Assembly: GCF_023195885.1 (NCBI RefSeq)
Contig: NZ_JALPKO010000006.1
Location: 62,001 to 126,000 of the forward strand
Length of the DNA stretch: 64,000 nt
Reading direction: 5' to 3'
Origin: Methylonatrum kenyense
Lineage (GTDB): Bacteria > Pseudomonadota > Gammaproteobacteria > Nitrococcales > Aquisalimonadaceae
Made by a program: the position numbers and the translations under genes. This document shows, in pieces, positions 1 through 64,000 of the stretch; positions within the stretch are counted from its first letter, which is position 1; every line of letters starts with the position of its first letter. The notes under the pieces are model-generated. The model saw nothing but the letters and a program-made list of their open reading frames with translations, ran no database searches and was not told the DNA's origin.

Positions 1-1
1 C

Positions 2-1774
2 ATCGCGCGGATCCAGGAAATCAATTTCGTCGGTAACGAGTCATTCAGTGACCGGGAACTCAACCGCTTGTTCGATCTGGGGCCCAAGCCCTGGTATGTG
101 CCGTTTTCCCGGCGTGATCGCTATTCGCGGGAAAGCCTTGGCGGCGATCTCGAAACCCTGCGCAGTCATTATCTGAACCGCGGCTATGCGGATTTCTCCA
201 TCAGCTCGACCCAGGTTGCGCTGACCCCCGACCGCAGCGGCATTTACATCACGGTCAACATCTCGGAAGGTCCCCAGTACGAGATTGGCGAGGTTCGCCT
301 CGCCGGTGATTACATCGTGTCCGAAGACGAGTTGCGTGAGTTGATCGATATCCAGGAAGGCCAGGTGTTTTCCGATGCCGACATCACGGCCGGGTCCAAT
401 GCGGTGCGTGATCGTCTGGGCGTCGAGGGCTATGCCTTCGCCAACGTCAATGCCGTGCCCGAGGTCGACCGTGAGAACCGGCGCGTCAATCTGACCTATT
501 TCGTTGACCCGGGCCAGCGGGCGTATGTGCGCCGGGTCAACATTTCCGGGAATTTCCGCACCGACGACGAGGTGATCCGGCGGGAAATCCGGCAAATGGA
601 GGGCGGCTGGTACAGCAGTGAACGCGTCGAACTCTCGCGCACCCGCTTGAACCGTTTGGGCTTTTTCGACCGTGTCGACGTTGAGACGCCCCAGGTGCCC
701 GGTGAAACCGACCAGGTGGATGTGAACTTCAATGTCGAGGAAGGCCTGTCCGGCAGCCTGCAGGCAGGTATCGGCTACGGCAGCGGGCAGGGTGTCCTGC
801 TGAACTTCTCGGTGGCTCAGGACAACGTGCTGGGTACCGGGGACCGTGCAGTAATCGCAGCCAACAACAGCCGGTTTGCGCGGCTGTACCAGTTGACCTA
901 CACCGAGCGCTACCACACGGTGGACGGCGTGTCCCGGTCGTTCTCGGGCCTTTACCGGGAAACAGATTTTGCGCGCCAGCGACTGTCCGATTTCAATCTG
1001 CGCACCGGTGCGCTGCAGGTCGGCTTCGGTGTGCCGCTGAACGAGGAAGACGAGGTCCGGGTGGACTTCGGCATCGAGGACATCGCGCTCCGGATTCGTG
1101 ACGATGACGACACGCCGCAACGCCTGCGCGACTTCGAGGATGATTTCGGCAACAACTATTTCAACTACACGGTAGGCCTGAGCTGGAACCGGATCACCAC
1201 GGATCGGATGATCTTCCCGAGCCGGGGTGGCAGCCAGACCCTGGGCGCCGAGGCCACCACCCCGGGCAGCGACCTGCAGTACTACAAGCTGAACTACCGC
1301 AATCGCCGCTTCCTGCCGATCACCGAAACCAGCTCGCTGTCCCTGCTTGGCCGGGTGAGTTACGGCGAGGGCTACGGCAATACCAGTGAGCTGCCATTCT
1401 TCGAGAATTACTTCACCGGCGGTATCGGTTCGGTGCGTGGTTACCGGATCAGCTCCCTGGGTCCACGCTACCCGGAGAACGACCGCCCGGCCGGCGGCAA
1501 TTTCCGCCTCAACGCGAGCATCGAGTATTTCTTCATGCTGCCGTTCATGGACACACCATCGGTGCGGTTCTCGACCTTCGTCGATGGTGGCCAGGTCTAC
1601 GACCTGCGTGCGGACAGCTCGATTGATTTCAATGAGGTGCGCTACTCGGCCGGTGTCGGGTTCACCTGGAATTCGCCGCTGGGCGCGTTGACAATGAGTT
1701 GGGCCAACCCGTTAAATAACAAGAGCGGAGACGATATCGATCGCTTCCAGTTCACGCTTGGCTCCTTCTTCTAG
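2..1774 (+). CDS. bamA: Outer membrane protein assembly factor BamA (5' truncated by window)
   Basis: Core subunit of the BAM complex, which folds beta-barrel proteins into the outer membrane. The reading frame is open from base 2, so the signal peptide, POTRA1 and most of POTRA2 lie upstream of the window; 590 residues remain. POTRA3 is recognisable by GDLETLRSHYLNRGYADF, followed by POTRA4 and POTRA5 (RREIRQMEGGWY, LNRLGFFDRVD). The C-terminal half is the 16-strand barrel with the family-typical loop 6 motif SVRGYRISSLGPR and a terminal aromatic beta-signal (FTLGSFF). It is followed by skp, as is usual in gammaproteobacteria. The identification is firm. Confidence 0.97.
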   Translation: MARIQEINFVGNESFSDRELNRLFDLGPKPWYVPFSRRDRYSRESLGGDLETLRSHYLNRGYADFSISSTQVALTPDRSGIYITVNISEGPQYEIGEVRLAGDYIVSEDELRELIDIQEGQVFSDADITAGSNAVRDRLGVEGYAFANVNAVPEVDRENRRVNLTYFVDPGQRAYVRRVNISGNFRTDDEVIRREIRQMEGGWYSSERVELSRTRLNRLGFFDRVDVETPQVPGETDQVDVNFNVEEGLSGSLQAGIGYGSGQGVLLNFSVAQDNVLGTGDRAVIAANNSRFARLYQLTYTERYHTVDGVSRSFSGLYRETDFARQRLSDFNLRTGALQVGFGVPLNEEDEVRVDFGIEDIALRIRDDDDTPQRLRDFEDDFGNNYFNYTVGLSWNRITTDRMIFPSRGGSQTLGAEATTPGSDLQYYKLNYRNRRFLPITETSSLSLLGRVSYGEGYGNTSELPFFENYFTGGIGSVRGYRISSLGPRYPENDRPAGGNFRLNASIEYFFMLPFMDTPSVRFSTFVDGGQVYDLRADSSIDFNEVRYSAGVGFTWNSPLGALTMSWANPLNNKSGDDIDRFQFTLGSFF

Positions 1775-1844
1775 GCCCGTTTCGCGGACGCTTATGGACC
1801 CTGACCGGCGACATCGTGAGACGTGCCTCACAATCGCGCGTTGC

Positions 1845-2372
1845 TTGAAGGCGACGACTCGATTCTCGGTCCTCGCTTTGGTAGTTGTTGGTCTGCTGTC
1901 TTCAGTGAGCGCCGCTGCGGAGAGTCGCATCGGCTTCGTCAACGCCGCCCGTGTCTCTGCCGAGGCGCCCCAGGCCGAGGAGGCCCGCGCCAGCCTGGAG
2001 CGCGAGTTCTCGCCGCGTGACCGGGAGATTGCAGAGGAGCAATCGGAGATCCGGCGCCTGGAGGAACAACTCTCCAGGGATGGGGCGCTGATGGATGAAG
2101 AGGAACAACGCCGGCTACAGCGCGATGTCGTTGCCCGCAAGCGGGAACTGCGACAGGCGCAGGAGGAGTTCCGCGAAGACTTCAACCTGCGCCGCAACGA
2201 GGAACTGGGACGCCTGCAACGGCGCATCGTCGATACCATCAATGACCTGGCCGAAGAGCGGGGGTTTGATCTGATTGTCAGTGAAGGCGTCATTTTCGCC
2301 AGTGACAAGGTGGACCTCACGGAAGACGTTCTGGAAAGGCTGCGACAGGACCTGGATGAGTCCGGATCCTGA
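1845..2372 (+). CDS. skp: Periplasmic chaperone Skp/OmpH
   Basis: Periplasmic chaperone that holds unfolded outer membrane proteins on their way to BamA, encoded directly upstream. The protein begins with a signal peptide (hydrophobic stretch VLALVVVGLLSSVSAAA), then ESRIGFVNAARV, followed by a long charged coiled-coil region rich in E, R and Q that forms the Skp tentacles. I chose the TTG at 1845 because it puts a lysine and a short n-region directly before the hydrophobic core. An ATG at 1794 is an alternative with a long atypical n-region. Neither start has a strong Shine-Dalgarno sequence. Family identity is clear; the start is uncertain. Confidence 0.9.
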   Translation: MKATTRFSVLALVVVGLLSSVSAAAESRIGFVNAARVSAEAPQAEEARASLEREFSPRDREIAEEQSEIRRLEEQLSRDGALMDEEEQRRLQRDVVARKRELRQAQEEFREDFNLRRNEELGRLQRRIVDTINDLAEERGFDLIVSEGVIFASDKVDLTEDVLERLRQDLDESGS

Positions 2373-2437
2373 CGGGGCATCGGTCGTGCGCGTCAACGAC
2401 TTCAGAAGTTGCGATACGGACATAGCGAGGAGAACGC

Positions 2438-3490
2438 GTGGCGCAGACCACACTCGAAGGATTGGCGAATGCCCTGGGGCTGACATTCCGTGGCGATGGC
2501 TCGGTCATCGTGGATCATGTCGCTTCATTGGGGGACGCGGATCCCCGGTCCCTGAGTTTTCTCGCTGATCCGAAGCACCGCAAGCACCTGGAACAGACAC
2601 GTGCCGGGATCGTCGTTTTGCATCCCGACATGGCGGATTCAAGTCCGGTGCCGGTGCTGCTTTCAAAGAATCCGCACTATGCGTTCGCACGCGCCGCGTC
2701 CATCGTGCATCCGCCGCCGGACGGTGATGGCCAGGTGCATCCAACAGCCTGGGTTCATCCCGAAGCCCGTCTGGGCAGAAACGTCAGTATCGGCCCCCAT
2801 GCCTCGGTGGATGCCGGTTGCCGGCTGGCGGATGATGTCATCGTCGGGCCCGGGTCGATTCTGGGTAAAGGCGTGCAGGTCGGGCGTGGCAGTCGGCTGG
2901 TTGCCCGGGTTACGGTTTGGGACGGCTGCATCATCGGTCAGCGTTGCCTGCTGCATCCGGGAGCGGTGATCGGCGCGGACGGCTTTGGCTATGCCAACGA
3001 CGAGGGCCGCTGGAGCAAGGTACCGCAGGTCGGCGTGGTGCGCCTCGGCAATGATGTCGATGTGGGCTGCAATACCACGATTGACCGAGGCGCGATTGGT
3101 GACACGCTGATCGGCAATGGGGTCAAGCTGGATAATCTGGTCCAGATCGGGCACAACGTTGAAATCGGGGAACACACCATTGTGGTTGCCTGCTCCGGCA
3201 TCGCCGGCAGCACACGTATCGGGCGCCACTGCGCCATTGGTGGCGCTGTTGGTATGGCAGGACATATCAGTATTGCCGACGGTGTCCAGATTACCGGGAT
3301 GACGCAGGTCACCAAGAGCCTTAACGAGCCGGGCCTTTATTCCTCGGGTACCGGTGTGGAACCCAACCGTCAATGGCGGCGGAATGCGGCGCGCTTCCAT
3401 CAACTGGATGCCATGGCCAAGCGACTCAGGCAACTGGAACAGCAGCTGGCGGCACGGGGTGACGAGCAGAGGGATTCATCCGAATCCTGA
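2438..3490 (+). CDS. lpxD: UDP-3-O-(3-hydroxyacyl)glucosamine N-acyltransferase LpxD
   Basis: Third step of lipid A synthesis: transfers a 3-hydroxyacyl chain from ACP to the 2-amino group of UDP-3-O-acyl-GlcN in the cytoplasm. 350 residues, the usual length. The N-terminal LpxD domain is followed by left-handed beta-helix hexapeptide repeats (VGPGSILGKGVQVGRG and others), and the catalytic histidine lies in QIGHNVEIGEH. A C-terminal helix ends the protein. GTG start preceded by AGGAG. First of four lipid A/fatty-acid genes in a row (lpxD-fabZ-lpxA-lpxB). If the downstream GnnAB cassette is active, this enzyme must also accept substrates whose 3-position is amide-linked. Confidence 0.97.
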   Translation: MAQTTLEGLANALGLTFRGDGSVIVDHVASLGDADPRSLSFLADPKHRKHLEQTRAGIVVLHPDMADSSPVPVLLSKNPHYAFARAASIVHPPPDGDGQVHPTAWVHPEARLGRNVSIGPHASVDAGCRLADDVIVGPGSILGKGVQVGRGSRLVARVTVWDGCIIGQRCLLHPGAVIGADGFGYANDEGRWSKVPQVGVVRLGNDVDVGCNTTIDRGAIGDTLIGNGVKLDNLVQIGHNVEIGEHTIVVACSGIAGSTRIGRHCAIGGAVGMAGHISIADGVQITGMTQVTKSLNEPGLYSSGTGVEPNRQWRRNAARFHQLDAMAKRLRQLEQQLAARGDEQRDSSES

Positions 3491-3514
3491 GTCGGAACAA
3501 CAAGAAGCGAATTC

Positions 3515-3952
3515 ATGGATATTCAACAGATCCTCAACCATCTCCCGCATCGGTATCCGTTCCTGCTGGTTGATCGGGTGGTGGAATCCAACCCCGGCGA
3601 GTCCCTGGCCGCGATCAAGAACGTCACGATCAACGAGCCATTCTTCCAGGGCCATTTTCCGATCCGGCCGGTGATGCCCGGGGTGCTGATTCTCGAAGCC
3701 ATGGCCCAGGCCTGCGGACTACTGGCCTTCGCCACCGAAGGTGAGGCTCCCGGCAGCACCATCTTTTACCTGGTGGGAGTGGATAACGCACGGTTCAAGC
3801 GTCCCGTCGAACCGGGTGACCAGGTTCGTCTGGAAAGCCGGATCGCCCGCCGCCGGCGGGGAATCTGGGTATTCGATGCCCGCGCCTCGGTCGATGGGCA
3901 GTTGGTTGCCGAGGCTGAAATCATGTGCACGATGCGGGATGTGGCGGCTTGA
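3515..3952 (+). CDS. fabZ: 3-hydroxyacyl-[ACP] dehydratase FabZ
   Basis: Dehydrates 3-hydroxyacyl-ACP in type II fatty acid synthesis, competing with LpxA and LpxD for the same hydroxyacyl-ACP pool. 145-residue hot-dog fold protein. The catalytic His lies in [11 protein letters not shown] and the catalytic Glu in [11 protein letters not shown]. It begins [22 protein letters not shown], typical of the family. Its stop codon overlaps the TTG start of lpxA (TTGA), implying translational coupling within the lipid A operon. Confidence 0.97.
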
Positions 3953-4719
3953 TCCATCCAACCGCTATTATCGATCCGGCTGCGAGTCTTGCCGACGATG
4001 TCTCCGTTGGTCCGTTCACGATCATCGGTCCGGACGTCGAGATCGCCTCGGGTACGACCATTGGCCCGCACGTGACGTTGCGGGGACCGACGCGGATAGG
4101 CCGCCAGAATCGTATCTTCCAGTACGCCTCGATCGGCGACGAGCCCCAGGACAAGAAGTTCAAGGGTGAAAAAACCGGTCTGGAGATCGGGGATCGCAAT
4201 ACCATCCGCGAATTCGTGACCATCAATCGCGGCACCGTGCAGGACCGTGGGCTGACCAGCATCGGCAACGATAACTGGATCATGGCCTATGTCCACGTCG
4301 CGCACGATTGCGTGATCGGCGACCGCACGGTGTTTGCCAACGGCTCATCGCTGGCGGGGCACGTGCTGGTGGGTGATGATGCCATCCTTGGCGGCTTCAG
4401 CCTGGTGCACCAGTTCTGCAATATCGGCGCCCATGCCTTCACCGCCATGGGCAGTACGATCAAGCAGGATGTACCGCCGTTCATTACCGTTTCCGGAAAT
4501 CCTGCCGTGCCCCACGGGGTCAACGCCGAGGGGCTGCGCCGCCGCGGTTTCGAACCGCCGGATATCCAGATCCTGCGCCGTGCGTACCGGACGCTTTATA
4601 AATCCGGATTGCGTCTCGAGCAGGCGATCGACGAGATTCAGCCATTGGCCAGGGACTGCGCTGCCGTCGGCGAACTGCTGGAGTTCATCGCGTCGGCAAA
4701 GCGCGGCCTCGTTCGCTAG
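3949..4719 (+). CDS. lpxA: UDP-N-acetylglucosamine O-acyltransferase LpxA (canonical copy)
   Basis: First step of lipid A synthesis: 3-O-acylation of UDP-GlcNAc from 3-hydroxyacyl-ACP. 256 residues. The TTG start at 3949 overlaps the fabZ stop and gives the family-typical beginning [10 protein letters not shown]; an upstream ATG at 3925 would only add out-of-family residues. Left-handed beta-helix repeats are followed by the helical C-terminus. The catalytic His is H119 in HVAHDC. The position matching E. coli Gly173, the acyl-chain ruler, is Met167 (context AFTAMGST), as in Pseudomonas aeruginosa LpxA, which prefers C10 chains. A second LpxA paralogue lies at 12323-13102. Family identity is firm; chain length is inferred. 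Confidence 0.96.
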
Positions 4720-4729
4720 GGCAGGCCGC

Positions 4730-5920
4730 ATGCCTCCTGACCCCGCATCCGGTAAGGCACTCGCCGATTCCCGGTCGCTGCACATCGGTATCGTCGCCGG
4801 GGAGTTGTCGGGTGACCTGCTCGGCGCGGGTCTCATGCGCGAGCTCCGCCAGTTGTTTCCGAATGCCCGGTTCGAGGGTATCGGTGGCGATCGGATGCTG
4901 GCCGAAGGCATGCACAGCCACTACCCGCTGGAGTCGCTATCAGTGATGGGCCTGCTGGAGGTGTTGCGCCACCTGCCGCGCCTGCTCGGGATCCGCCGCT
5001 GGCTGCGGCGGCATTTCCTCGCCGACCCCCCGGACCTGTTCATCGGTATCGACGCCCCTGACTTCAACCTGGGCCTGGAGCGCAGTCTGCGTGCGGCGGG
5101 GATTCCGACGGTCCACTATGTCAGCCCGACGGTCTGGGCCTGGCGGCAGGGCCGCGTCCGGACCATCCGTCGCTCGGTGGACTTGATGCTCAGCATCTTT
5201 CCGTTCGAGGCTGAATTCTTCCGCAGGCATGATGTGCCGGTGACATTTGTCGGGCATCCGCTGGCCGACGAGATCCCGCTGCAACCGGATCGCGAGGCCG
5301 CGCGGAACGCAATGGATCTGCCGCCGTCACCGGCATTGATAACGGCCCTGCTGCCGGGTAGCCGGATGAGTGAGGTATCGCTACTCGGTCCGGTGTTTCT
5401 CGACACCGTGGAATGGCTTGGCGCCCGCCGCGACGATATCCGGTTCATCGTGCCCTGTGCTACGCCGCGAATCCGCGTTTATCTGGAAGGTCTGCTGCAA
5501 GAACACGCCGCCGACCTGCCGGTCACGCTCTACGATGGCAGGGCGCGGGACTGCATGACCGCGGCGAATGCCGTGCTTGTGGCCTCGGGGACCGCGACGC
5601 TGGAAACCCTGTTGCACCAACGGCCGATGGTCGTAGCCTACAAGGTAACGCCGGTGACCGGCTGGCTCGCCAGGCGGCTGATCAAGGTGCCGTTCATCGC
5701 CATGCCCAACCTGATAGCTGGTGAACGCCTGGTGGACGAATTCGCGCAGGAGCAGGCCACCGTCGCCAACCTGGGCCCGGCCATGCTTGCCCTGCTCGAT
5801 GATCGCAGCCAGCGGGAGGAACTCATCACGCGTTTCCGCGCCCTGCACGCGATGATGAAACAGGATGCCAACCGACAGGCTGCACTTGCCGTGGCGCGGC
5901 TGCTGGAGCAGCGCGGATGA
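4730..5920 (+). CDS. lpxB: Lipid A disaccharide synthase LpxB
   Basis: Membrane-associated GT-B glycosyltransferase that joins lipid X to UDP-2,3-diacylglucosamine to form the beta-1,6-linked disaccharide. 396 residues, full length. Family motifs: GELSGDLLGAGL near the N-terminus, DAPDFNLGLE, and VGHPLADEIP. Starts at the ATG 10 bp after the lpxA stop; residues before LHIGIVAGE form a short non-conserved extension. Its last codons and the four bases ATGA at the stop are repeated in decayed form at about 9214-9296, upstream of rnhB, because the proVWX block has been placed between lpxB and rnhB. Confidence 0.97.
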   Translation: MPPDPASGKALADSRSLHIGIVAGELSGDLLGAGLMRELRQLFPNARFEGIGGDRMLAEGMHSHYPLESLSVMGLLEVLRHLPRLLGIRRWLRRHFLADPPDLFIGIDAPDFNLGLERSLRAAGIPTVHYVSPTVWAWRQGRVRTIRRSVDLMLSIFPFEAEFFRRHDVPVTFVGHPLADEIPLQPDREAARNAMDLPPSPALITALLPGSRMSEVSLLGPVFLDTVEWLGARRDDIRFIVPCATPRIRVYLEGLLQEHAADLPVTLYDGRARDCMTAANAVLVASGTATLETLLHQRPMVVAYKVTPVTGWLARRLIKVPFIAMPNLIAGERLVDEFAQEQATVANLGPAMLALLDDRSQREELITRFRALHAMMKQDANRQAALAVARLLEQRG

Positions 5921-5937
5921 GCCAGATTGAAATGTGG
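5917..5937 (+). pseudogene. Vestigial rnhB 5' end after lpxB
   Basis: The 21 bases beginning with the ATGA overlapping the lpxB stop would encode MSQIEMW. They match the first codons of the intact rnhB at 9293 (MSQIELW) at all but two or three positions. After that the similarity stops. This marks the ancestral lpxB-rnhB junction, now separated from rnhB by about 3.35 kb of transporter DNA. Confidence 0.75.
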
Positions 5938-6085
5938 GTGACGGCGGCTGAGTTCCGCTTTCCTGACCAGAGTTTCTTCAGGGATTCTGCGCTGCCCTTG
6001 TTTGCCAAGCTTCAGATCCATCACCTACCATTTAAACGGTGTCCGTTGCTGCGGACGCGATCCCACAGCTACAGGGTCTGCACGC

Positions 6086-7381
6086 TTGCGTAGGATCAAG
6101 GTACGCAATCTCACCAAGATATTCGGCGAATACCCTGACCAGGGCCTCAAGATGCTCCGCAAGGGCCTTTCCGGGGAGGAGATCCACGAGCGCACCGGGA
6201 TGACGGTGGGGCTGGACGATGTCTCCTTCGACGTGGACGAGGGCGAGATCCTGGTGATCATGGGCCTGTCCGGTAGCGGCAAATCCACTCTGATCCGTTG
6301 TGTCAATCGGCTCATCGAGTCCACCGCCGGTATCGTCGAGGTGGATGGCGAAGACATCCTCCAGTTCAGCGCCGAGAAGCTGTTTGAGCTGCGGCGGCGT
6401 AAGTTCGGCATGGTGTTCCAGAATTTCGCCCTGCTGCCCAACCGCACGATCCTCGACAATGTGGGCTTCGGGCTGGAGATCCGCGGTGTGGCTGAGGAAG
6501 TACGGGTGGCGGAGGCCCGCAAGGCGCTCGAGCTCGTTGGCCTGAAGGGCTGGGAGGAGGCGTATCCCAGACAACTGTCCGGCGGAATGCAGCAACGCGT
6601 GGGGCTGGCCCGTGCGTTGGCGGTGGATCCGGACATCTTGCTCATGGACGAGGCCTTCAGTGCACTGGACCCCCTCATCCGGCGGGATATGCAGGATGAA
6701 CTGCTCGATCTGCAGTCGCGGATGCACAAGACCATCCTGTTCGTCACCCACGACCTGGACGAGGCGCTGAAGCTCGGTGACCGGATCGTCTTGATGAAAT
6801 CCGGGGCGGTGGTTCAGATCGGTACCCCCGAGGAGATCCTCAGCCACCCGGCCTCGCGCTACGTCCAGCGTTTCGTCGAGGATGTGGACAAATCCCAGGT
6901 GCTCACCGCCGGGAGCGTCATGGGTAAGATCAGGGCAGTGGCCTTTGAGACCGATGGCCCGCGCACGGCGTTGCATAAGATGCGCGAGGAGAGCTTCTAC
7001 AGCGTATTCGTCACCTCGCGGGACTTCCGGGTCAAGGGCGTGGTCTGGGCCGATGACTGCGACGCGGCGATCAAGCGGGGTGACAAGAATCTTGCGTATA
7101 TCCTCGATACCGACTTCCACAAGGTGCGCGAGGATGCCCCCCTGGCGGAATTGATTGCCCGGTTGGCAGGGAGTCGTATACCCCTGGCAGTCGTGGATGA
7201 AAAGGAAAAGCTGCTGGGTACCGTGGTCAAGAGCAACGTGCTTTCCGCATTGGCCGAGACGCAGCAGGGCGACGTGCTGCCAGAACACCCGGGCCACGGC
7301 GGGGAGGAGAGCACAGACGGAGCGGGTGCGGCCGATGGTGCGGAGGCCACGGACACCGGCGGGAAGCGGCAAAAGGGGTAG
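6086..7381 (+). CDS. proV: Glycine betaine/proline-type ABC transporter ATPase ProV
   Basis: ATP-binding subunit of an osmoprotectant (betaine/proline/choline-type) importer. 431 residues from a TTG at 6086 (MRRIKVRNLTKIFGEYPDQG), the start that aligns with ProV proteins; an upstream in-frame start at 6002 would add non-conserved sequence. The Walker A is GLSGSGKST, the signature LSGGMQQRVGLARAL, the Walker B LLMDEAFSALDPLIR, and the H-loop FVTHDLDEA. A C-terminal pair of CBS-like domains (from about residue 275) is followed by an acidic, low-complexity tail. Operon order proV-proW-proX. ProV family membership is firm; the precise substrate is inferred. Confidence 0.93.
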   Translation: MRRIKVRNLTKIFGEYPDQGLKMLRKGLSGEEIHERTGMTVGLDDVSFDVDEGEILVIMGLSGSGKSTLIRCVNRLIESTAGIVEVDGEDILQFSAEKLFELRRRKFGMVFQNFALLPNRTILDNVGFGLEIRGVAEEVRVAEARKALELVGLKGWEEAYPRQLSGGMQQRVGLARALAVDPDILLMDEAFSALDPLIRRDMQDELLDLQSRMHKTILFVTHDLDEALKLGDRIVLMKSGAVVQIGTPEEILSHPASRYVQRFVEDVDKSQVLTAGSVMGKIRAVAFETDGPRTALHKMREESFYSVFVTSRDFRVKGVVWADDCDAAIKRGDKNLAYILDTDFHKVREDAPLAELIARLAGSRIPLAVVDEKEKLLGTVVKSNVLSALAETQQGDVLPEHPGHGGEESTDGAGAADGAEATDTGGKRQKG

Positions 7382-7386
7382 GTATC

Positions 7387-8235
7387 GTGAGTCAGGAGTT
7401 TCCAATCATCGGCAAAATCCCGTTGGCCGAGTGGATCGATACCGGCCTGGACTGGTTGACCGACCGCTTCGCCCTGGTGACCCGTGCCATCAGTCGCTTC
7501 GTGGGCGAGGGTGTGGACCTGGCGGTTGGGCTGTTGACCTACCCCCCACCCTGGGTGGTCATCCTGGCGCTGGCCGCGCTGGCCTGGCTGCTGGCGGGAC
7601 GGCGCGTGGCCATCGGCAGCGCCGCCGGGCTGGCCCTGCTGTGGAACCTCCAGCTCTGGGGGGCCACGATGGAGACACTCACGTTGGTGTTGTTCGCCAC
7701 CACCGTGGCGGTGGCCATCGGACTGCCCATCGGCATCCTGGGCGGGTTGTCCGGCCGCGCGCACCGGGTCATGACGCCGATGCTCGACTTCATGCAGACC
7801 ATGCCCGCCTTCGTCTACCTGATCCCAGCGGTGCCCTTTTTTGGCCTGGGGCCGGTATCGGCCATGTTTGCCACGGTCATCTTTTCCATGCCACCGGCGA
7901 TTCGCCTGACTACACTGGGTATACGGCAGGTACCCGCTGAACTTGTAGAGGCCGCGGATGCCTTCGGCGCGACGCGTTCGCAAAAGCTATTCAAGGTGCA
8001 GTTGCCGCTGGCCGTGCCCACTATCATGGCGGGCATCAATCAGACCATCATGCTTGCACTGTCGATGGTGGTCATCGCCGCCATGATCGGAGCCGGCGGG
8101 CTGGGCGGCGAGGTCTGGCGCGCCATTCAGCGTCTGCAGTCGGGAAACGGGTTCGAGGCGGGTATCGCCATCGTCATCCTGGCCATGATTCTCGACCGCA
8201 TCACGCAGAAAATCGGTCAACGTCGCCAAACCTAA
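7387..8235 (+). CDS. proW: Glycine betaine/proline-type ABC transporter permease ProW
   Basis: Inner-membrane permease of the compatible-solute importer. 282 residues, GTG start preceded by AAGGGG, five bases after proV. Several hydrophobic segments are visible (VVILALAALAWLLAG, TLVLFATTVAVAIGLPIGIL). The cytoplasmic coupling loop reads EAADAFGATRSQKLFKVQLPLA with the EAA-type motif, and is followed by MAGINQTIMLALSMVVIAAMIGAGGLG, highly typical of ProW/OpuAB. It lies between the ATPase and binding-protein genes. Confidence 0.94.
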   Translation: MSQEFPIIGKIPLAEWIDTGLDWLTDRFALVTRAISRFVGEGVDLAVGLLTYPPPWVVILALAALAWLLAGRRVAIGSAAGLALLWNLQLWGATMETLTLVLFATTVAVAIGLPIGILGGLSGRAHRVMTPMLDFMQTMPAFVYLIPAVPFFGLGPVSAMFATVIFSMPPAIRLTTLGIRQVPAELVEAADAFGATRSQKLFKVQLPLAVPTIMAGINQTIMLALSMVVIAAMIGAGGLGGEVWRAIQRLQSGNGFEAGIAIVILAMILDRITQKIGQRRQT

Positions 8236-8257
8236 GCAGCAGGAGGAGTGTCTCGCT

Positions 8258-9106
8258 ATGAAAACCCCTGTAAGCAGTTTGTTCACCGCTGCCGCGGCAG
8301 GTGCTCTGCTGGTCACCTCGCTATCCGCGGCCGCCGAGGGTCGTATCAACCTGGCCTACGTGGAGTGGGATAGTGAAGTGGCGAGCACAAAAGTGGTGCG
8401 CGTGGTCCTCGAGGAGGCGGGATACGACGTGCGGACCACGTCGGTGAGTGCCGCGGCCATGTGGCAGGCGGTGGCGAGTGGAGACCAGGACGCCATGGTG
8501 GCGGCCTGGCTGCCCACCACCCACGCCAGCTACCTGGAGCAGACCGAGGATCGCATCGTGGATCTCGGACCCAACCTGGACGGCACCCGGATCGGTCTGG
8601 TGGTGCCGGACTACGTGGGGATCGACTCCATCGAGGAGCTGAACGAACACGCGGACCGCTTCAATGGCCGGATCATTGGCATCGATCCGGGTGCCGGCAT
8701 CATGAGCACCACCGAGCAGGCCATTGAGGAGTACGGACTGACGGACTTGCGGCTGATGGACGGGTCCGACGCCACCATGACCGCAGCCCTGCGTGACGCC
8801 ATCCGCAACGAGGAGTGGGTGATCGTCACCGGGTGGACCCCGCATTGGAAGGAGGGGCGCTGGGACCTCAAGTATCTGGACGATCCCAACGGGGTCTACG
8901 GTGGTGACGAGCAGATCCATACCATCGTGCGCCAAGGGCTGGAGGAGGACCACCCCACGGCCTACCAGATCCTCGACAACTTCTATTGGGAGGCCGAGCA
9001 GATGGCCGAGTTGATGGTCATGAACGCCGAGGGTGGCGATCCGTATGACAACGCCAGGCAGTGGGTCGAGGAGAACCGGGACCTGGTGGAGAAGTGGCTA
9101 CCCTGA
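8258..9106 (+). CDS. proX: Glycine betaine-type ABC transporter substrate-binding protein ProX/OpuAC
   Basis: Periplasmic substrate-binding protein of the importer. 282 residues with a clear signal peptide (MKTPVSSLFTAAAAGALLVTSLSAAAEG) and a strong AGGAGGAG ribosome site. The OpuAC domain carries tryptophans at the family positions: VEWDSEVAS, AAWLPTTH and GWTPHWKEGRW. These could form the aromatic cage for a quaternary-ammonium head group. The substrate could be glycine betaine, proline betaine or choline; the sequence does not decide. It is followed immediately by the lpxB remnant. Confidence 0.93.
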   Translation: MKTPVSSLFTAAAAGALLVTSLSAAAEGRINLAYVEWDSEVASTKVVRVVLEEAGYDVRTTSVSAAAMWQAVASGDQDAMVAAWLPTTHASYLEQTEDRIVDLGPNLDGTRIGLVVPDYVGIDSIEELNEHADRFNGRIIGIDPGAGIMSTTEQAIEEYGLTDLRLMDGSDATMTAALRDAIRNEEWVIVTGWTPHWKEGRWDLKYLDDPNGVYGGDEQIHTIVRQGLEEDHPTAYQILDNFYWEAEQMAELMVMNAEGGDPYDNARQWVEENRDLVEKWLP

Positions 9107-9112
9107 TCGGGG

Positions 9113-9296
9113 CAGGTTGCTGGGGAAGTGTCCGGGGAACTGCTCGGCGCGGGTTTGATGCCCGCGTTTCCCCGTGTGTAGCCGAATGCACGTTTCGAAG
9201 GCATCGCGGTTCCGCGCCCCGGACGCGATAATGAAACAGGATGCCAACCGGCAGGCCGTGTTGGCCGTGGCGCGACTGATGGAGCAGCGCGGATGA
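9113..9296 (+). pseudogene. lpxB remnant with internal deletion
   Basis: Bases from about 9122 resemble the start of lpxB near 4798 (shared run CTGCTCGGCGCGGGT, then CCGAATGC and TTCGA). Near 9214 the match jumps to the very end of lpxB (shared ATGAAACAGGATGCCAACCG and GAGCAGCGCGGATGA). The central roughly 1 kb of lpxB is missing, and in-frame stops are present. The remnant ends in the ATGA that starts rnhB, so it reproduces the ancestral lpxB-rnhB overlap. It is not coding. Confidence 0.85.
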
Positions 9297-9916
9297 GCCA
9301 GATCGAACTGTGGCCGGCTTCGGATGGACCAGCGCTATGCGCCGGGGTTGACGAGGTCGGACGCGGGCCGCTGGTTGGCGCCGTGGTAGCGGCAGCCGTG
9401 ATTCTGGATCCGCGAAAGCCGATCAACGGGCTGACCGATTCGAAAAAGCTCAGCGCCCGGCGGCGGGACGTGCTGGCGGCCGAAATTCGTGATCGGGCCA
9501 TTGCCTGGAGCATTGCCGAGGCGAGCGCCGCGGAGGTCGACCAACTGAATATCCTGCATGCCTCGATGCTTGCCATGCGCCGTGCCGTGGGCACCTTGTC
9601 ACCGGCTGCGGAATCGGTCCTTGTGGATGGTAATCGTTGCCCGGACGGCCTGTCCTGTCCTGCGCGTGCGATCGTCGGCGGTGACGCCAGCGAACCGGCC
9701 ATCGGCGCGGCGTCAATACTGGCAAAGGTTCACCGGGACGCGCAGATGGACACCCTGCACACGTTTCATCCCGACTACGGCTTCGACCGCCATCGCGGCT
9801 ATCCCACGGCCCAGCATCTCGATGCCCTCCAGCGACTTGGTCCACTGGCCGAACACCGCCGATCCTTTCGCCCCGTCCGCGATCTAGTTCAGGGACAGCG
9901 GAACGTAAAACCTTAA
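9293..9916 (+). CDS. rnhB: Ribonuclease HII
   Basis: Cleaves the RNA strand of RNA/DNA hybrids and removes misincorporated ribonucleotides. 207 residues. The conserved acidic residues lie in [13 protein letters not shown] and in [14 protein letters not shown], with [14 protein letters not shown] near the C-terminus. The ATG overlaps the vestigial lpxB stop (ATGA). The stop codon at 9914-9916 lies inside an AT-rich GTTTTAC/GTTTAAC-type repeat. rnhB normally sits between lpxB and dnaE; here both junctions have been interrupted. Confidence 0.96.
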
Positions 9917-9934
9917 ACGTAAAACGTTAAACGC
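9905..9934. repeat. AT-rich GTTTTAC/GTTTAAC heptamer repeat (short copy)
   Basis: A run of the units CGTAAAAC, CTTAAACG, TAAAACGT and TAAACG overlaps the rnhB stop codon and lies between the convergent rnhB and gnnB genes. A longer version with the shared stretch CGTAAAACCTTAAAC occurs at 25825-25905, again at the 3' end of a gene between convergent genes. A nearby dyad, GGTTAAAA/TTTTAACC at 9942-9959, overlaps the gnnB stop. Confidence 0.75.
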
Positions 9935-9943
9935 AAGAGAGGG

Positions 9944-11038
9944 TTAAAAAACACTTTTAACCGTTGACGTCACTTCGTCGATCTGCGCGTCGTTGAGTTC
10001 CGGGAATATCGGCAGCGACATGCAGCGGCGGGCGATGTCCTCCGTGACCGACAGCATCTGGCCCTTGCAGTCTTCCTTGAACACCTCCTGCTGGTGCAGG
10101 GGAACCGGATAGTAGACCGCACAACCGATCTGCTTTTCGCGCAGGGCCGCCAGGATGGTGTCGCGGCGGTCGGAAAGCAGCGTGTATTGATGATAGACGT
10201 GCTGCATGCCGGGTCGCTCCGACGGCACCACGACGCCCGGCAGTTCGCCGAGAGCCTCCGAATAGGCGTGCGCGGCACGACGACGACCGGCATTGAAACT
10301 GTCGATGTGCCGGAGTTTGGCGCGCAGGATCACCGCCTGCATTTCGTCCAGGCGGCTGTTGTAACCGATCACGTGGTGGTAATAGCGCTCGCGGCTGCCG
10401 TGATTCCGGTAGACCTTCAATTCCTCGGCAATGGCATCCGAGTTGGTTGATACCAGCCCCCCATCGCCGTAGCAGCCAAGGTTCTTGCTGGGGAAGAAGC
10501 TGTGGCAACCGGCGATCCCGAAGGCCCCGGTCTGCACGCCATCGACCGTCGCGCCGAAGGACTGTGCGCAGTCCTCAATCAGCAGCAGGCCGTTGTCGTA
10601 GGCCAGTTGCTGCAATGGCGTGATCTCGGCAGGGTGGCCGAACAGGTGGACCGGCAGGATCGCGCGTGTGCGTTCGGTGATCGCCTGCCGCACCAGATCC
10701 GGATCGAGATTCATGGTGTCCGGCTCGATATCCACGAAAACCGGTGTCGCGCCGACGTATCGGATCGCCTCGGCGGTTGCAATAAACGTGAAGGGACTGG
10801 TGATGACCTCGTCACCGGCACCTATGCCGGCGGCACGCAGCGCCAGGTGCAAGGCGTCGGTGCCGGAGGCGCAGGCCACGGCGTGCTTCACGCCCAGATA
10901 ATCGGCCGTTTCCTGCTCGAAGGCCTGGACATTCGGCCCAAGAATGAACTGGGCGCCGTCCAGCACCTTCGACAATTCGCGTTCGATTTCCTCGCGGATG
11001 AGCGGGTATTGTGCGGTGAGATCCACCATTGGAATCAT
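9944..11038 (-). CDS. gnnB: DegT/DnrJ/EryC1 aminotransferase, GnnB-like (UDP-GlcNAc 3-aminotransferase)
   Basis: PLP-dependent sugar nucleotide aminotransferase, 364 residues. PLP-binding landmarks are IEDCAQSFGA and the Schiff-base lysine K185 in FFPSKNLGCYGDGG. Such enzymes convert a 3-keto-UDP-GlcNAc to the 3-amino sugar. The family alone cannot separate GnnB (lipid A) from WbpE/WlbC (O-antigen). The order lpxA2-gnnA-gnnB on the same strand, and the lack of a UDP-glucose dehydrogenase or N-acetyltransferase, favour GnnB. ATG start with GAGGA upstream. A 276-bp inverted-repeat element separates it from gnnA. Family 0.95; the specific role is inferred. Confidence 0.8.
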   Translation of the reverse strand: MIPMVDLTAQYPLIREEIERELSKVLDGAQFILGPNVQAFEQETADYLGVKHAVACASGTDALHLALRAAGIGAGDEVITSPFTFIATAEAIRYVGATPVFVDIEPDTMNLDPDLVRQAITERTRAILPVHLFGHPAEITPLQQLAYDNGLLLIEDCAQSFGATVDGVQTGAFGIAGCHSFFPSKNLGCYGDGGLVSTNSDAIAEELKVYRNHGSRERYYHHVIGYNSRLDEMQAVILRAKLRHIDSFNAGRRRAAHAYSEALGELPGVVVPSERPGMQHVYHQYTLLSDRRDTILAALREKQIGCAVYYPVPLHQQEVFKEDCKGQMLSVTEDIARRCMSLPIFPELNDAQIDEVTSTVKSVF

Positions 11039-11069
11039 CTGATTGGTCCTCGGGAAGACGTTAATTCAT

Positions 11070-11345
11070 TAAGGAAACGCTGATTTACTCCCGCGTCTGC
11101 GTTGGAGTCCGCATTTTTTCCGAGGCAAGGCGCGCTGCGCAGCGCCGCAGTCATTCTGCGGTCACGCAGCGCAACACAGCAATCGGGAAAAATGCGGCCC
11201 AACCCGAAGGGCCCGGCCGGTTTTGGCCCCTGGCGGCGTTGCGCCACCGGCCCGGTAGCTCAAGCTACCGAACCGGCACCGCGCCTTGCCAGATGACCAA
11301 AACCGGTCTCGGGCGCAGGCGCGGGAATAAATCAGCGTTTCCTTA
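11070..11345. mobile_element. Small inverted-repeat element (MITE-like), full copy inside the gnn cassette
   Basis: 276 bp with no coding potential. The left end reads TAAGGAAACGCTGATTTA and the right end is its exact inverse; about 32 bp of the termini pair with two mismatches. TA flanks both ends, consistent with duplication of a TA target. The interior contains stem-forming pairs (GGTAGCTC/GAGCTACC-like core; CCGGTTTTGG/CCAAAACCGG). The right-hand TA plus A is the TAA stop codon of gnnA (11343-11345). A near-identical copy lies at 51673-51947. Confidence 0.88.
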
Positions 11346-12326
11346 TCTCATTCGCGTGTCAGCGCTGGCCATGATCCTGTCCAGCATCGGATTGCTGCGC
11401 AGCAGGCGGCCGATCTCCATGGCCGTCTGCAGGGCCTGCAGCCCATCCTCGCCGCTAACGATGGGCCTTGAACCCTGCTGCACGCTGTCGAGAAAGGCTT
11501 CGATTTCGGTCAGCAGGGCATCTCCTGCCTCGAAGCTGACCTGTTCGGATTCGATATTGGGGATGCCGGGATGCTGTTCCCCGTCGCCGGTCCTCCGGAT
11601 GTCCAGCGAGCGAGCCTGGAAATCCAGCGCTATGTAGCCGCTTTGCTGGAACAGGCGCATCTTGCGTTCACTCTTCTGGCTCACCCGGCTCGCGGTGACA
11701 TTGGCGACACAGCCGTTCTCGAATTGCAGCCGTGCGTTGGCAATGTCGATGTCGTTCGAGATCACCGGCACGCCGTTGGCATCGATTCTCTGCACTGGCT
11801 GGCCGACGAGGGTCAGAATGATGTCGATGTCGTGAATCATCAGATCCAGCACCACACTGACGTCGGCACCACGCGGGTTGAACGGCGCCAGGCGGTGCGA
11901 CTCGATGAACAGCGGCGTCTCGATCCGGTCGGAGAGTGCCTGCACGGCGGGGTTGAAGCGCTCCAGATGGCCGACCTGCAGGCGCAAGTCCCGTTCGGCG
12001 GCCGTGTCCACCAGTTGCCGCGCCTCGTCCAGCGTGGCAGTGATGGGTTTCTCCACCAGCACATGGATCCCGGCGCGCAGCATGTCCAGGGCCACGGCAT
12101 GGTGCAGTCGGGTGGGTACCACCACGCTAACCACATCCACGCGACCGACCAGGTTCCGGTGGTCGGTCAGCGCCTCGCAGCCAAGTTCGGTAGCGACGCT
12201 GGCAGCCCGTTCGCCATCCCTGTCGACCACCGCGACCAGATCGGACTCGGGCAGGGCCGCATACTTCTGGGCGTGAAAACGACCCAGGTAGCCGGCGCCG
12301 ATCACCGCTGCGCGCAACTTGCTCAT
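11343..12326 (-). CDS. gnnA: Gfo/Idh/MocA oxidoreductase, GnnA-like (UDP-GlcNAc 3-dehydrogenase)
   Basis: NAD(P)-dependent dehydrogenase, 327 residues, predicted to oxidise the 3-OH of UDP-GlcNAc to a ketone for GnnB. The N-terminal Rossmann motif is VIGAGYLGRFHAQKY and the Gfo/Idh signature VLVEKPITAT includes the conserved EKP lysine; a C-terminal substrate domain follows. Its ATG overlaps the stop of lpxA2 (ATGA), so the two are translationally coupled. That physical link is the main reason for calling it GnnA rather than an O-antigen WbpB/WlbA enzyme. Its stop codon is supplied by the terminus of an inverted-repeat element. Confidence 0.82.
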   Translation of the reverse strand: MSKLRAAVIGAGYLGRFHAQKYAALPESDLVAVVDRDGERAASVATELGCEALTDHRNLVGRVDVVSVVVPTRLHHAVALDMLRAGIHVLVEKPITATLDEARQLVDTAAERDLRLQVGHLERFNPAVQALSDRIETPLFIESHRLAPFNPRGADVSVVLDLMIHDIDIILTLVGQPVQRIDANGVPVISNDIDIANARLQFENGCVANVTASRVSQKSERKMRLFQQSGYIALDFQARSLDIRRTGDGEQHPGIPNIESEQVSFEAGDALLTEIEAFLDSVQQGSRPIVSGEDGLQALQTAMEIGRLLRSNPMLDRIMASADTRMR

Positions 12327-13102
12327 CGGGTAATGCCTCGTTTACTGGTTCGTATGAAATCAAGCAGATCGCGGATCGGCTGGCTCTGAAGACCCGCATT
12401 CGCTTCGATGGCGGCGAGCGCCTCGTTCAGCCGCAGGCCGTCTCGAAACAGCAGCCGGTATGCCGTGCGGATCTGCCGAATGATGTCCGCCTCGAAGCCA
12501 TGACGCTGGAGCCCGCGCCGATTGACGCCATACAGCCGGGCGTGATTGCCGGATGCCATGGCGTAGGGCGGAATATCCATCGGCGCCATGGTGCCGCCGC
12601 CGAGCATGGCGTAGGCGCCGATGCGGGCGAACTGGTGCACCGCGCACAGGCCGGCAATGTTGACATGATCACCGACGCTGACGTGACCGGCCAGGGTGGC
12701 GGCGTTCGCCATCGTGATGTGATTGCCAAGCACGCAGTCATGGCCTACATGGCTGTACGCCATCAGGTAATTGTCGTTGCCCAGCCGGGTTACGTGATTT
12801 TCCTTGGTGGTTGCCCGGTGGATGGTCACGAACTCGCGCAATACATTGTCGTTACCGATCTCCAGCCGCGTGGGCTCACCCTCGTACGCCCGGTCCTGGG
12901 GCGGCGTGCCAAGCACGCAGTGTGGCCCGATCCGGTTGTTCGAGCCGATTTGCATCGGCCCTTCCAGCACTGCGTGGGCACCGACGCTGCAGCCATCACC
13001 GAGTTCCACATCAGCGCCGATCACGGCGCCAGCGGCGATGATGACGGAGTCGCCTAGAATCGCTCCAGGGTGTACGGTTGCGGTCTCGTGAATGGTCGGC
13101 AA
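12323..13102 (-). CDS. lpxA2: Second LpxA-type acyltransferase, probable UDP-GlcNAc3N N-acyltransferase
   Basis: 259-residue LpxA paralogue with the full left-handed beta-helix and C-terminal helical domain. The catalytic His is H121 in HVGHDC; LAGHVSVGD and VHQF are also conserved. The residue matching the E. coli Gly173 chain-length ruler is Gly169 (MLGGGT), unlike Met167 in the canonical LpxA of this genome. TTG start (MPTIHETATVHPGA) with no strong ribosome site. It heads a minus-strand cassette with gnnA (4-base overlap) and gnnB, which suggests it N-acylates the 3-amino sugar. Divergent from dnaE by 188 bp. LpxA fold is certain; substrate is inferred from context. Confidence 0.88.
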   Translation of the reverse strand: MPTIHETATVHPGAILGDSVIIAAGAVIGADVELGDGCSVGAHAVLEGPMQIGSNNRIGPHCVLGTPPQDRAYEGEPTRLEIGNDNVLREFVTIHRATTKENHVTRLGNDNYLMAYSHVGHDCVLGNHITMANAATLAGHVSVGDHVNIAGLCAVHQFARIGAYAMLGGGTMAPMDIPPYAMASGNHARLYGVNRRGLQRHGFEADIIRQIRTAYRLLFRDGLRLNEALAAIEANAGLQSQPIRDLLDFIRTSKRGITR

Positions 13103-13290
13103 TGGGCGGTACCGGTCTGCTGCGGATCACTGCCCGGCCACTTGCCGGACACGGACTCTGAGGCGCGATACCGTGGATCACGGTGGCGCCGTTGTTTCGA
13201 CGCGTTGGCCTCAACCGGGACCATTTCAGCCATGCAAAATGCGGCCCCGAACGTGCCGAAGGATGAAGCAAGCCCAGATCGAAGTCGAGC

Positions 13291-16200
13291 ATGAACCAGA
13301 CCTTTGTCCACCTGAATCTGCATACCGAGTTCTCACTGGTCGACGGAATCGTCCGCATTCGGCCGTTGATGCAGGCCGTTGCCAAGCATGGCATGCCGGC
13401 GGTGGCAATGACCGATCAGTGCAATCTGTTTGGCATGGTCAAATTCTACAAGACGGCGCTTGCCGCCGGGGTCAAGCCACTGATCGGGGCCGATCTCTGG
13501 ATCGAGGACCAGGCCAGCCAGCAGGGTCGCAGCCGGATCACGCTGCTGGTCAGGACCACTGCCGGCTATACCAGCCTGACGCGGCTGATTTCCCGCAGTT
13601 ATCTGGAGGGCCAGCATGGCGACGTACCGTTGCTGGCCCGGGACTGGCTGGAACAGGATCGCGAGGGTCTGATCGTTCTGTCCGGCGGGCGCGAAGGTGA
13701 TGTCGGCCAAGCCCTGCTGGCGGACGATCCGGCAACCGCTCGGGAACGCCTGACCTGGTGGTGCGAGTTGTTTCCCGGCGACTACTATCTGGAATTGCAG
13801 CGCACCGGACGTCCCGGCGACGAAGAACATGTCCATGCCGCCGTCATGCTGGCTGCCGAGACCGACGCCCCGGTGGTCGCGACCAATGCCGTGCGCTTCC
13901 TCTCCGCCGAGGACTTCGAGGCCCATGAGGCCCGCGTCTGTATCCATGACGGCCGAACCCTGGCCGATCCGCGCCGACCGCGCCAGTTCAGCGAGGAGCA
14001 GTATCTGCGTTCGCCGGAGGAGATGGTGGCGTTGTTCAGCGATCTGCCGGAGGCGATCGAGAACACGGTGCAGATTGCCCGACGCTGCAATCTGGAAATC
14101 AGCCTGGGCGAGAACGTGCTGCCCGATTTTCCGATCCCGGCGGGGCTTAGCGAGGCGGATTATCTGCGGCAGGAGGCCCTGGCCGGTCTGGAACGGCGTC
14201 TGCAGCAGTTGCAGGCGCTGAAGGACGCGCCGCCGGTGGATCGTGAACGCTACGTCGAGCGGCTGGAGAGAGAACTGGACGTCATCGTGCAGATGGGGTT
14301 CCCGGGTTACTTCCTGATCGTCGCCGACTTCATTCGCTGGGCCAAGCAGAACGACATCCCGGTCGGCCCGGGGCGTGGCTCCGGCGCCGGTTCCCTGGTG
14401 GCGTTTTCGCTCGACATTACTGACCTTGACCCATTGCGTTACGACCTACTGTTCGAGCGGTTTCTCAACCCGGAACGGGTCTCGATGCCGGATTTCGATA
14501 TCGACTTCTGCATGGAAGGGCGGGATCGGGTGATCGACTATGTGGCGGAAAAATACGGCCGCGAGAAGGTGTCGCAGATTGCGACCCACGGCACCATGGC
14601 GGCCCGGGCCGTGGTCCGGGACGTCGGCCGTGTACTGGGTCATCCCTACGGCATGGTCGACCGGATCGCCAAGCTGATTCCCTTCGAGATCGGCATGACC
14701 CTGGAGAAGGCCCTGGAACAGGAGCCGGACCTCAAGGCGCAATACGACGACGACGAGGAAATCAACACGCTGCTCGATCTGGCGATGAAGCTCGAGGGGC
14801 TGTCGCGCAACGTCGGCAAGCATGCCGGCGGGGTGGTGATCTCGCCCACCGAACTCACCGATTTCTCGCCACTGTACTGCGAGCCGGGTGGCGCCTCGCT
14901 GACCACGCAGTACGACAAGGACGATGTCGAAGAGGTCGGGCTGGTAAAGTTCGACTTCCTCGGCCTGCGCACCCTGACCATCATCGACTGGACCGTGAAG
15001 GCGGTGAACGCGATCCGCTCCGGGCAGGGCGAGACGGCGCTGGATATCGCCACCATTCCGCTGGACGACAGGCCAACCTTCGAACTGCTCAAGCGTTGCG
15101 GCACAACGGCCGTATTCCAGCTGGAATCCCGTGGCATGAAGGACCTGATCCGGCGCCTGCAGCCCGACAGTTTCGAGGACATCATCGCGCTGGTCGCGTT
15201 GTTTCGCCCCGGGCCGCTGCAATCCGGCATGGTCGACGATTTCATCGACCGCAAACAGGGCCGGGCACGGCTCGCCTATCCGACCCCGGAGCTGCATCAC
15301 GCCGACCTGGAACCGGTGCTGAAACCGACCTATGGCGTGATCCTGTATCAGGAGCAGGTGCAGCGTATCGCCCAGGTGTTGGCCGGCTATTCCCTTGGCG
15401 GCGCTGACCTGCTGCGGCGCGCGATGGGCAAGAAGAAACCGGAGGAAATGGCCAAGCAGCGGGCGATTTTCCTCAAGGGTGCCACCGAAAACGGGCTCGG
15501 CGAGGAGCACGCGGCGGGCATCTTCGACCTGATGGAGAAGTTCGCCGGCTACGGCTTCAACAAGTCCCACTCCGCGGCATATGCGCTGCTGTCCTACCAG
15601 ACTGCCTGGCTGAAAACCCATTATCCGGCACCGTTCATGGCCGCCGTGCTGTCCTCGGACATGGACAACACAGACAAGGTGGTCACCCTGATTGAGGAAT
15701 GCCGGGACATGGGCCTGACCGTGGCGCCGCCGGATGTGAATCGCTCCGGTTTCCGCTTCCGTGCCGCCGATGAATCGACCGTCATCTACGGTATGGGGGC
15801 GGTCAAGGGCGTCGGCCAGGGTGTGATCGAGGCCATGGTGGAGGAACGCGAGTCCCGGGGTGCGTTCGGCAGCCTGTATGACCTGTGCCGGCGGCTCGAT
15901 GGACGGCGTCTCAACCGGCGGGTGCTGGAGGCGCTGGTGCGCGCCGGTTGCATGGATTCCATCGGTCCGAATCGCGCCACCCTGATGGCCACCATCGCGC
16001 CGGCGCTGAAGGCCGCCGAGCAGCAATCCCGGGATGCGGCGCTGGGTCAGAACGACATGTTCGGTCTGGCCGAACCGGCCGGCGATGCCGCCCAGCAGGG
16101 GCCGACCGTCGAGCCGTTGCCGGAGTGGGAGGACGACGAGCGGCTGCAGGCGGAAAAGGAAACCCTTGGCCTGTATCTGACCGGGCATCCGATCAGTCGC

Positions 16201-16800
16201 TATGAGGCCGAGCTGGAACGCGTGGTCAGCGGCCGTATCAGTGGACTCGTGGCCGGTGCCTCGCCGGCCGAGAGTGGCGGCCGTGGCAATGAACGCCGGG
16301 TGGTGGCCGCCGGTCTGGTCATGTCCATGCGGGTTCGCAACACGCAGTCCGGCAATCGCATCGCCATGCTGGTGCTGGATGACCGTACCGGCCGCATCGA
16401 GGTCACCCTGTTCACCGAGGCCTACCGCAAGTTCGGTCACCTGATCAGCAAGGATCGCCTGCTGGTGGTGGAGGGCAACCTGGGCTATGACGATTTCTCC
16501 GACGGCTGGCGCATCAATGCCGACCGGGTGCTGGATATCGGCGAGGTACGGGAGGCCTACGCCCGCCGTCTGGTGATGCGCGTGTCCGCGCCCGCGTTTG
16601 CCAATGGGGCGGTAGAGTCACTGCGCTCGGCGCTGACGCCGTTTCGTGATGGCGCCTGTCCTGTCTGGCTGGAATACCAGGGCGAGACGGCTTCGGCGGT
16701 GCTGCGGCTTGGTGATGACTGGCGGGTGCGGCCGTCCGATGAATTGCTGCAGCGGCTGACGGCACTCGGTGGTGACGACGCGGTGCGGGTCGAGTACTAG
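13291..16800 (+). CDS. dnaE: DNA polymerase III subunit alpha
   Basis: Replicative polymerase catalytic subunit, 1169 residues, close to the E. coli length. The N-terminal PHP domain begins FVHLNLHTEFSLVDG. The polymerase core has GPGRGSGAGSLV and the catalytic aspartates in MPDFDIDF, then GFNKSHSAAYALLSYQTAW. A helix-hairpin-helix and an OB-fold (from about residue 1000, LDDRTGRIEVTLF) precede the C-terminal tau-binding region. The TAG stop is the TA of a decayed inverted-repeat element. rnhB usually lies immediately upstream; here the gnn cassette intervenes in opposite orientation. Confidence 0.98.
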   Translation: MNQTFVHLNLHTEFSLVDGIVRIRPLMQAVAKHGMPAVAMTDQCNLFGMVKFYKTALAAGVKPLIGADLWIEDQASQQGRSRITLLVRTTAGYTSLTRLISRSYLEGQHGDVPLLARDWLEQDREGLIVLSGGREGDVGQALLADDPATARERLTWWCELFPGDYYLELQRTGRPGDEEHVHAAVMLAAETDAPVVATNAVRFLSAEDFEAHEARVCIHDGRTLADPRRPRQFSEEQYLRSPEEMVALFSDLPEAIENTVQIARRCNLEISLGENVLPDFPIPAGLSEADYLRQEALAGLERRLQQLQALKDAPPVDRERYVERLERELDVIVQMGFPGYFLIVADFIRWAKQNDIPVGPGRGSGAGSLVAFSLDITDLDPLRYDLLFERFLNPERVSMPDFDIDFCMEGRDRVIDYVAEKYGREKVSQIATHGTMAARAVVRDVGRVLGHPYGMVDRIAKLIPFEIGMTLEKALEQEPDLKAQYDDDEEINTLLDLAMKLEGLSRNVGKHAGGVVISPTELTDFSPLYCEPGGASLTTQYDKDDVEEVGLVKFDFLGLRTLTIIDWTVKAVNAIRSGQGETALDIATIPLDDRPTFELLKRCGTTAVFQLESRGMKDLIRRLQPDSFEDIIALVALFRPGPLQSGMVDDFIDRKQGRARLAYPTPELHHADLEPVLKPTYGVILYQEQVQRIAQVLAGYSLGGADLLRRAMGKKKPEEMAKQRAIFLKGATENGLGEEHAAGIFDLMEKFAGYGFNKSHSAAYALLSYQTAWLKTHYPAPFMAAVLSSDMDNTDKVVTLIEECRDMGLTVAPPDVNRSGFRFRAADESTVIYGMGAVKGVGQGVIEAMVEERESRGAFGSLYDLCRRLDGRRLNRRVLEALVRAGCMDSIGPNRATLMATIAPALKAAEQQSRDAALGQNDMFGLAEPAGDAAQQGPTVEPLPEWEDDERLQAEKETLGLYLTGHPISRYEAELERVVSGRISGLVAGASPAESGGRGNERRVVAAGLVMSMRVRNTQSGNRIAMLVLDDRTGRIEVTLFTEAYRKFGHLISKDRLLVVEGNLGYDDFSDGWRINADRVLDIGEVREAYARRLVMRVSAPAFANGAVESLRSALTPFRDGACPVWLEYQGETASAVLRLGDDWRVRPSDELLQRLTALGGDDAVRVEY

Positions 16801-16902
16801 GTAAACACGGGCCTGGTAGTGCGCCTGCGCTGAACTCGGGCATTGCCAGATGACCAGAACCGGTCTAGGGCACAGACCCGCGAATGAATCCGTGTTTCCT
16901 TG
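16798..16902. mobile_element. Short degenerate copy of the inverted-repeat element
   Basis: Left end TAGGTAAACACGG overlaps the dnaE stop codon. The right end, CCGTGTTTCCTTG, is the matching inverse. The interior retains GCCAGATGACCAGAACCGGTC, matching the right half of the full copies, with the left half deleted. About 105 bp, no coding capacity. Confidence 0.75.
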
Positions 16903-17000
16903 GACTGCTTGCCAGATCATGGGCGGGTGGCTACGGTAACGGCCTGTCGTCCGGCCGCGGTCTGTGACGGACCGTGAAAATTGTTTTAATGGCGCTCGCT

Positions 17001-17957
17001 ATGAATCTGAATTTCCTCGATTTCGAACGTCCCATCGCCGAGCTGGAGGCAAAGATTGACGAGCTTCGGTTCGTCGGCGATGACAACGATCTAAATATTC
17101 ACGAGGAAATCCAGCGCCTGCGCGACAAGAGCGACAGCCTTACCGCCGAGATTTTCGGGCGCCTTACGGCATGGCAGATCGCCCAGCTTGCGCGGCATCC
17201 GCAGCGACCCTACACGCTCGACTATCTGCAGCGGCTGGTCACCGAGTTTCACGAACTGCATGGCGATCGTGCCTTTGCCGACGACCCGGCGATCGTCGGC
17301 GGTATTGGCCGGCTCGACGGTCGGCCGGTGATGCTCATCGGTCACCAGAAGGGGCGCGATACCCGAGAGAAGATCCGACGGAATTTCGGCATGCCGCGAC
17401 CGGAGGGTTACCGGAAGGCCCTGCGGCTGATGCAGACCGCGGAACGGTTCGGCCTGCCGATTCTGACCTTTATCGACACCCCTGGGGCTTACCCGGGGGT
17501 CGGCGCCGAGGAGCGAGGCCAGAGCGAGGCCATCGCGCGAAATCTCCAGGTCATGGCAAGCCTGAAGGTGCCGGTGATCTGCACCGTGATCGGCGAGGGT
17601 GGCTCCGGCGGTGCGCTGGCCATCGGCGTCGGGGATCGCCTGAACATGCTCAGCTACAGCACCTACGCCGTGATTTCGCCCGAGGGCTGCGCCTCGATTC
17701 TCTGGAAAAGCGCGGAGCGTGCCCAGGATGCCGCGGAGGCCATGGGCATTACCGCACCAAGGCTCAAGGAACTCGGACTCGTCGACGAGGTTCTGGAAGA
17801 GCCGCTAGGAGGCGCGCACCGGGACGTGGATGCCATGGGCGAAACGCTCAAGTCGCGATTGCGTCGCCAGCTGGCCGTGATCGAGGCCGAGGGAACCGAC
17901 CGCATGCTGGAACGGCGTTACGAGCGACTCGTTTCGGTCGGCAACTGGAAAGAGTAG
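17001..17957 (+). CDS. accA: Acetyl-CoA carboxylase carboxyltransferase subunit alpha
   Basis: Alpha subunit of the carboxyltransferase that makes malonyl-CoA for fatty acid synthesis, working with AccD. 318 residues. I chose the ATG at 17001 because [19 protein letters not shown] aligns with AccA N-termini; an in-frame GTG at 16974 adds nine non-family residues. Conserved stretches include [25 protein letters not shown] and [16 protein letters not shown], the oxyanion-hole glycines. Standard position downstream of dnaE. Confidence 0.97.
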
Positions 17958-17988
17958 GGCGCCGCTTGCCGGCGTGCCAGTGAACGCC

Positions 17989-19287
17989 ATGTCAGCGCTG
18001 CGCCCGGAGTCACTGCTGCATCGCCTGCCGGATGCCCGACGCTATCTTGTCGCCTTCAGCGGGGGCTGCGATTCGCTGGTCCTGCTGCACCTGATGCGGG
18101 CATTGCGTCCGCGGTTGTCCGCGACGCTGCAGGCGGCGCACGTCAATCATGGTCTCCACCCGGACGCAAGCCGATGGGCCGCGCACTGCCGTGCGGTCTG
18201 CAATGCCTGGGATATCCCGCTCATCAGCCACACCCTCAATCTGGATCCAGGCTCCAACCTGGAAGCGCGCGCCCGTGAAGCCCGTTACGCGGCGCTGGCG
18301 GCGGACCTGGACCGTGAAACGGTGCTGCTAACCGCGCATCATGCCGATGATCAGGCGGAAACGGTGTTGCTGCGGGTGCTGCGCGGCAGCGGGGTGAGCG
18401 GGCTGGGTGGCATCCGGCGACAACGCGGCCTTGGCGAGGGCCGTTTGGCGCGCCCGCTGCTGGACTGGCGGCGTGGCGAACTGCAGCACTACGCCGGGAT
18501 TCATTGCCCGCACTGGCTGGATGACCCGGCCAACCAGGATCTGATGCGGGATCGTAATTTCCTCAGGCACCGGATCATGCCTCCGCTACGCGAGCGTTGG
18601 ACGGCGGTCGAACGGGGCCTGGTTCAGCTGGCCGATGACGCAGCCGAGACCGACCAGCTGTTGGCGGAGTTGGCTCGGCTGGATGGTCTGAAAGGCGCGG
18701 CATCGATGCCGCTTGAGCGCATTCAGTCACTGCCGGAACACCGTGCCCGTAATCTGCTGCGCCACTGGATCCGTGATCAGGGCTTGCCGCTTCCGGGCCG
18801 GCGGCGGCTGGTTTCCGGCCTGCAAGCCCTGTGTTCCGCCGCCACCGACCGTGCTCCCGAACTGGTCTGGCCCGGTGGCCGGATCCGGCGCCATCGGCAT
18901 CAGCTGTACCTGGACCGGGGCGGGCCGCCGCCCGCCGTTCCGGATGTGGTCAAGCTGGCGGGCGCGGAGGAACGGCAGCTTTCCTGCGGGCGGTTGCGGT
19001 GGCAAGCGGGTGGATTCCTCGCCGCCGATGTGCTGGACACTGGCGATGTTCAACTTCGTTTCGGTGCCTTGCATACCCGATTGGTGCCGCTGGGGAGGCC
19101 GGCGAAACGCCTCGGGCGGCTGCTGCAGGAGGCGGGTGTGCCTCCCTGGCAGCGGCATGCCTGGCCGGTCCTCCGTACCCCTGAAGTGGTGCTGGCGGTG
19201 CCCGGAATCTGCGTTTGTGAAAGTCCCGCAGTAACCGATTCCCCATCCGGCCTGATGCCACTCTGGGAGCCCGATCCTGGTCTCTGA
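17989..19287 (+). CDS. tilS: tRNA(Ile)-lysidine synthase
   Basis: Converts the CAU-anticodon wobble cytidine of a minor tRNA-Ile to lysidine with ATP. 432 residues. The PP-loop is AFSGGCDSLVLLHLM, with HVNHGLHPDA and TAHHADDQAETVLLRVLRGSG following in family order. A central TilS domain and a C-terminal domain (from about residue 350) complete it. A GTG at 17974, five codons upstream, is an alternative start. Sits 31 bp after accA, its usual neighbour. Confidence 0.95.
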   Translation: MSALRPESLLHRLPDARRYLVAFSGGCDSLVLLHLMRALRPRLSATLQAAHVNHGLHPDASRWAAHCRAVCNAWDIPLISHTLNLDPGSNLEARAREARYAALAADLDRETVLLTAHHADDQAETVLLRVLRGSGVSGLGGIRRQRGLGEGRLARPLLDWRRGELQHYAGIHCPHWLDDPANQDLMRDRNFLRHRIMPPLRERWTAVERGLVQLADDAAETDQLLAELARLDGLKGAASMPLERIQSLPEHRARNLLRHWIRDQGLPLPGRRRLVSGLQALCSAATDRAPELVWPGGRIRRHRHQLYLDRGGPPPAVPDVVKLAGAEERQLSCGRLRWQAGGFLAADVLDTGDVQLRFGALHTRLVPLGRPAKRLGRLLQEAGVPPWQRHAWPVLRTPEVVLAVPGICVCESPAVTDSPSGLMPLWEPDPGL

Positions 19288-23255
<3,968 letters not shown>

Positions 23256-23338
23256 CGCGGGGCCGGTTTGGTCCCGGCTTCGTCCGGGACAGGTTGTTCC
23301 GAGCGACCCACGGCGGGGTTGGCCGGCGAGGAAACGCA

Positions 23339-23611
23339 ATGCGTGCATTGTTCGTGGTTCTCGGTGTCATGTTCCTGGTGCTGCAGTTCCAGCTCTGGTC
23401 GCCGGATGGCGGTCTGCCTCAGGTCTGGCAGCTCAGCACGACCCTGGCTGAGCAGGAAGCCGAGAACCAGGCATTGAGGGAGCGAAACGAGGCGCTCGAT
23501 GCCGATGTGCGGGATCTGAAGGACGGGCTCGAGGCCATGGAAGAACGGGCGCGCAGCGAGCTTGGCATGATTCGGGACGACGAGACCTTCTATCAGGTCA
23601 TCGAACGGTGA
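23339..23611 (+). CDS. ftsB: Cell division protein FtsB
   Basis: Small bitopic divisome protein that forms a complex with FtsL and FtsQ. 90 residues: one membrane segment at the N-terminus (LFVVLGVMFLVLQFQLW), then a heptad coiled coil (LAEQEAENQALRERNEALDADVRDL) and the acidic EERARSELGMIRDDETFYQV typical of FtsB. ATG at 23339 with GAGG upstream. The stop overlaps the GTG start of ispD. Confidence 0.94.
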   Translation: MRALFVVLGVMFLVLQFQLWSPDGGLPQVWQLSTTLAEQEAENQALRERNEALDADVRDLKDGLEAMEERARSELGMIRDDETFYQVIER

Positions 23612-24327
23612 GTCAGTCGGGCGTCTGGGCGATTGTGCCGGCAGCGGGAGTTGGTCGGCGCATGGGGGCCGCGATACCCAAGCAATATCTGCCCCTGGCG
23701 GGGCGTTCGGTGTTGCACTGGGCGCTTGCGGTGCTGCTGGATGCGCCCCAGGTCAAGGGTTGTGTGCTGGCCATCGACCCGAAGGACCGTTATTGGCCGG
23801 AATTCCGGCCGGCCACCGACAAGCCGCTGCATGTGGTTGATGGTGGCGCCGAACGCTTCCAGTCGGTTTTCAACACCCTCGATTTCCTGCTGAAGCTCGC
23901 CCCTCCCGGGGCCCGTGTGCTGGTGCATGACGGGGTACGCCCATGCCTCGCCGCTGCGGCACTCCAACGCCTGCTAAACCAGGGGCTCGCCAGCGAGAGC
24001 GGTGCCCTGCTCGCGGTACCGGTTCGGGATACACTGAAGCGGCAGGATCCGGCCGGGTGTGTCGAACGTACCGCAGACCGGCAGGATCTCTGGCAGGCCC
24101 AGACCCCGCAATTGTTCCCGCTGGGCCTGCTGCATCGCGCGCTGGGCAGGGTCATCGCCGAGGGTTTGCATGTGACCGACGAGGCCCAGGCCGTGGAGGC
24201 ATTGGGCCTTCGACCGCGGCTGGTGGAGGGCAGTGTCTCCAACCTCAAGATCACCCGACCGGATGACCTGCCCCTGGCCGAAGCCATCCTGCGGGCCCGG
24301 ACCGCCACCGACAAGGGGTCAGACTGA
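23608..24327 (+). CDS. ispD: 2-C-methyl-D-erythritol 4-phosphate cytidylyltransferase
   Basis: MEP-pathway enzyme that attaches CMP to methylerythritol 4-phosphate. 239 residues. The nucleotide-binding motif is VPAAGVGRRMGAAIPKQYLPL; VHDGVRPC, VPVRDTLKR and TPQLFP follow as in the family. GTG start overlapping ftsB. Directly upstream of ispF, the enzyme two steps later in the same pathway. Confidence 0.97.
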   Translation: MSQSGVWAIVPAAGVGRRMGAAIPKQYLPLAGRSVLHWALAVLLDAPQVKGCVLAIDPKDRYWPEFRPATDKPLHVVDGGAERFQSVFNTLDFLLKLAPPGARVLVHDGVRPCLAAAALQRLLNQGLASESGALLAVPVRDTLKRQDPAGCVERTADRQDLWQAQTPQLFPLGLLHRALGRVIAEGLHVTDEAQAVEALGLRPRLVEGSVSNLKITRPDDLPLAEAILRARTATDKGSD

Positions 24328-24813
24328 ATGTTTCGTATAGGCCAGGGAATCGATGTGCATGCCTTTGCGGCCGGCCGGCGCCTGCTGCTTGGCGGCGTCG
24401 AGATACCACACAGCCAGGGTCTTGCCGCGCATTCGGACGGTGACGTGATCCTGCATGCGCTGTGTGACGCGCTGCTCGGCGCGGCGGCGCTGGGCGATAT
24501 CGGCCAGCATTTTCCGGACAGCAGCGCCGACTGGAAGGATGCCGACAGCCGCGACTTGCTACGCCGCGTGCAGACCATAGTGACCGGTCACGGCCTGCAA
24601 CTGGTCAACGCCGATATTACCGTGGTTGCGCAACAACCCAAGCTTGCGCCGTGGATCCCGCAGATGCGTGAGTGCATCGCCGCCGACCTGCAGGTGGAAT
24701 CCGGCTGCATCAGCGTCAAGGCGACCACCAGTGAATGGCTCGGTTTCACCGGACGTGAAGAGGGCATACTCGCCTCGGCTGTGGTCTTGCTGCAGAGTCC
24801 GGATGGCGGCTGA
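24328..24813 (+). CDS. ispF: 2-C-methyl-D-erythritol 2,4-cyclodiphosphate synthase
   Basis: Cyclises CDP-ME2P to MEcPP in isoprenoid synthesis; homotrimer with a zinc site at subunit interfaces. 161 residues, standard length. Starts [19 protein letters not shown], whose D-x-H supplies metal ligands; then [29 protein letters not shown] and [18 protein letters not shown]. Abuts ispD and overlaps the truD start by 11 bases. Confidence 0.97.
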
Positions 24814-25828
24814 CCTGGCAACTGCGTGGCATGGTTTGCCGCATGCCTTTGGCAAACCCGGGCTGTGCGGCAAGCTTCGCCAACGACCCGAGGATTTCCA
24901 GGTCAGTGAGCAACTGTCGTTTACCCCGTCCGGTGACGGCGAACACCTGCTGCTGCAGATCCGCAAGAGCGGCTGGAATACCGGCGACGTCGCGAGCTGG
25001 CTGTCTCGGGCGCTGGGTGTGAAACGACGCAGCGTGACCTTTGCCGGACGCAAGGACCGGCACGCGGTCACGGAGCAGTGGTTTGGCGTGCACCTGCCAG
25101 GCCGCTGGCCCGACCTGCCGGAGCTTCCGCCGGGCCTGGAATTACTCCAGTCAACGCGACATGGCCGCAAGCTGCGTCTCGGGGCCCTGCGCGCCAATCG
25201 CTTCCGCATACGGCTTACCGAACTGCAGGGGCCCCGTGAGGTACTGCATCGACGGCTGGTGCGGATCGCCCGCCGGGGCGTGCCGAATTATTTCGGGGCC
25301 CAGCGTTTCGGCATCGATGGCGGCAATCTGGCGGGCGCCGAGCGCCTGTTCCGGGGGCAGCGGGTCAGCGATCGTCCCCTGCGCGGCCTGTATCTGTCCG
25401 CGGCGCGGGCCCTGCTGTTCAATCAGGTGCTGGCCCAGCGGGTGCGGCGGAACTGCTGGGACCAGGCTCTGCCCGGTGACCTGATGACGTTCTCCGGGAG
25501 TCGCAGCATCTTTCCGGCGGACGATACGACTGCCTGTGATCCCCGAATCATGGCGCTGGACCTGCATCCCACGGGTCCCCTGCCGGGGATTCCGGGCATG
25601 CAGCCGGAAGCCGCGGCAAGGGAGCTCGAGGAGCGGGTGCTGCAAGGCCATGCTCCGATGTTGCAGGTCCTGCTGGATTACCGGCTGCGTGCGGAACGCC
25701 GGGCGCTCCGGCTACCCGTTGCGGAACTCGGCTGGTTCGAGGAGGACGGCGCGCTGGCGTTGAGTTTTTCGCTGCCGCCGGGCGCATTCGCGACCGCTGT
25801 TATTCGGGAAATAATAGATATTGTTTAA
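24803..25828 (+). CDS. truD: tRNA pseudouridine(13) synthase TruD
   Basis: Isomerises U13 in the D-arm of tRNA-Glu. 341 residues from the ATG at 24803, which overlaps ispF; sequence upstream is the ispF shadow. The catalytic Asp lies in [15 protein letters not shown], and [11 protein letters not shown] is the second conserved TruD motif. The N-terminal [14 protein letters not shown] also fits. The TAA stop lies at the beginning of an AT-rich GTTTTAC repeat array. Confidence 0.95.
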
Positions 25829-25905
25829 CGTTTTACGTTTTATGTTTTACGTAAAACCTTAAACATTAAACCTAAAACGTTAAACGTTAAACGTAAAACG
25901 CGAGG
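25825..25905. repeat. AT-rich GTTTTAC/GTTTAAC heptamer repeat array (long copy)
   Basis: About 80 bp made almost wholly of the units GTTTAAC, GTTTTAC and GTTTTATG, first in one orientation and, after a central ACGTAAAAC, in the other. The whole is an imperfect long inverted repeat. It overlaps the truD stop and ends 4 bp before the stop of the convergent smr gene. A shorter relative lies at 9905-9934. A bidirectional transcription end is one possible role. Confidence 0.8.
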
Positions 25906-25909
25906 GCCG

Positions 25910-26443
25910 TCAGGCCCGAAGCAACACATACACCGCGCCGGTGCCGCCGTCGACCGGGCGGGCGGAGGTGAAGGCGATGATCTCGTCCCATTGCCTGAGC
26001 CACCGGTCGAGCTTTCCCTTGAGGACCGGTCCACGATTGCTGGAACGATGCCCCTTGCCATGAATGATGCGGACGCAACGACGATCCTGGGCACGACTCT
26101 CTGCGATGAACTGCTGGACAGCCTCACGTGCCACCGGCACCGTCATGCCGTGTAGATCCAGTTCGTCCTGAACCGTGTACTGGCCGCGCCGCAACTTGCG
26201 CATGACCCGTCGTTGCACACCGGGCCGGGCGAAGTAGAGTTCCTCGCCGGTTTCCATCGTCACCGGATCGATGTCGTGCACCAGCAGTTCCCGCACCACC
26301 GCGGCCTCATCGGCGGCGCGCTGTTGCGGTACGGGTTTCGGGCGAGGCCAGTCGCCGGTCACCTGCCGCTGATCCCGCAAACGCCGAACGTCAGCCATCG
26401 CCTCCTGAAACAGGCGTCGGTCCTCGTCATCGTCATCGTTCAT
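25910..26443 (-). CDS. Smr-domain protein (SmrA/SmrB-like)
   Basis: 177-residue protein with an acidic N-terminus (MNDDDDEDRRLFQEAM), a linker, and a C-terminal Smr domain carrying ELDLHGMTVPVAREAV and RIIHGKGHRS. These are the DLHG and HGKG motifs of Smr nucleases, including SmrB, which cleaves mRNA at collided ribosomes, and SmrA. Length and layout resemble the stand-alone enterobacterial-type Smr proteins; I cannot tell SmrA from SmrB. Transcribed towards truD and divergently from surE; an ATG three codons upstream (26452) is an alternative start. Confidence 0.88.
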   Translation of the reverse strand: MNDDDDEDRRLFQEAMADVRRLRDQRQVTGDWPRPKPVPQQRAADEAAVVRELLVHDIDPVTMETGEELYFARPGVQRRVMRKLRRGQYTVQDELDLHGMTVPVAREAVQQFIAESRAQDRRCVRIIHGKGHRSSNRGPVLKGKLDRWLRQWDEIIAFTSARPVDGGTGAVYVLLRA

Positions 26444-26620
26444 CGACAGCATCCCTCATGGCCCGGCTTCGGCGCAGCCCTGTCTGGCCTGGGACAATGA
26501 TCGTCCCTTCGGCATTCCGTTTTGTGACCCGTTGTGCTGATGCAGCGCGCGATTCGACCAGTATACTAGCCGCTTGGTCGGGCCTGGCTGGCGACAGGAA
26601 CAGGGGGTCGAGCGGTATCG

Positions 26621-27376
26621 ATGCACATTCTGGTAAGTAATGACGACGGCTACATGGCGCCCGGGATCCAGCGCCTGGCAAAGGAACTCGAGGCGCTTGG
26701 CGATATCACCGTCGTCGCGCCGGATCGGGACCGTAGTGGCGCGAGTAATTCGCTAACGCTGGATTTGCCGATTCGGGCCCGCGAGGTGGAGCCGCGCCAG
26801 TACCGGGTCGAGGGCACGCCGACCGATTGCGTGCACCTGGCGGTAACCGGGCTGTTGCAGGACGAGCCGGATATGGTGGTTTCGGGCATCAATGCCGGGG
26901 CCAACATGGGCGATGACGTGCTCTACAGCGGTACTGTCGCGGCCGCCACCGAGGGTCGTTTCCTGGGGCTTCCGGCCATCGCCGTCTCACTCTGCTCGCA
27001 TGCCCCGGATCACTACGGGACCGCGGCACGAGTGGCGGTGATGTTGGTGCAACGCTTGCTACATGATCCACTGCCCACGGATACCATTCTCAATGTCAAT
27101 GTGCCGGATCTGCCCTGGGACCAGCTCCGTGGATTTGAGGCGACCCGGCTCGGCCAACGCCATCGCGCCGAGAGCGCAATCCGTTCGGAGGATCCCCGGG
27201 GTCGGCCGATCTACTGGATCGGCCCGCCGGGGAGTGAGCAGGATGCCGGGCAGGGCACCGATTTTCACGCGGTGCGGCGGGGTTTCGTCTCGATCACGCC
27301 GATCCAGGTTGACCTGACGCGCTATGAGGCGCTGGACAAGGTGGCCGGTTGGATCTCGGGCCTGGGGCAGGACTGA
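26621..27376 (+). CDS. surE: 5'/3'-nucleotidase SurE
   Basis: Metal-dependent nucleoside monophosphate phosphatase linked to stationary-phase survival. 251 residues. The start [16 protein letters not shown] holds the two metal-binding aspartates. Then [16 protein letters not shown] and [26 protein letters not shown], all diagnostic. The stop and the pcm start share a base (TGATG). surE-pcm-(yqaA)-nlpD-rpoS is the standard gammaproteobacterial stress cluster. Confidence 0.97.
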
Positions 27377-28035
27377 TGTCGGTACTGATGCACGGCATCG
27401 GCATGACATCGAAGCGCACGCGGGAGCGCCTGCTCAAGCGTTTGCGCGAGAAAGGCATCAGCAACGAGCAGGTGCTCGATGTGATGCGGGTCGTGCCACG
27501 GCACCTGTTCGTGGACGAGGCGCTTGCCAGCCGGGCCTACGATGACACGGCCCTGCCCATCGGTTACGGCCAGACGATTTCGCAGCCCTGGGTTGTGGCC
27601 CGGATGACCGAGGCGTTGATCGAGGGTGGATGTCCCGAATCGGTGCTCGAAATTGGCACCGGTTCCGGCTATCAGGCTGCGATTCTCGGCTGCCTGGTCG
27701 ATCAGGTCTACACGCTGGAGCGCATTCGTGCGCTCGCTGCCCTGGCCAGGGAGCGCATGCGCCGGTTCGGTTTGAAAAATGTACACGTGCGTTACGGCGA
27801 TGGATTTCGGGGCTGGGCAGCGCATGGCCCTTTTCAGGCAATTCTCCTGACCGCGGCCCCAGCGGGTGTTCCTGATGAATTGTTCCAGCAGCTCGCTGAT
27901 GGTGGTCGCCTGATCGCCCCGGTCGGCTCACGGGACGTGCAGGAACTGATCCGAGTCACGCGCCGTGGCGACCGACTGGAGCGGGAGGTCCTGGATCGGG
28001 TGGTTTTCGTGCCGATGCTCGGCGGTACCCAGTGA
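27376..28035 (+). CDS. pcm: Protein-L-isoaspartate O-methyltransferase
   Basis: Uses SAM to methylate isoaspartyl residues in aged proteins as the first step of repair. 219 residues; the ATG at 27376 overlaps the surE stop. Family motifs: VPRHLFVDEALASRAYDDTALPIGYGQTISQP, the SAM-binding VLEIGTGSGYQAAIL, and LTAAPAGVPDELFQQLADGGRLIAPVG. Coupled to surE and, by a GTGA overlap, to the next gene. Confidence 0.97.
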   Translation: MSVLMHGIGMTSKRTRERLLKRLREKGISNEQVLDVMRVVPRHLFVDEALASRAYDDTALPIGYGQTISQPWVVARMTEALIEGGCPESVLEIGTGSGYQAAILGCLVDQVYTLERIRALAALARERMRRFGLKNVHVRYGDGFRGWAAHGPFQAILLTAAPAGVPDELFQQLADGGRLIAPVGSRDVQELIRVTRRGDRLEREVLDRVVFVPMLGGTQ

Positions 28036-28613
28036 CCCGACTGTTCAGCGGCCTGTATCTGCGGATGTTGCGCTGGGCGGCGCACCGGCACGCGCCGCGC
28101 TATCTGGCGGTACTGAGCTTCGCCGAGTCGTCGTTTTTTCCGATCCCGCCCGATGTCATGCTCATGCCCATGGCGCTGGCCCAGCCGCGGCGTGCCATGC
28201 ATTTCGCCCTGATCACCACCGTGGCCTCGGTGCTGGGCGGGGTGCTCGGCTACCTGATCGGTTATTTCGCGATGGGCCTGGCCGAGCCCATCATTATTGC
28301 AGCCGGCCAGGAGGAGGCGTTGCAGACCGCGCGGGAGTGGTTCCTGACCTGGGGCTTCTGGGTCGTCCTGCTGGCCGGGTTTTCGCCGATTCCCTACAAG
28401 GTTTTCACGGTTGCCGCAGGTGGCATGGCACTGGCCCTGCTGCCCTTCGTGCTTGCTTCCCTGATCGGCCGGGGGGCACGCTTTTTCCTGGTGGCCGGCG
28501 TTGTCGCCTGGGGTGGTCCCAGAATCGAACCCTGGATCCGCCGTTATGTCGACATTCTCGGTTGGCTAGGTGTGATACTGCTGGTTCTGTTGTACCTGTT
28601 CTACGTACACTGA
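28032..28613 (+). CDS. YqaA family inner membrane protein (VTT/DedA-like)
   Basis: 193-residue integral membrane protein of the YqaA branch of the VTT/DedA-like family. Features: RYLAVLSFAESSFFPIPPDVMLMPMAL, hydrophobic segments around ALITTVASVLGGVLGYLIGYFAMG, the re-entrant-type WVVLLAGFSPIPYKVFTVAAGGM, and a last membrane helix ending in FYVH. GTG start overlaps pcm. Members commonly lie between pcm and nlpD; relatives are implicated in lipid handling, but the role of this one is unknown. Confidence 0.9.
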   Translation: MTRLFSGLYLRMLRWAAHRHAPRYLAVLSFAESSFFPIPPDVMLMPMALAQPRRAMHFALITTVASVLGGVLGYLIGYFAMGLAEPIIIAAGQEEALQTAREWFLTWGFWVVLLAGFSPIPYKVFTVAAGGMALALLPFVLASLIGRGARFFLVAGVVAWGGPRIEPWIRRYVDILGWLGVILLVLLYLFYVH

Positions 28614-28695
28614 GATCAGCCGAACTCGCGGCGATCCCGAACCTGGCTGCGTGTTTGGCGGACGCTGGCGCTGTCCATCGATACAAGGGCTGTTC

Positions 28696-29460
28696 ATGTC
28701 GTTGCGGTTGGTCCTGCTGCTGCTTTGCTGTTGTCTGCTGGCGGCCTGCGCCCGGGACACCTATGCGCCGGTCTCCGACCGTGGCGGCGCCCGGGGTGAC
28801 AGCTACACGGTCAGTCGCGGCGACACGCTCTACGGCATCGCATTCAGGCACAACGTCGACTACCGGGACCTTGCCCGCTGGAACAACATCCGCTCGCCCT
28901 ACACGATCTATCCCGGTCAGGAGCTACGGCTGGCAGGCGATACCCGCCGCACCGCCCAGGCCGGGCGACCGACCCGGTCCGCCGGTGGCAGCCAGGCCAC
29001 CGGATCCTCGCCGTCCACGCCCAGCCGAAGCAACGGCGCGGCTGGCAGCCGAGAGCAGACGACTTCCCCACCACGCCGGGCAAGCACCGAGATCGACTGG
29101 AAATGGCCGACCGACGGCAGCGTAAGCAAGACCTTTTCCGCCGATGCCGATGGCAAGCAGGGCATCAATATAGGCGGCTCTGCCGGACAGGCCGTTCGCG
29201 CCGCGGCGCCTGGCCGGGTGGTCTACAGTGGAAGCGGGCTGGTCGGCTACGGCAACCTGGTGATCATCAAGCACGACGGTGATTACCTGACCGCTTACGG
29301 CTACAACCAGGAATTGCTGGTCGACGAGGGCGCTGAAGTCTCGGTCGGGCAGGAGATTGCGCGCATGGGCCGCAATGGCGCCGAGAGCATGTTGCATTTC
29401 GAGTTGCGCCGCGAAGGCAAGCCCGTGGATCCGCTGGGTTACCTTCCGGCGGAGCCGTAG
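28696..29460 (+). CDS. nlpD: Lipoprotein NlpD, LysM-LytM activator
   Basis: Outer membrane lipoprotein that activates the amidase AmiC at the septum. 254 residues. Signal peptide with lipobox LLAAC (Cys 18), LysM domain (YTVSRGDTLYGIAFRHN to YPGQELRL), a Ser/Thr/Gly-rich linker, then a LytM/M23 domain. The M23 metal-binding histidine region reads KQGINIGG, with no His, so the domain is degenerate and non-catalytic, as in E. coli NlpD. The TAG stop coincides with the TA of an inverted-repeat element (29458). Confidence 0.95.
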   Translation: MSLRLVLLLLCCCLLAACARDTYAPVSDRGGARGDSYTVSRGDTLYGIAFRHNVDYRDLARWNNIRSPYTIYPGQELRLAGDTRRTAQAGRPTRSAGGSQATGSSPSTPSRSNGAAGSREQTTSPPRRASTEIDWKWPTDGSVSKTFSADADGKQGINIGGSAGQAVRAAAPGRVVYSGSGLVGYGNLVIIKHDGDYLTAYGYNQELLVDEGAEVSVGQEIARMGRNGAESMLHFELRREGKPVDPLGYLPAEP

Positions 29461-29624
29461 GGGACACACTGATCTCTTCCGGCGTCTGCGCCCAAGACCG
29501 GTTTTGGTCATCTGGCAAGGCGCGCCACCGGCCCGGTAGCTCTGGTTCCCGAATCGGCACCGCGCCTTGCCTCGGCAAAATGCGGACTCCAACGCAGGCG
29601 TGCGAATAGATCAGTGTTTCCCCA
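29458..29624. mobile_element. Degenerate copy of the inverted-repeat element
   Basis: Left end TAGGGGACACACTGATC overlaps the nlpD stop codon. The right end is GATCAGTGTTTCCCCA. The interior keeps GACCGGTTTTGGTCATCTGG, a shortened GGTAGC core, and AATGCGGACTCCAACGCAGG. These are the two outer arms of the full copies with the middle deleted. About 167 bp; the right-hand TA has decayed to CA. Confidence 0.8.
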
Positions 29625-29662
29625 CGCGGGGTTGTGTCCGGTTCCTTTAAGGAGATTAAGCG

Positions 29663-30001
29663 ATGCGAGACGAGCTTCCTGCCAGCGCAGGCGATCTGGC
29701 TGAAGATTATCCGGAAGTCTGGGAGGCCTATGCGGCGCTTGGCGAAAGCTGTGCGGATGCCGGTCCGCTGGATGAGCGGGAACGCCGCCTGGTCAAACTC
29801 GCCCTGGCAGTGGCGCTTGGCAGCGAGGGTGCGACGCACTCGCATGCCCGGCAGGCACTGGAGGCCGGGCTTGACCCCGAGGACATTCGGCATGTGGCGC
29901 TGCTGGCGGTGACGACGCTCGGTTTTCCGCGAGCGGTCGCGGCGCTGACCTGGATTGATGACGTGCTGGATGGTGACGAGGAGTCGGACGAGGACGGTTG
30001 A
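29663..30001 (+). CDS. Carboxymuconolactone decarboxylase/AhpD-like protein
   Basis: 112-residue single-domain CMD/AhpD-fold protein: LDERERRLVKLALAVALGSEGATHSHARQALEAGLDPEDIRHVALLAVTTLGFPRAVAAL. The AhpD active-site CxxC is replaced by ATHSHA, so a peroxidase-partner role is unlikely; function unknown. It has a strong AAGGAG ribosome site and a very acidic C-terminus. It sits between nlpD and rpoS, which are usually adjacent, directly after an inverted-repeat element. Confidence 0.85.
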   Translation: MRDELPASAGDLAEDYPEVWEAYAALGESCADAGPLDERERRLVKLALAVALGSEGATHSHARQALEAGLDPEDIRHVALLAVTTLGFPRAVAALTWIDDVLDGDEESDEDG

Positions 30002-30066
30002 CGGGTTCGGGCATGAGCTTGTGAACAGGTCTTGTAGATGCTCCGTACACCATTTTAATCAGGGGC

Positions 30067-30095
30067 TTGCAGCGTTTTTGGGGCAGGCATATAGT
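30067..30095 (+). promoter_or_regulatory. Predicted sigma70-type promoter for rpoS
   Basis: TTGCAG at 30067-30072 and TATAGT at 30090-30095 are separated by exactly 17 bp. The pair lies 40 bp upstream of the rpoS ATG. The downstream leader is short. Other rpoS promoters inside nlpD, known in E. coli, cannot be judged here. Confidence 0.6.
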
Positions 30096-30134
30096 GCTTC
30101 GTAAGGGTTTTCCAACAACCTCCCTGCACGCCTG

Positions 30135-31181
30135 ATGACGCTGGCGCGCTCATCTGCGATGCAGGCCAAGGAGCGTGCCGCGCTGGGGGATGCCATGGCC
30201 GAAAGACGTTCATCCGGAGTTGAGGAGGTCCAGTTCCCGCATCAAGTCGACGAGCGTTTTCTGGATGCACGCGAGGATGAGCAGATCGCCGCGTCCGCAT
30301 CCGGCGAACTCGACAATCCCAGTTTTTCGCCGGGTGAATACGGCGGCGCCAGTCTTGATGCCACCCAAATCTATCTCAACGAAATAGGCTTTTCACCGCT
30401 GCTTACCGCGGAGGAGGAGGTCTATTTCTCCCGCCGTGCGCAGCGTGGCTGTGAAGAGTCGCGGCGCAGAATGATCGAGAGCAATCTGCGCCTGGTGGTC
30501 AAGATTTCCCGCCGCTACATGAATCGTGGGCTGGCCTTCCTCGACCTGATCGAAGAGGGCAACCTGGGTCTGATCCGGGCGGTGGAAAAGTTCGACCCGG
30601 AACGCGGTTTCCGTTTCTCGACATACGCCACCTGGTGGATTCGGCAGACCATAGAGCGCGCCATCATGAATCAGACGCGCACCATCCGGTTGCCGATTCA
30701 TATTATCAAGGAAATCAACCAGTACCTGCGTGCATCTCGACAACTTGCTCAGCAGCTTGACCATGAGCCCACGGCCGATGAGATTGCGGAGTTGCTTGAC
30801 CGTCCGCTGGAGGACGTGCAGCGGATGATTGGCTTGAACGAGGGTACGACTTCGGTCGACACGCCGATCGGCAAGGACGCGGACCGCGTGCTGCTGGATG
30901 CGATTCCCGACGACAACAATCCGGATCCATCGGACCTGCTGCAGGACGGAGACGTGCTGGCGCATCTCGAGCACTGGCTTGAGGAATTGACCGACAAGCA
31001 GCGCGCCGTGGTGGAACGTCGGTTTGGCCTGCACGGCCGCGAGCGGGCCACGCTCGAGGAGGTGGGCAACGAGATCGGCGTGACCCGGGAACGGGTTCGC
31101 CAGATCCAGATCGATGCCCTGCGCAAACTGCGCGAGATCATGGAGCGCCAGGGTTTCTCGCAGGATGCGGTGTTTGGCTAG
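30135..31181 (+). CDS. rpoS: RNA polymerase sigma factor RpoS
   Basis: Stationary-phase/general stress sigma factor. 348 residues. Region 1.2 ([21 protein letters not shown]), region 2 ([61 protein letters not shown]), region 3 and region 4 ([32 protein letters not shown]) are all intact. The RpoS-specific context nlpD-rpoS distinguishes it from RpoD and RpoH. In-frame ATGs at 30159 and 30195 are alternative starts. Confidence 0.96.
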
Positions 31182-31240
31182 ACAGCGCCGCGGGGCTTGG
31201 ACCGCCTGAGAATCCTGTGCGAGCGAAGCCGGGTTTCGGT

Positions 31241-31618
31241 CTATTCCTCGATCGGAAACAGCGCGGCGGCGACCTGGCGGCCCTCGGCCAGCAGGACATT
31301 GTAGGTGCGACAGGCAGCCTCTGTGGTCATCACCTCGATGCCGATACCCGCATGCATCGCCTGGCCTAGCAGCCGTGATGGCGGAAACTGCTGCCGTCGG
31401 CCGGTGCCGAGCAGCAGGATTTCGGCGTCCAGCGCAATAAGTTGCCGCATTTGTTCGACCCCAAGGTGGCCGACGTCCGTTGCCGACCAGTCCTCGATGA
31501 TCCGGTCGGGGGTCACGACGGTGACCCCGCGGTAGACGGTTTCGTTGACTGTTACAGTGCCGATGTCGTAAGCGCGTATCCGGTTTGCATCACCGGTCCG
31601 CTCCAGCGTCAGTTGCAT
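31241..31618 (-). CDS. Mth938-like domain protein (DUF498 family)
   Basis: 125-residue protein of the Mth938/NDUFAF3-like fold: MQLTLERTGDANRIRAYDIGTVTVNETVYRGVTVVTPDRII, LLLGTGRRQQFPPSRLL and EVMTTEAACRTYNVLLAEGRQVAAALFP. The human relative is a complex I assembly factor; bacterial members have no settled role. Single gene, convergent with rpoS and divergent from hom. Family assignment is good; function unknown. Confidence 0.87.
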   Translation of the reverse strand: MQLTLERTGDANRIRAYDIGTVTVNETVYRGVTVVTPDRIIEDWSATDVGHLGVEQMRQLIALDAEILLLGTGRRQQFPPSRLLGQAMHAGIGIEVMTTEAACRTYNVLLAEGRQVAAALFPIEE

Positions 31619-31889
31619 GCCTTCCTCTCGACAATTTCATAGCTCGTGCCCCGGCCCCAATCGAAGTGCAAACCAGATTGGCGCCGTGGCATCGGTGTGG
31701 CTCCATTCTGACAGAGTTCTGCCGGATGCAGACAGTTCCGGGGGATTTCTGCGACAATCGGCGGCTGGCCCGGTCGGTCGGGCATTCCGGGAACGCATGG
31801 CAGGGATCCCATGCTACAGTTCCCGGTTTTCGTATCTGCGACGGTAACTTATTTTTGTGCCCGCCAAGCGGGTGCACGGAGGGTGTTGC
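31619..31889. other. Divergent intergenic region upstream of hom
   Basis: 271 bp between the divergent Mth938-like gene and hom. It should hold the promoters of both. I see no clear attenuator hairpin or leader peptide rich in Thr/Ile codons, and no convincing repeat. A GGAGGG ribosome site ends it just before the hom GTG. Confidence 0.5.
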
Positions 31890-33200
31890 GTGAGTTCGGT
31901 CAAGGTCGGATTGCTGGGTTTGGGGACGGTCGGTGCCGGCACCATCAACCTGCTGCAGAAAAACAACGACGAAATCGCCCGGCGTGCCGGCCGCGGCATC
32001 GAGGTCGTTTGCGCGGCCACCCGGCATCCGGATCGCCCGCGAGCCTGTTCCACCGAAGGTCTTCGGGTGACCGATGATCCCTATGCGGTGGTGGATGATC
32101 CCGAAACCGGGATCATCATCGAGCTTATTGGTGGCGAAGATCCGGCCTTCGATCTGGTGATGCGGGCCATGTCCAACGGCAAGCATGTGGTGACTGCGAA
32201 CAAGGCCCTGATCGCGAAACACGGCAACAAGTTGTTCGAGCATGCCACCAAATGCGGCGTCACCGTCGCCTTCGAGGCAGCCGTAGCTGGCGGTATCCCG
32301 ATTATCAAGTCGATTCGTGAGGGCCTGACCGGCAACCGCATCGAATGGCTGGCCGGGATTATCAACGGTACCTCCAATTACATTCTCAGCGAGATGTTCT
32401 ACGAGGGACGGGAATTCGCCGATGTGCTGGCCGAGGCCCAGCGCCTGGGTTACGCCGAGGCGGATCCGAGCTTCGATGTCGAAGGTGTCGATGCCGCGCA
32501 CAAGCTGACGATCCTGGCCTCGATTGCTTTCGGTGTGCCGTTGCAGTTCGACCGGGTTCATGTTGAAGGGATTACTCATGTCAGTCGTGAGGACGTGGCC
32601 TATGCACAGGAACTGGGTTATCGGATCAAGCACCTGGGTCTGTGTCGACAGACCGATGCCGGCATCGAGTTGCGTGTCCATCCGACTCTGCTGCCAGAGC
32701 GTCAGTTGCTCGCCAATGTGGATGGCGTGATGAATGCCGTGATGGTCATGGGCGATGCTGTCGGTCCAACGCTCTACTACGGTGCCGGTGCCGGTGCGGA
32801 TCCGACCGCCTCGGCGGTGGTCGCGGACCTGGTCGATGTGGTGCGTGCATTCAATCTCGAGCCGGAAAACCGGGTCCCGTACCTGGCGTTCCAGTCCAGT
32901 GCCTTGTCGGATCTGCCGGTACTGCCGGTGGATTCTGTCAGCACGGCCTATTACCTGCGCCTCGAGGTGCTGGACGAACCCGGCGTGCTGGCGGATATCA
33001 CCAGGATTCTCAGCGAAAACGGAATCAGCATCGAGGCCATCCTGCAGAAGGAGCCGGCCCCTGGTGCCGAGAACGTTCCGGTGATCCTGCTGACCCATCG
33101 CGTGCAGGAGCAGCGGATGGACCGTGCTCAGGCATCGATGGAAGCCTTGCCGGCGGTGCAGGGTCGGATCGTTCGAATTCGCCTGGAACAGTTACAGTAA
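31890..33200 (+). CDS. hom: Homoserine dehydrogenase
   Basis: NAD(P)H-dependent reduction of aspartate semialdehyde to homoserine, the branch point to threonine and methionine. 436 residues, monofunctional. The N-terminal Rossmann motif is VGLLGLGTVGAGT; catalytic-domain motifs are VTANKALIAKHG, GGIPIIKSIREGL and GIINGTSNYILSEM. A C-terminal ACT domain (YYLRLEVLDEPGVLADI) suggests allosteric feedback. GTG start with GGAGGG. Followed 44 bp later by thrC. Confidence 0.97.
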   Translation: MSSVKVGLLGLGTVGAGTINLLQKNNDEIARRAGRGIEVVCAATRHPDRPRACSTEGLRVTDDPYAVVDDPETGIIIELIGGEDPAFDLVMRAMSNGKHVVTANKALIAKHGNKLFEHATKCGVTVAFEAAVAGGIPIIKSIREGLTGNRIEWLAGIINGTSNYILSEMFYEGREFADVLAEAQRLGYAEADPSFDVEGVDAAHKLTILASIAFGVPLQFDRVHVEGITHVSREDVAYAQELGYRIKHLGLCRQTDAGIELRVHPTLLPERQLLANVDGVMNAVMVMGDAVGPTLYYGAGAGADPTASAVVADLVDVVRAFNLEPENRVPYLAFQSSALSDLPVLPVDSVSTAYYLRLEVLDEPGVLADITRILSENGISIEAILQKEPAPGAENVPVILLTHRVQEQRMDRAQASMEALPAVQGRIVRIRLEQLQ

Positions 33201-33244
33201 CTTGCCGCGGCGCCAGTCCGCCCGGCCCGAAACGAGTCGAAGCC

Positions 33245-34387
33245 ATGCCATTCAGAAGCCGCTACACCGGCCTGATCGAGAAGTACCGTGACCGCTTGCC
33301 GTTGCGCGATGACGCTCGCGTCATAAGCCTTGGCGAGGGCAATACGCCGCTGGTCCGATTGAACAACATTCCCCGCACACTGGGTAGGGATGTTGATATC
33401 TACGTCAAATTCGAGGGCCTCAACCCCACCGGATCGTTCAAGGATCGCGGCATGACCATGGCCGTGACCCAGGCGGTGAGCGAGGGCAGCCAGGCGATCA
33501 TCTGTGCTTCGACCGGAAACACCTCCGCATCCGCCGCCGCCTATGCCGCGCGGGCCGGGATCCGGGCGTTCGTGCTGATTCCGGACGGCAAGATTGCGAT
33601 GGGCAAACTGGCCCAGGCGATCATGCATGGTGCCGAGGTGCTGCAGATCAGCGGGAATTTCGATGCCGGCATGCGGATCGTCAAGGACATCGCCGATCAC
33701 GCACCGGTGACCATCGTCAACTCGATCAATCCCTACCGGCTTCAGGGGCAGAAGACCGCCGCCTTCGAAATCATCGAGGAACTCGAGCGCGCGCCCGATT
33801 TCCATTGCCTGCCGGTCGGCAATGCCGGCAATATCACCGGGCACTGGATCGGCTACTGCGAGTCATCGGCCAAGCCCGGCGAGCAACAGCATCTCACCCG
33901 GGCCTGCCAGTTCTGTCAGGGGCACTGTCGGTTCGCCGGCAGTCAGGTGGCGGGACGCCCGCGCATGGTTGGTTACCAGGCAAGCGGCTCGGCACCGTTC
34001 ATTCGGGGTCACATGGTCGATGATCCGGAGACGGTTGCCACCGCAATTCGCATCGGCCATCCGCAATCCCATGAGCCAGCGCTCGCCGTGATCGAGGAGT
34101 CGGATGGCTGGTTCGACGAGTGCAGCGACGCCGAGATCCTCGAGGCCCAGCGCCTGCTTGCCGCCAGCGAGGGCGTATTCTGTGAGCCGGCCTCGGCGGC
34201 GTCGCTTGCCGGCGCCATGCGGGACATTCGCTCCGGACGCATCCCCGAAGGCAGCACCATTGTCTGCACGCTGACCGGTCACGGCCTGAAGGATCCGGAC
34301 ATCGCGATCCAGCAGTCCGGTGATGCCATCCGGACCATTCCCGCGACCCTGGATGCGGTGAAAGCGGCGATCCTAGATCGCCTCTGA
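33245..34387 (+). CDS. thrC: Threonine synthase with a cysteine-rich insertion
   Basis: PLP enzyme converting O-phosphohomoserine to threonine. 380 residues, the short Bacillus-like type rather than the long Pseudomonas/E. coli type. The PLP lysine is K66 in NPTGSFKDRG; STGNTSASAAAYAARAG and LPVGNAGNIT form the cofactor site. Directly after GHWIGYC (Cys205) comes an insertion of about 20 residues containing C221-x2-C224-x3-C228. It precedes RPRMVGYQASGSAPF, a position where shorter relatives have only a short loop. The cysteine spacing suggests metal or Fe-S binding, or redox control. Operon with hom. Confidence 0.94.
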   Translation: MPFRSRYTGLIEKYRDRLPLRDDARVISLGEGNTPLVRLNNIPRTLGRDVDIYVKFEGLNPTGSFKDRGMTMAVTQAVSEGSQAIICASTGNTSASAAAYAARAGIRAFVLIPDGKIAMGKLAQAIMHGAEVLQISGNFDAGMRIVKDIADHAPVTIVNSINPYRLQGQKTAAFEIIEELERAPDFHCLPVGNAGNITGHWIGYCESSAKPGEQQHLTRACQFCQGHCRFAGSQVAGRPRMVGYQASGSAPFIRGHMVDDPETVATAIRIGHPQSHEPALAVIEESDGWFDECSDAEILEAQRLLAASEGVFCEPASAASLAGAMRDIRSGRIPEGSTIVCTLTGHGLKDPDIAIQQSGDAIRTIPATLDAVKAAILDRL

Positions 34388-34442
34388 CGGCGGCATGCCG
34401 CGAAGCGGACCCTGATGGGATGTGGCGGCGAAGGATGAGTTG

Positions 34443-35489
34443 ATGGCTGTGGCAAGGCTGCATGTGATCGCTCCGGGCCTGCTCGGTCCGGTGCCGGCGG
34501 AGGCCGCCACCAGCCTGTATTCAGCCGCAGCGGGACACGCCGAAACTGCGCTGCTCCTGGCGCGCGCCGGCCGTCCGGCCAGGCTTGGGCAGCAGGCAGT
34601 GGCAGACCGCCTGTTCGCCTTGCTGCGTGAACCGGTGGAAGCCGGTGCGCCGGTTGCTCCCTACCGCGCCCTGGGAGACGGCATGGGCATCAGACAACGC
34701 ACCGTGTTCTGCGCCGATCCGGTCCAACTCACGCCCGATCGGGATCAACTCCGGATTCTCGATCCGGGGCCGGTGCACCTGACCGAGTCCGAGCTATCCT
34801 GGTTCAGCGCGCTTTTCCATCGGTATTTTGCCGACGAGGGGCTGGAACTGCGCTGCCATCCCTCCGGCCGCTGGTATCTGCTGGCCGAGCACTTGCCGAA
34901 GCTGAGCGTGCAGCCCGCGGGAGCCATTTACGGTCAATCGATGCGTGACTGCCTTCCCAGAGGAAAAGATGCCGGGTACTGGATCCAGTTGCTAAATGCC
35001 GTGCAGATGCTGTTGCACGATGCGCCGTTCAACCAGGAGCGGGTCGCGTCAGGTCTGCCGCCGATTTCCGGACTCTGGTTCTGGGGCGGTGGCGAGATGA
35101 ATGCCACGGTAGCCGCTGAACCCCGGTTTGACCGCGTCTACAGTGACGATCCGCTGGCGCGGGGCCTTGCAGTCAGTACGGACCTGGTCTGCGAGCCAGC
35201 GTCTGCCTGGCACACGGATGATCCGGCCGGCAACGGTGGCCAGCGATACCTGTTGCAGACGCCGGCACTTCCCGCGGTTGAGGATGCAGACAGCTTTGAG
35301 CGTTGGCATGGCGCCCTGGACCATTGGTGCCGGTTGTGGGGTCCCCCGTTGTTGCAGCAGTTGCGGCGGGGGGGCATCCGGCAGCTCCTGCTCGAGGTCG
35401 ATGGTCGTCAGTTCCGGCTCGGCCCGCGGTCGCTGAAGGCCTTCTGGCGAAGGCCGCAGGACTTGTCGCAATGGCTGCTACGAACATGA
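34443..35489 (+). CDS. RpfE-type regulatory/phosphoglycerate mutase-like protein (COG4255-like)
   Basis: 348-residue cytoplasmic protein of the RpfE type, named after a gene in the Xanthomonas rpf region that also neighbours recJ. Recognisable stretches are LTPDRDQLRILDP, FALFHRYFADEGL-like sequence, WYLLAEHLP, GSMRDCLPRG-like sequence, and PPISGLWFWGGGE. The last resembles cofactor-independent phosphoglycerate mutase/phosphatase relatives, but the catalytic metal residues are not evident. Function unproven. It overlaps recJ by four bases (ATGA), so the two are probably co-translated. Confidence 0.78.
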   Translation: MAVARLHVIAPGLLGPVPAEAATSLYSAAAGHAETALLLARAGRPARLGQQAVADRLFALLREPVEAGAPVAPYRALGDGMGIRQRTVFCADPVQLTPDRDQLRILDPGPVHLTESELSWFSALFHRYFADEGLELRCHPSGRWYLLAEHLPKLSVQPAGAIYGQSMRDCLPRGKDAGYWIQLLNAVQMLLHDAPFNQERVASGLPPISGLWFWGGGEMNATVAAEPRFDRVYSDDPLARGLAVSTDLVCEPASAWHTDDPAGNGGQRYLLQTPALPAVEDADSFERWHGALDHWCRLWGPPLLQQLRRGGIRQLLLEVDGRQFRLGPRSLKAFWRRPQDLSQWLLRT

Positions 35490-37243
35490 TGCGCCGGATC
35501 CGTCGACGTCCGGTTGCCGAGGAGCATCGCCAGGCGCTGCTTGCGGACCAGGCGATCTCGCCGCTGGCCGCACGGATCCTGGCGGGGCGCGGCGTGCGGG
35601 ATGCAGCGGATCTCGACCTTGGTCTGCAACGCCTGCATCCGGCGACGGAACTCGGTGGCCTGGACCGCGCCGTGGCATTGCTCGCTACGGCAGTCGAGCG
35701 GGATCAACGTATTGTTGTGGTCGGTGATTTCGACGCCGATGGCGCGACCAGTTGCGCACTGACGCTGTTGGCCTTGCGGGCGATGGGCCACCGCTCGGCA
35801 AGCTACATCGTGCCCAACCGGTTTTCCGGCGGCTACGGCTTGAGTCCGGCCATTGCCGACCATGCGCACGAACAGGGTGCCGAGCTCCTGCTGACGGTGG
35901 ACAACGGTGTTTCCAGCATCGACGGCGTCGCCCGTGCCAGGGCGCTGGGCCTGCGCGTGATTGTCACCGACCATCATCTGCCGCCGCCACGCTTGCCGGA
36001 CGCCGATGCGATGGTCAACCCGAACCTGGTCGGAGACGGCTTCCCCAGCAAAAATCTGGCCGGCGTCGGCGTGATTTTCTATGTCCTTGCCGGACTGCGA
36101 AGCGCCTTGCGTGAGGCGGGCTGGTTTGGTCCGCAGAGGCCGCAACCATCAATGGCGGACTGGCTTGACCTGGTGGCACTGGGGACCGTAGCCGACGTTG
36201 TGCCACTGGATCGCAACAACCGGGTACTGGTGGAGCAGGGGCTGCGTCGGATTCGTGCCGGCCGGGCGCGTCCCGGTGTTCTGGCCTTGCTGGAAGTCGC
36301 GGGTCGGGATCCATCCCGGGTGACGGCGGCCGATCTGGGGTTCGCGGTCGGGCCACGGTTGAATGCGGCCGGGCGGCTGGAGGACATGGCGATAGGTATC
36401 GAGTGTCTGCTCAGTGATGATTCCCGGCAGGCCGCGGGCAAGGCGGCGGAACTGGATGAGCTGAACCGCCAGCGGCGGTCCATCGAACAGGACATGGAGA
36501 GCGACGCCTTGGCGGCGCTGGAAAAGCTGGAACGCGTACAGTTTGAGGCGTCTCCGCCGGCCGGGTTTTGCCTGTTCGATCCAGCTTGGCATCAGGGTGT
36601 CATCGGCATCCTGGCATCCCGTCTACGGGAACGGTTCCATCGGCCGGTCATCGCCTTCGCCCTGGCAGAGGACGGCTTGAAAGGCTCGGCACGGTCGATC
36701 CCCGGTTTGCATATTCGCGACCTGCTGGAGCGGATCAATGCCGGCAACCCCGGATTGATCGCGAAATTCGGCGGGCACGCGGCGGCCGCGGGACTGAGCC
36801 TCGCGATGTCGGATCTGGAACGTTTCCGGCAGGCGTTCCTGGAGCATGCCGAAGAAAGCCTCGAACCGGAGATGCTGAACCAGGATCTGCTGACCGACGG
36901 CTCACTGGCTGCCGATCAACTGAGCCTGGGCACCGTTGAATCGTTGCACGCCCTGGGTCCGTGGGGGAAGGGGTTTCCGGAGCCCAGCTTCGACGGCCGT
37001 TTCGAGATCCTGCAGCGCCGAGTGGTTGGCGGCAGGCATCTGCGACTGGATCTGCGACCATCGCCACCGGTTGGGCACGCGGCACCGGTGGAGGCCATTG
37101 CCTTCCGTGCCCTGGATCGTGGCTGGGACCAGTGCGGGCGGCACGTGCAACTGGTCTACCGGCCGGACATCAACCGCTGGCAGGGCCGTCGCCGGCTGCA
37201 GTTGATCGTCGAGCACATGCAGCCGGTGACGGGCATGGAATAA
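35486..37243 (+). CDS. recJ: Single-stranded-DNA-specific exonuclease RecJ
   Basis: 5'-3' ssDNA exonuclease of recombination and mismatch repair. 585 residues. DHH-family motifs: VVGDFDADGATSCAL, NRFSGGYGLSP, LLTVDNGVSS and VIVTDHHLPP with the metal-binding DHH, then NPN and ALGTVADVVPL. The DHHA1 domain has GSARSIPGLHIRDLL and KFGGHAAAAGLSL. A C-terminal OB-fold closes the protein. The ATG overlaps the rpfE-like stop. A bidirectional terminator follows. Confidence 0.97.
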   Translation: MMRRIRRRPVAEEHRQALLADQAISPLAARILAGRGVRDAADLDLGLQRLHPATELGGLDRAVALLATAVERDQRIVVVGDFDADGATSCALTLLALRAMGHRSASYIVPNRFSGGYGLSPAIADHAHEQGAELLLTVDNGVSSIDGVARARALGLRVIVTDHHLPPPRLPDADAMVNPNLVGDGFPSKNLAGVGVIFYVLAGLRSALREAGWFGPQRPQPSMADWLDLVALGTVADVVPLDRNNRVLVEQGLRRIRAGRARPGVLALLEVAGRDPSRVTAADLGFAVGPRLNAAGRLEDMAIGIECLLSDDSRQAAGKAAELDELNRQRRSIEQDMESDALAALEKLERVQFEASPPAGFCLFDPAWHQGVIGILASRLRERFHRPVIAFALAEDGLKGSARSIPGLHIRDLLERINAGNPGLIAKFGGHAAAAGLSLAMSDLERFRQAFLEHAEESLEPEMLNQDLLTDGSLAADQLSLGTVESLHALGPWGKGFPEPSFDGRFEILQRRVVGGRHLRLDLRPSPPVGHAAPVEAIAFRALDRGWDQCGRHVQLVYRPDINRWQGRRRLQLIVEHMQPVTGME

Positions 37244-37251
37244 ATTAAAAA

Positions 37252-37278
37252 AAAGGCGACCTTGAGGCCGCCTTTTTC
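37252..37278. terminator. Bidirectional rho-independent terminator between recJ and prc
   Basis: Stem AAGGCG/CGCCTT plus inner CC/GG pairs and a TTGA loop. It is flanked by eight A on the left and TTTTTCC on the right, so it has a U-tract in either direction. It sits between the convergent recJ (ends 37243) and prc (ends 37295). Confidence 0.85.
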
Positions 37279-37294
37279 CAGGGGTGAGTACGTT

Positions 37295-39403
37295 TCAGCG
37301 CTGGCTGAATTCATTCTCCCAGCGCTGTGCCGTCTCGGGGCTGCCGTTGATCACGAACAGATCCGCCATGATCTCCACCGTTGCATCAAGCAGGGTGTCC
37401 GGCTCGTCATCAGCCAGGTCCAGCTCGTCCAGTGACTCGATCGGCTCCAGTCCGTGAGCTGCACGCCGCCGGTTGGCCTTGTCCAGACGTTCCTGGTTGC
37501 GCTGATCGCGGTCCGCCTCGCGCGTTGCCCGGTGGACGGATACGGTCTCCCGTTCGTTGATCGCCGAGAGCTTTTCCATCTCCGCCACGTAGGCCTGATA
37601 GGCCTCGTCGTCGGTGGAGCGTTCCTCATGGCGGTTCTTCAGCAGGGCGATGGTGTCTTCCAGCTCGCCGAAGCGGGTGAAACGCGTGCCGTCGATCTGG
37701 TCCCAGGGCAGGGGATTATCGGCCGCGCTCTCGCCGACATCCTCGGCACCCGCCAACGACGGGAACGTGATATCGGGCACGATACCCCGTTTCTGCGTGC
37801 TGCTGCCGGTGACGCGGTAGAACTTGGCGATGGTCAGCTTCAGGCGACCGGCTTCGTCGTCATCGGATTGCCCGCGGGTGAAGCGATTCAGGTCGACCAG
37901 GGTCTGGACGGTGCCCTTGCCGAAGGTCTGTTCGCCCAGCACCACACCGCGACCGTAGTCCTGGATTGCGCCAGCGAAAATCTCGGAGGCCGAGGCGCTG
38001 AAGCGGTCGACCATCACCGACAGCGGGCCATCGTAGGCCAGGCCGGTATCCCGGTCGCGCATCACCTCCTTGTCGCCATCGCTGCGCTTGATCTGCACGA
38101 TGGGGCCCTCGGGAATGAACAGTCCGGTCATGTCCGCAGCTTCCTGCAGTGAGCCGCCGGAGTTGCCCCGCAGGTCGATCACGATGCCGTCAATGCCTTC
38201 TTCTTCCATCTCCTCGATCAGGCGGCGGACATCGCGCGTGGTGCTGCGGTAATCCTCGTCGCCGGCCTGGGCGGCGGCGAAATCCGAGTAGAAGGCGGGG
38301 ATCGTGATGATGCCGACCCGCTGGGTGGAGCCATCCCGCTCCACTTCCCGGATTTCACTCTTCGCGGCTTGTTCCTCCAGCTCGATTTCGCTGCGCACCA
38401 GCGTCACGGTACGTGGCGCCGAGTCGGAGCCAGCGGAGCCCGGCAGGATTCGCAGCCGGACTTCGGAGTCCCGCGGACCGCGGATCAGGTCGACCACGTC
38501 CGACAGCCGCCAGCCGACCACGTCCTGCAGGTCCTCGTCCTCCTGACCGACACCGATAATGCGGTCGCCCGGGCTCAACTGCCCACTGCGGGCGGCCGGA
38601 CCACCGGGGACCAGCTCCATGATCTCGACAAAGTCCCGGTGGGTGCGCAGCACGGCGCCGATACCCTCCAGCGACAGCCGCATCTGGATGTCGAATTCAC
38701 GCGAATTGCGCGGCGACAGATAGGCGGTATGGGGGTCGAATGCCCGGGACCAGGCACCCATGAACATTTCGAACACGTCCTCGGAGCCGGTGCGCTCGAC
38801 ATTCTCCTTCATGCCCTTGTAGCGATTGCGCAGCAGCTCTTCGGTTTCTTCCTCGCCTTCACCGGCAAGCAGCAGGGTCAGAGCGTCGTGTTTGACCCGC
38901 TTGCGCCACAACTGGTCCAGCTCTTCCTGGTCGGCGGCCCAATCCGCTTCGCGCCGGTTCAGTTCGATCTCTTCCTCGGTGTCGAAGTCCAGACCCTGGT
39001 CCAGTAGCGAGAGGGCGAACTCGGAGCGCTGCCGGTTGCGGTGCCGATAACGCTCGTAGATCTGGAAGGCGGCATCGAGATCACCCTGCATCAGCAGGTC
39101 ATCGAGTTGATTGCGATAGACCGAGAATTCCTCGATGTCATCGGCCAGGAAGTAGTAGCGCTCTGCGTCCAGCCGATCGAGATAGGAGTCAAGAACGGTC
39201 GCGGAAAGCAGATCGTCGATGGGCTGCTTGCGGAAGTGTTGGTGTGTCAGCAGGTTGGCAATCAGGCGAGCCTTGTCGGGATGCTCTGCACTCGGCTCCA
39301 GCGGTTCCGGCGCCGCCTTGGCGGATCCGGCAACAAGTGCCAGCATCAGCATGGCCGCCAAGGCGCCGGTCCAGATGTTCTTGATCCAGTAAGGCATTCT
39401 CAA
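37295..39403 (-). CDS. prc: Tail-specific (C-terminal processing) periplasmic protease Prc
   Basis: S41 serine protease that degrades proteins from non-polar C-termini and trims penicillin-binding and lipoprotein targets. 702 residues with a signal peptide (IWTGALAAMLMLALVAGSAKA). A Prc N-terminal region is followed by a PDZ domain (FVEIMELVPGGPAARSGQLSPGDRIIGVG), then the protease core GIVIDLRGNSGGSL. The Ser/Lys dyad lies in DRFSASASEIFAGA and GEQTFGKGTVQ. A C-terminal DUF3340-type domain completes it. Convergent with recJ. Confidence 0.96.
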   Translation of the reverse strand: MRMPYWIKNIWTGALAAMLMLALVAGSAKAAPEPLEPSAEHPDKARLIANLLTHQHFRKQPIDDLLSATVLDSYLDRLDAERYYFLADDIEEFSVYRNQLDDLLMQGDLDAAFQIYERYRHRNRQRSEFALSLLDQGLDFDTEEEIELNRREADWAADQEELDQLWRKRVKHDALTLLLAGEGEEETEELLRNRYKGMKENVERTGSEDVFEMFMGAWSRAFDPHTAYLSPRNSREFDIQMRLSLEGIGAVLRTHRDFVEIMELVPGGPAARSGQLSPGDRIIGVGQEDEDLQDVVGWRLSDVVDLIRGPRDSEVRLRILPGSAGSDSAPRTVTLVRSEIELEEQAAKSEIREVERDGSTQRVGIITIPAFYSDFAAAQAGDEDYRSTTRDVRRLIEEMEEEGIDGIVIDLRGNSGGSLQEAADMTGLFIPEGPIVQIKRSDGDKEVMRDRDTGLAYDGPLSVMVDRFSASASEIFAGAIQDYGRGVVLGEQTFGKGTVQTLVDLNRFTRGQSDDDEAGRLKLTIAKFYRVTGSSTQKRGIVPDITFPSLAGAEDVGESAADNPLPWDQIDGTRFTRFGELEDTIALLKNRHEERSTDDEAYQAYVAEMEKLSAINERETVSVHRATREADRDQRNQERLDKANRRRAAHGLEPIESLDELDLADDEPDTLLDATVEIMADLFVINGSPETAQRWENEFSQR

Positions 39404-39529
39404 CTCCTGATCACCGTGATCGTTCGCTTGCGTCGGACTTCACAGGGAACCGTACAACCGGTCCCACGCCCGCGTTAAGGCCCTCGGCAGGGTTTGGCGC
39501 CGGCGGTCGGGTGTGTATTCCTACCAAGC

Positions 39530-42160
39530 TTAGGTACGTAAACTTCTGTCTACCACGTCCTGCACGTCCTTGGACAGCGTCGGCACCTTTCCTATCCGTT
39601 CCAGTTGCTCGCGCATCATCGCCTGACGCTTCTCGTCCTGCCGGCGCCAGCGGGTGAGAGGCAGCAACACCCGTGCAGCGACCTGCGGATTAATGTCGTT
39701 GAGTGCGATGATGTTATCGGCCAACAGGCGATAGCCCTTGCCGTCGGCGCCATGGAAGCGCAGCGGATTGCCCTGGGCGAAGGCGCCGATCAGCGAGCGT
39801 ACGCGGTTCGGATTGCGGAGCGTGAACGCCGGATGCCGGAGCAGCGCCTCGACCAGTTCGGGCGCGTCCTCGCGTTCCGACATGGCCTGCACGCGGAACC
39901 ACTTGTTCATCACCAGCGGTTCATCGGCCCAGCGCTCGGCGAAATGCTGCAAGGCGTTGTCCCGCTCCGCGCCATGCTGATGGCAGAGGAGGGCGAGGGC
40001 GCCAAGCTGTTCGGTCATGGTCGCCGCTGTCCGGTATTGCTCGACGGCCAGGGGCAGGCCCTGTTCGCCGGTCATCAGGTAGTCCAGGCAAAGGTTGCGC
40101 AGCGCACGTCGTCCCATCGACCGGCCGGAGATCGAGAACTCCCGCTCATCCATCGCCCGGTAGACCGCCAACAAGCAATCCTCGTGCGCGGCATGAATGC
40201 GCTGCTTGAGCTCTTCACGCACCCGGTGGATTGCCTCGACGTCCACCACCTCGCGCTGCTCGGCCAGCACGGTTTCCGATGGCAACATCAAGGTCTCGGC
40301 TGCCAGCGAGGGATCCGCCTCGGCGTTGTCGAGCAGACTCCCGACCGCAGTCGAGAGGGATTCGGGAAGGCTCACCGGTTGTCCGCTATCCCATGCCCGC
40401 AACATGACGTTCATCGCCAGTTGCTGGCCGGCGTCCCAGCGACAGAAGCCGTCGTTGTCGTGCGCCATCAGGAAGGCGAGCTGCTCGTCGTTCCAGGGGT
40501 AATCCAGTCGCACCGGCGCGGAAAACCCCCGAAGCAGGCTAGGAACCGGCCGTTCAGGAATATCCAAGAACTCGAACACATGCTCGCGATCGCGTAGTTC
40601 CAGCACGCGCTCGGTGGCGATCGCGCTCTGCTCTCCGGTCAGCTTCAGCGGGAGCTCGCCGCCAGTCTGGTCCAGCAGGGCCAGTGTCAGCGGCATGTGC
40701 ATCGCCTGCTTGTCGGCTTGTCCGGGCGTGTCGGGGCATTCCTGCCGCACCTGCAGGCTGTAGCGGCCGGTTTCCGGATCGTACCGGTCGCGCACCGTCA
40801 GCAGCGGGGTACCGGCCTGGCTGTACCAGAGTCCGAACTGCTCCAGATCCGCGTCATTGGCATCCGCCATCGCTGCCCGGAAATCGTCACAGGTCACGGC
40901 CTGGCCATCATGGCGCCGGAAATAAAGCTCGATCCCCCGCTGGTAGCCCGCCTCACCAAGCAGGCTCCTGTACATGCGGATGACCTCGGCCCCCTTGTTG
41001 TAAACGGTAGGCGTGTAGAAATTGCTGATTTCGGCATAACGTTCGGGGCGGACCGGATGCGCCATCGGACCGGCATCCTCCGGAAACTGCGCAGTACGCA
41101 ATAGCCTCACCTCGTTGATCCGCTGCACGTCGGCCGAGTGCATGTCTGCGCAGAACTGGTGTTCGCGATAGACGGTCAGCCCTTCCTTGAGGCTGAGCTG
41201 GAACCAGTCGCGGCAGGTCACCCGGTTGCCGGTCCAGTTATGGAAGTACTCATGCGCAATCACCGCCTCGACGGTGGTGAAGTCCTGGTCGGTGGAGGTT
41301 TCGGGATCCGCCAGCACGCAGACGGTATTGAAGACGTTCAGGCCCTTGTTTTCCATCGCCCCCATGTTGAAGTCGTCCACCGCGACGACCATGTAGGTGT
41401 CCAGGTCGTATTCCAGCCCGTAGGTCTGCTCGTCCCAGCGCATCGCATCCTTGAGCGCCTGCATGGCGTGGTCGGTGCGTCCGGCATTCCTGTGCTCGAC
41501 GTAAAGCCGCAGCGTCACGTCGCGACCGGATGGCGTGACGTGATGATCCTCATGCAGATGCAGGTCGCCGGCGACCAGGGCGAACAGATAGCTGGGCTTG
41601 GGGTAGGGGTCATGCCAGCGGGCGAAATGCCGACCGTCCTCCAGTCTGCCGTCCTCGACCAGGTCACCGTTGGACAGCAGGATCGGGAAGCGGCCGGGAT
41701 CGGCGACCACGGTGGTGGTGAAAACGGCCATCACGTCCGGACGGTCCGGGTAATAGGTAATGCGGCGAAAGCCCTCGGCTTCACACTGGGTACAGAACAG
41801 GTCACCGGAACGGTATAGCCCCTCGAGCGCCGTGTTGTCTTCCGGATGAATCCGGGTGGTGACGGCCAGTTCGAAATCCGCCGGCACGGCATCGATGCTG
41901 AGTCCAAGTTCATCCGTTCGCCAGCGATCCTCGGCCAGCGGTTCGCCATCGAGCCGCAGTTCAAGCAATTCCAGCTCCTGGCCGTCCAGTCGCAGCGGCA
42001 GGCCGGCCCGGCCATCACGGCTGCGAATCCGAAGTCGGCTGAAGACGATGGTTTCACGCTCCTGGAGTTCGAACCGGAGCTCGACCGTGTCGACCAGGTG
42101 ATCGGGTTCTCGGTAATCGGCAAGCAGAACGGTCTGCGGACGTGCGTGGGCATCAGCCAT
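39530..42160 (-). CDS. pepN: Aminopeptidase N
   Basis: M1-family zinc aminopeptidase, 876 residues, the E. coli PepN length. The substrate-anchoring exopeptidase motif is GAMENKGLN, and the zinc site HEYFHNWTGNRVTCRDWFQLSLKEG provides HExxH-x18-E. A catalytic Tyr is expected in ISNFYTPTVYNKGAEVIRMYR. The C-terminal helical domain is intact. Monocistronic on the minus strand; the start lies 178 bp from the divergent MFS remnant. Confidence 0.97.
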   Translation of the reverse strand: MADAHARPQTVLLADYREPDHLVDTVELRFELQERETIVFSRLRIRSRDGRAGLPLRLDGQELELLELRLDGEPLAEDRWRTDELGLSIDAVPADFELAVTTRIHPEDNTALEGLYRSGDLFCTQCEAEGFRRITYYPDRPDVMAVFTTTVVADPGRFPILLSNGDLVEDGRLEDGRHFARWHDPYPKPSYLFALVAGDLHLHEDHHVTPSGRDVTLRLYVEHRNAGRTDHAMQALKDAMRWDEQTYGLEYDLDTYMVVAVDDFNMGAMENKGLNVFNTVCVLADPETSTDQDFTTVEAVIAHEYFHNWTGNRVTCRDWFQLSLKEGLTVYREHQFCADMHSADVQRINEVRLLRTAQFPEDAGPMAHPVRPERYAEISNFYTPTVYNKGAEVIRMYRSLLGEAGYQRGIELYFRRHDGQAVTCDDFRAAMADANDADLEQFGLWYSQAGTPLLTVRDRYDPETGRYSLQVRQECPDTPGQADKQAMHMPLTLALLDQTGGELPLKLTGEQSAIATERVLELRDREHVFEFLDIPERPVPSLLRGFSAPVRLDYPWNDEQLAFLMAHDNDGFCRWDAGQQLAMNVMLRAWDSGQPVSLPESLSTAVGSLLDNAEADPSLAAETLMLPSETVLAEQREVVDVEAIHRVREELKQRIHAAHEDCLLAVYRAMDEREFSISGRSMGRRALRNLCLDYLMTGEQGLPLAVEQYRTAATMTEQLGALALLCHQHGAERDNALQHFAERWADEPLVMNKWFRVQAMSEREDAPELVEALLRHPAFTLRNPNRVRSLIGAFAQGNPLRFHGADGKGYRLLADNIIALNDINPQVAARVLLPLTRWRRQDEKRQAMMREQLERIGKVPTLSKDVQDVVDRSLRT

Positions 42161-42338
42161 GCGCTGGGACTCCGGGTTGAGATAGTTGGTGATTCAATCG
42201 ACTGCGTGGAGGCACGCCAGTTCCTGAGTGGCCTGCCGAGTGGAAAATTTCCGGCAAGTCGAGCTCCGGCCTGCCAGTCCGTCAGCGTCTCCTTAAATGA
42301 AAATGCTACCATGCGCGTCGCCTGCGAAAGGATTCCAC

Positions 42339-42602
42339 ATGCCCGCACCCGTGCCCGGTCTGCGCTGGCGTCTGTCGTGTGTCTTTCTGCCTTTCGCCGC
42401 GGGATACTTCATCTCCTATCTGTTTCGCGTGATGAATGCGGTCATTGCGGATGATCTGGCGACGGATCTCGCGCTCAGTGCCGGTGCCCTGGGTCTTCTC
42501 ACCAGCGCCTATTACCTTGCCTTTGCCGCGCGTTTCCTGCTGATACTGGCCGCATTGGCTTGGTACCTGTATGGCTGCCGTCGGCATGCTGAGTCGGACT
42601 GA
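42339..42602 (+). pseudogene. MFS transporter reduced to its two ends by in-frame deletion
   Basis: 87 codons. The N-terminal 55 or so (RLSCVFLPFAAGYFISYLFRVMNAVIADDLATDLALSAGALGLLTSAYYLAFAA) are a typical major facilitator first membrane helix, loop and start of the second helix. They run directly into RFLLILAALAWYLYGCRRHAESD, which looks like the last helix and tail of the same kind of transporter. The ten helices between are missing and the frame is kept. It cannot be a functional MFS carrier; expression as a small membrane protein is possible. Confidence 0.7.
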
Positions 42603-42659
42603 CTCAAGCGTGTGCAGGTGGCGCCATGGCCCGTGGAATTCATCAAGGAGGTTGACTGG

Positions 42660-43502
42660 ATGCTTGGTCTGAACTGGTCGCGAGTGGCGACACCGTCGCC
42701 GGAACTCGAGATCGTCGAGCGCGCCCCCGATGCGGGGAACGGTTTGCCGGGCCTGCTTTTCGTGCACGGTGCGTATGCCGGTGCCTGGTGCTGGGAAGAG
42801 CACTTCCTCGATCATTTCGCGGGGCAGGGTTTTCACTGCCGGGCAGTCAGCCTGCGTGGGCACGGCGCGAGCGGCGGACAGACCGCGCTGCATGACACCG
42901 GCCTGAACGATTACGTGCAGGATGTGGCGACCGTGGTGCAGGGATTCTCGAAACCGCCGGTACTGATTGGTCATTCCATGGGCGGCATGGTGGTGCAAAA
43001 GTATCTGGAGACGGCCTCGGTTCCGGCAGCGGTGCTGCTGGCCACGGTTCCGCACATCGGCCTGGGGCATTCTATTGCCCGATTGCTGCTACGGGATCCA
43101 TGGCTGCTTGGCCAGATGGGACTGATGCAGGCAGGTCTTGATCGCTGGATGGACCTTGAGACGGCGAGTCGAGCGGTATTTTCACCGGATTTGCCGGCGG
43201 ATCTCCGCGCGCGATACGCCGCCAGGATGCAGCCGGAATCACGCCGCGCACTGGCCGAGATGGGCTTTGCCAATTTGCCGAATCGGCACCGTATGGCGAG
43301 CCTGCCGCCGATGCTGGTCCTGGCGGCAGCGGAAGATGCCCTGTTCGAGGCGCGAACGCTGGAGCAAACGGCGCGCTACTACGACGCGGATTTCGTCACG
43401 CTGGCGGGTCTGGCGCATGCAATGATGCTGGAGCGGGACTGGGTTCGCGCAGCCGATGCCCTGAACGACTGGCTGCAGCGAAACCTGCAGCCAGTGACTT
43501 GA
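42660..43502 (+). CDS. Alpha/beta hydrolase
   Basis: 280-residue alpha/beta-hydrolase fold protein. Oxyanion-hole HGAYAGAWCW, nucleophile elbow LIGHSMGGMVVQKYL (Ser), acid residue in LAAAEDALFEA, and His in GLAHAMMLERDW form a complete catalytic set. The substrate cannot be told; the family includes esterases, lipases and lysophospholipases. I chose the ATG at 42660 because AAGGAGG lies eight bases upstream; a GTG at 42612 would give an unusual extension. Convergent with ndh, 13 bp apart. Confidence 0.87.
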   Translation: MLGLNWSRVATPSPELEIVERAPDAGNGLPGLLFVHGAYAGAWCWEEHFLDHFAGQGFHCRAVSLRGHGASGGQTALHDTGLNDYVQDVATVVQGFSKPPVLIGHSMGGMVVQKYLETASVPAAVLLATVPHIGLGHSIARLLLRDPWLLGQMGLMQAGLDRWMDLETASRAVFSPDLPADLRARYAARMQPESRRALAEMGFANLPNRHRMASLPPMLVLAAAEDALFEARTLEQTARYYDADFVTLAGLAHAMMLERDWVRAADALNDWLQRNLQPVT

Positions 43503-43515
43503 GGTCAGTGATGGC

Positions 43516-44841
43516 CTAGTGCAATTTGAGGCGTGGGCGCGTGCGTTTGAACAGACCGCGCAAGGTAATCAGTACCAGCATCCGGAACATGCCGTGTACC
43601 GCTGCCAGATGCTTACGATAGAGCATGTTGTAGGCGCCTCGCGCCAGTATGCCTTCCAGCATCAGGCTTCCGAACAGGCCTCCCATCAGGCGACCGACAG
43701 CATGGTCCTCGCTCAGGGAGATCAGTGATCCGTAGTCCTTGTAGACGAAGGCGTCCGGCTCTTCGCCGCGCAGCCGCTTTGCCAAAGCCTTGTTGAGATA
43801 GCTGGCTTGCTGGCTTGCGGTTTGCGCCCGGGGCGGTAGCGGCGTGTCCTGACCCTCCGGGATCAGCGAAGCACAGTCACCAATGGCGTAGATGTTGTCG
43901 TCGACGGTGGTCTGCAACTGCTCGTTGATCACCATCTGATTGCTGCGGGTTGTTTCCAGGCCGTCCAGATCGGCCAGCCAGTCGGGGCCCTTCACGCCGG
44001 CGGACCAGACCCGCATGTCGGCAGGAATGAAATCACCGGATTCCAGCAGCATGCCCTCGTCGGTCACCTCCGTGACCTTGCTGCCGGTCAATACCTGCAC
44101 CCCAAGGTCGTCGAGTTGTTTACGCGTCTTGATCGACAGTCCGGGTGACAGCGCGGGCAGCACCCGGTCAGCGGCCTCAATGACAGTCAGACGGAGGTCC
44201 GTTTCCGGATCGATGCGGTCGAGGCCGTATCCGACGGCCTTGCGCGCAGCGTTTCGCAGTTCGGCCGCCAGTTCCACACCGGTTGCGCCACCACCGACAA
44301 TCGCCACAGACAACTGCGACTCGTTGATTGCGGTTTCCTGCACCTGGGCGCGGAGGAAGGATTTCACCAGCAACTGCTGGAAGCGCTCGGCCTGGGCGGA
44401 ATCATCCAGGTAGAGGCAGTGTTCGGCCGCACCAGGCGTACCGAAGTGATTGCTCACGCTGCCCACCGCGATTACCAGAGTGTCATATTCCAAGTCGCGT
44501 TCCGGTACGACCTCGCGGCCCTCGGTGTCCTTGAACGGCGCCAGCCGTACGGCCTTGCGCTCCCGATCCAGGCCGATCATGCGGCCGTATTGATAGCGGA
44601 AATGGTGGCGCTGGGCCTGCGACAGATAGTCCAGTGCGTCCTCTCCGGAGTCCAGGGTGCCGGCTGCCACCTCGTGCAGCAGCGGTTTCCAGATATGGGT
44701 CAGGCTCGCGTCCACCAGCGTGACCTGGGCGCGGCCACGTTTGCCCAGGCTGCGGCCGAGCCGCGTTGCCAGTTCCAGCCCACCGGCGCCGCCGCCGACG
44801 ATGACAATCCGATGTCCCGCTGTGGAATTGCGCATGCCCAT
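43516..44841 (-). CDS. ndh: Type II NADH:quinone oxidoreductase (NDH-2)
   Basis: Single-subunit, non-proton-pumping NADH dehydrogenase on the inner face of the membrane. 441 residues. FAD-binding RIVIVGGGAGGLELATRLG, NADH-binding VAIVGGGATGVELAAELRN, and NIYAIGDCA for the flavin tail are all present. The C-terminal GGLFGSLMLEGILARGAYNMLYRKHLAAVHG suits membrane anchoring. Monocistronic. Confidence 0.94.
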   Translation of the reverse strand: MGMRNSTAGHRIVIVGGGAGGLELATRLGRSLGKRGRAQVTLVDASLTHIWKPLLHEVAAGTLDSGEDALDYLSQAQRHHFRYQYGRMIGLDRERKAVRLAPFKDTEGREVVPERDLEYDTLVIAVGSVSNHFGTPGAAEHCLYLDDSAQAERFQQLLVKSFLRAQVQETAINESQLSVAIVGGGATGVELAAELRNAARKAVGYGLDRIDPETDLRLTVIEAADRVLPALSPGLSIKTRKQLDDLGVQVLTGSKVTEVTDEGMLLESGDFIPADMRVWSAGVKGPDWLADLDGLETTRSNQMVINEQLQTTVDDNIYAIGDCASLIPEGQDTPLPPRAQTASQQASYLNKALAKRLRGEEPDAFVYKDYGSLISLSEDHAVGRLMGGLFGSLMLEGILARGAYNMLYRKHLAAVHGMFRMLVLITLRGLFKRTRPRLKLH

Positions 44842-45034
44842 CCCCTTGTACTTGTCGTTCCGAGTCTGCAGATCGCTGCAATGACGCGCATATTACACCG
44901 TTTGCCGGCGGTGAAGGTCCACCACCGGGGCAGAGCCCCTGGTCTCGGCGGACACAAATTGATGGGGCCACGGCGAAGGGCGCCGTATCGCGAGGCGGTA
45001 CGGCGCATTCCGACGGATGGGTTTCGTTTGGGTC

Positions 45035-45523
45035 CTAGTCCCGGCGTGCCTGCAGCGGGAAGGCGCGGTTACTGCGCCCCTGGTAATCCACCGAGAATTC
45101 GTCGAAGGCTTTCAGCGCCTCTTCGGCGGCTCGATCCTTGCGGATCTCAAAGGCATTGATCCCGCAGCGTTCCATATAGGCAATCTGATCACGCAGGACG
45201 TCGCCAGTGGCACGGATCTCGCCATCATAATCGTGACGGGTACGCAGGAGCCGCGCGTGGCTGTAGCAGCGGCCGTCCTTGAAAGCCGGGAAGTGAACGA
45301 CAATCAAAGGCAGGCCGAGCAGGGTATCCAGCTCTTCGATCGGGAAGTCACCATCCAGCCTGACCCCAAGGCGTCCATTTAGGGCGCCGATTTCTCCCTT
45401 TTCAGTCTGCCAGCGTTGCCAACTCACGGTAACGTCGCCACTGGTCGGTACCGCGTCGTCGTCGTCCAGATGCAGCCATGGGTCGTCGTTCACCAGCGCA
45501 CGGTTGCGAATAAGATTAGGCAT
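45035..45523 (-). CDS. DUF934 family protein (sulfite reductase partner)
   Basis: 162-residue DUF934 protein. DDDDAVPTSGDVTVSWQRW, LGVRLDGDFPIEELDTLLGLPLIVVHFPAFKDGRCYSHARLLRTRHDY and GEIRATGDVLRDQIAYMERCGINAFEI are typical. The family is encoded next to CysI-type hemoproteins and annotated as an oxidoreductase-associated partner in cysteine biosynthesis; its biochemical role is not established. It overlaps the reductase gene at 45516-45523, so the two are co-translated. Confidence 0.9.
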   Translation of the reverse strand: MPNLIRNRALVNDDPWLHLDDDDAVPTSGDVTVSWQRWQTEKGEIGALNGRLGVRLDGDFPIEELDTLLGLPLIVVHFPAFKDGRCYSHARLLRTRHDYDGEIRATGDVLRDQIAYMERCGINAFEIRKDRAAEEALKAFDEFSVDYQGRSNRAFPLQARRD

Positions 45524-47165
45524 AAGCGCGCTCCTTGAAGGGCTTGACGCCGACCCGCCGGTAGGTTTCGAGAAAGCTTTCCTCGCCTTCCCGCAATTCG
45601 GTATAGGTGTGGATGATCGTTTCCATGGTGTCGGCGACCTTGTCCTTGCTCACCGCGGGGCCCAGCCGGTCGCCCAGAGAGGCGTCGTTGGCCGACGATC
45701 CACCCAGGGTGATCTGATAGAACTCCTCGCCCTTCTTGTCGACACCGAGGATGCCGATATGGCCCACGGAATGATGGCCGCAGCCGTTCATGCAGCCGGA
45801 CAGGTTGACCCGCAGTTCGCCCAGGTCATAGAGATAGTCCAGATCATCGAAGCGCCGGTTGATGTCGGATGCCACATCGATTGACCCGGCGTTGGCCAGG
45901 CTGCAGAAATCAAGCCCGGGGCAGCAGATCATGTCGCCCAGCGTGCCCACGTTCGGTGTCGCGAGATCCCGTGCATCCAGATCCCGCCAGAGCGCTTCGA
46001 GTTCATCAACGGCGACGTCGGCCAGCACCAGGTTCTGCTGGTGGGTGACGCGCGCCTCGCCGAAGCTGAAGCGATCCGCCAGTTTGGCCACGGCGTCCAT
46101 CTGCGCGTCAGTGGCATCACCGGGTGCCTGGGCAGGTGATTTCAACGACACCACGACGGCACGGTAGCCGGGCTGCCGGTGCGAAACGGTATTTCGCGTG
46201 TACCAGCGCTTGAATGCCTCGTTACCGTCAAGCAGCGGATCCACGGCGGCGGTATCCACGTCGGTCCGGTACTCGGGGCGTGGGAAGTGGGCCTTGAACC
46301 GGGCGATATCCTCATCGGCAAGCTGCAGCGCCGGATCGTTTCGGGTGTGCTGCCACTCCTTTTCCACGGCTTCGGCGAAGGCCTCGGCACCCATGGCCTT
46401 GACCAGGATCTTGATCCGGGCCTTGTACATGTTGTCGCGCCGACCACGCAGGTTGTAGACCCGCAGGATGGCGTCCAGGTACGACAGGATGTCACGCTCC
46501 GGCAGGAATTCACGGATCACCTCACCGATGATCGGGGTCCGGCCCAGGCCGCCGCCGACCAGCACCCGAACACCAAGCTCACCGGCCGCGTTTCGTTGCA
46601 ACTGCAGACCGATGTCATGCACCTGGGTCGCCGCCCGGTCCCGCGCACTGCCGGTCACCGCAATCTTGAACTTGCGCGGCAGGTAGGCGAACTCGGGATG
46701 CAGCGTCGCCCACTGGCGAATCAGTTCGCAGTAGGGGCGGGGATCCTCAACCTCGTCCTCGGCCACGCCGGCGAACTGGTCTGATGTTACGTTGCGAATG
46801 CAGTTGCCACTGGTCTGGATTCCGTGCATTTCGACCTTCGCCAGGTCGGCCAGGATATCCGGTATCGACTCCAGTGGCGGCCAGTTGTACTGGATGTTCT
46901 GTCGGGTGCTGAAGTGGCCGTAACCCTTGTCGTAGGTCCGCGCGATATGCGCGAGGGTCCGCAGTTGGGCCGATGACAGCAGGCCGTAGGGAATCGATAC
47001 ACGCAGCATCGGCGCGTGGCGTTGAATATAAACCCCGTTTTGCAGGCGCAAGACAAGGAATTCGTCCTCGCTGAGCTCGCCCGCCAGATAACGGCGGGTC
47101 TGGTCCCGAAATTGGGCAACCCGCTCGTCGACCAGCTGCTGGTCGTAATGATCGTACTGATACAT
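45516..47165 (-). CDS. cysI: Siroheme/[4Fe-4S] sulfite (or nitrite) reductase hemoprotein
   Basis: 549-residue assimilatory reductase with two ferredoxin-like half domains. The iron-sulfur/siroheme cysteines lie in CPGLDFCSLA and NLSGCMNGCGHHSVG, and the siroheme-binding arginines in GHFSTRQNIQYNW. The ATG at 47165 (MYQYDHYD) is the family start. No CysJ flavoprotein is adjacent, so electrons probably come from ferredoxin or an unlinked reductase. Pairing with DUF934 argues for sulfite rather than nitrite as substrate. Confidence 0.9.
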   Translation of the reverse strand: MYQYDHYDQQLVDERVAQFRDQTRRYLAGELSEDEFLVLRLQNGVYIQRHAPMLRVSIPYGLLSSAQLRTLAHIARTYDKGYGHFSTRQNIQYNWPPLESIPDILADLAKVEMHGIQTSGNCIRNVTSDQFAGVAEDEVEDPRPYCELIRQWATLHPEFAYLPRKFKIAVTGSARDRAATQVHDIGLQLQRNAAGELGVRVLVGGGLGRTPIIGEVIREFLPERDILSYLDAILRVYNLRGRRDNMYKARIKILVKAMGAEAFAEAVEKEWQHTRNDPALQLADEDIARFKAHFPRPEYRTDVDTAAVDPLLDGNEAFKRWYTRNTVSHRQPGYRAVVVSLKSPAQAPGDATDAQMDAVAKLADRFSFGEARVTHQQNLVLADVAVDELEALWRDLDARDLATPNVGTLGDMICCPGLDFCSLANAGSIDVASDINRRFDDLDYLYDLGELRVNLSGCMNGCGHHSVGHIGILGVDKKGEEFYQITLGGSSANDASLGDRLGPAVSKDKVADTMETIIHTYTELREGEESFLETYRRVGVKPFKERAYA

Positions 47166-47342
47166 GAATCCTGTCCTGAATGCGTGATCCCGGGAAACGC
47201 CGACCCGCGCGTCGCACGCACTTGGTCCGCGTTTCTCCAACAATGCACAACTTTAAGGCGCTGCAGGCTAGCAGGGCGCCGCCTATGGGGAAAGGACCGT
47301 TTCGCTATATCCAAGGAAAGCCGCGTTATCAGAGTGCGGCTA

Positions 47343-47831
47343 CTACCAGCGATAGCGGTCGAACATCTCCGGGTTCGCCCAGTGTTTGGGATTCAACCAG
47401 TCTGGGGTCACCTTGTAATTGCCCAGGTCGAAGCCGTAGAAAGCGGTGCGCGGCGGCTCCGGGAGAGTGAAAAGGCGCTGAAAGCCGAAGGCCATGACGC
47501 GCTGGTGGTTCCACTCGCCCGGATTGGGGGCCAGGCGCAACAGGATACGCCGTGCATACAGGTCCCGGAGACCGGCGAGCAATTGATCGCCGTCCCGCCT
47601 GTCCATCGACTCCAGCGTCTCGCCGACCACCACAAGATCCTGGATCGGCATCCGCTTCAGTTTCTCCAGGGCCTCGGCGGCCTCCAGCCGAACCAGCTTC
47701 TCGAGGCTGCCCGAAAGCGTCGTGCTGGTTTCCATGTCGAGTTCCGGCAAATGCCCGATCTGACAGACGGTTACCGGCTTGAGCGGACCAAGCAGGCGTT
47801 CCAGCGCACGGGTGACCGGCTTCTCGGACAC
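47343..47831 (-). CDS. DUF6231-like protein of unknown function
   Basis: 162-residue cytoplasmic protein: RALERLLGPLKPVTVCQIGHLP, QDLVVVGETLESMDRRDGDQLLAGLRDLYARRILLRLAPN and MAFGFQRLFTLPEPPRTAFYGFDLGNYKVTPDWLNPKHWANPEMFDRYRW. The layout recalls a SAM-methyltransferase-like fold without the SAM motif. GTG start three bases after the upstream ParA gene on the same strand, so the two are probably co-transcribed. No function can be assigned. Confidence 0.7.
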   Translation of the reverse strand: MSEKPVTRALERLLGPLKPVTVCQIGHLPELDMETSTTLSGSLEKLVRLEAAEALEKLKRMPIQDLVVVGETLESMDRRDGDQLLAGLRDLYARRILLRLAPNPGEWNHQRVMAFGFQRLFTLPEPPRTAFYGFDLGNYKVTPDWLNPKHWANPEMFDRYRW

Positions 47832-47834
47832 GAC

Positions 47835-48632
47835 TCAGGCCGAGCGTCGGCGCCGGGCCACGTTACCGGGGTGCAGTGCCTTGTGCAGCGCCGCGTATTC
47901 CTGGGAAACCTTGTGCCGCGGCGCGAAAAGCACCAGCGGCTGACTGCGTTCGTGGGATTCCCGGACCTTCACCGACGCCGACAGGGGAGGCTCCAGGATC
48001 GGCTGACCGGTTGCCGCCAACTCCGCCACGGCGTTCTGCATGACCTTTGCCCGGCCCTGGTACATGTTGACGATGATGCCTTCCACCGTGAGCTCCTGAT
48101 TGTGGTCCATGCGGACCTCGGCAACGTTGTCGAGCAGTTCAAGCAGGGCGCGGCGGGAAAACTCGTCGCAGTCGAAGGGAATCAGGCACCGTTGGGCTGC
48201 GATCAGCGCCGAGCGGGTGTAGAAATTCAATGCCGGTGGCGTATCGAGGTAGATGGCATCATAGTCGTCGCTGAGCTGCTCGAGGGCTTCCCTGAGCTTG
48301 TAGATCTTGTAGCGTGACTCCAGCTTTCCCTGTAACTCGTCCAGTTCCCGGCTCGCCGGCATCACGTCCAGGTTCGGCACCGGCGAGGCATGAATGAAGT
48401 CGTTCACAGGCTTGCTGTTAAGGCGCAAGCTCAGCATGTCCTGGAAAAAGTCGGAAAGCCCCGAGTCAACCTCGTCCAGTCCGTCGCCGAGCAGGTAACG
48501 GGACGAATTCGCCTGCGGATCCAGGTCCACCACCAGGGTCCGCTGGCCGTTGATTGCACTAAGCGCTGCCAGGTTGCAGGTAATCGTCGATTTCCCAACA
48601 CCACCCTTCTGGTTGAAGATGACTCGCCGCAT
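47835..48632 (-). CDS. ParA-family ATPase, orphan
   Basis: 265-residue P-loop ATPase. The deviant Walker [12 protein letters not shown] starts right after the initiator; [14 protein letters not shown], and Walker [17 protein letters not shown], follow. Starts at the ATG at 48632 with GGAGG upstream. No parB, parS array or second partition gene is nearby, and the partner gene is DUF6231. Such orphan ParA proteins position cell structures (chemotaxis arrays, carboxysomes, pili) as well as DNA; the cargo here is unknown. Confidence 0.88.
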
Positions 48633-48747
48633 GCCTGTTTCCTCCCGCCGAGGTGTGATCTGCACGGTGCACCGCACAATTGTTTTCGAAGTCTACGGAA
48701 TGTCCGATTCAGGGTCGAATTCACGTGCGAATTGGCCGCCGTTTCCA

Positions 48748-49295
48748 TAGGGAAACGGCGACCAGTTCCCGCGCCTGCGCCCGAGACCGGTTTTGGTCAT
48801 CTGGCAAGGCGCGGTGCCGGTTCGGTAGCCGTCGCTACCGGGCCGGTGGCGCAACACCGCCAGGGACCAAAACCGGCCGGGGCTTAGGCAAGCATGCGCC
48901 GTCGCACGCCGCCGCGTGACCGTCGGATTCGCTGACCTGCAAGGCGCGGTGCGCCGCGCGAGGGTGATTCCCTCGTCCAGCGCCGCAACGCCGCAGGGCG
49001 GGGAATCCGGCGGTCACCCGCAGGGCTCGGGCCGTTCTTCCGCCTGGCGGTGTCGGAGGCCACCCCGGGTAGCACCACGACCCGAGGCGACCTGCTCCTT
49101 GCCAGCCGAAAGAACGGCACTCGAGCGCGGCGGCGTGGGACGGTGCATGCTTGCCTCCGGTTGGGCCGCATTTTCCCCGATTGCTGCGTTGCGCTGCTTG
49201 ACCGCAGAATGACTGCGGCGCAGCGCAGCGCGCCTTGCCTCGGAAAAAATGCGGACTCCAACGCAGACGTGCGAATTGGTCGCCGTTTCCCTAGC
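48748..49295. mobile_element. Compound inverted-repeat element between parA and pyrD
   Basis: 548 bp without convincing genes. The left end TAGGGAAACGGCGACCA and the right end TGGTCGCCGTTTCCCTA are exact inverses with TA at each border. Outer arms match the 276-bp copies (CCGGTTTTGGTCATCTGGC; GAAAAAATGCGGACTCC). A second GC-rich block (about 48900-49140) with its own inverted arms (TGCTTGCCTCCGG/CCGGGGCTTAGGCAAGCA) is nested in the middle. Immediately left, ATTGGCCGCCGTTTCCA is another element end facing it. The right end lies 8 bp before the pyrD ATG. Confidence 0.75.
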
Positions 49296-49303
49296 ATAGG
49301 CCC

Positions 49304-50377
49304 ATGTCATACCGCCTCGTGAGAAGTCTGTTGTTCCGGCTGGATCCGGAAACCGCGCACGACATCAGTCTCGGATTGTTGTCGGCGACTGCGCCGTTGC
49401 GTCTGCCCAGGTTGCTGAGTGGACCCCGGCCGAAAATGGAACGGCAGCTGCTGGGGCTGCGTTTCCCGAATCCCGTGGGTCTCGCGGCGGGGCTCGACAA
49501 GAACGGCGACCATCTGCGGGCGCTGTCGGACCTGGGCTTCGGTTTCCTGGAGGTCGGCACGGTGACGCCGCGGCCCCAGAACGGTAACCCGCGACCACGC
49601 ATGTTCCGGTTGCCGCGCGACGGAGCCTTGATCAACCGGATGGGGTTCAACAACAAGGGCGTGGATCACCTGGTGCAGCGCGTGCAGAGCGCACGCTTCC
49701 GGGGGATTCTGGGCATCAACATCGGCAAGAACGCGGACACGCCGGCGGACCGGGCCATCGACGATTACGTGCACTGCCTGCAGAAGGTCTATCCGTACGC
49801 CAGTTACATCGCGGTTAATGTGTCCTCACCAAACACGAAAGGACTGAGGGACCTGCAACACGGCAGCCGTTTTGACGATTTGCTGGCGACACTCAAATGC
49901 GAGCAGTTGCAACTCAGCCTCACCTGGAACCGGTATGTGCCGATTGTCGTGAAGATTTCTCCGGACATGGATGATGAGCAGTTGCGAGGGCTCGCCGACG
50001 CACTGCTGCGGCACCGAATGGATGCCGTTGCCGCAACCAATACCACCGTGGATCGCGACGCGGTGATCGGACATCGTCACGGCAATGAGGCAGGGGGGCT
50101 TAGTGGCCGCCCGCTGCTGGCCAGAAGCACGGCAACCATCAGCCTGCTGTCGGAACACCTGCACGGCGCATTACCCATTATCGGGATCGGCGGAATCAAC
50201 CGGGGTAGCGATGCGGTGATGAAACTGCGCGCTGGTGCAAGTCTGGTGCAACTGTATACCGGCTTCGTGTACCGCGGTCCCCGATTGATCCGTGAATGTG
50301 TGACTGCCATGCGGCACATGGACGAGCCCGTTCGATCCGTGCCGGAAGAGCTGGCCGACGAGGTCGTTGCCGAATAG
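49304..50377 (+). CDS. pyrD: Dihydroorotate dehydrogenase (quinone), class 2
   Basis: Membrane-associated flavoenzyme of pyrimidine synthesis that passes electrons to quinone. 357 residues. The N-terminal RSLLFRLDPETAHDISLGLL helix is the class 2 membrane-binding part. FMN/orotate motifs: GLAAGLDKNG, NRMGFNNKG, GINIGKN, the catalytic Ser in VNVSSPNTKGLR, and IIGIGGINRGSDA. Its promoter region is largely an inverted-repeat element, whose right end is 8 bp before the ATG, so the ribosome site must use CATAGG at the element border. Confidence 0.96.
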   Translation: MSYRLVRSLLFRLDPETAHDISLGLLSATAPLRLPRLLSGPRPKMERQLLGLRFPNPVGLAAGLDKNGDHLRALSDLGFGFLEVGTVTPRPQNGNPRPRMFRLPRDGALINRMGFNNKGVDHLVQRVQSARFRGILGINIGKNADTPADRAIDDYVHCLQKVYPYASYIAVNVSSPNTKGLRDLQHGSRFDDLLATLKCEQLQLSLTWNRYVPIVVKISPDMDDEQLRGLADALLRHRMDAVAATNTTVDRDAVIGHRHGNEAGGLSGRPLLARSTATISLLSEHLHGALPIIGIGGINRGSDAVMKLRAGASLVQLYTGFVYRGPRLIRECVTAMRHMDEPVRSVPEELADEVVAE

Positions 50378-50557
50378 GACCCTTGCGCCGGACGTGCAAG
50401 CCCGCCGACAATACCCGCGCGACGGACTAAGTCGGCGTCCAGCGGGTCGGACGATACGCGGGCAGCACGACAGTGCACCGCAGCAATGCCTCCCTCTCTG
50501 CGCCGAGCCGGGCCTCAATGGCCAGCGGCGGCGCACAATGAGGCAGGCAAAGAATAC

Positions 50558-50645
50558 GGAGAGGTGGCAGAGCGGTCGAATGCGGCGGTCTTGAAAACCG
50601 TTGGCCCGCAAGGGCCCGGGGGTTCGAATCCCTCCCTCTCCGCCA
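50558..50645 (+). tRNA. tRNA-Ser (anticodon TGA)
   Basis: 88-nt class II tRNA. The acceptor stem pairs GGAGAGG with CCTCTCC, followed by G and an encoded CCA. Anticodon stem GCGGT/ACCGT encloses the loop CTTGAAA with anticodon TGA. A long variable arm (TGGCCCGCAAGGGCCCG) and T-arm GGGGGTTCGAATCCC follow. All are as expected for serine. Confidence 0.95.
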
Positions 50646-50858
50646 TCAACAATCAGGGAATCGAACCCCCCGGACAGACAAATCGGTTCGACTCCCGAAG
50701 CGCAGCGGAGGGAGCCCGCAGCCGCGGAGCGGCAAGAAATCCTTCCCTCTCCGCCATCAACAATCAGGGAATCGAACCCCCCGGACAGACAAGTCGGTTC
50801 GACTCCCGAAGCGCAGCGGAGGGAGCCCGCAGCCGCGGAGCGGCAAGAAATCCCTCCC
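50641..50858. repeat. Tandem 111-bp repeat directly after tRNA-Ser
   Basis: Two head-to-tail copies (50641-50751 and 50752-about 50858) differ at only two or three positions. Each starts with the last tRNA bases CGCCA then TCAACAATCAGGG. Each contains an inverted T-arm-like GGAATCGAACCCCC, a forward T-arm-like CGGTTCGACTCC, and ends with a copy of the tRNA 3' end (CCTCTCCGCCA at the first copy's end). The array looks like repeated duplication of tRNA 3' sequence. It is open in several frames, which gives spurious proteins. Confidence 0.85.
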
Positions 50859-51066
50859 CCTGTGCTGCAACCATCCCCGGTTCGCCTTCTTGCCGACCCG
50901 CCAAGGTTGTCTCTCCGGAAAGTGATCGGATTTCCGTCGGTGTTGTCCACCCAGGGGGCGCGAGCTTTTCACTGCATTAGCCGTTCCGCGGGCGCAGAGC
51001 CCCGGGCGGGGGTAGTGGACAACGCTTCGACGTTCGGCGCATGTTTTCCCAGCGTTGCAAGTCAGG
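50859..51066. other. Non-coding stretch upstream of the Nudix gene
   Basis: About 208 bp between the tandem repeats and the CoA pyrophosphatase gene. No gene, clear promoter or element end recognised. Confidence 0.4.
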
Positions 51067-51675
51067 ATGAATCGGGCATTGGATGAGCTGAGTCCAGAGG
51101 TGCAGTTGCGTCAGCGGCTGATGCTGGCAGGCGAAGTGTCGCCACGGTCGCCGTTTGCGCTGGACTGGTCCGGGGCACGGGAAGCTGCGGTGCTGCTCGC
51201 GGTGATGCAGCGTGAGGCGGGATCCACTGTACTTTTGACGCGACGCAGTGATGAGCTGCCGCATCACGCCGGCCAGATCAGCTTACCGGGTGGGCGCGTC
51301 GAGGCCGGTGACAAATCCGTGGTCGACACTGCGTTGCGCGAGGCCATGGAAGAGGTCGGGTTGGCGGCGAACCGGGTTGAAACACTCGGCCATTTCGGCC
51401 CGTTCCAGACCGGCACCGGTTTCATCGTGCATACCGTCCTGGGCCTCGTGGCGGAGCCGCCGCTCCTGACTCCGGATCCAAGAGAGGTCGCAGACGTCGT
51501 CGAACTGCCGCTAGCGGTCGCACTGGATCCCTGCGCGTACCAGCCGCACCTGTTGCGACGCGGCGAAAGAACGTATTCAGGATTCGCCATCGACTTTGAA
51601 GGCCACCGGATATGGGGCGCGACAGCGTGTATCCTGCGTTGTCTGATGGAGAGTACCCTGCGGGCCGAGCGTTAA
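51067..51675 (+). CDS. Nudix CoA pyrophosphatase
   Basis: 202-residue Nudix hydrolase of the CoA diphosphatase (NudL/UPF0035) branch. The branch-specific LLTRRSDELPHHAGQISLPGG precedes the Nudix box GGRVEAGDKSVVDTALREAMEEVGL, which coordinates Mg. It would cleave CoA or acyl-CoA to phosphopantetheine and 3',5'-ADP. ATG at 51067; a TTG at 51055 is possible. The TAA stop is the TA and first base of an inverted-repeat element. Confidence 0.92.
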   Translation: MNRALDELSPEVQLRQRLMLAGEVSPRSPFALDWSGAREAAVLLAVMQREAGSTVLLTRRSDELPHHAGQISLPGGRVEAGDKSVVDTALREAMEEVGLAANRVETLGHFGPFQTGTGFIVHTVLGLVAEPPLLTPDPREVADVVELPLAVALDPCAYQPHLLRRGERTYSGFAIDFEGHRIWGATACILRCLMESTLRAER

Positions 51676-51947
51676 GGAAACACGGATTTATTCGCACGCC
51701 TGCGTTGGAGTCCACATTTTTTCCGAGCAAGGCGCGCTGCGCAGCGCCGCAGTTACTCTGCGGTCAAGCAGCGCAACACAGCATTCGGGGAAAATGCGGC
51801 CCAACCCGAAGGGCCCGGCCGGTTTTGGCCCCTGGCGGCGTTGCGTCCCCGGCCCGGTAGCTAGGGCTACCGAACCGGCACCGCGCCTTGCCAGATGACC
51901 AAAACCGGTCGCGGGCGCAGACGCGGGAATAGATCCGTGTTTCCTTA
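51673..51947. mobile_element. Small inverted-repeat element (MITE-like), second full copy
   Basis: 275 bp, strongly similar along its length to the copy at 11070-11345 (shared runs GGCGCGCTGCGCAGCGCCGC, CCCAACCCGAAGGGCCCGG, GCCAGATGACCAAAACCGG). The left end TAAGGAAACACGGATTTA supplies the Nudix gene stop codon. The right end TCCGTGTTTCCTTA is followed directly by AGGAAATGCTGA, so two element ends stand back to back sharing one TA. No coding capacity. Confidence 0.88.
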
Positions 51948-52038
51948 AGGAAATGCTGAGAACCGGATATGGAGTTTCGCTAATCGTCGAATCGGGCCAT
52001 TATATCCTCATGGTCATCGAGTCTTTGGATGTGAACTC
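51948..52038. promoter_or_regulatory. Leader region of the L,D-transpeptidase gene
   Basis: 91 bp that start with a solitary element end (AGGAAATGCTGAGAACC). They include an AT-rich CCATTATATCC that could hold a -10 hexamer. I see no confident -35. Confidence 0.3.
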
Positions 52039-53139
52039 ATGAATCGAGCAAGTGATTCGTTTTCAATGACCGGCATGCTCCTCGCCTTTGCGATGAGCAT
52101 GCCGTTTCTGGCTGCGGCCTCGGTTCAGGCCATGGATGAAGAGGTCGATGGCACCCAGGTTGATATTTCCGAGTCCGCGCAGGAGCAGGCGGACGAGGAC
52201 GCGGCGCTGAAGGAGCGCAGGCAGCGAAACGCGTTTCCGTTGCCGCCGAATGACGTCGATGTGGTGGGTGAGATCCAGATTGTCGAGGCGCGCGACGAGG
52301 ACACCCTGCTGGATATCGGTCGTCGTTACGGGATCGGTTTCGAAGCCATGCGTATGGCGAACCCGGGTGTGGATATCTGGATCCCGGGCGAGGGCACCGA
52401 AGTCGTGATCCCCAGCCGCTATATCCTGCCGCCTGGACCCCGCAAGGGACTGGTCATCAATCTGCCGGAAATGCGGATGTACTACTATCCGGAGCCGAAA
52501 CCGGGTGAGCGACCGGTGGTGGAAACCTATGCGATCAGTGTCGGCCGCCTGGACTGGAGTACGCCAATCGGCACTACGCGGGTTACCGGGCACGTGAAGG
52601 ATCCTGCCTGGTATCCGCCGGCATCGGTGCGTGAGCGCCACGCCAACGAGGGCCGGAGTCTGCCGCGACGGGTGGACCCGGGGCCGGACAACCCGCTTGG
52701 CCGGCATGCGATCGGGCTGGATATCCCGAGCTACTTCATTCACGGGACCAACCGGCCCGCAGGCGTGGGCATGCGCGTGACCCATGGCTGTATCCGGATG
52801 TTTCCGGAAGACATCGAGTACATCTTCAATCGCCTGCCGCGTGGCACCGAAGTCCGGATCATGAACGAGCCGTACAAGGTTGGTTGGGCCTCGGGTCAGT
52901 TGTTCGTGCAGGCGTTCCCGCCGATGGAGGAGGACGACCTCGATGAGGCAAGGTCCTACAACAAGGCTGTCCAGGAAGTGGTGAAGGTGCTTGATCAGCA
53001 TCCAGCCGGACGGGTGGATCGGGATCAGTTGCGGGCTGCGATACAGACGAGCAATGGTCTTCCGGTGGCGATTCTCGAGGAGCCGGGACGGGACACGCGG
53101 GACGTCGCACGCGGTCAGGAGTCACCGTCACTTTGGTGA
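52039..53139 (+). CDS. L,D-transpeptidase (YkuD domain) with N-terminal LysM-like region
   Basis: Periplasmic cell-wall enzyme of the ErfK/YbiS/YcfS type, making 3-3 crosslinks or attaching lipoproteins to peptidoglycan. 366 residues; signal peptide with core MLLAFAMSMPFLAAASVQA. LysM-like EARDEDTLLDIGRRYGIGFEAMRMANPGVD, then YkuD domain from about residue 133 (KGLVINLPEMRMYYYPEP). The catalytic site is IHGTNRPAGVGMRVTHGCIRMFPEDI with the nucleophilic Cys. An OprI/Lpp-like lipoprotein and a second transpeptidase lie 5 kb downstream. Confidence 0.93.
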   Translation: MNRASDSFSMTGMLLAFAMSMPFLAAASVQAMDEEVDGTQVDISESAQEQADEDAALKERRQRNAFPLPPNDVDVVGEIQIVEARDEDTLLDIGRRYGIGFEAMRMANPGVDIWIPGEGTEVVIPSRYILPPGPRKGLVINLPEMRMYYYPEPKPGERPVVETYAISVGRLDWSTPIGTTRVTGHVKDPAWYPPASVRERHANEGRSLPRRVDPGPDNPLGRHAIGLDIPSYFIHGTNRPAGVGMRVTHGCIRMFPEDIEYIFNRLPRGTEVRIMNEPYKVGWASGQLFVQAFPPMEEDDLDEARSYNKAVQEVVKVLDQHPAGRVDRDQLRAAIQTSNGLPVAILEEPGRDTRDVARGQESPSLW

Positions 53140-53179
53140 TTTTCGGAGGCTGACGGCAATCCGGCTGTTCTTCGACAAG

Positions 53180-53460
53180 AGACGCGCACGCGGTCGACAG
53201 CCTCGCGGCCGAATTTCGCCACGACATTGAAGAGGTCGTAGACCACGGCGGCGTTCGGGTAGTGGTGCTGCACCTCACGGTCCATGGCCGTCCATGGCCT
53301 CGATGCGTTTACAGGCTTGCTTGCCCGGCCATTCAAAGAACGGGCGCACCGCGGCGCGCGAGCGCCCCTCGCCAACCCACAAGACCTGTTGGTGTCGGCA
53401 GAGATGGCCACCGTGGCGTAGCGGCGGCCCTTGTGGAGGGAAAACGCATCCATGATCAGG
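53180..53460 (-). mobile_element. ISL3-family transposase remnant (middle section)
   Basis: On the minus strand, two frames must be joined to read DAFSLHKGRRYATVAI, then LWVGEGRSRAAVRPFFEWPGKQ, then DREVQHHYPNAAVVYDLFNVVAKFGREAVDRVRV. These are consecutive pieces of the DDE core of ISL3 transposases. At least two frameshifts and no N- or C-terminal parts: a dead fragment. It abuts the methylamine island on its left side. The flanks (53140-53180, 53460-53520) show nothing further. Confidence 0.8.
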
Positions 53461-53516
53461 CGTCGGGACCGGCTCAGGTCCGGCGCCTGGAGATGACGAC
53501 GCAGCCGACATGAACC

Positions 53517-53548
53517 AAAAAAGGGTTGGCCCGGCCAAAGGCCGGACC
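53517..53548 (-). terminator. Rho-independent terminator after the amine dehydrogenase gene
   Basis: Read on the minus strand: a 9-bp stem GGTCCGGCC/GGCCGGGCC with loop TTT, then AACCCTTTTTTGG. It lies 35-66 bp after the stop codon of the dehydrogenase gene. Confidence 0.75.
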
Positions 53549-53582
53549 ACACGTCTTCCCCTTCAGGGCTTTGCCGGAAACC

Positions 53583-55850
<2,268 letters not shown>

Positions 55851-55894
55851 TTAAACAGTTAAACCAACAATGCGAAACATAAGGTGCATGTTTT

Positions 55895-55915
55895 CTGTAG
55901 AAACAAGACCTACAG
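55895..55915. promoter_or_regulatory. Inverted repeat upstream of the amine dehydrogenase gene
   Basis: CTGTAG and CTACAG are perfect inverses with a 9-bp spacer, about 100 bp upstream of the dehydrogenase start, in the 220-bp gap between it and the GcvT-like gene. It could be an operator; no regulator is encoded nearby. Confidence 0.35.
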
Positions 55916-56013
55916 ATCCAGAAACACCGGTGAAGGTATGACGCATAGTTACCGTCCACATTACATGCCCAGATCGTCGTTTATGGTGGGCCCTGATTAC
56001 AGGAAAACAGTCG

Positions 56014-57117
56014 CTATTTCTTGGTAATTCGAAGTCGCATAGGATCGTAAAACGGGCAACGGACGACGTTTCCGTCATAAACGGTACCATCCGGGTTTTT
56101 TACCTGAATCGTCGTGCCGAGCGCCTGGGCTGCAGGCTTGAGATGGGCAAGAGCGACCGACTGCATGAGGAACCGACTGTAGATGGGGCTTGTGACCAAA
56201 CCTGCGTCCTGATCGCCCACCAGGATGGTCGCACCGGCCTCCACCGCCACCTCATGGCGCACCCAGATGCCGCCCAGGCGAAACCGTTCCTTGCCCCTGG
56301 CGGCCAGAACCGCCGCACGGCCTCGATAATCACCCTCGGTTGCGATGGTCCACCCCAGACCTACTTCCCAGGGTGTGACGTCTCCCTCGGGCATATCCAG
56401 CGGGTAGAACAGCAGTCCTGCCTCGGTTCGCATGGTGTTGAGCGCCGTCCAGGAACCAGGCATCAGACCGTGGTCCCTGCCAGCATCGACGACTGCATCC
56501 CACAATTTGCCCGCGTCGTCGGCACGGCAGTAGATCTCAATGCCATGCTCTCCGGTGAAACCGCCGCAAAGGACTCGTACCTGGCAGCCGAACAGCGTCG
56601 TCTCGACATGCTCGAACCAGCTCAGCTTGAAAAGATCCTGCGCGCAGTGCGGTTGGAGCACCGCGGCGGCTCGGGGTCCCTGAACAGCGAGAATATTGAG
56701 GTCGTCCTCCCAACGGACATTAGCATCGCGTCCCTCCGCGCTCGCACGCAGGTTATCGGGGGTTGCGCCTCCGCCATGGCAAAGCAGGAAGACGTCATCC
56801 GCGGCACGCAACACGATGACGTCGTCGACGATATGCCCCGCGTCATTGAGTTCGCTGGCAACCCGAGCGGAACCCACAGCAAGTGCCTGACAATCGCAGC
56901 TGAGCAGATGATCAACCACCACAGCGGCCTCCGGCCCACCCACCCGCGCGGTGAGTACCGCCGACAGATCAAACAGGCCGGCGCGGGTGCGGGTGGCCGC
57001 CACCTCGTCGAATGGATCGCTGGCGTAGGACCAGGGCACGGCCATATCGTTATAGGATCCGCCGCCGAGATCCGAACCAAGCGCACGGTGTCGCGAATCC
57101 AGGACATTGTTACGCAT
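56014..57117 (-). CDS. GcvT-like aminomethyltransferase-family protein
   Basis: 367-residue tetrahydrofolate-binding protein of the GcvT family. The family Asp lies in NDAGHIVDDVIV, and GFTGEHGIEIYC and TMRTEAGLLFYPLDM match the folate-site region. A C-terminal GcvT barrel follows. The rest of the glycine cleavage system (gcvH, gcvP) is absent. The gene lies upstream of the amine dehydrogenase on the same strand. I infer that it moves the one-carbon unit released from the amine onto tetrahydrofolate, like the GcvT-like parts of other methylamine systems. Start fixed by AAGGAG at 57118-57135. Confidence 0.82.
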   Translation of the reverse strand: MRNNVLDSRHRALGSDLGGGSYNDMAVPWSYASDPFDEVAATRTRAGLFDLSAVLTARVGGPEAAVVVDHLLSCDCQALAVGSARVASELNDAGHIVDDVIVLRAADDVFLLCHGGGATPDNLRASAEGRDANVRWEDDLNILAVQGPRAAAVLQPHCAQDLFKLSWFEHVETTLFGCQVRVLCGGFTGEHGIEIYCRADDAGKLWDAVVDAGRDHGLMPGSWTALNTMRTEAGLLFYPLDMPEGDVTPWEVGLGWTIATEGDYRGRAAVLAARGKERFRLGGIWVRHEVAVEAGATILVGDQDAGLVTSPIYSRFLMQSVALAHLKPAAQALGTTIQVKNPDGTVYDGNVVRCPFYDPMRLRITKK

Positions 57118-57433
57118 CTCAAATACTCCTTATCTGGTGGCGTGACTCTGTGTTTCTTCTCCTTGAGTCAAGTTCCGTGCCAATGGGCAAGGAAAAATGC
57201 ACAAGCCCAGTCAGGCTGTGACGCGGACGGGTGACTACTCCATTTTTTGCCGAGAGGAGAATGCAGAAACGATTCAAGATGAATCAGTTCTGCGCCAGTG
57301 TGTGTCATTTTCGCGAAATGAGAAACGAGAACGAAACAAAAAGAGATTCAGACACTTTAAAATGGATCCAAAAACGGGCGTTGATTTGTTCGCGTCCTCA
57401 CGACAGACTGATCAGTTTTTCCGGAAAAAAGGT
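57118..57433. promoter_or_regulatory. AT-richer regulatory region upstream of the GcvT-like gene
   Basis: 316 bp without a supported gene, visibly lower in GC than its neighbours. It contains a 31-bp imperfect palindrome at 57263-57293 and TTTCGCGAAA at 57309-57318. It ends at the ISL3 remnant. No glycine riboswitch could be matched to its consensus. Confidence 0.5.
57263..57293. promoter_or_regulatory. 31-bp imperfect palindrome, candidate operator
   Basis: Arms GCAGAA/TTCTGC and GATTCA/TGAATC flank a 3-bp centre (AGA), with only the two AC/AG positions between the arms unpaired. It lies 146 bp upstream of the GcvT-like start. It could be a repressor or activator site, or a hairpin in the leader RNA. 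Confidence 0.55.
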
Positions 57434-58255
57434 TCACCGCGCTTTACAGGGAAAGGCGGCCTTGATCTTGAGGAAGAAGTAGTCGGCATCTCGGTAGCAG
57501 TAAGTCATGCGCCTGATGACCTTGATCCGGTTGTTCATACCCTCGAGGACGCAGGTGCTGAGGCGATAGCGGGCGCTGGCGACGTTACCCCGGAGGTAGG
57601 GTCGCAGGCGCTTGGCGAAACGCATGACCGGTAGCAAGCCGCTGCACATGGCGAGTTGGTACCAGCTGCCCCAACGGCGTTTGGCTTCCTCCTCGGACGG
57701 TGGGTACCAGGGCTCCTTGAGTTGGGTTTTCAGCACATCGATGGTTATCAGCGGAGCATTCGCGGCGAGCAACTCGTCGAGTCTTTGGGGCTTGCTCGCC
57801 GGTGAGGTTGTCGCGGTTGCGCAGGAGCAGCCAGCGACTGCGCTTGATGACTCGGCGCGCGTGCTTGGACCGTGTGCCAGTGCAGGCCCAACGGCTCGGC
57901 CACATGACGCACCGGCTTCAGTCGCACCAGGGCTTCACCCCAGTCGACCATCGCCTGCGTGGGGCACGGCGGCCGGTCAGCCAGGCAATGCGCGCCCGGC
58001 GCGGCCCAGAGCGCGGGCACCGGACACGGTGGACCGGCGCCTCAAGGTAAACCCCGTACGACAACAGATCGCGTTCGCGACCCCGGCGGATGGCGACATC
58101 GCGGACGAGGAATGTGGCTTGGCCGCATGGCCGCAGATGGGTGGATGATCCGCCATCGGACGGAGACGAATCCGCAGTGTCTGCTCGTCAAGGAGCTGAT
58201 GCTGTGCTCGTTCAGAACCTTCCCAGAACAGCCCCAGAGGATTAGCCTCCGTCAC
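57434..58255 (-). mobile_element. ISL3-family transposase remnant (N- and C-terminal sections)
   Basis: On the minus strand, an N-terminal section begins at 58255 (MTEANPLGLFWEGSERAQHQ, then DHPPICGH). It continues to VRHVAEPLGLHWHTV near 57890. It jumps without the catalytic middle to ARRVIKRSRWLLLRNRDN, and, after a frameshift, ends in LLAANAPLITIDVLKTQLKEPWY, CVLEGMNNRIKVIRRMTY and DADYFFLKIKAAFP. The missing middle corresponds to the separate fragment at 53180-53460. Not functional. Confidence 0.82.
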
Positions 58256-58363
58256 GGCGGTAGTCCTTTGTGGTGGTCATCGGTCGGAGTGGTGCCCAAC
58301 CGAATTTAGCCCACTGAGCCACCGCCCCCTTGGCTCAGCTTTCACGCTGATCTGCGATGAACC
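58256..58363. other. Non-coding gap after the ISL3 remnant
   Basis: Contains the outer end of the IS remnant (around CCAACCGAATTTAGCCCACTG). No gene or clear terminal inverted repeat recognised. Confidence 0.35.
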
Positions 58364-58365
58364 CA

Positions 58366-58397
58366 AAAAAAAGCCCCGCACCAGGCGGGGCTTTTTG
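58366..58397 (-). terminator. Rho-independent terminator of the OprI-like lipoprotein gene
   Basis: Stem AGCCCCGC/GCGGGGCT with loop ACCAG. Read on the minus strand it is followed by eight T. It starts about 20 bp after the lipoprotein stop codon. Confidence 0.9.
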
Positions 58398-58415
58398 CAT
58401 TCCCGATGAAGCGTC

Positions 58416-58697
58416 TTACTTCATCATGGATTCTTCGAACATCCGGTCGATCTTCTGGTTCAGTTCGTCGATCCGCTCGCTGTTCCGGTTGGCACGATTC
58501 TGCGCGGAGGTGGCAGTGCGATTTGCCTCGGCCGCATCGGTACGAGCCTGGTTGGCAGTGGAAAGGGCTTCATCAGCCTTGGCGTTCACGTCTTCCAGCG
58601 TCAGCTCGTCATCAGCGGTGGTTGCGCAACCCACGACAAAGGCGAGGGCGGCGCCCAGAGCGGAAACCTTCAGCAGCTTGCTCAAGCTATCGGTCAT
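58416..58697 (-). CDS. OprI/Lpp-like outer membrane lipoprotein
   Basis: 93-residue small lipoprotein. Signal peptide with lipobox FVVGC (Cys 24), then an alanine-rich heptad coiled coil (AKADEALSTANQARTDAAEANRTATSAQNRANRNSERIDEL) as in Pseudomonas OprI, ending MFEESMMK. Trimeric alanine-zipper lipoproteins of this type tether the outer membrane to peptidoglycan when the C-terminal Lys is crosslinked; the last residue here is Lys. The ATG at 58697 has AAGGAG upstream. An L,D-transpeptidase that could do the crosslinking is encoded 180 bp upstream. Confidence 0.88.
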   Translation of the reverse strand: MTDSLSKLLKVSALGAALAFVVGCATTADDELTLEDVNAKADEALSTANQARTDAAEANRTATSAQNRANRNSERIDELNQKIDRMFEESMMK

Positions 58698-58874
58698 TTC
58701 ACTGTCTCCTTGCGTATCAACGTTGTTGTCGTGCCAGTCCCCCATGACCAGCAACTCGAAATCATTCTAGGACCAATAACGCACCTTGCAAAGGTGTTCC
58801 GTTCATTTATCGAAAATAAAGCAAAGATTCAACGGGATGACCGGGAACCTGTTACCAAAAAGCGACATTCCGGC

Positions 58875-59435
58875 CTATTGAACAACGACCCGGGTCCCAA
58901 TTTCGACCATCTCAAGCAGATCCTCGATCTGGGAATCCGTGAGGGCCACACAGCCTCTGGTCCAGTCCGACACGGCGTGTACGTCCGCATCCGCTTTACC
59001 GACCCCGTGAATCCCGATATGGCCGCCGAGATCCGTTGTCTGGGGCGGGACGCGGTTGGAGCGGAGCGAATCGGTGACCTGCAGGAACTGGTCGATTCCG
59101 AGTTTACCGTTGGCATAGGCCTTTCTGGTGTGTTCGAAATCCGGAAAATCGAGTCCCAGGAAAATGTGGAACTGGCTCTCCTCGTTAATCCAGTGAATTC
59201 GGAACTCTCCCAATGGCGTGGTGTTGTCGCCGCGGCTGCGCACGGTCGATGTTCCGCCACGCCCGATCGCCGCGCCTTCGAATGTACGTACTGTGTTTTC
59301 GCCGTCATAGACGGCCACCGTTTTCTTGGCGGTGTCCACCAGCACCCAGCGTTCGGTGGCGGACACGGACAGCACAGGGATCAGAAGGAGGATGAACAGA
59401 AGGACCAGTCGCAGGGCAATCGGTTGAGACCACAT
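58875..59435 (-). CDS. L,D-transpeptidase family protein (YkuD domain), short form
   Basis: 186 residues with an N-terminal signal/anchor (LRLVLLFILLLIPVLSVSA). The YkuD domain starts at WVLVDTAKKTVAVYDGE. The active site is GGHIGIHGVGKADADVHAVSDWTRGCVALTDSQIEDL, with the nucleophilic Cys and upstream His. Proteins of this short form are often annotated as murein L,D-transpeptidase. Its start overlaps the stop of the glutaredoxin-like gene (TGATG). May act on peptidoglycan or on the neighbouring lipoprotein. Confidence 0.9.
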   Translation of the reverse strand: MWSQPIALRLVLLFILLLIPVLSVSATERWVLVDTAKKTVAVYDGENTVRTFEGAAIGRGGTSTVRSRGDNTTPLGEFRIHWINEESQFHIFLGLDFPDFEHTRKAYANGKLGIDQFLQVTDSLRSNRVPPQTTDLGGHIGIHGVGKADADVHAVSDWTRGCVALTDSQIEDLLEMVEIGTRVVVQ

Positions 59436-59689
59436 CAGTATTGTTCTCCGGCGGAGGCCAGGAAATCCTGGACGGCGTGATGGTCGAAAGGCCAGTCGAG
59501 CTCCCTTGCATCGGCGGCCAGCACTGGAATCCGGAGACCGTACAGTTCCATCAGTCGATCGTCAGTGCTGATATCAATCAGGCTGTAGTCATCGGCCAGC
59601 CCGCATCCGGCAAGTACGTCCTGTGCCTGCTCGCAGAGGTGGCAGTGTTCAGTGCCGAAAAGTACCAGTTGAAAGTCGTTCTGGCGCAT
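59435..59689 (-). CDS. Glutaredoxin-like (DUF836) thioredoxin-fold protein
   Basis: 84 residues: QLVLFGTEHCHLCEQAQDVL has a CHLC redox motif at the start of the first helix; LRIPVLAADARELDWPFDHHAVQDFL carries the cis-Pro of the thioredoxin fold and the DUF836-type WP(F) ending. Starts at MRQNDFQ (59689); five more upstream codons are open. Co-translated with the L,D-transpeptidase. Partner unknown. Confidence 0.82.
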   Translation of the reverse strand: MRQNDFQLVLFGTEHCHLCEQAQDVLAGCGLADDYSLIDISTDDRLMELYGLRIPVLAADARELDWPFDHHAVQDFLASAGEQY

Positions 59690-59766
59690 GACCCCCGAAA
59701 CCATGGCAAGGACGAATTATTCGTCCTGTCAGCCTTTTACCACCGATTTGGAGATTTTGCCAGAAA

Positions 59767-59795
59767 TGGACCGGCCGCGTAGGCCGGTCCGGTTC
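59767..59795 (-). terminator. Possible terminator after the DUF3617 gene
   Basis: GGACCGGCC and GGCCGGTCC pair perfectly around GCGTA, 26 bp beyond the DUF3617 stop. The T-tract on the minus strand is weak (ATTTCT), so strength is doubtful. Confidence 0.45.
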
Positions 59796-59820
59796 TTCAT
59801 GTGAGGTTCCAGCGCTGGTA

Positions 59821-60282
59821 TCAGCAGTCGCCGATTCGCTCCCCGGAGATGTCGGTGAAGATCTGCATGCCCCCGTTCGGATCTTCCCCCGGCTGAACTT
59901 CGGCTGCAGCCGGCGCCATCATGTCCAGCCGCATCTTGCCGGTCATACTGTCGCCGTCAAAGGTGTATTCGCCACCGACTTCAGCGACCTGACCTTCCAG
60001 GTCGCAGGTCATCTGAAAATCCATGCCCTCGCTGGTGATGTCGGTGCTCATGACCTGGCATTCGCCAACACTGCTGAGCAGCGTGTCCTCGACGGACTCG
60101 ATATCCGACTCGGTCAGGCATTCGCGATCGGTATGGCTCTGTTCCGGCATCGCCTGACCACCTTCCATGTTGATGGTCGTGGTGAATTCCCATTCACCGG
60201 GCTCGACGTTCGGTGTTTCAGCCATCAGACCAAGCGGCATCGCGAGCGCGGCCACGGCGGCCAATCGGGTGATCGTCTGCAT
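59821..60282 (-). CDS. DUF3617 family periplasmic protein
   Basis: 153 residues with a signal peptide (ITRLAAVAALAMPLGLMA). Then the DUF3617 pattern VEPGEWEFTTTINMEG, EQSHTDRECLTESDI, CQVMSTDITSEGMDFQMTCDLEG and GEYTFDGDSMTGKM. Four cysteines suggest two disulfides in the periplasm. Function unknown; the family is widespread in proteobacteria. Has AAGGAGGAG upstream. Confidence 0.87.
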   Translation of the reverse strand: MQTITRLAAVAALAMPLGLMAETPNVEPGEWEFTTTINMEGGQAMPEQSHTDRECLTESDIESVEDTLLSSVGECQVMSTDITSEGMDFQMTCDLEGQVAEVGGEYTFDGDSMTGKMRLDMMAPAAAEVQPGEDPNGGMQIFTDISGERIGDC

Positions 60283-60678
60283 GGTGCTCCTCCTTGCGGC
60301 GGGTCAAAGGTCAGCTACTGAAACTGCGACTCCCTCAAGGCGTCGCGGGTTCACCTGTAATTGTTTTCGACGGTATCGGACCGTACCCGAAACCAGTCCC
60401 CATGCCGTGGAAGGACAAGCTTGCCTCCGGACTGACGTACCTTCGGTCCAACAGGTCCGGAGCCAACCTTCTCCTCCCGCGGCACTCGGTGCCAAGCCGT
60501 GCGGTGGCGTTGTCCCGGACGTGTCAGACCTGCAGCGAGTCCCATGCCACTTGGTGCCAGCCTGTGCGGATGGATGAGCGGCGGCAATAAATCGGCATTT
60601 CCCTGTTGGCTGGCGGGTGCGCACCGGCCGTTGATTCCTTACACTTCGGCTCCCGTTGTGCGAGCGTCGAGTCCGGAT
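60283..60678. other. Non-coding divergent region with a possible decayed inverted-repeat element
   Basis: 396 bp between DUF3617 and dusA. At its right, CGGCAATAAATCGGCATTTCCC (60578-60604) resembles the inner-to-outer right end of the element family (GGGAATAAATCAGCGTTTCC). TACTGAAACTGCGACTCC near 60315 could be the opposite end. The middle is not clearly similar. No gene seen. Confidence 0.4.
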
Positions 60679-61653
60679 ATGCAGCCGTTTCCCGCCCATC
60701 GTCTGAGTGTTGCCCCGATGATGGAGTGCACCGATCGCTTCGCGCGCTACCTGTTGCGGCTCATTTCGCGGCACTGCCTGCTGTATACCGAGATGGTGCC
60801 GGCGGCGGCGATTGCGCATGGCAAGCATGCCCAGTTCCTGCCGTTTCATCAGGCCGAGCATCCACTGGCCGTGCAGTTTGGCGGCAACGCCGGGGACGAA
60901 CTTGCCGCGTGTGCCCGCTGGGCGCAGCGCTACGGCTACGATGAAGTGAACCTGAACATCGGCTGTCCCAGCGACCGGGTGAAATCGGGTCGCTTCGGTG
61001 CCTGCCTGATGGCAGAACCGGAACGGGTCGCGCTGATGGTTCGTGCCATGCGCAGTGCCGTGGATCTACCGGTTACCGTGAAAACCCGGATCGGCATTGA
61101 CGACATGGACGATTATGCGGACCTGCGCAACTTCGTCGATCGGGTGGCGGAGAGCGGTTGCCGGCATTTCATCGTTCATGCGCGCAAGGCCTGGCTTCAG
61201 GGGCTGAGTCCGAAGCAGAACCGGGATGTGCCGCCGTTGTGCTATGACAGTGTCTACCGGTTGAAGCAGGAGCTGCCGGAGCTCGAGATCGTGATCAATG
61301 GGGGGATCGCCTCGATTGACGAGGCGGAGGAACACCTGCGTTACGTCGATGGCGTGATGCTTGGCCGGGCCGCCTATCACACGCCATGGATCCTGGCCGA
61401 GGCGGATCGACGGCTGTTCGGCGACCTCGAGTCGGCGCCGGATCGGATGACCGTCTATCAGGCCTACCTGGAGTTCGTCGATGCCGAGTTGCGGGACGGC
61501 ACGGCACTGAGCGCCATGAGCCGGCACGTGCTGGGCCTGTTCCAGGGCGTGCCGGGTGCTCGCCGGTTCAGGCGCCACATCAGCGAAAATGCCCACCGCC
61601 GGGGGGCAGGCCTTGGCGTGCTCGAGGATGCCGCTGCTGCGCTCCAGCTTTGA
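60679..61653 (+). CDS. dusA: tRNA-dihydrouridine(20/20a) synthase DusA
   Basis: FMN enzyme that reduces U20/U20a in the tRNA D-loop. 324 residues. HRLSVAPMMECTDRFARYLLR binds FMN; LNIGCPSDRVKSGRFGACLM contains the catalytic Cys; VTVKTRIGIDDMD, IVHARKAWLQGLSPKQNRDVPPL and MLGRAAYHTPWIL are DusA-type rather than DusB/C. I chose the ATG at 60679; open codons upstream run through the decayed element. The TGA stop coincides with the left end of another element copy. Confidence 0.95.
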   Translation: MQPFPAHRLSVAPMMECTDRFARYLLRLISRHCLLYTEMVPAAAIAHGKHAQFLPFHQAEHPLAVQFGGNAGDELAACARWAQRYGYDEVNLNIGCPSDRVKSGRFGACLMAEPERVALMVRAMRSAVDLPVTVKTRIGIDDMDDYADLRNFVDRVAESGCRHFIVHARKAWLQGLSPKQNRDVPPLCYDSVYRLKQELPELEIVINGGIASIDEAEEHLRYVDGVMLGRAAYHTPWILAEADRRLFGDLESAPDRMTVYQAYLEFVDAELRDGTALSAMSRHVLGLFQGVPGARRFRRHISENAHRRGAGLGVLEDAAAALQL

Positions 61654-61770
61654 GGAAACGTTGATTTATTTGCGCGCCCGCCCAGGACCCCCGGCCGGGT
61701 TCAGTCCTTGCGGCGTTGTGCCGCCGGTGCGTTAGCGACGGCTAACGAGGCTGGCTGCCGCCGAACAGCG
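61651..61770. mobile_element. Truncated copy of the inverted-repeat element after dusA
   Basis: Left end TGAGGAAACGTTGATTTATT overlaps the dusA stop codon (TA decayed to TG). Then CCGGCCGGGTTCAGTCCTTGCGGCGTTG and a GCGTTAGC/GGCTAACG hairpin correspond to the centre of the full copies. The right half is missing; tatD ends at 61771. Confidence 0.65.
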
Positions 61771-62619
61771 CTACTGGCTACGAAGCTCCGGCCCAAGGTC
61801 GACTCCCTCCTTGTCACTGATCCGCAGGCCGCGCCCAAGGCGGAAAAAGCGACGTGCGTTGGCCGAGGTCGTGGCCCCAAGCTGTTCCAGGTCCTCGCCA
61901 CGGTGTTCGGCGACGCCCTCCAGCACGTAGCCGAGATAGGCGGGTTCATTGCGCCCGTTTTTCGGCTTCGGCTTCAGGGTGCGCGGCAACAGATAGGGCG
62001 CGTCGCTCTCGATCAGCAGGCGGTTGGCCGGAATGTCCCGGACAATGCCGCGAAGCGTCTCGCCGCGGCGTTCATCGCAGATCCATCCGGTGACGCCGAT
62101 GTAGAGGTCCAGATCCAGATAATCGTGCAGGGCCTCGCGGGTGTCGGTGAAGCAGTGGACCACGGCGTCCACCAGGTCATCGCGGTACTCCCGCAGGATC
62201 GGCAACAGCCGGGCATGCGCATCCCGTTGGTGGATGAATACCGGCATTTCGAGCTCAACGGCCAGTTCCAGTTGTGCGGCGAAGGCCTTCTCCTGGTCAG
62301 GGCGCGGTGAGAAATCCCGATTGAAGTCGAGCCCGGTTTCTCCGATGGCGACGACTTCCGGCAGGGCCGCCAGTTGCCGCAACTCCTGCAGTCCCTCGGT
62401 GGTCAGCGAATCCGCGTGGTGCGGATGGACGCCGGCGGTACTGACGACCTGACGCGGGAAACGCGCCGCGATTTCGGCGGCCTTGCGCGACTCTTTGACC
62501 GTGGTTCCGGTTGCGACCATTGCCAGGACGCTGGCCGCCGCGGCGCGTTCGAGAACGGTTTCCAGGTCGTCCGCAAAGGCCCGGTTTCCGAGATTGACGC
62601 CGATGTCGATCAATTCCAC
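61771..62619 (-). CDS. tatD: TatD-family metal-dependent deoxyribonuclease
   Basis: 282 residues from the GTG at 62619 (MELIDIGVNLGNRAF); longer frames upstream are not family-like. TIM-barrel metal-site motifs: TAGVHPHHADSL, AIGETGLDFNRDFSP, PVFIHQRDAHARLLPIL, VVHCFTDTREAL and LLIESDAPYLLPR. 3'-5' exonuclease of DNA repair/turnover; despite the name not needed for Tat export. Here it is alone, convergent with dusA. Confidence 0.93.
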   Translation of the reverse strand: MELIDIGVNLGNRAFADDLETVLERAAAASVLAMVATGTTVKESRKAAEIAARFPRQVVSTAGVHPHHADSLTTEGLQELRQLAALPEVVAIGETGLDFNRDFSPRPDQEKAFAAQLELAVELEMPVFIHQRDAHARLLPILREYRDDLVDAVVHCFTDTREALHDYLDLDLYIGVTGWICDERRGETLRGIVRDIPANRLLIESDAPYLLPRTLKPKPKNGRNEPAYLGYVLEGVAEHRGEDLEQLGATTSANARRFFRLGRGLRISDKEGVDLGPELRSQ

Positions 62620-62783
62620 GTGCTTGGATCCCCGTAGTCGAAACGTGTCGCTCCAGCCGGCGAGTATGACAAGCCGCCTGCTTGCCGCACAATAAACGCA
62701 AAACGGAAGAAGGGGGCGGCTGGTCGCGCCGGACACAGTCCGGGCACCGGAAATCCCCAAATGCCAGCAGAGGAGGGCAGGCA

Positions 62784-64000
62784 ATGACCCGCGTGCAGCC
62801 CATGGAAACACAGCCGATGGACTGGATCGGCAACTGGGTCGGTCGCTGGGCCAGGGTCGCGCCCGACCGGGCGGCCCTCTACGACGACTTGCGTGGCACC
62901 ACGTTCAGCTACGCGGAACTGAACGCACGGGCCAACGCGCTTGCTCACTGGCTGACCCGGGTCCGGGGATTGCGCAAGGGCGACCGCATTGCGCTGATGT
63001 TGCACAACCGGGTGGAGGCGGTGGATTTCTACCTGGCCTGCGGCAAGGTCGGCATCATACTGGCGCCACTCAGCTACCGGCTGCGACCACGCGAGCTGAA
63101 TGCGTTACTGCATCGAATTCGCCCCCGTCTGCTGGTCAGCGAGGACACCTTCGACAATCTCGCCGCGGCGCTCGAACAGCCCGAGTCGCTCGAGTACCGC
63201 CTCGAGATCGTGGATCACGGCGAGAGCTATGATGCGGAAATGCTGCAGACCGGGCGCGGCAGCGAGGCGAATTGCCCGTTGGCGATGACCGATGTGTTTC
63301 TGTACATCCATACCGGTGGCACGACTTCAACGCCGAAAGTGTGCATCGTTCCCTACCGGCAGATGATCTGGAATGCGCTGGAACTGATTGTCGCCGGTGG
63401 TGGCACCATGGACGCGCGCGAACTGGTCACGTTTCCGTTGTTTCACGTCGGCGGCTGGAACTCGCTGACACCGATCCTGCATGGTGGTGGCTTCTCGGTG
63501 TTGATGGGGCAATTCGATCCGGAGCGCCTGCTGGATCTGGTCGACCAGCAGCGTATTCGGCATTTCGGCGCCGTCGAGGCCATGCTCAGCCTGATTGCCG
63601 CCGCGCCCTCGTTCGCCGACACATCGCTGGCCACGCTTGAAGCGATCACCACCGCGGGCGCGCCCTGCGCCAGGGAAGTCATGGCACCTTTCGTCGAACG
63701 CGGTATCGCGGTGCGCCAGGCCTACGGCCTGACCGAGGCAGGACCATCCAACTTCATTCATGCGCCGCCCGACGCCACCGCTACGAACCTGCGTCATGCA
63801 CAGCACAGCATCGGCACGGCGATGCCGCATGGCGATTACCGGATTGTCGATCCCGAGACGATGAGCGATGTCCCGCGCGGAGAGGCGGGCGTGCTTTGCC
63901 TGCGCAGCATGCACAGTTTTGCCGGTTATCTGGGTGATCCGGAGCGGACCCGGGCGGCCCTGCTTGCCGATGGCTGGGTCTTCAGCGGCGATCTGGCACT
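62784..64000 (+). CDS. AMP-dependent acyl-CoA synthetase/ligase (3' truncated by window)
   Basis: The frame is open from the ATG at 62784, with AGGAGG upstream, to the window end: 405 codons. N-terminal YDDLRGTTFSYAELNARANALAHWL and KGDRIALMLHNRVEAVDFYLACGKVGIILAPLSYRLRPREL are typical of the ANL superfamily. The P-loop is YIHTGGTTSTPK; QAYGLTEAGP and DGWVFSGDLA are motifs A5 and A7/A8. Activates a carboxylic acid as acyl-AMP, then acyl-CoA; chain length cannot be told. Divergent from tatD by 164 bp. Confidence 0.93.
   Translation, partial: MTRVQPMETQPMDWIGNWVGRWARVAPDRAALYDDLRGTTFSYAELNARANALAHWLTRVRGLRKGDRIALMLHNRVEAVDFYLACGKVGIILAPLSYRLRPRELNALLHRIRPRLLVSEDTFDNLAAALEQPESLEYRLEIVDHGESYDAEMLQTGRGSEANCPLAMTDVFLYIHTGGTTSTPKVCIVPYRQMIWNALELIVAGGGTMDARELVTFPLFHVGGWNSLTPILHGGGFSVLMGQFDPERLLDLVDQQRIRHFGAVEAMLSLIAAAPSFADTSLATLEAITTAGAPCAREVMAPFVERGIAVRQAYGLTEAGPSNFIHAPPDATATNLRHAQHSIGTAMPHGDYRIVDPETMSDVPRGEAGVLCLRSMHSFAGYLGDPERTRAALLADGWVFSGDLA

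Follow-up and report, generated by a model that had tools for sequence, protein, structure and literature searches.

The element between gnnA and gnnB of Methylonatrum kenyense is best explained as a non-autonomous IS5-type DNA transposon, a MITE, whose copies are probably stranded and whose net effect on expression is probably small; we put the probability of this reading at roughly 0.85. The 64,000-nt stretch analyzed here, which we refer to as the window, is part of contig C26 of a 2.95 Mb genome in 29 contigs (G000). At 270 bp, the element is within the ∼500-bp size limit of MITEs; it carries no transposase gene, has terminal inverted repeats and a target duplication, and is present in many copies. 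Element-free orthologous sites are found at the gnn junction, and partner insertion sequences (ISs) with matching ends are found in two relatives, G011 and G004. At the junction itself, the ends are of the GGAARCRCTGAT type with a 4-bp YTAR-type target duplication, and the element is absent from this junction in the relatives examined, with the exception of one distant genus (Thioalkalivibrio). The features of the locus, in window coordinates, are as follows.

9944-11038, minus strand: gnnB-like DegT/DnrJ/EryC1 aminotransferase (open reading frame list and superfamily match)
11047-11051, minus strand: GAGGA, likely gnnB ribosome-binding site, read from the sequence; outside the MITE and intact
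11069-11072, no strand: target site duplication TTAA (copy line-up)
11070-11101, no strand: terminal stem P1, gnnB-side arm (repeat search and fold; inner limit approximate)
11073-11342, minus strand (the gnn transcript strand, which folds more stably): MITE body, 270 bp, starting GGAAACGCTGATTTA and ending in its inverted repeat
11102-11202, minus strand: branched arm P3, gnnB side of the junction (fold; limits approximate, its base not being defined by the consensus)
11196-11213, minus strand: weak terminator-like stem-loop followed by GCATTTTTCC; the 5-pair stem competes with the full fold
11203-11211, minus strand: tiny hairpin at the Y junction (fold and consensus; limits approximate)
11212-11313, minus strand: branched arm P2, gnnA side of the junction (fold and consensus; limits approximate)
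11314-11345, no strand: terminal stem P1, gnnA-side arm (repeat search and fold; inner limit approximate)
11343-11346, no strand: target site duplication TTAT, differing from TTAA at one base; holds the gnnA TAA stop (minus strand)
11343-12326, minus strand: gnnA-like GFO/IDH/MocA oxidoreductase (open reading frame list and superfamily match), its stop codon in the target duplication
12323-13102, minus strand: lpxA-type acyltransferase (lpxA2), overlapping gnnA by 4 bp

GnnA and GnnB fall in the expected superfamilies and lpxA is adjacent, with all NCBIfam equivalog models below cut-off; the names gnnA and gnnB, which follow superfamily and neighborhood rather than an equivalog model, are best read as putative. 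A second lpxA is located on the plus strand of the window at 3952-4716 (G000:C26:65952-66716) and shares 46% identity with the copy upstream of gnnA, so the label lpxA2 is fair. In Capnocytophaga, two lpxA genes together with gnnA/gnnB are linked by one report to a hybrid lipid A backbone (PMC3342949). From gene order alone, we infer that lpxA2 through gnnB form a single transcription unit. When compared with the nearest relative, G002, both gnnA (dN 0.084, dS 0.80, ratio ∼0.10) and gnnB (dN 0.064, dS 0.89, ratio ∼0.07) look constrained, and most of this divergence may predate the MITE insertion.

An earlier note on this DNA described a 276-bp inverted repeat between gnnA and gnnB, and this repeat is present at 11070-11345, with 31 bp (11039-11069) making up the rest of the interval. 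An inverted-repeat search finds outer arms at 11070-11116 and 11299-11345 that are 83% complementary, and two inner arm pairs besides. Lining up the copies sets the edges of the transposed unit at 11073-11342 (270 bp), which the 276-bp repeat exceeds at either end by three bases of the 4-bp target duplication. A 2-bp TA duplication was abandoned in favor of the 4-bp duplication after this line-up. On the gene strand, gnnA ends with ATG AGA TAA, and the TAA (11343-11345) lies within the duplication; the MITE is therefore located in the gnnA stop codon. Because the target duplication carries that codon, gnnA and gnnB are both whole despite the insertion. With the MITE present, 304 bp separate the gnnA stop from the gnnB start, and a GAGGA stretch 8 nt upstream of the gnnB ATG is retained. 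The open reading frame list contains no frame of at least 80 aa wholly inside the 270-bp element.

The element belongs to a populous family. Its end motif occurs 6 times in the window at up to 2 mismatches, where 0.04 matches are expected, and a 16-base version gives 245 matches genome-wide at up to 1 mismatch (reversed control, 0). Forty long matches to the element were obtained in this genome, all from the 40 candidates scored out of 253 first-look candidates, and this bacterium probably carries over a hundred copies. Our copy statistics use 35 near-full copies and leave out five partial ones (L032, L034, L035, L038, and L040); among the relatives' loci, L046 and L048 are likewise excluded, and L049 stands outside. 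The table of relatives' copies has 26 rows, 24 of them distinct, since L092 and L098 duplicate L045 and L047. In the near-full copies, the moving unit mostly begins GGAAAC and finishes GTTTCC, with a 4-bp target duplication outside. The duplication is exact in 17 of the 35 (nine TTAA, six CTAG, one TTAG, and one CCAG) and in 10 of the 24 distinct relative copies; the flanking 4-mers are unequal in the other 18 of our 35, the gnn-junction copy (TTAA/TTAT, three of four bases matching) included. TTAA and CTAG, being palindromes, could also be counted as inverted repeat. Seven distinct non-palindromic flank matches (L011, L023, L045, L083, L085, L086, and L089) are direct repeats and therefore fit a duplication, which requires this. 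The family is modular, with forms of ∼50 bp (stem only), 276, 328, 410, and 546 bp on contig C24 and in the window; in the 546-bp form a second Y is nested in the junction.

A 4-bp YTAR target duplication is the hallmark of the IS5 family. G011 contains a 1202-bp IS5-family IS with ends GGAAACGCTGAT / GGAGACACTGAT (also written GGAAACGCTGATCTA and GGAGACACTGATTTATTC) and a 327-aa transposase, which passes the NCBIfam model NF033581 (transpos_IS5_4; 341 bits against a cut-off of 140) and has a PF01609 match at the same place. G004 has four intact IS copies with 95% identity to that of G011; three are flanked by an exact YTAR duplication (TTAG or CTAA) and the fourth by CTAA/CTAG. We liken the MITE to these ISs by the shared GGAARCGCTGAT-type ends and 4-bp YTAR-type duplications, whereas the two differ in size and in the presence of a transposase gene. 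Four other PF01609 matches (two in G001, one in G006, and one on contig C52 of G011) have no matching end pair in the stretches around them. Beside the G011 IS, at ∼887-1075 of L115, there is another hairpin element with GGAGCCTCTGATCTATTCGC ends, by eye apparently a further MITE subfamily.

In the M. kenyense genome itself, a profile search finds no match to the PF01609 transposase domain, and an intact IS5-type transposase was not found in the assembly. What the genome does contain is one 47-residue transposase remnant with a stop, next to a similar end (G000:C24:201810-202086, in L110), which is perhaps the extinct helper of these MITEs. Because this decayed piece is the only one found, the copies are probably stranded, and an IS copy may be missing from the assembly. 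With no intact transposase found, these data give no sign of recent mobility. We infer that the element was moved in trans by an IS5-family transposase like those that relatives have kept intact, that it would now be stranded in this genome, and that the gnn copy is probably one of many surviving where no gene is broken.

The distribution of the copies is in keeping with such survival. Overlap with a called gene exceeds 60 bp in none of the 35, though 127 of 317 YTAR sites are coding; these calls come from a home-made codon-usage caller (initial training on seven genes of the window, retraining on genes of C24), which would miss genes split by an insertion. By these crude calls, the neighboring genes are co-directional for 20 copies (split 10 to 10 by orientation of the copy), divergent for 6, and convergent for 4, and 5 copies are unclassified. 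Insertions in stop codons number 8 of 35, compared with 41 of 190 tolerated YTAR sites (p = 0.84), where the background sites had to be exact YTAR, the eight observed copies did not (the gnn copy is TTAT), and the tolerated noncoding sites include some within elements. Special targeting of stop codons was rejected, as 8 of 35 is what tolerated sites predict. By a rough estimate, 7-15% of the tolerated sites are occupied. A YTAR target can be a TAA or TAG stop codon, and the duplication restores the codon. About one fifth of the tolerated sites in the 338 kb examined are stop codons, which yields a simple rule for the sites at which elements survive. The gnn junction is thus an example of a lipid-A sugar operon accepting a highly structured 270-bp insertion.

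We then consider the fold. The earlier note had envisaged a long RNA hairpin in the transcript; the great stability holds, but the predicted shape is a Y, a stem with two branched arms, and not a single hairpin. Gene-strand RNA covering 11039-11349 folds at -194.6 kcal/mol, whereas shuffled sequences average -122.96 (z = -13.05), and 0 of 100 shuffles is as stable. The terminal stem has 26 uninterrupted pairs and opens into the two arms plus a tiny junction hairpin. Our fold alignment holds 37 of 61 near-full rows, made up of 13 of the 35 own copies (hand-chosen) and all 24 distinct relative copies, from seven genomes in three genera (G000-G003; G005 and G011; G006). Across these 37 copies, standard pairs make up 96.2% of pair cells, both-sided changes occur at 46 of 93 consensus pairs (29.2 in shuffles, 9-15 in slid controls), and the covariation score is 0.342 (shuffles, 0.159; slid controls, no more than 0.079). 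The count of further pair types, 99, is weakly above the shuffles' 93.9, and 27 of 500 shuffles reach 99. In the terminal stem of the 35 own copies, 48 double changes keep Watson-Crick pairing and 4 do not; 12 of the 48 are in the three outermost columns, which are target duplication. One-sided changes number 122, and two columns with differing arms in most copies account for 50 of these.

The two strands do not fold equally well. The gene strand gives the better fold in 34 of 35 own copies and 20 of 24 distinct relative copies, and it contains more G-U pairs than the other strand (9.7 vs 5.6 in own copies; 8.3 vs 5.2 in relative copies). When departures are counted over the pairs common to both strands' folds, the three helices in this genome show 42 G-U and 49 A-C, and strand-specific selection on recent changes is not seen here. 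In the relatives, the counts are skewed 41 to 6 in P2 and, in the reverse sense, 15 to 42 in P3. We read these data as a fold kept in source elements, followed by neutral decay after insertion. Stem pairing may have been kept either by selection or by template switching between the arms, which can also keep stems paired according to PMC8794818, and the family is a good case for asking which of the two lies behind paired changes in palindromes.

Some of these observations fit the MITE account less comfortably. Transposase-bound ends are expected to be roughly 18 bp long, and the complementarity here extends well beyond that length; a branched fold kept across three genera also seems more than pure mobility needs. 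A rival view, compatible with a MITE, treats the family as structured RNA (or single-stranded DNA): selection would act on the branched fold and not on the sequence, and mobility would merely spread the element. The excess of both-sided changes over shuffled and slid controls argues for it, as do the better-folding gene strand and its additional G-U pairs. However, the G-U and A-C departures in this genome are equal, as expected if neither strand is favored, and the relatives' P2 and P3 lean in opposite directions; moreover, the copies share ancestry, the strand bias may be one inherited state, the further pair types exceed shuffles weakly, and template switching offers another route to paired stems. 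A search of Rfam 15 places the element in no family above threshold (best 26.1 bits against 70.4), the sole window match being a tRNA elsewhere. We consider this explanation quite unlikely. More doubtful still is the broader proposal of an Ectothiorhodospiraceae-wide mobile structured-RNA module that inserts at the ends of genes and there redefines 3' ends or operon junctions, having hit gnnA-gnnB separately in two genera; if true, the branched one-strand fold would be the conserved feature, paired across genera while sequence drifts.

Comparison with relatives supports an insertion at this junction. The element has matches at E ≤ 0.001 in 14 of 58 relatives, 11 of the 13 in the same family among them, some of these being short or weak pieces. 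In 26 of 29 relative loci gnnB is adjacent to gnnA, and 25 of the 26 gaps, at -4 to 84 bp, are too short for the MITE (L075 is the 26th, a locus without a usable gap; L079 is a relative at 26% identity only). The three same-genus relatives have gaps of 11, 46, and 22 bp. In a set of 80 named loci, which may overlap with the relative set, gnnB is found in the stretch at 60, with gaps of -35 to 423 bp, and 20 have no gnnB match in the stretch. Gap contents were read in the five named loci above 162 bp, the remaining gaps being too short for the element. The sole member of the family among the 60 is at L203 (Thioalkalivibrio sp. ALMg11), where a 317-bp gap holds its own element at ∼3485-3794 with a GGAAACACTGATTAATG stem; its best pieces are 68-70% identical to the window MITE, and its flanks are unequal (CAAG/CTAA). 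There, gnnA runs into the element, and the last residues and stop codon are supplied by the element's end sequence. The end motif of this element has 50 matches in ALMg11 (controls 0), 12 in Thioalkalivibrio sp. ALJ24, and 3 in T. sulfidiphilus ALJ17. The ALMg11 and window insertions would appear to be independent. Because ∼10% of tolerated sites are occupied, it is unsurprising that relatives rich in the element should include a second insertion at this junction. In a Methylobacter (L142), the 213-bp gnnA-gnnB gap contains other strong palindromes, which we take as another sign that the junction tolerates insertions. The element gave no match in two collections, one of plasmids and one of phages, at the search sensitivity used.

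The earlier note also suggested that the insertion could alter gnnB expression relative to lpxA2-gnnA. Its structural basis is borne out, namely an inserted inverted repeat, a strong fold in gnnA-to-gnnB read-through RNA, and element-free relatives; the regulatory consequence is where we differ. In its full form, and compatibly with a MITE, the idea is that the hairpin attenuates, stabilizes, or splits the lpxA2-gnnA-gnnB message and so sets the GnnA/GnnB ratio. The very stable fold and a weak terminator-like site, both on the transcript strand, are consistent with this, and Correia and ERIC elements provide precedents for MITE effects on transcripts (PMC10969869, section 4.1). Yet copies between co-directional genes show no favored orientation, gnnA-gnnB spacing varies widely, and a sequence scan finds no sigma-70-like promoter in the element. 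Against a large effect in particular, the GAGGA is kept, gnnA and gnnB look constrained, a related element occupies the same junction in a Thioalkalivibrio, and the element has one weak 5-pair terminator-like site only (two such sites occur in the 601-bp stretch scanned, against 0.6 expected, the other being in gnnB). Roles as a promoter and, given this single weak site and the balanced orientation, as an intrinsic terminator were rejected. We regard regulation by the element as unlikely.

An ordinary, tolerated insertion is most likely. The variable spacing speaks against obligatory translational coupling of gnnA and gnnB, and we favor a near-neutral insertion because spacing varies freely elsewhere and the ribosome-binding site is retained. 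Even so, a 304-nt structured spacer would remove any gnnA-gnnB translational coupling there was, and the long double-stranded RNA may add an RNase III site, with cutting as reported for Correia elements; RNase processing of the MITE transcript is plausible by analogy with Correia and ERIC (PMC10969869). As gnnB retains its own ribosome-binding site, the net effect on gnnB is probably small.

Several described repeat families invite comparison. The enterobacterial MITE ERIC is likewise a dispersed inverted repeat, mostly outside genes, with gene-3'-end copies reported to affect transcripts; ERIC is 127 bp long and has a TA target, and by this description differs from the 270-bp element in size and target. 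Correia repeats, a Neisseria MITE, are also short inverted repeats in operons with folding transcripts, but by description (PMC10969869, section 4.1) they bear promoters and an IHF site, and RNase III is reported to process them. QMITE2 of Coxiella burnetii, another gammaproteobacterial MITE, is mainly 3' untranslated or intergenic and has a -113 kcal/mol fold; as described in PMC5896051, it is 150-190 bp long with 7-11 nt duplications of variable sequence. REP/REPIN sequences are palindromes of 20-40 bp that carry a single terminal tag, GTAG or CGTC, and have a RAYT partner, unlike a 270-bp unit with a 4-bp duplication. That the element is a member of REP/REPIN, ERIC, or Correia is very improbable: it is palindromic, and two Thioalkalivibrio isolates are reported to carry GTAG REPs (PMC3733652), but the YTAR-type duplication, GGAARCRCTGAT ends, and IS5-family partner all argue otherwise. 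The open-access literature searched yielded no description of this IS5-type YTAR MITE family, giving reports on REPs for Thioalkalivibrio, and we have seemingly an undescribed family of a known kind.

Other family members were noted in passing. The window has a 546-bp form at 48748-49293, further members or fragments at 51673-51947 and 29462-29621, and weak or partial matches at 61653-61778 and 16837-16901. At L032 (∼1516-1787) and L035 (∼1543-1815), the core is shared (94-96%), and the terminal stems are quite different yet self-complementary, of a type absent from the other loci compared. Around the L032 copy there is an additional, larger inverted repeat; close to this site, the same-genus relatives carry family ends of the ordinary type.
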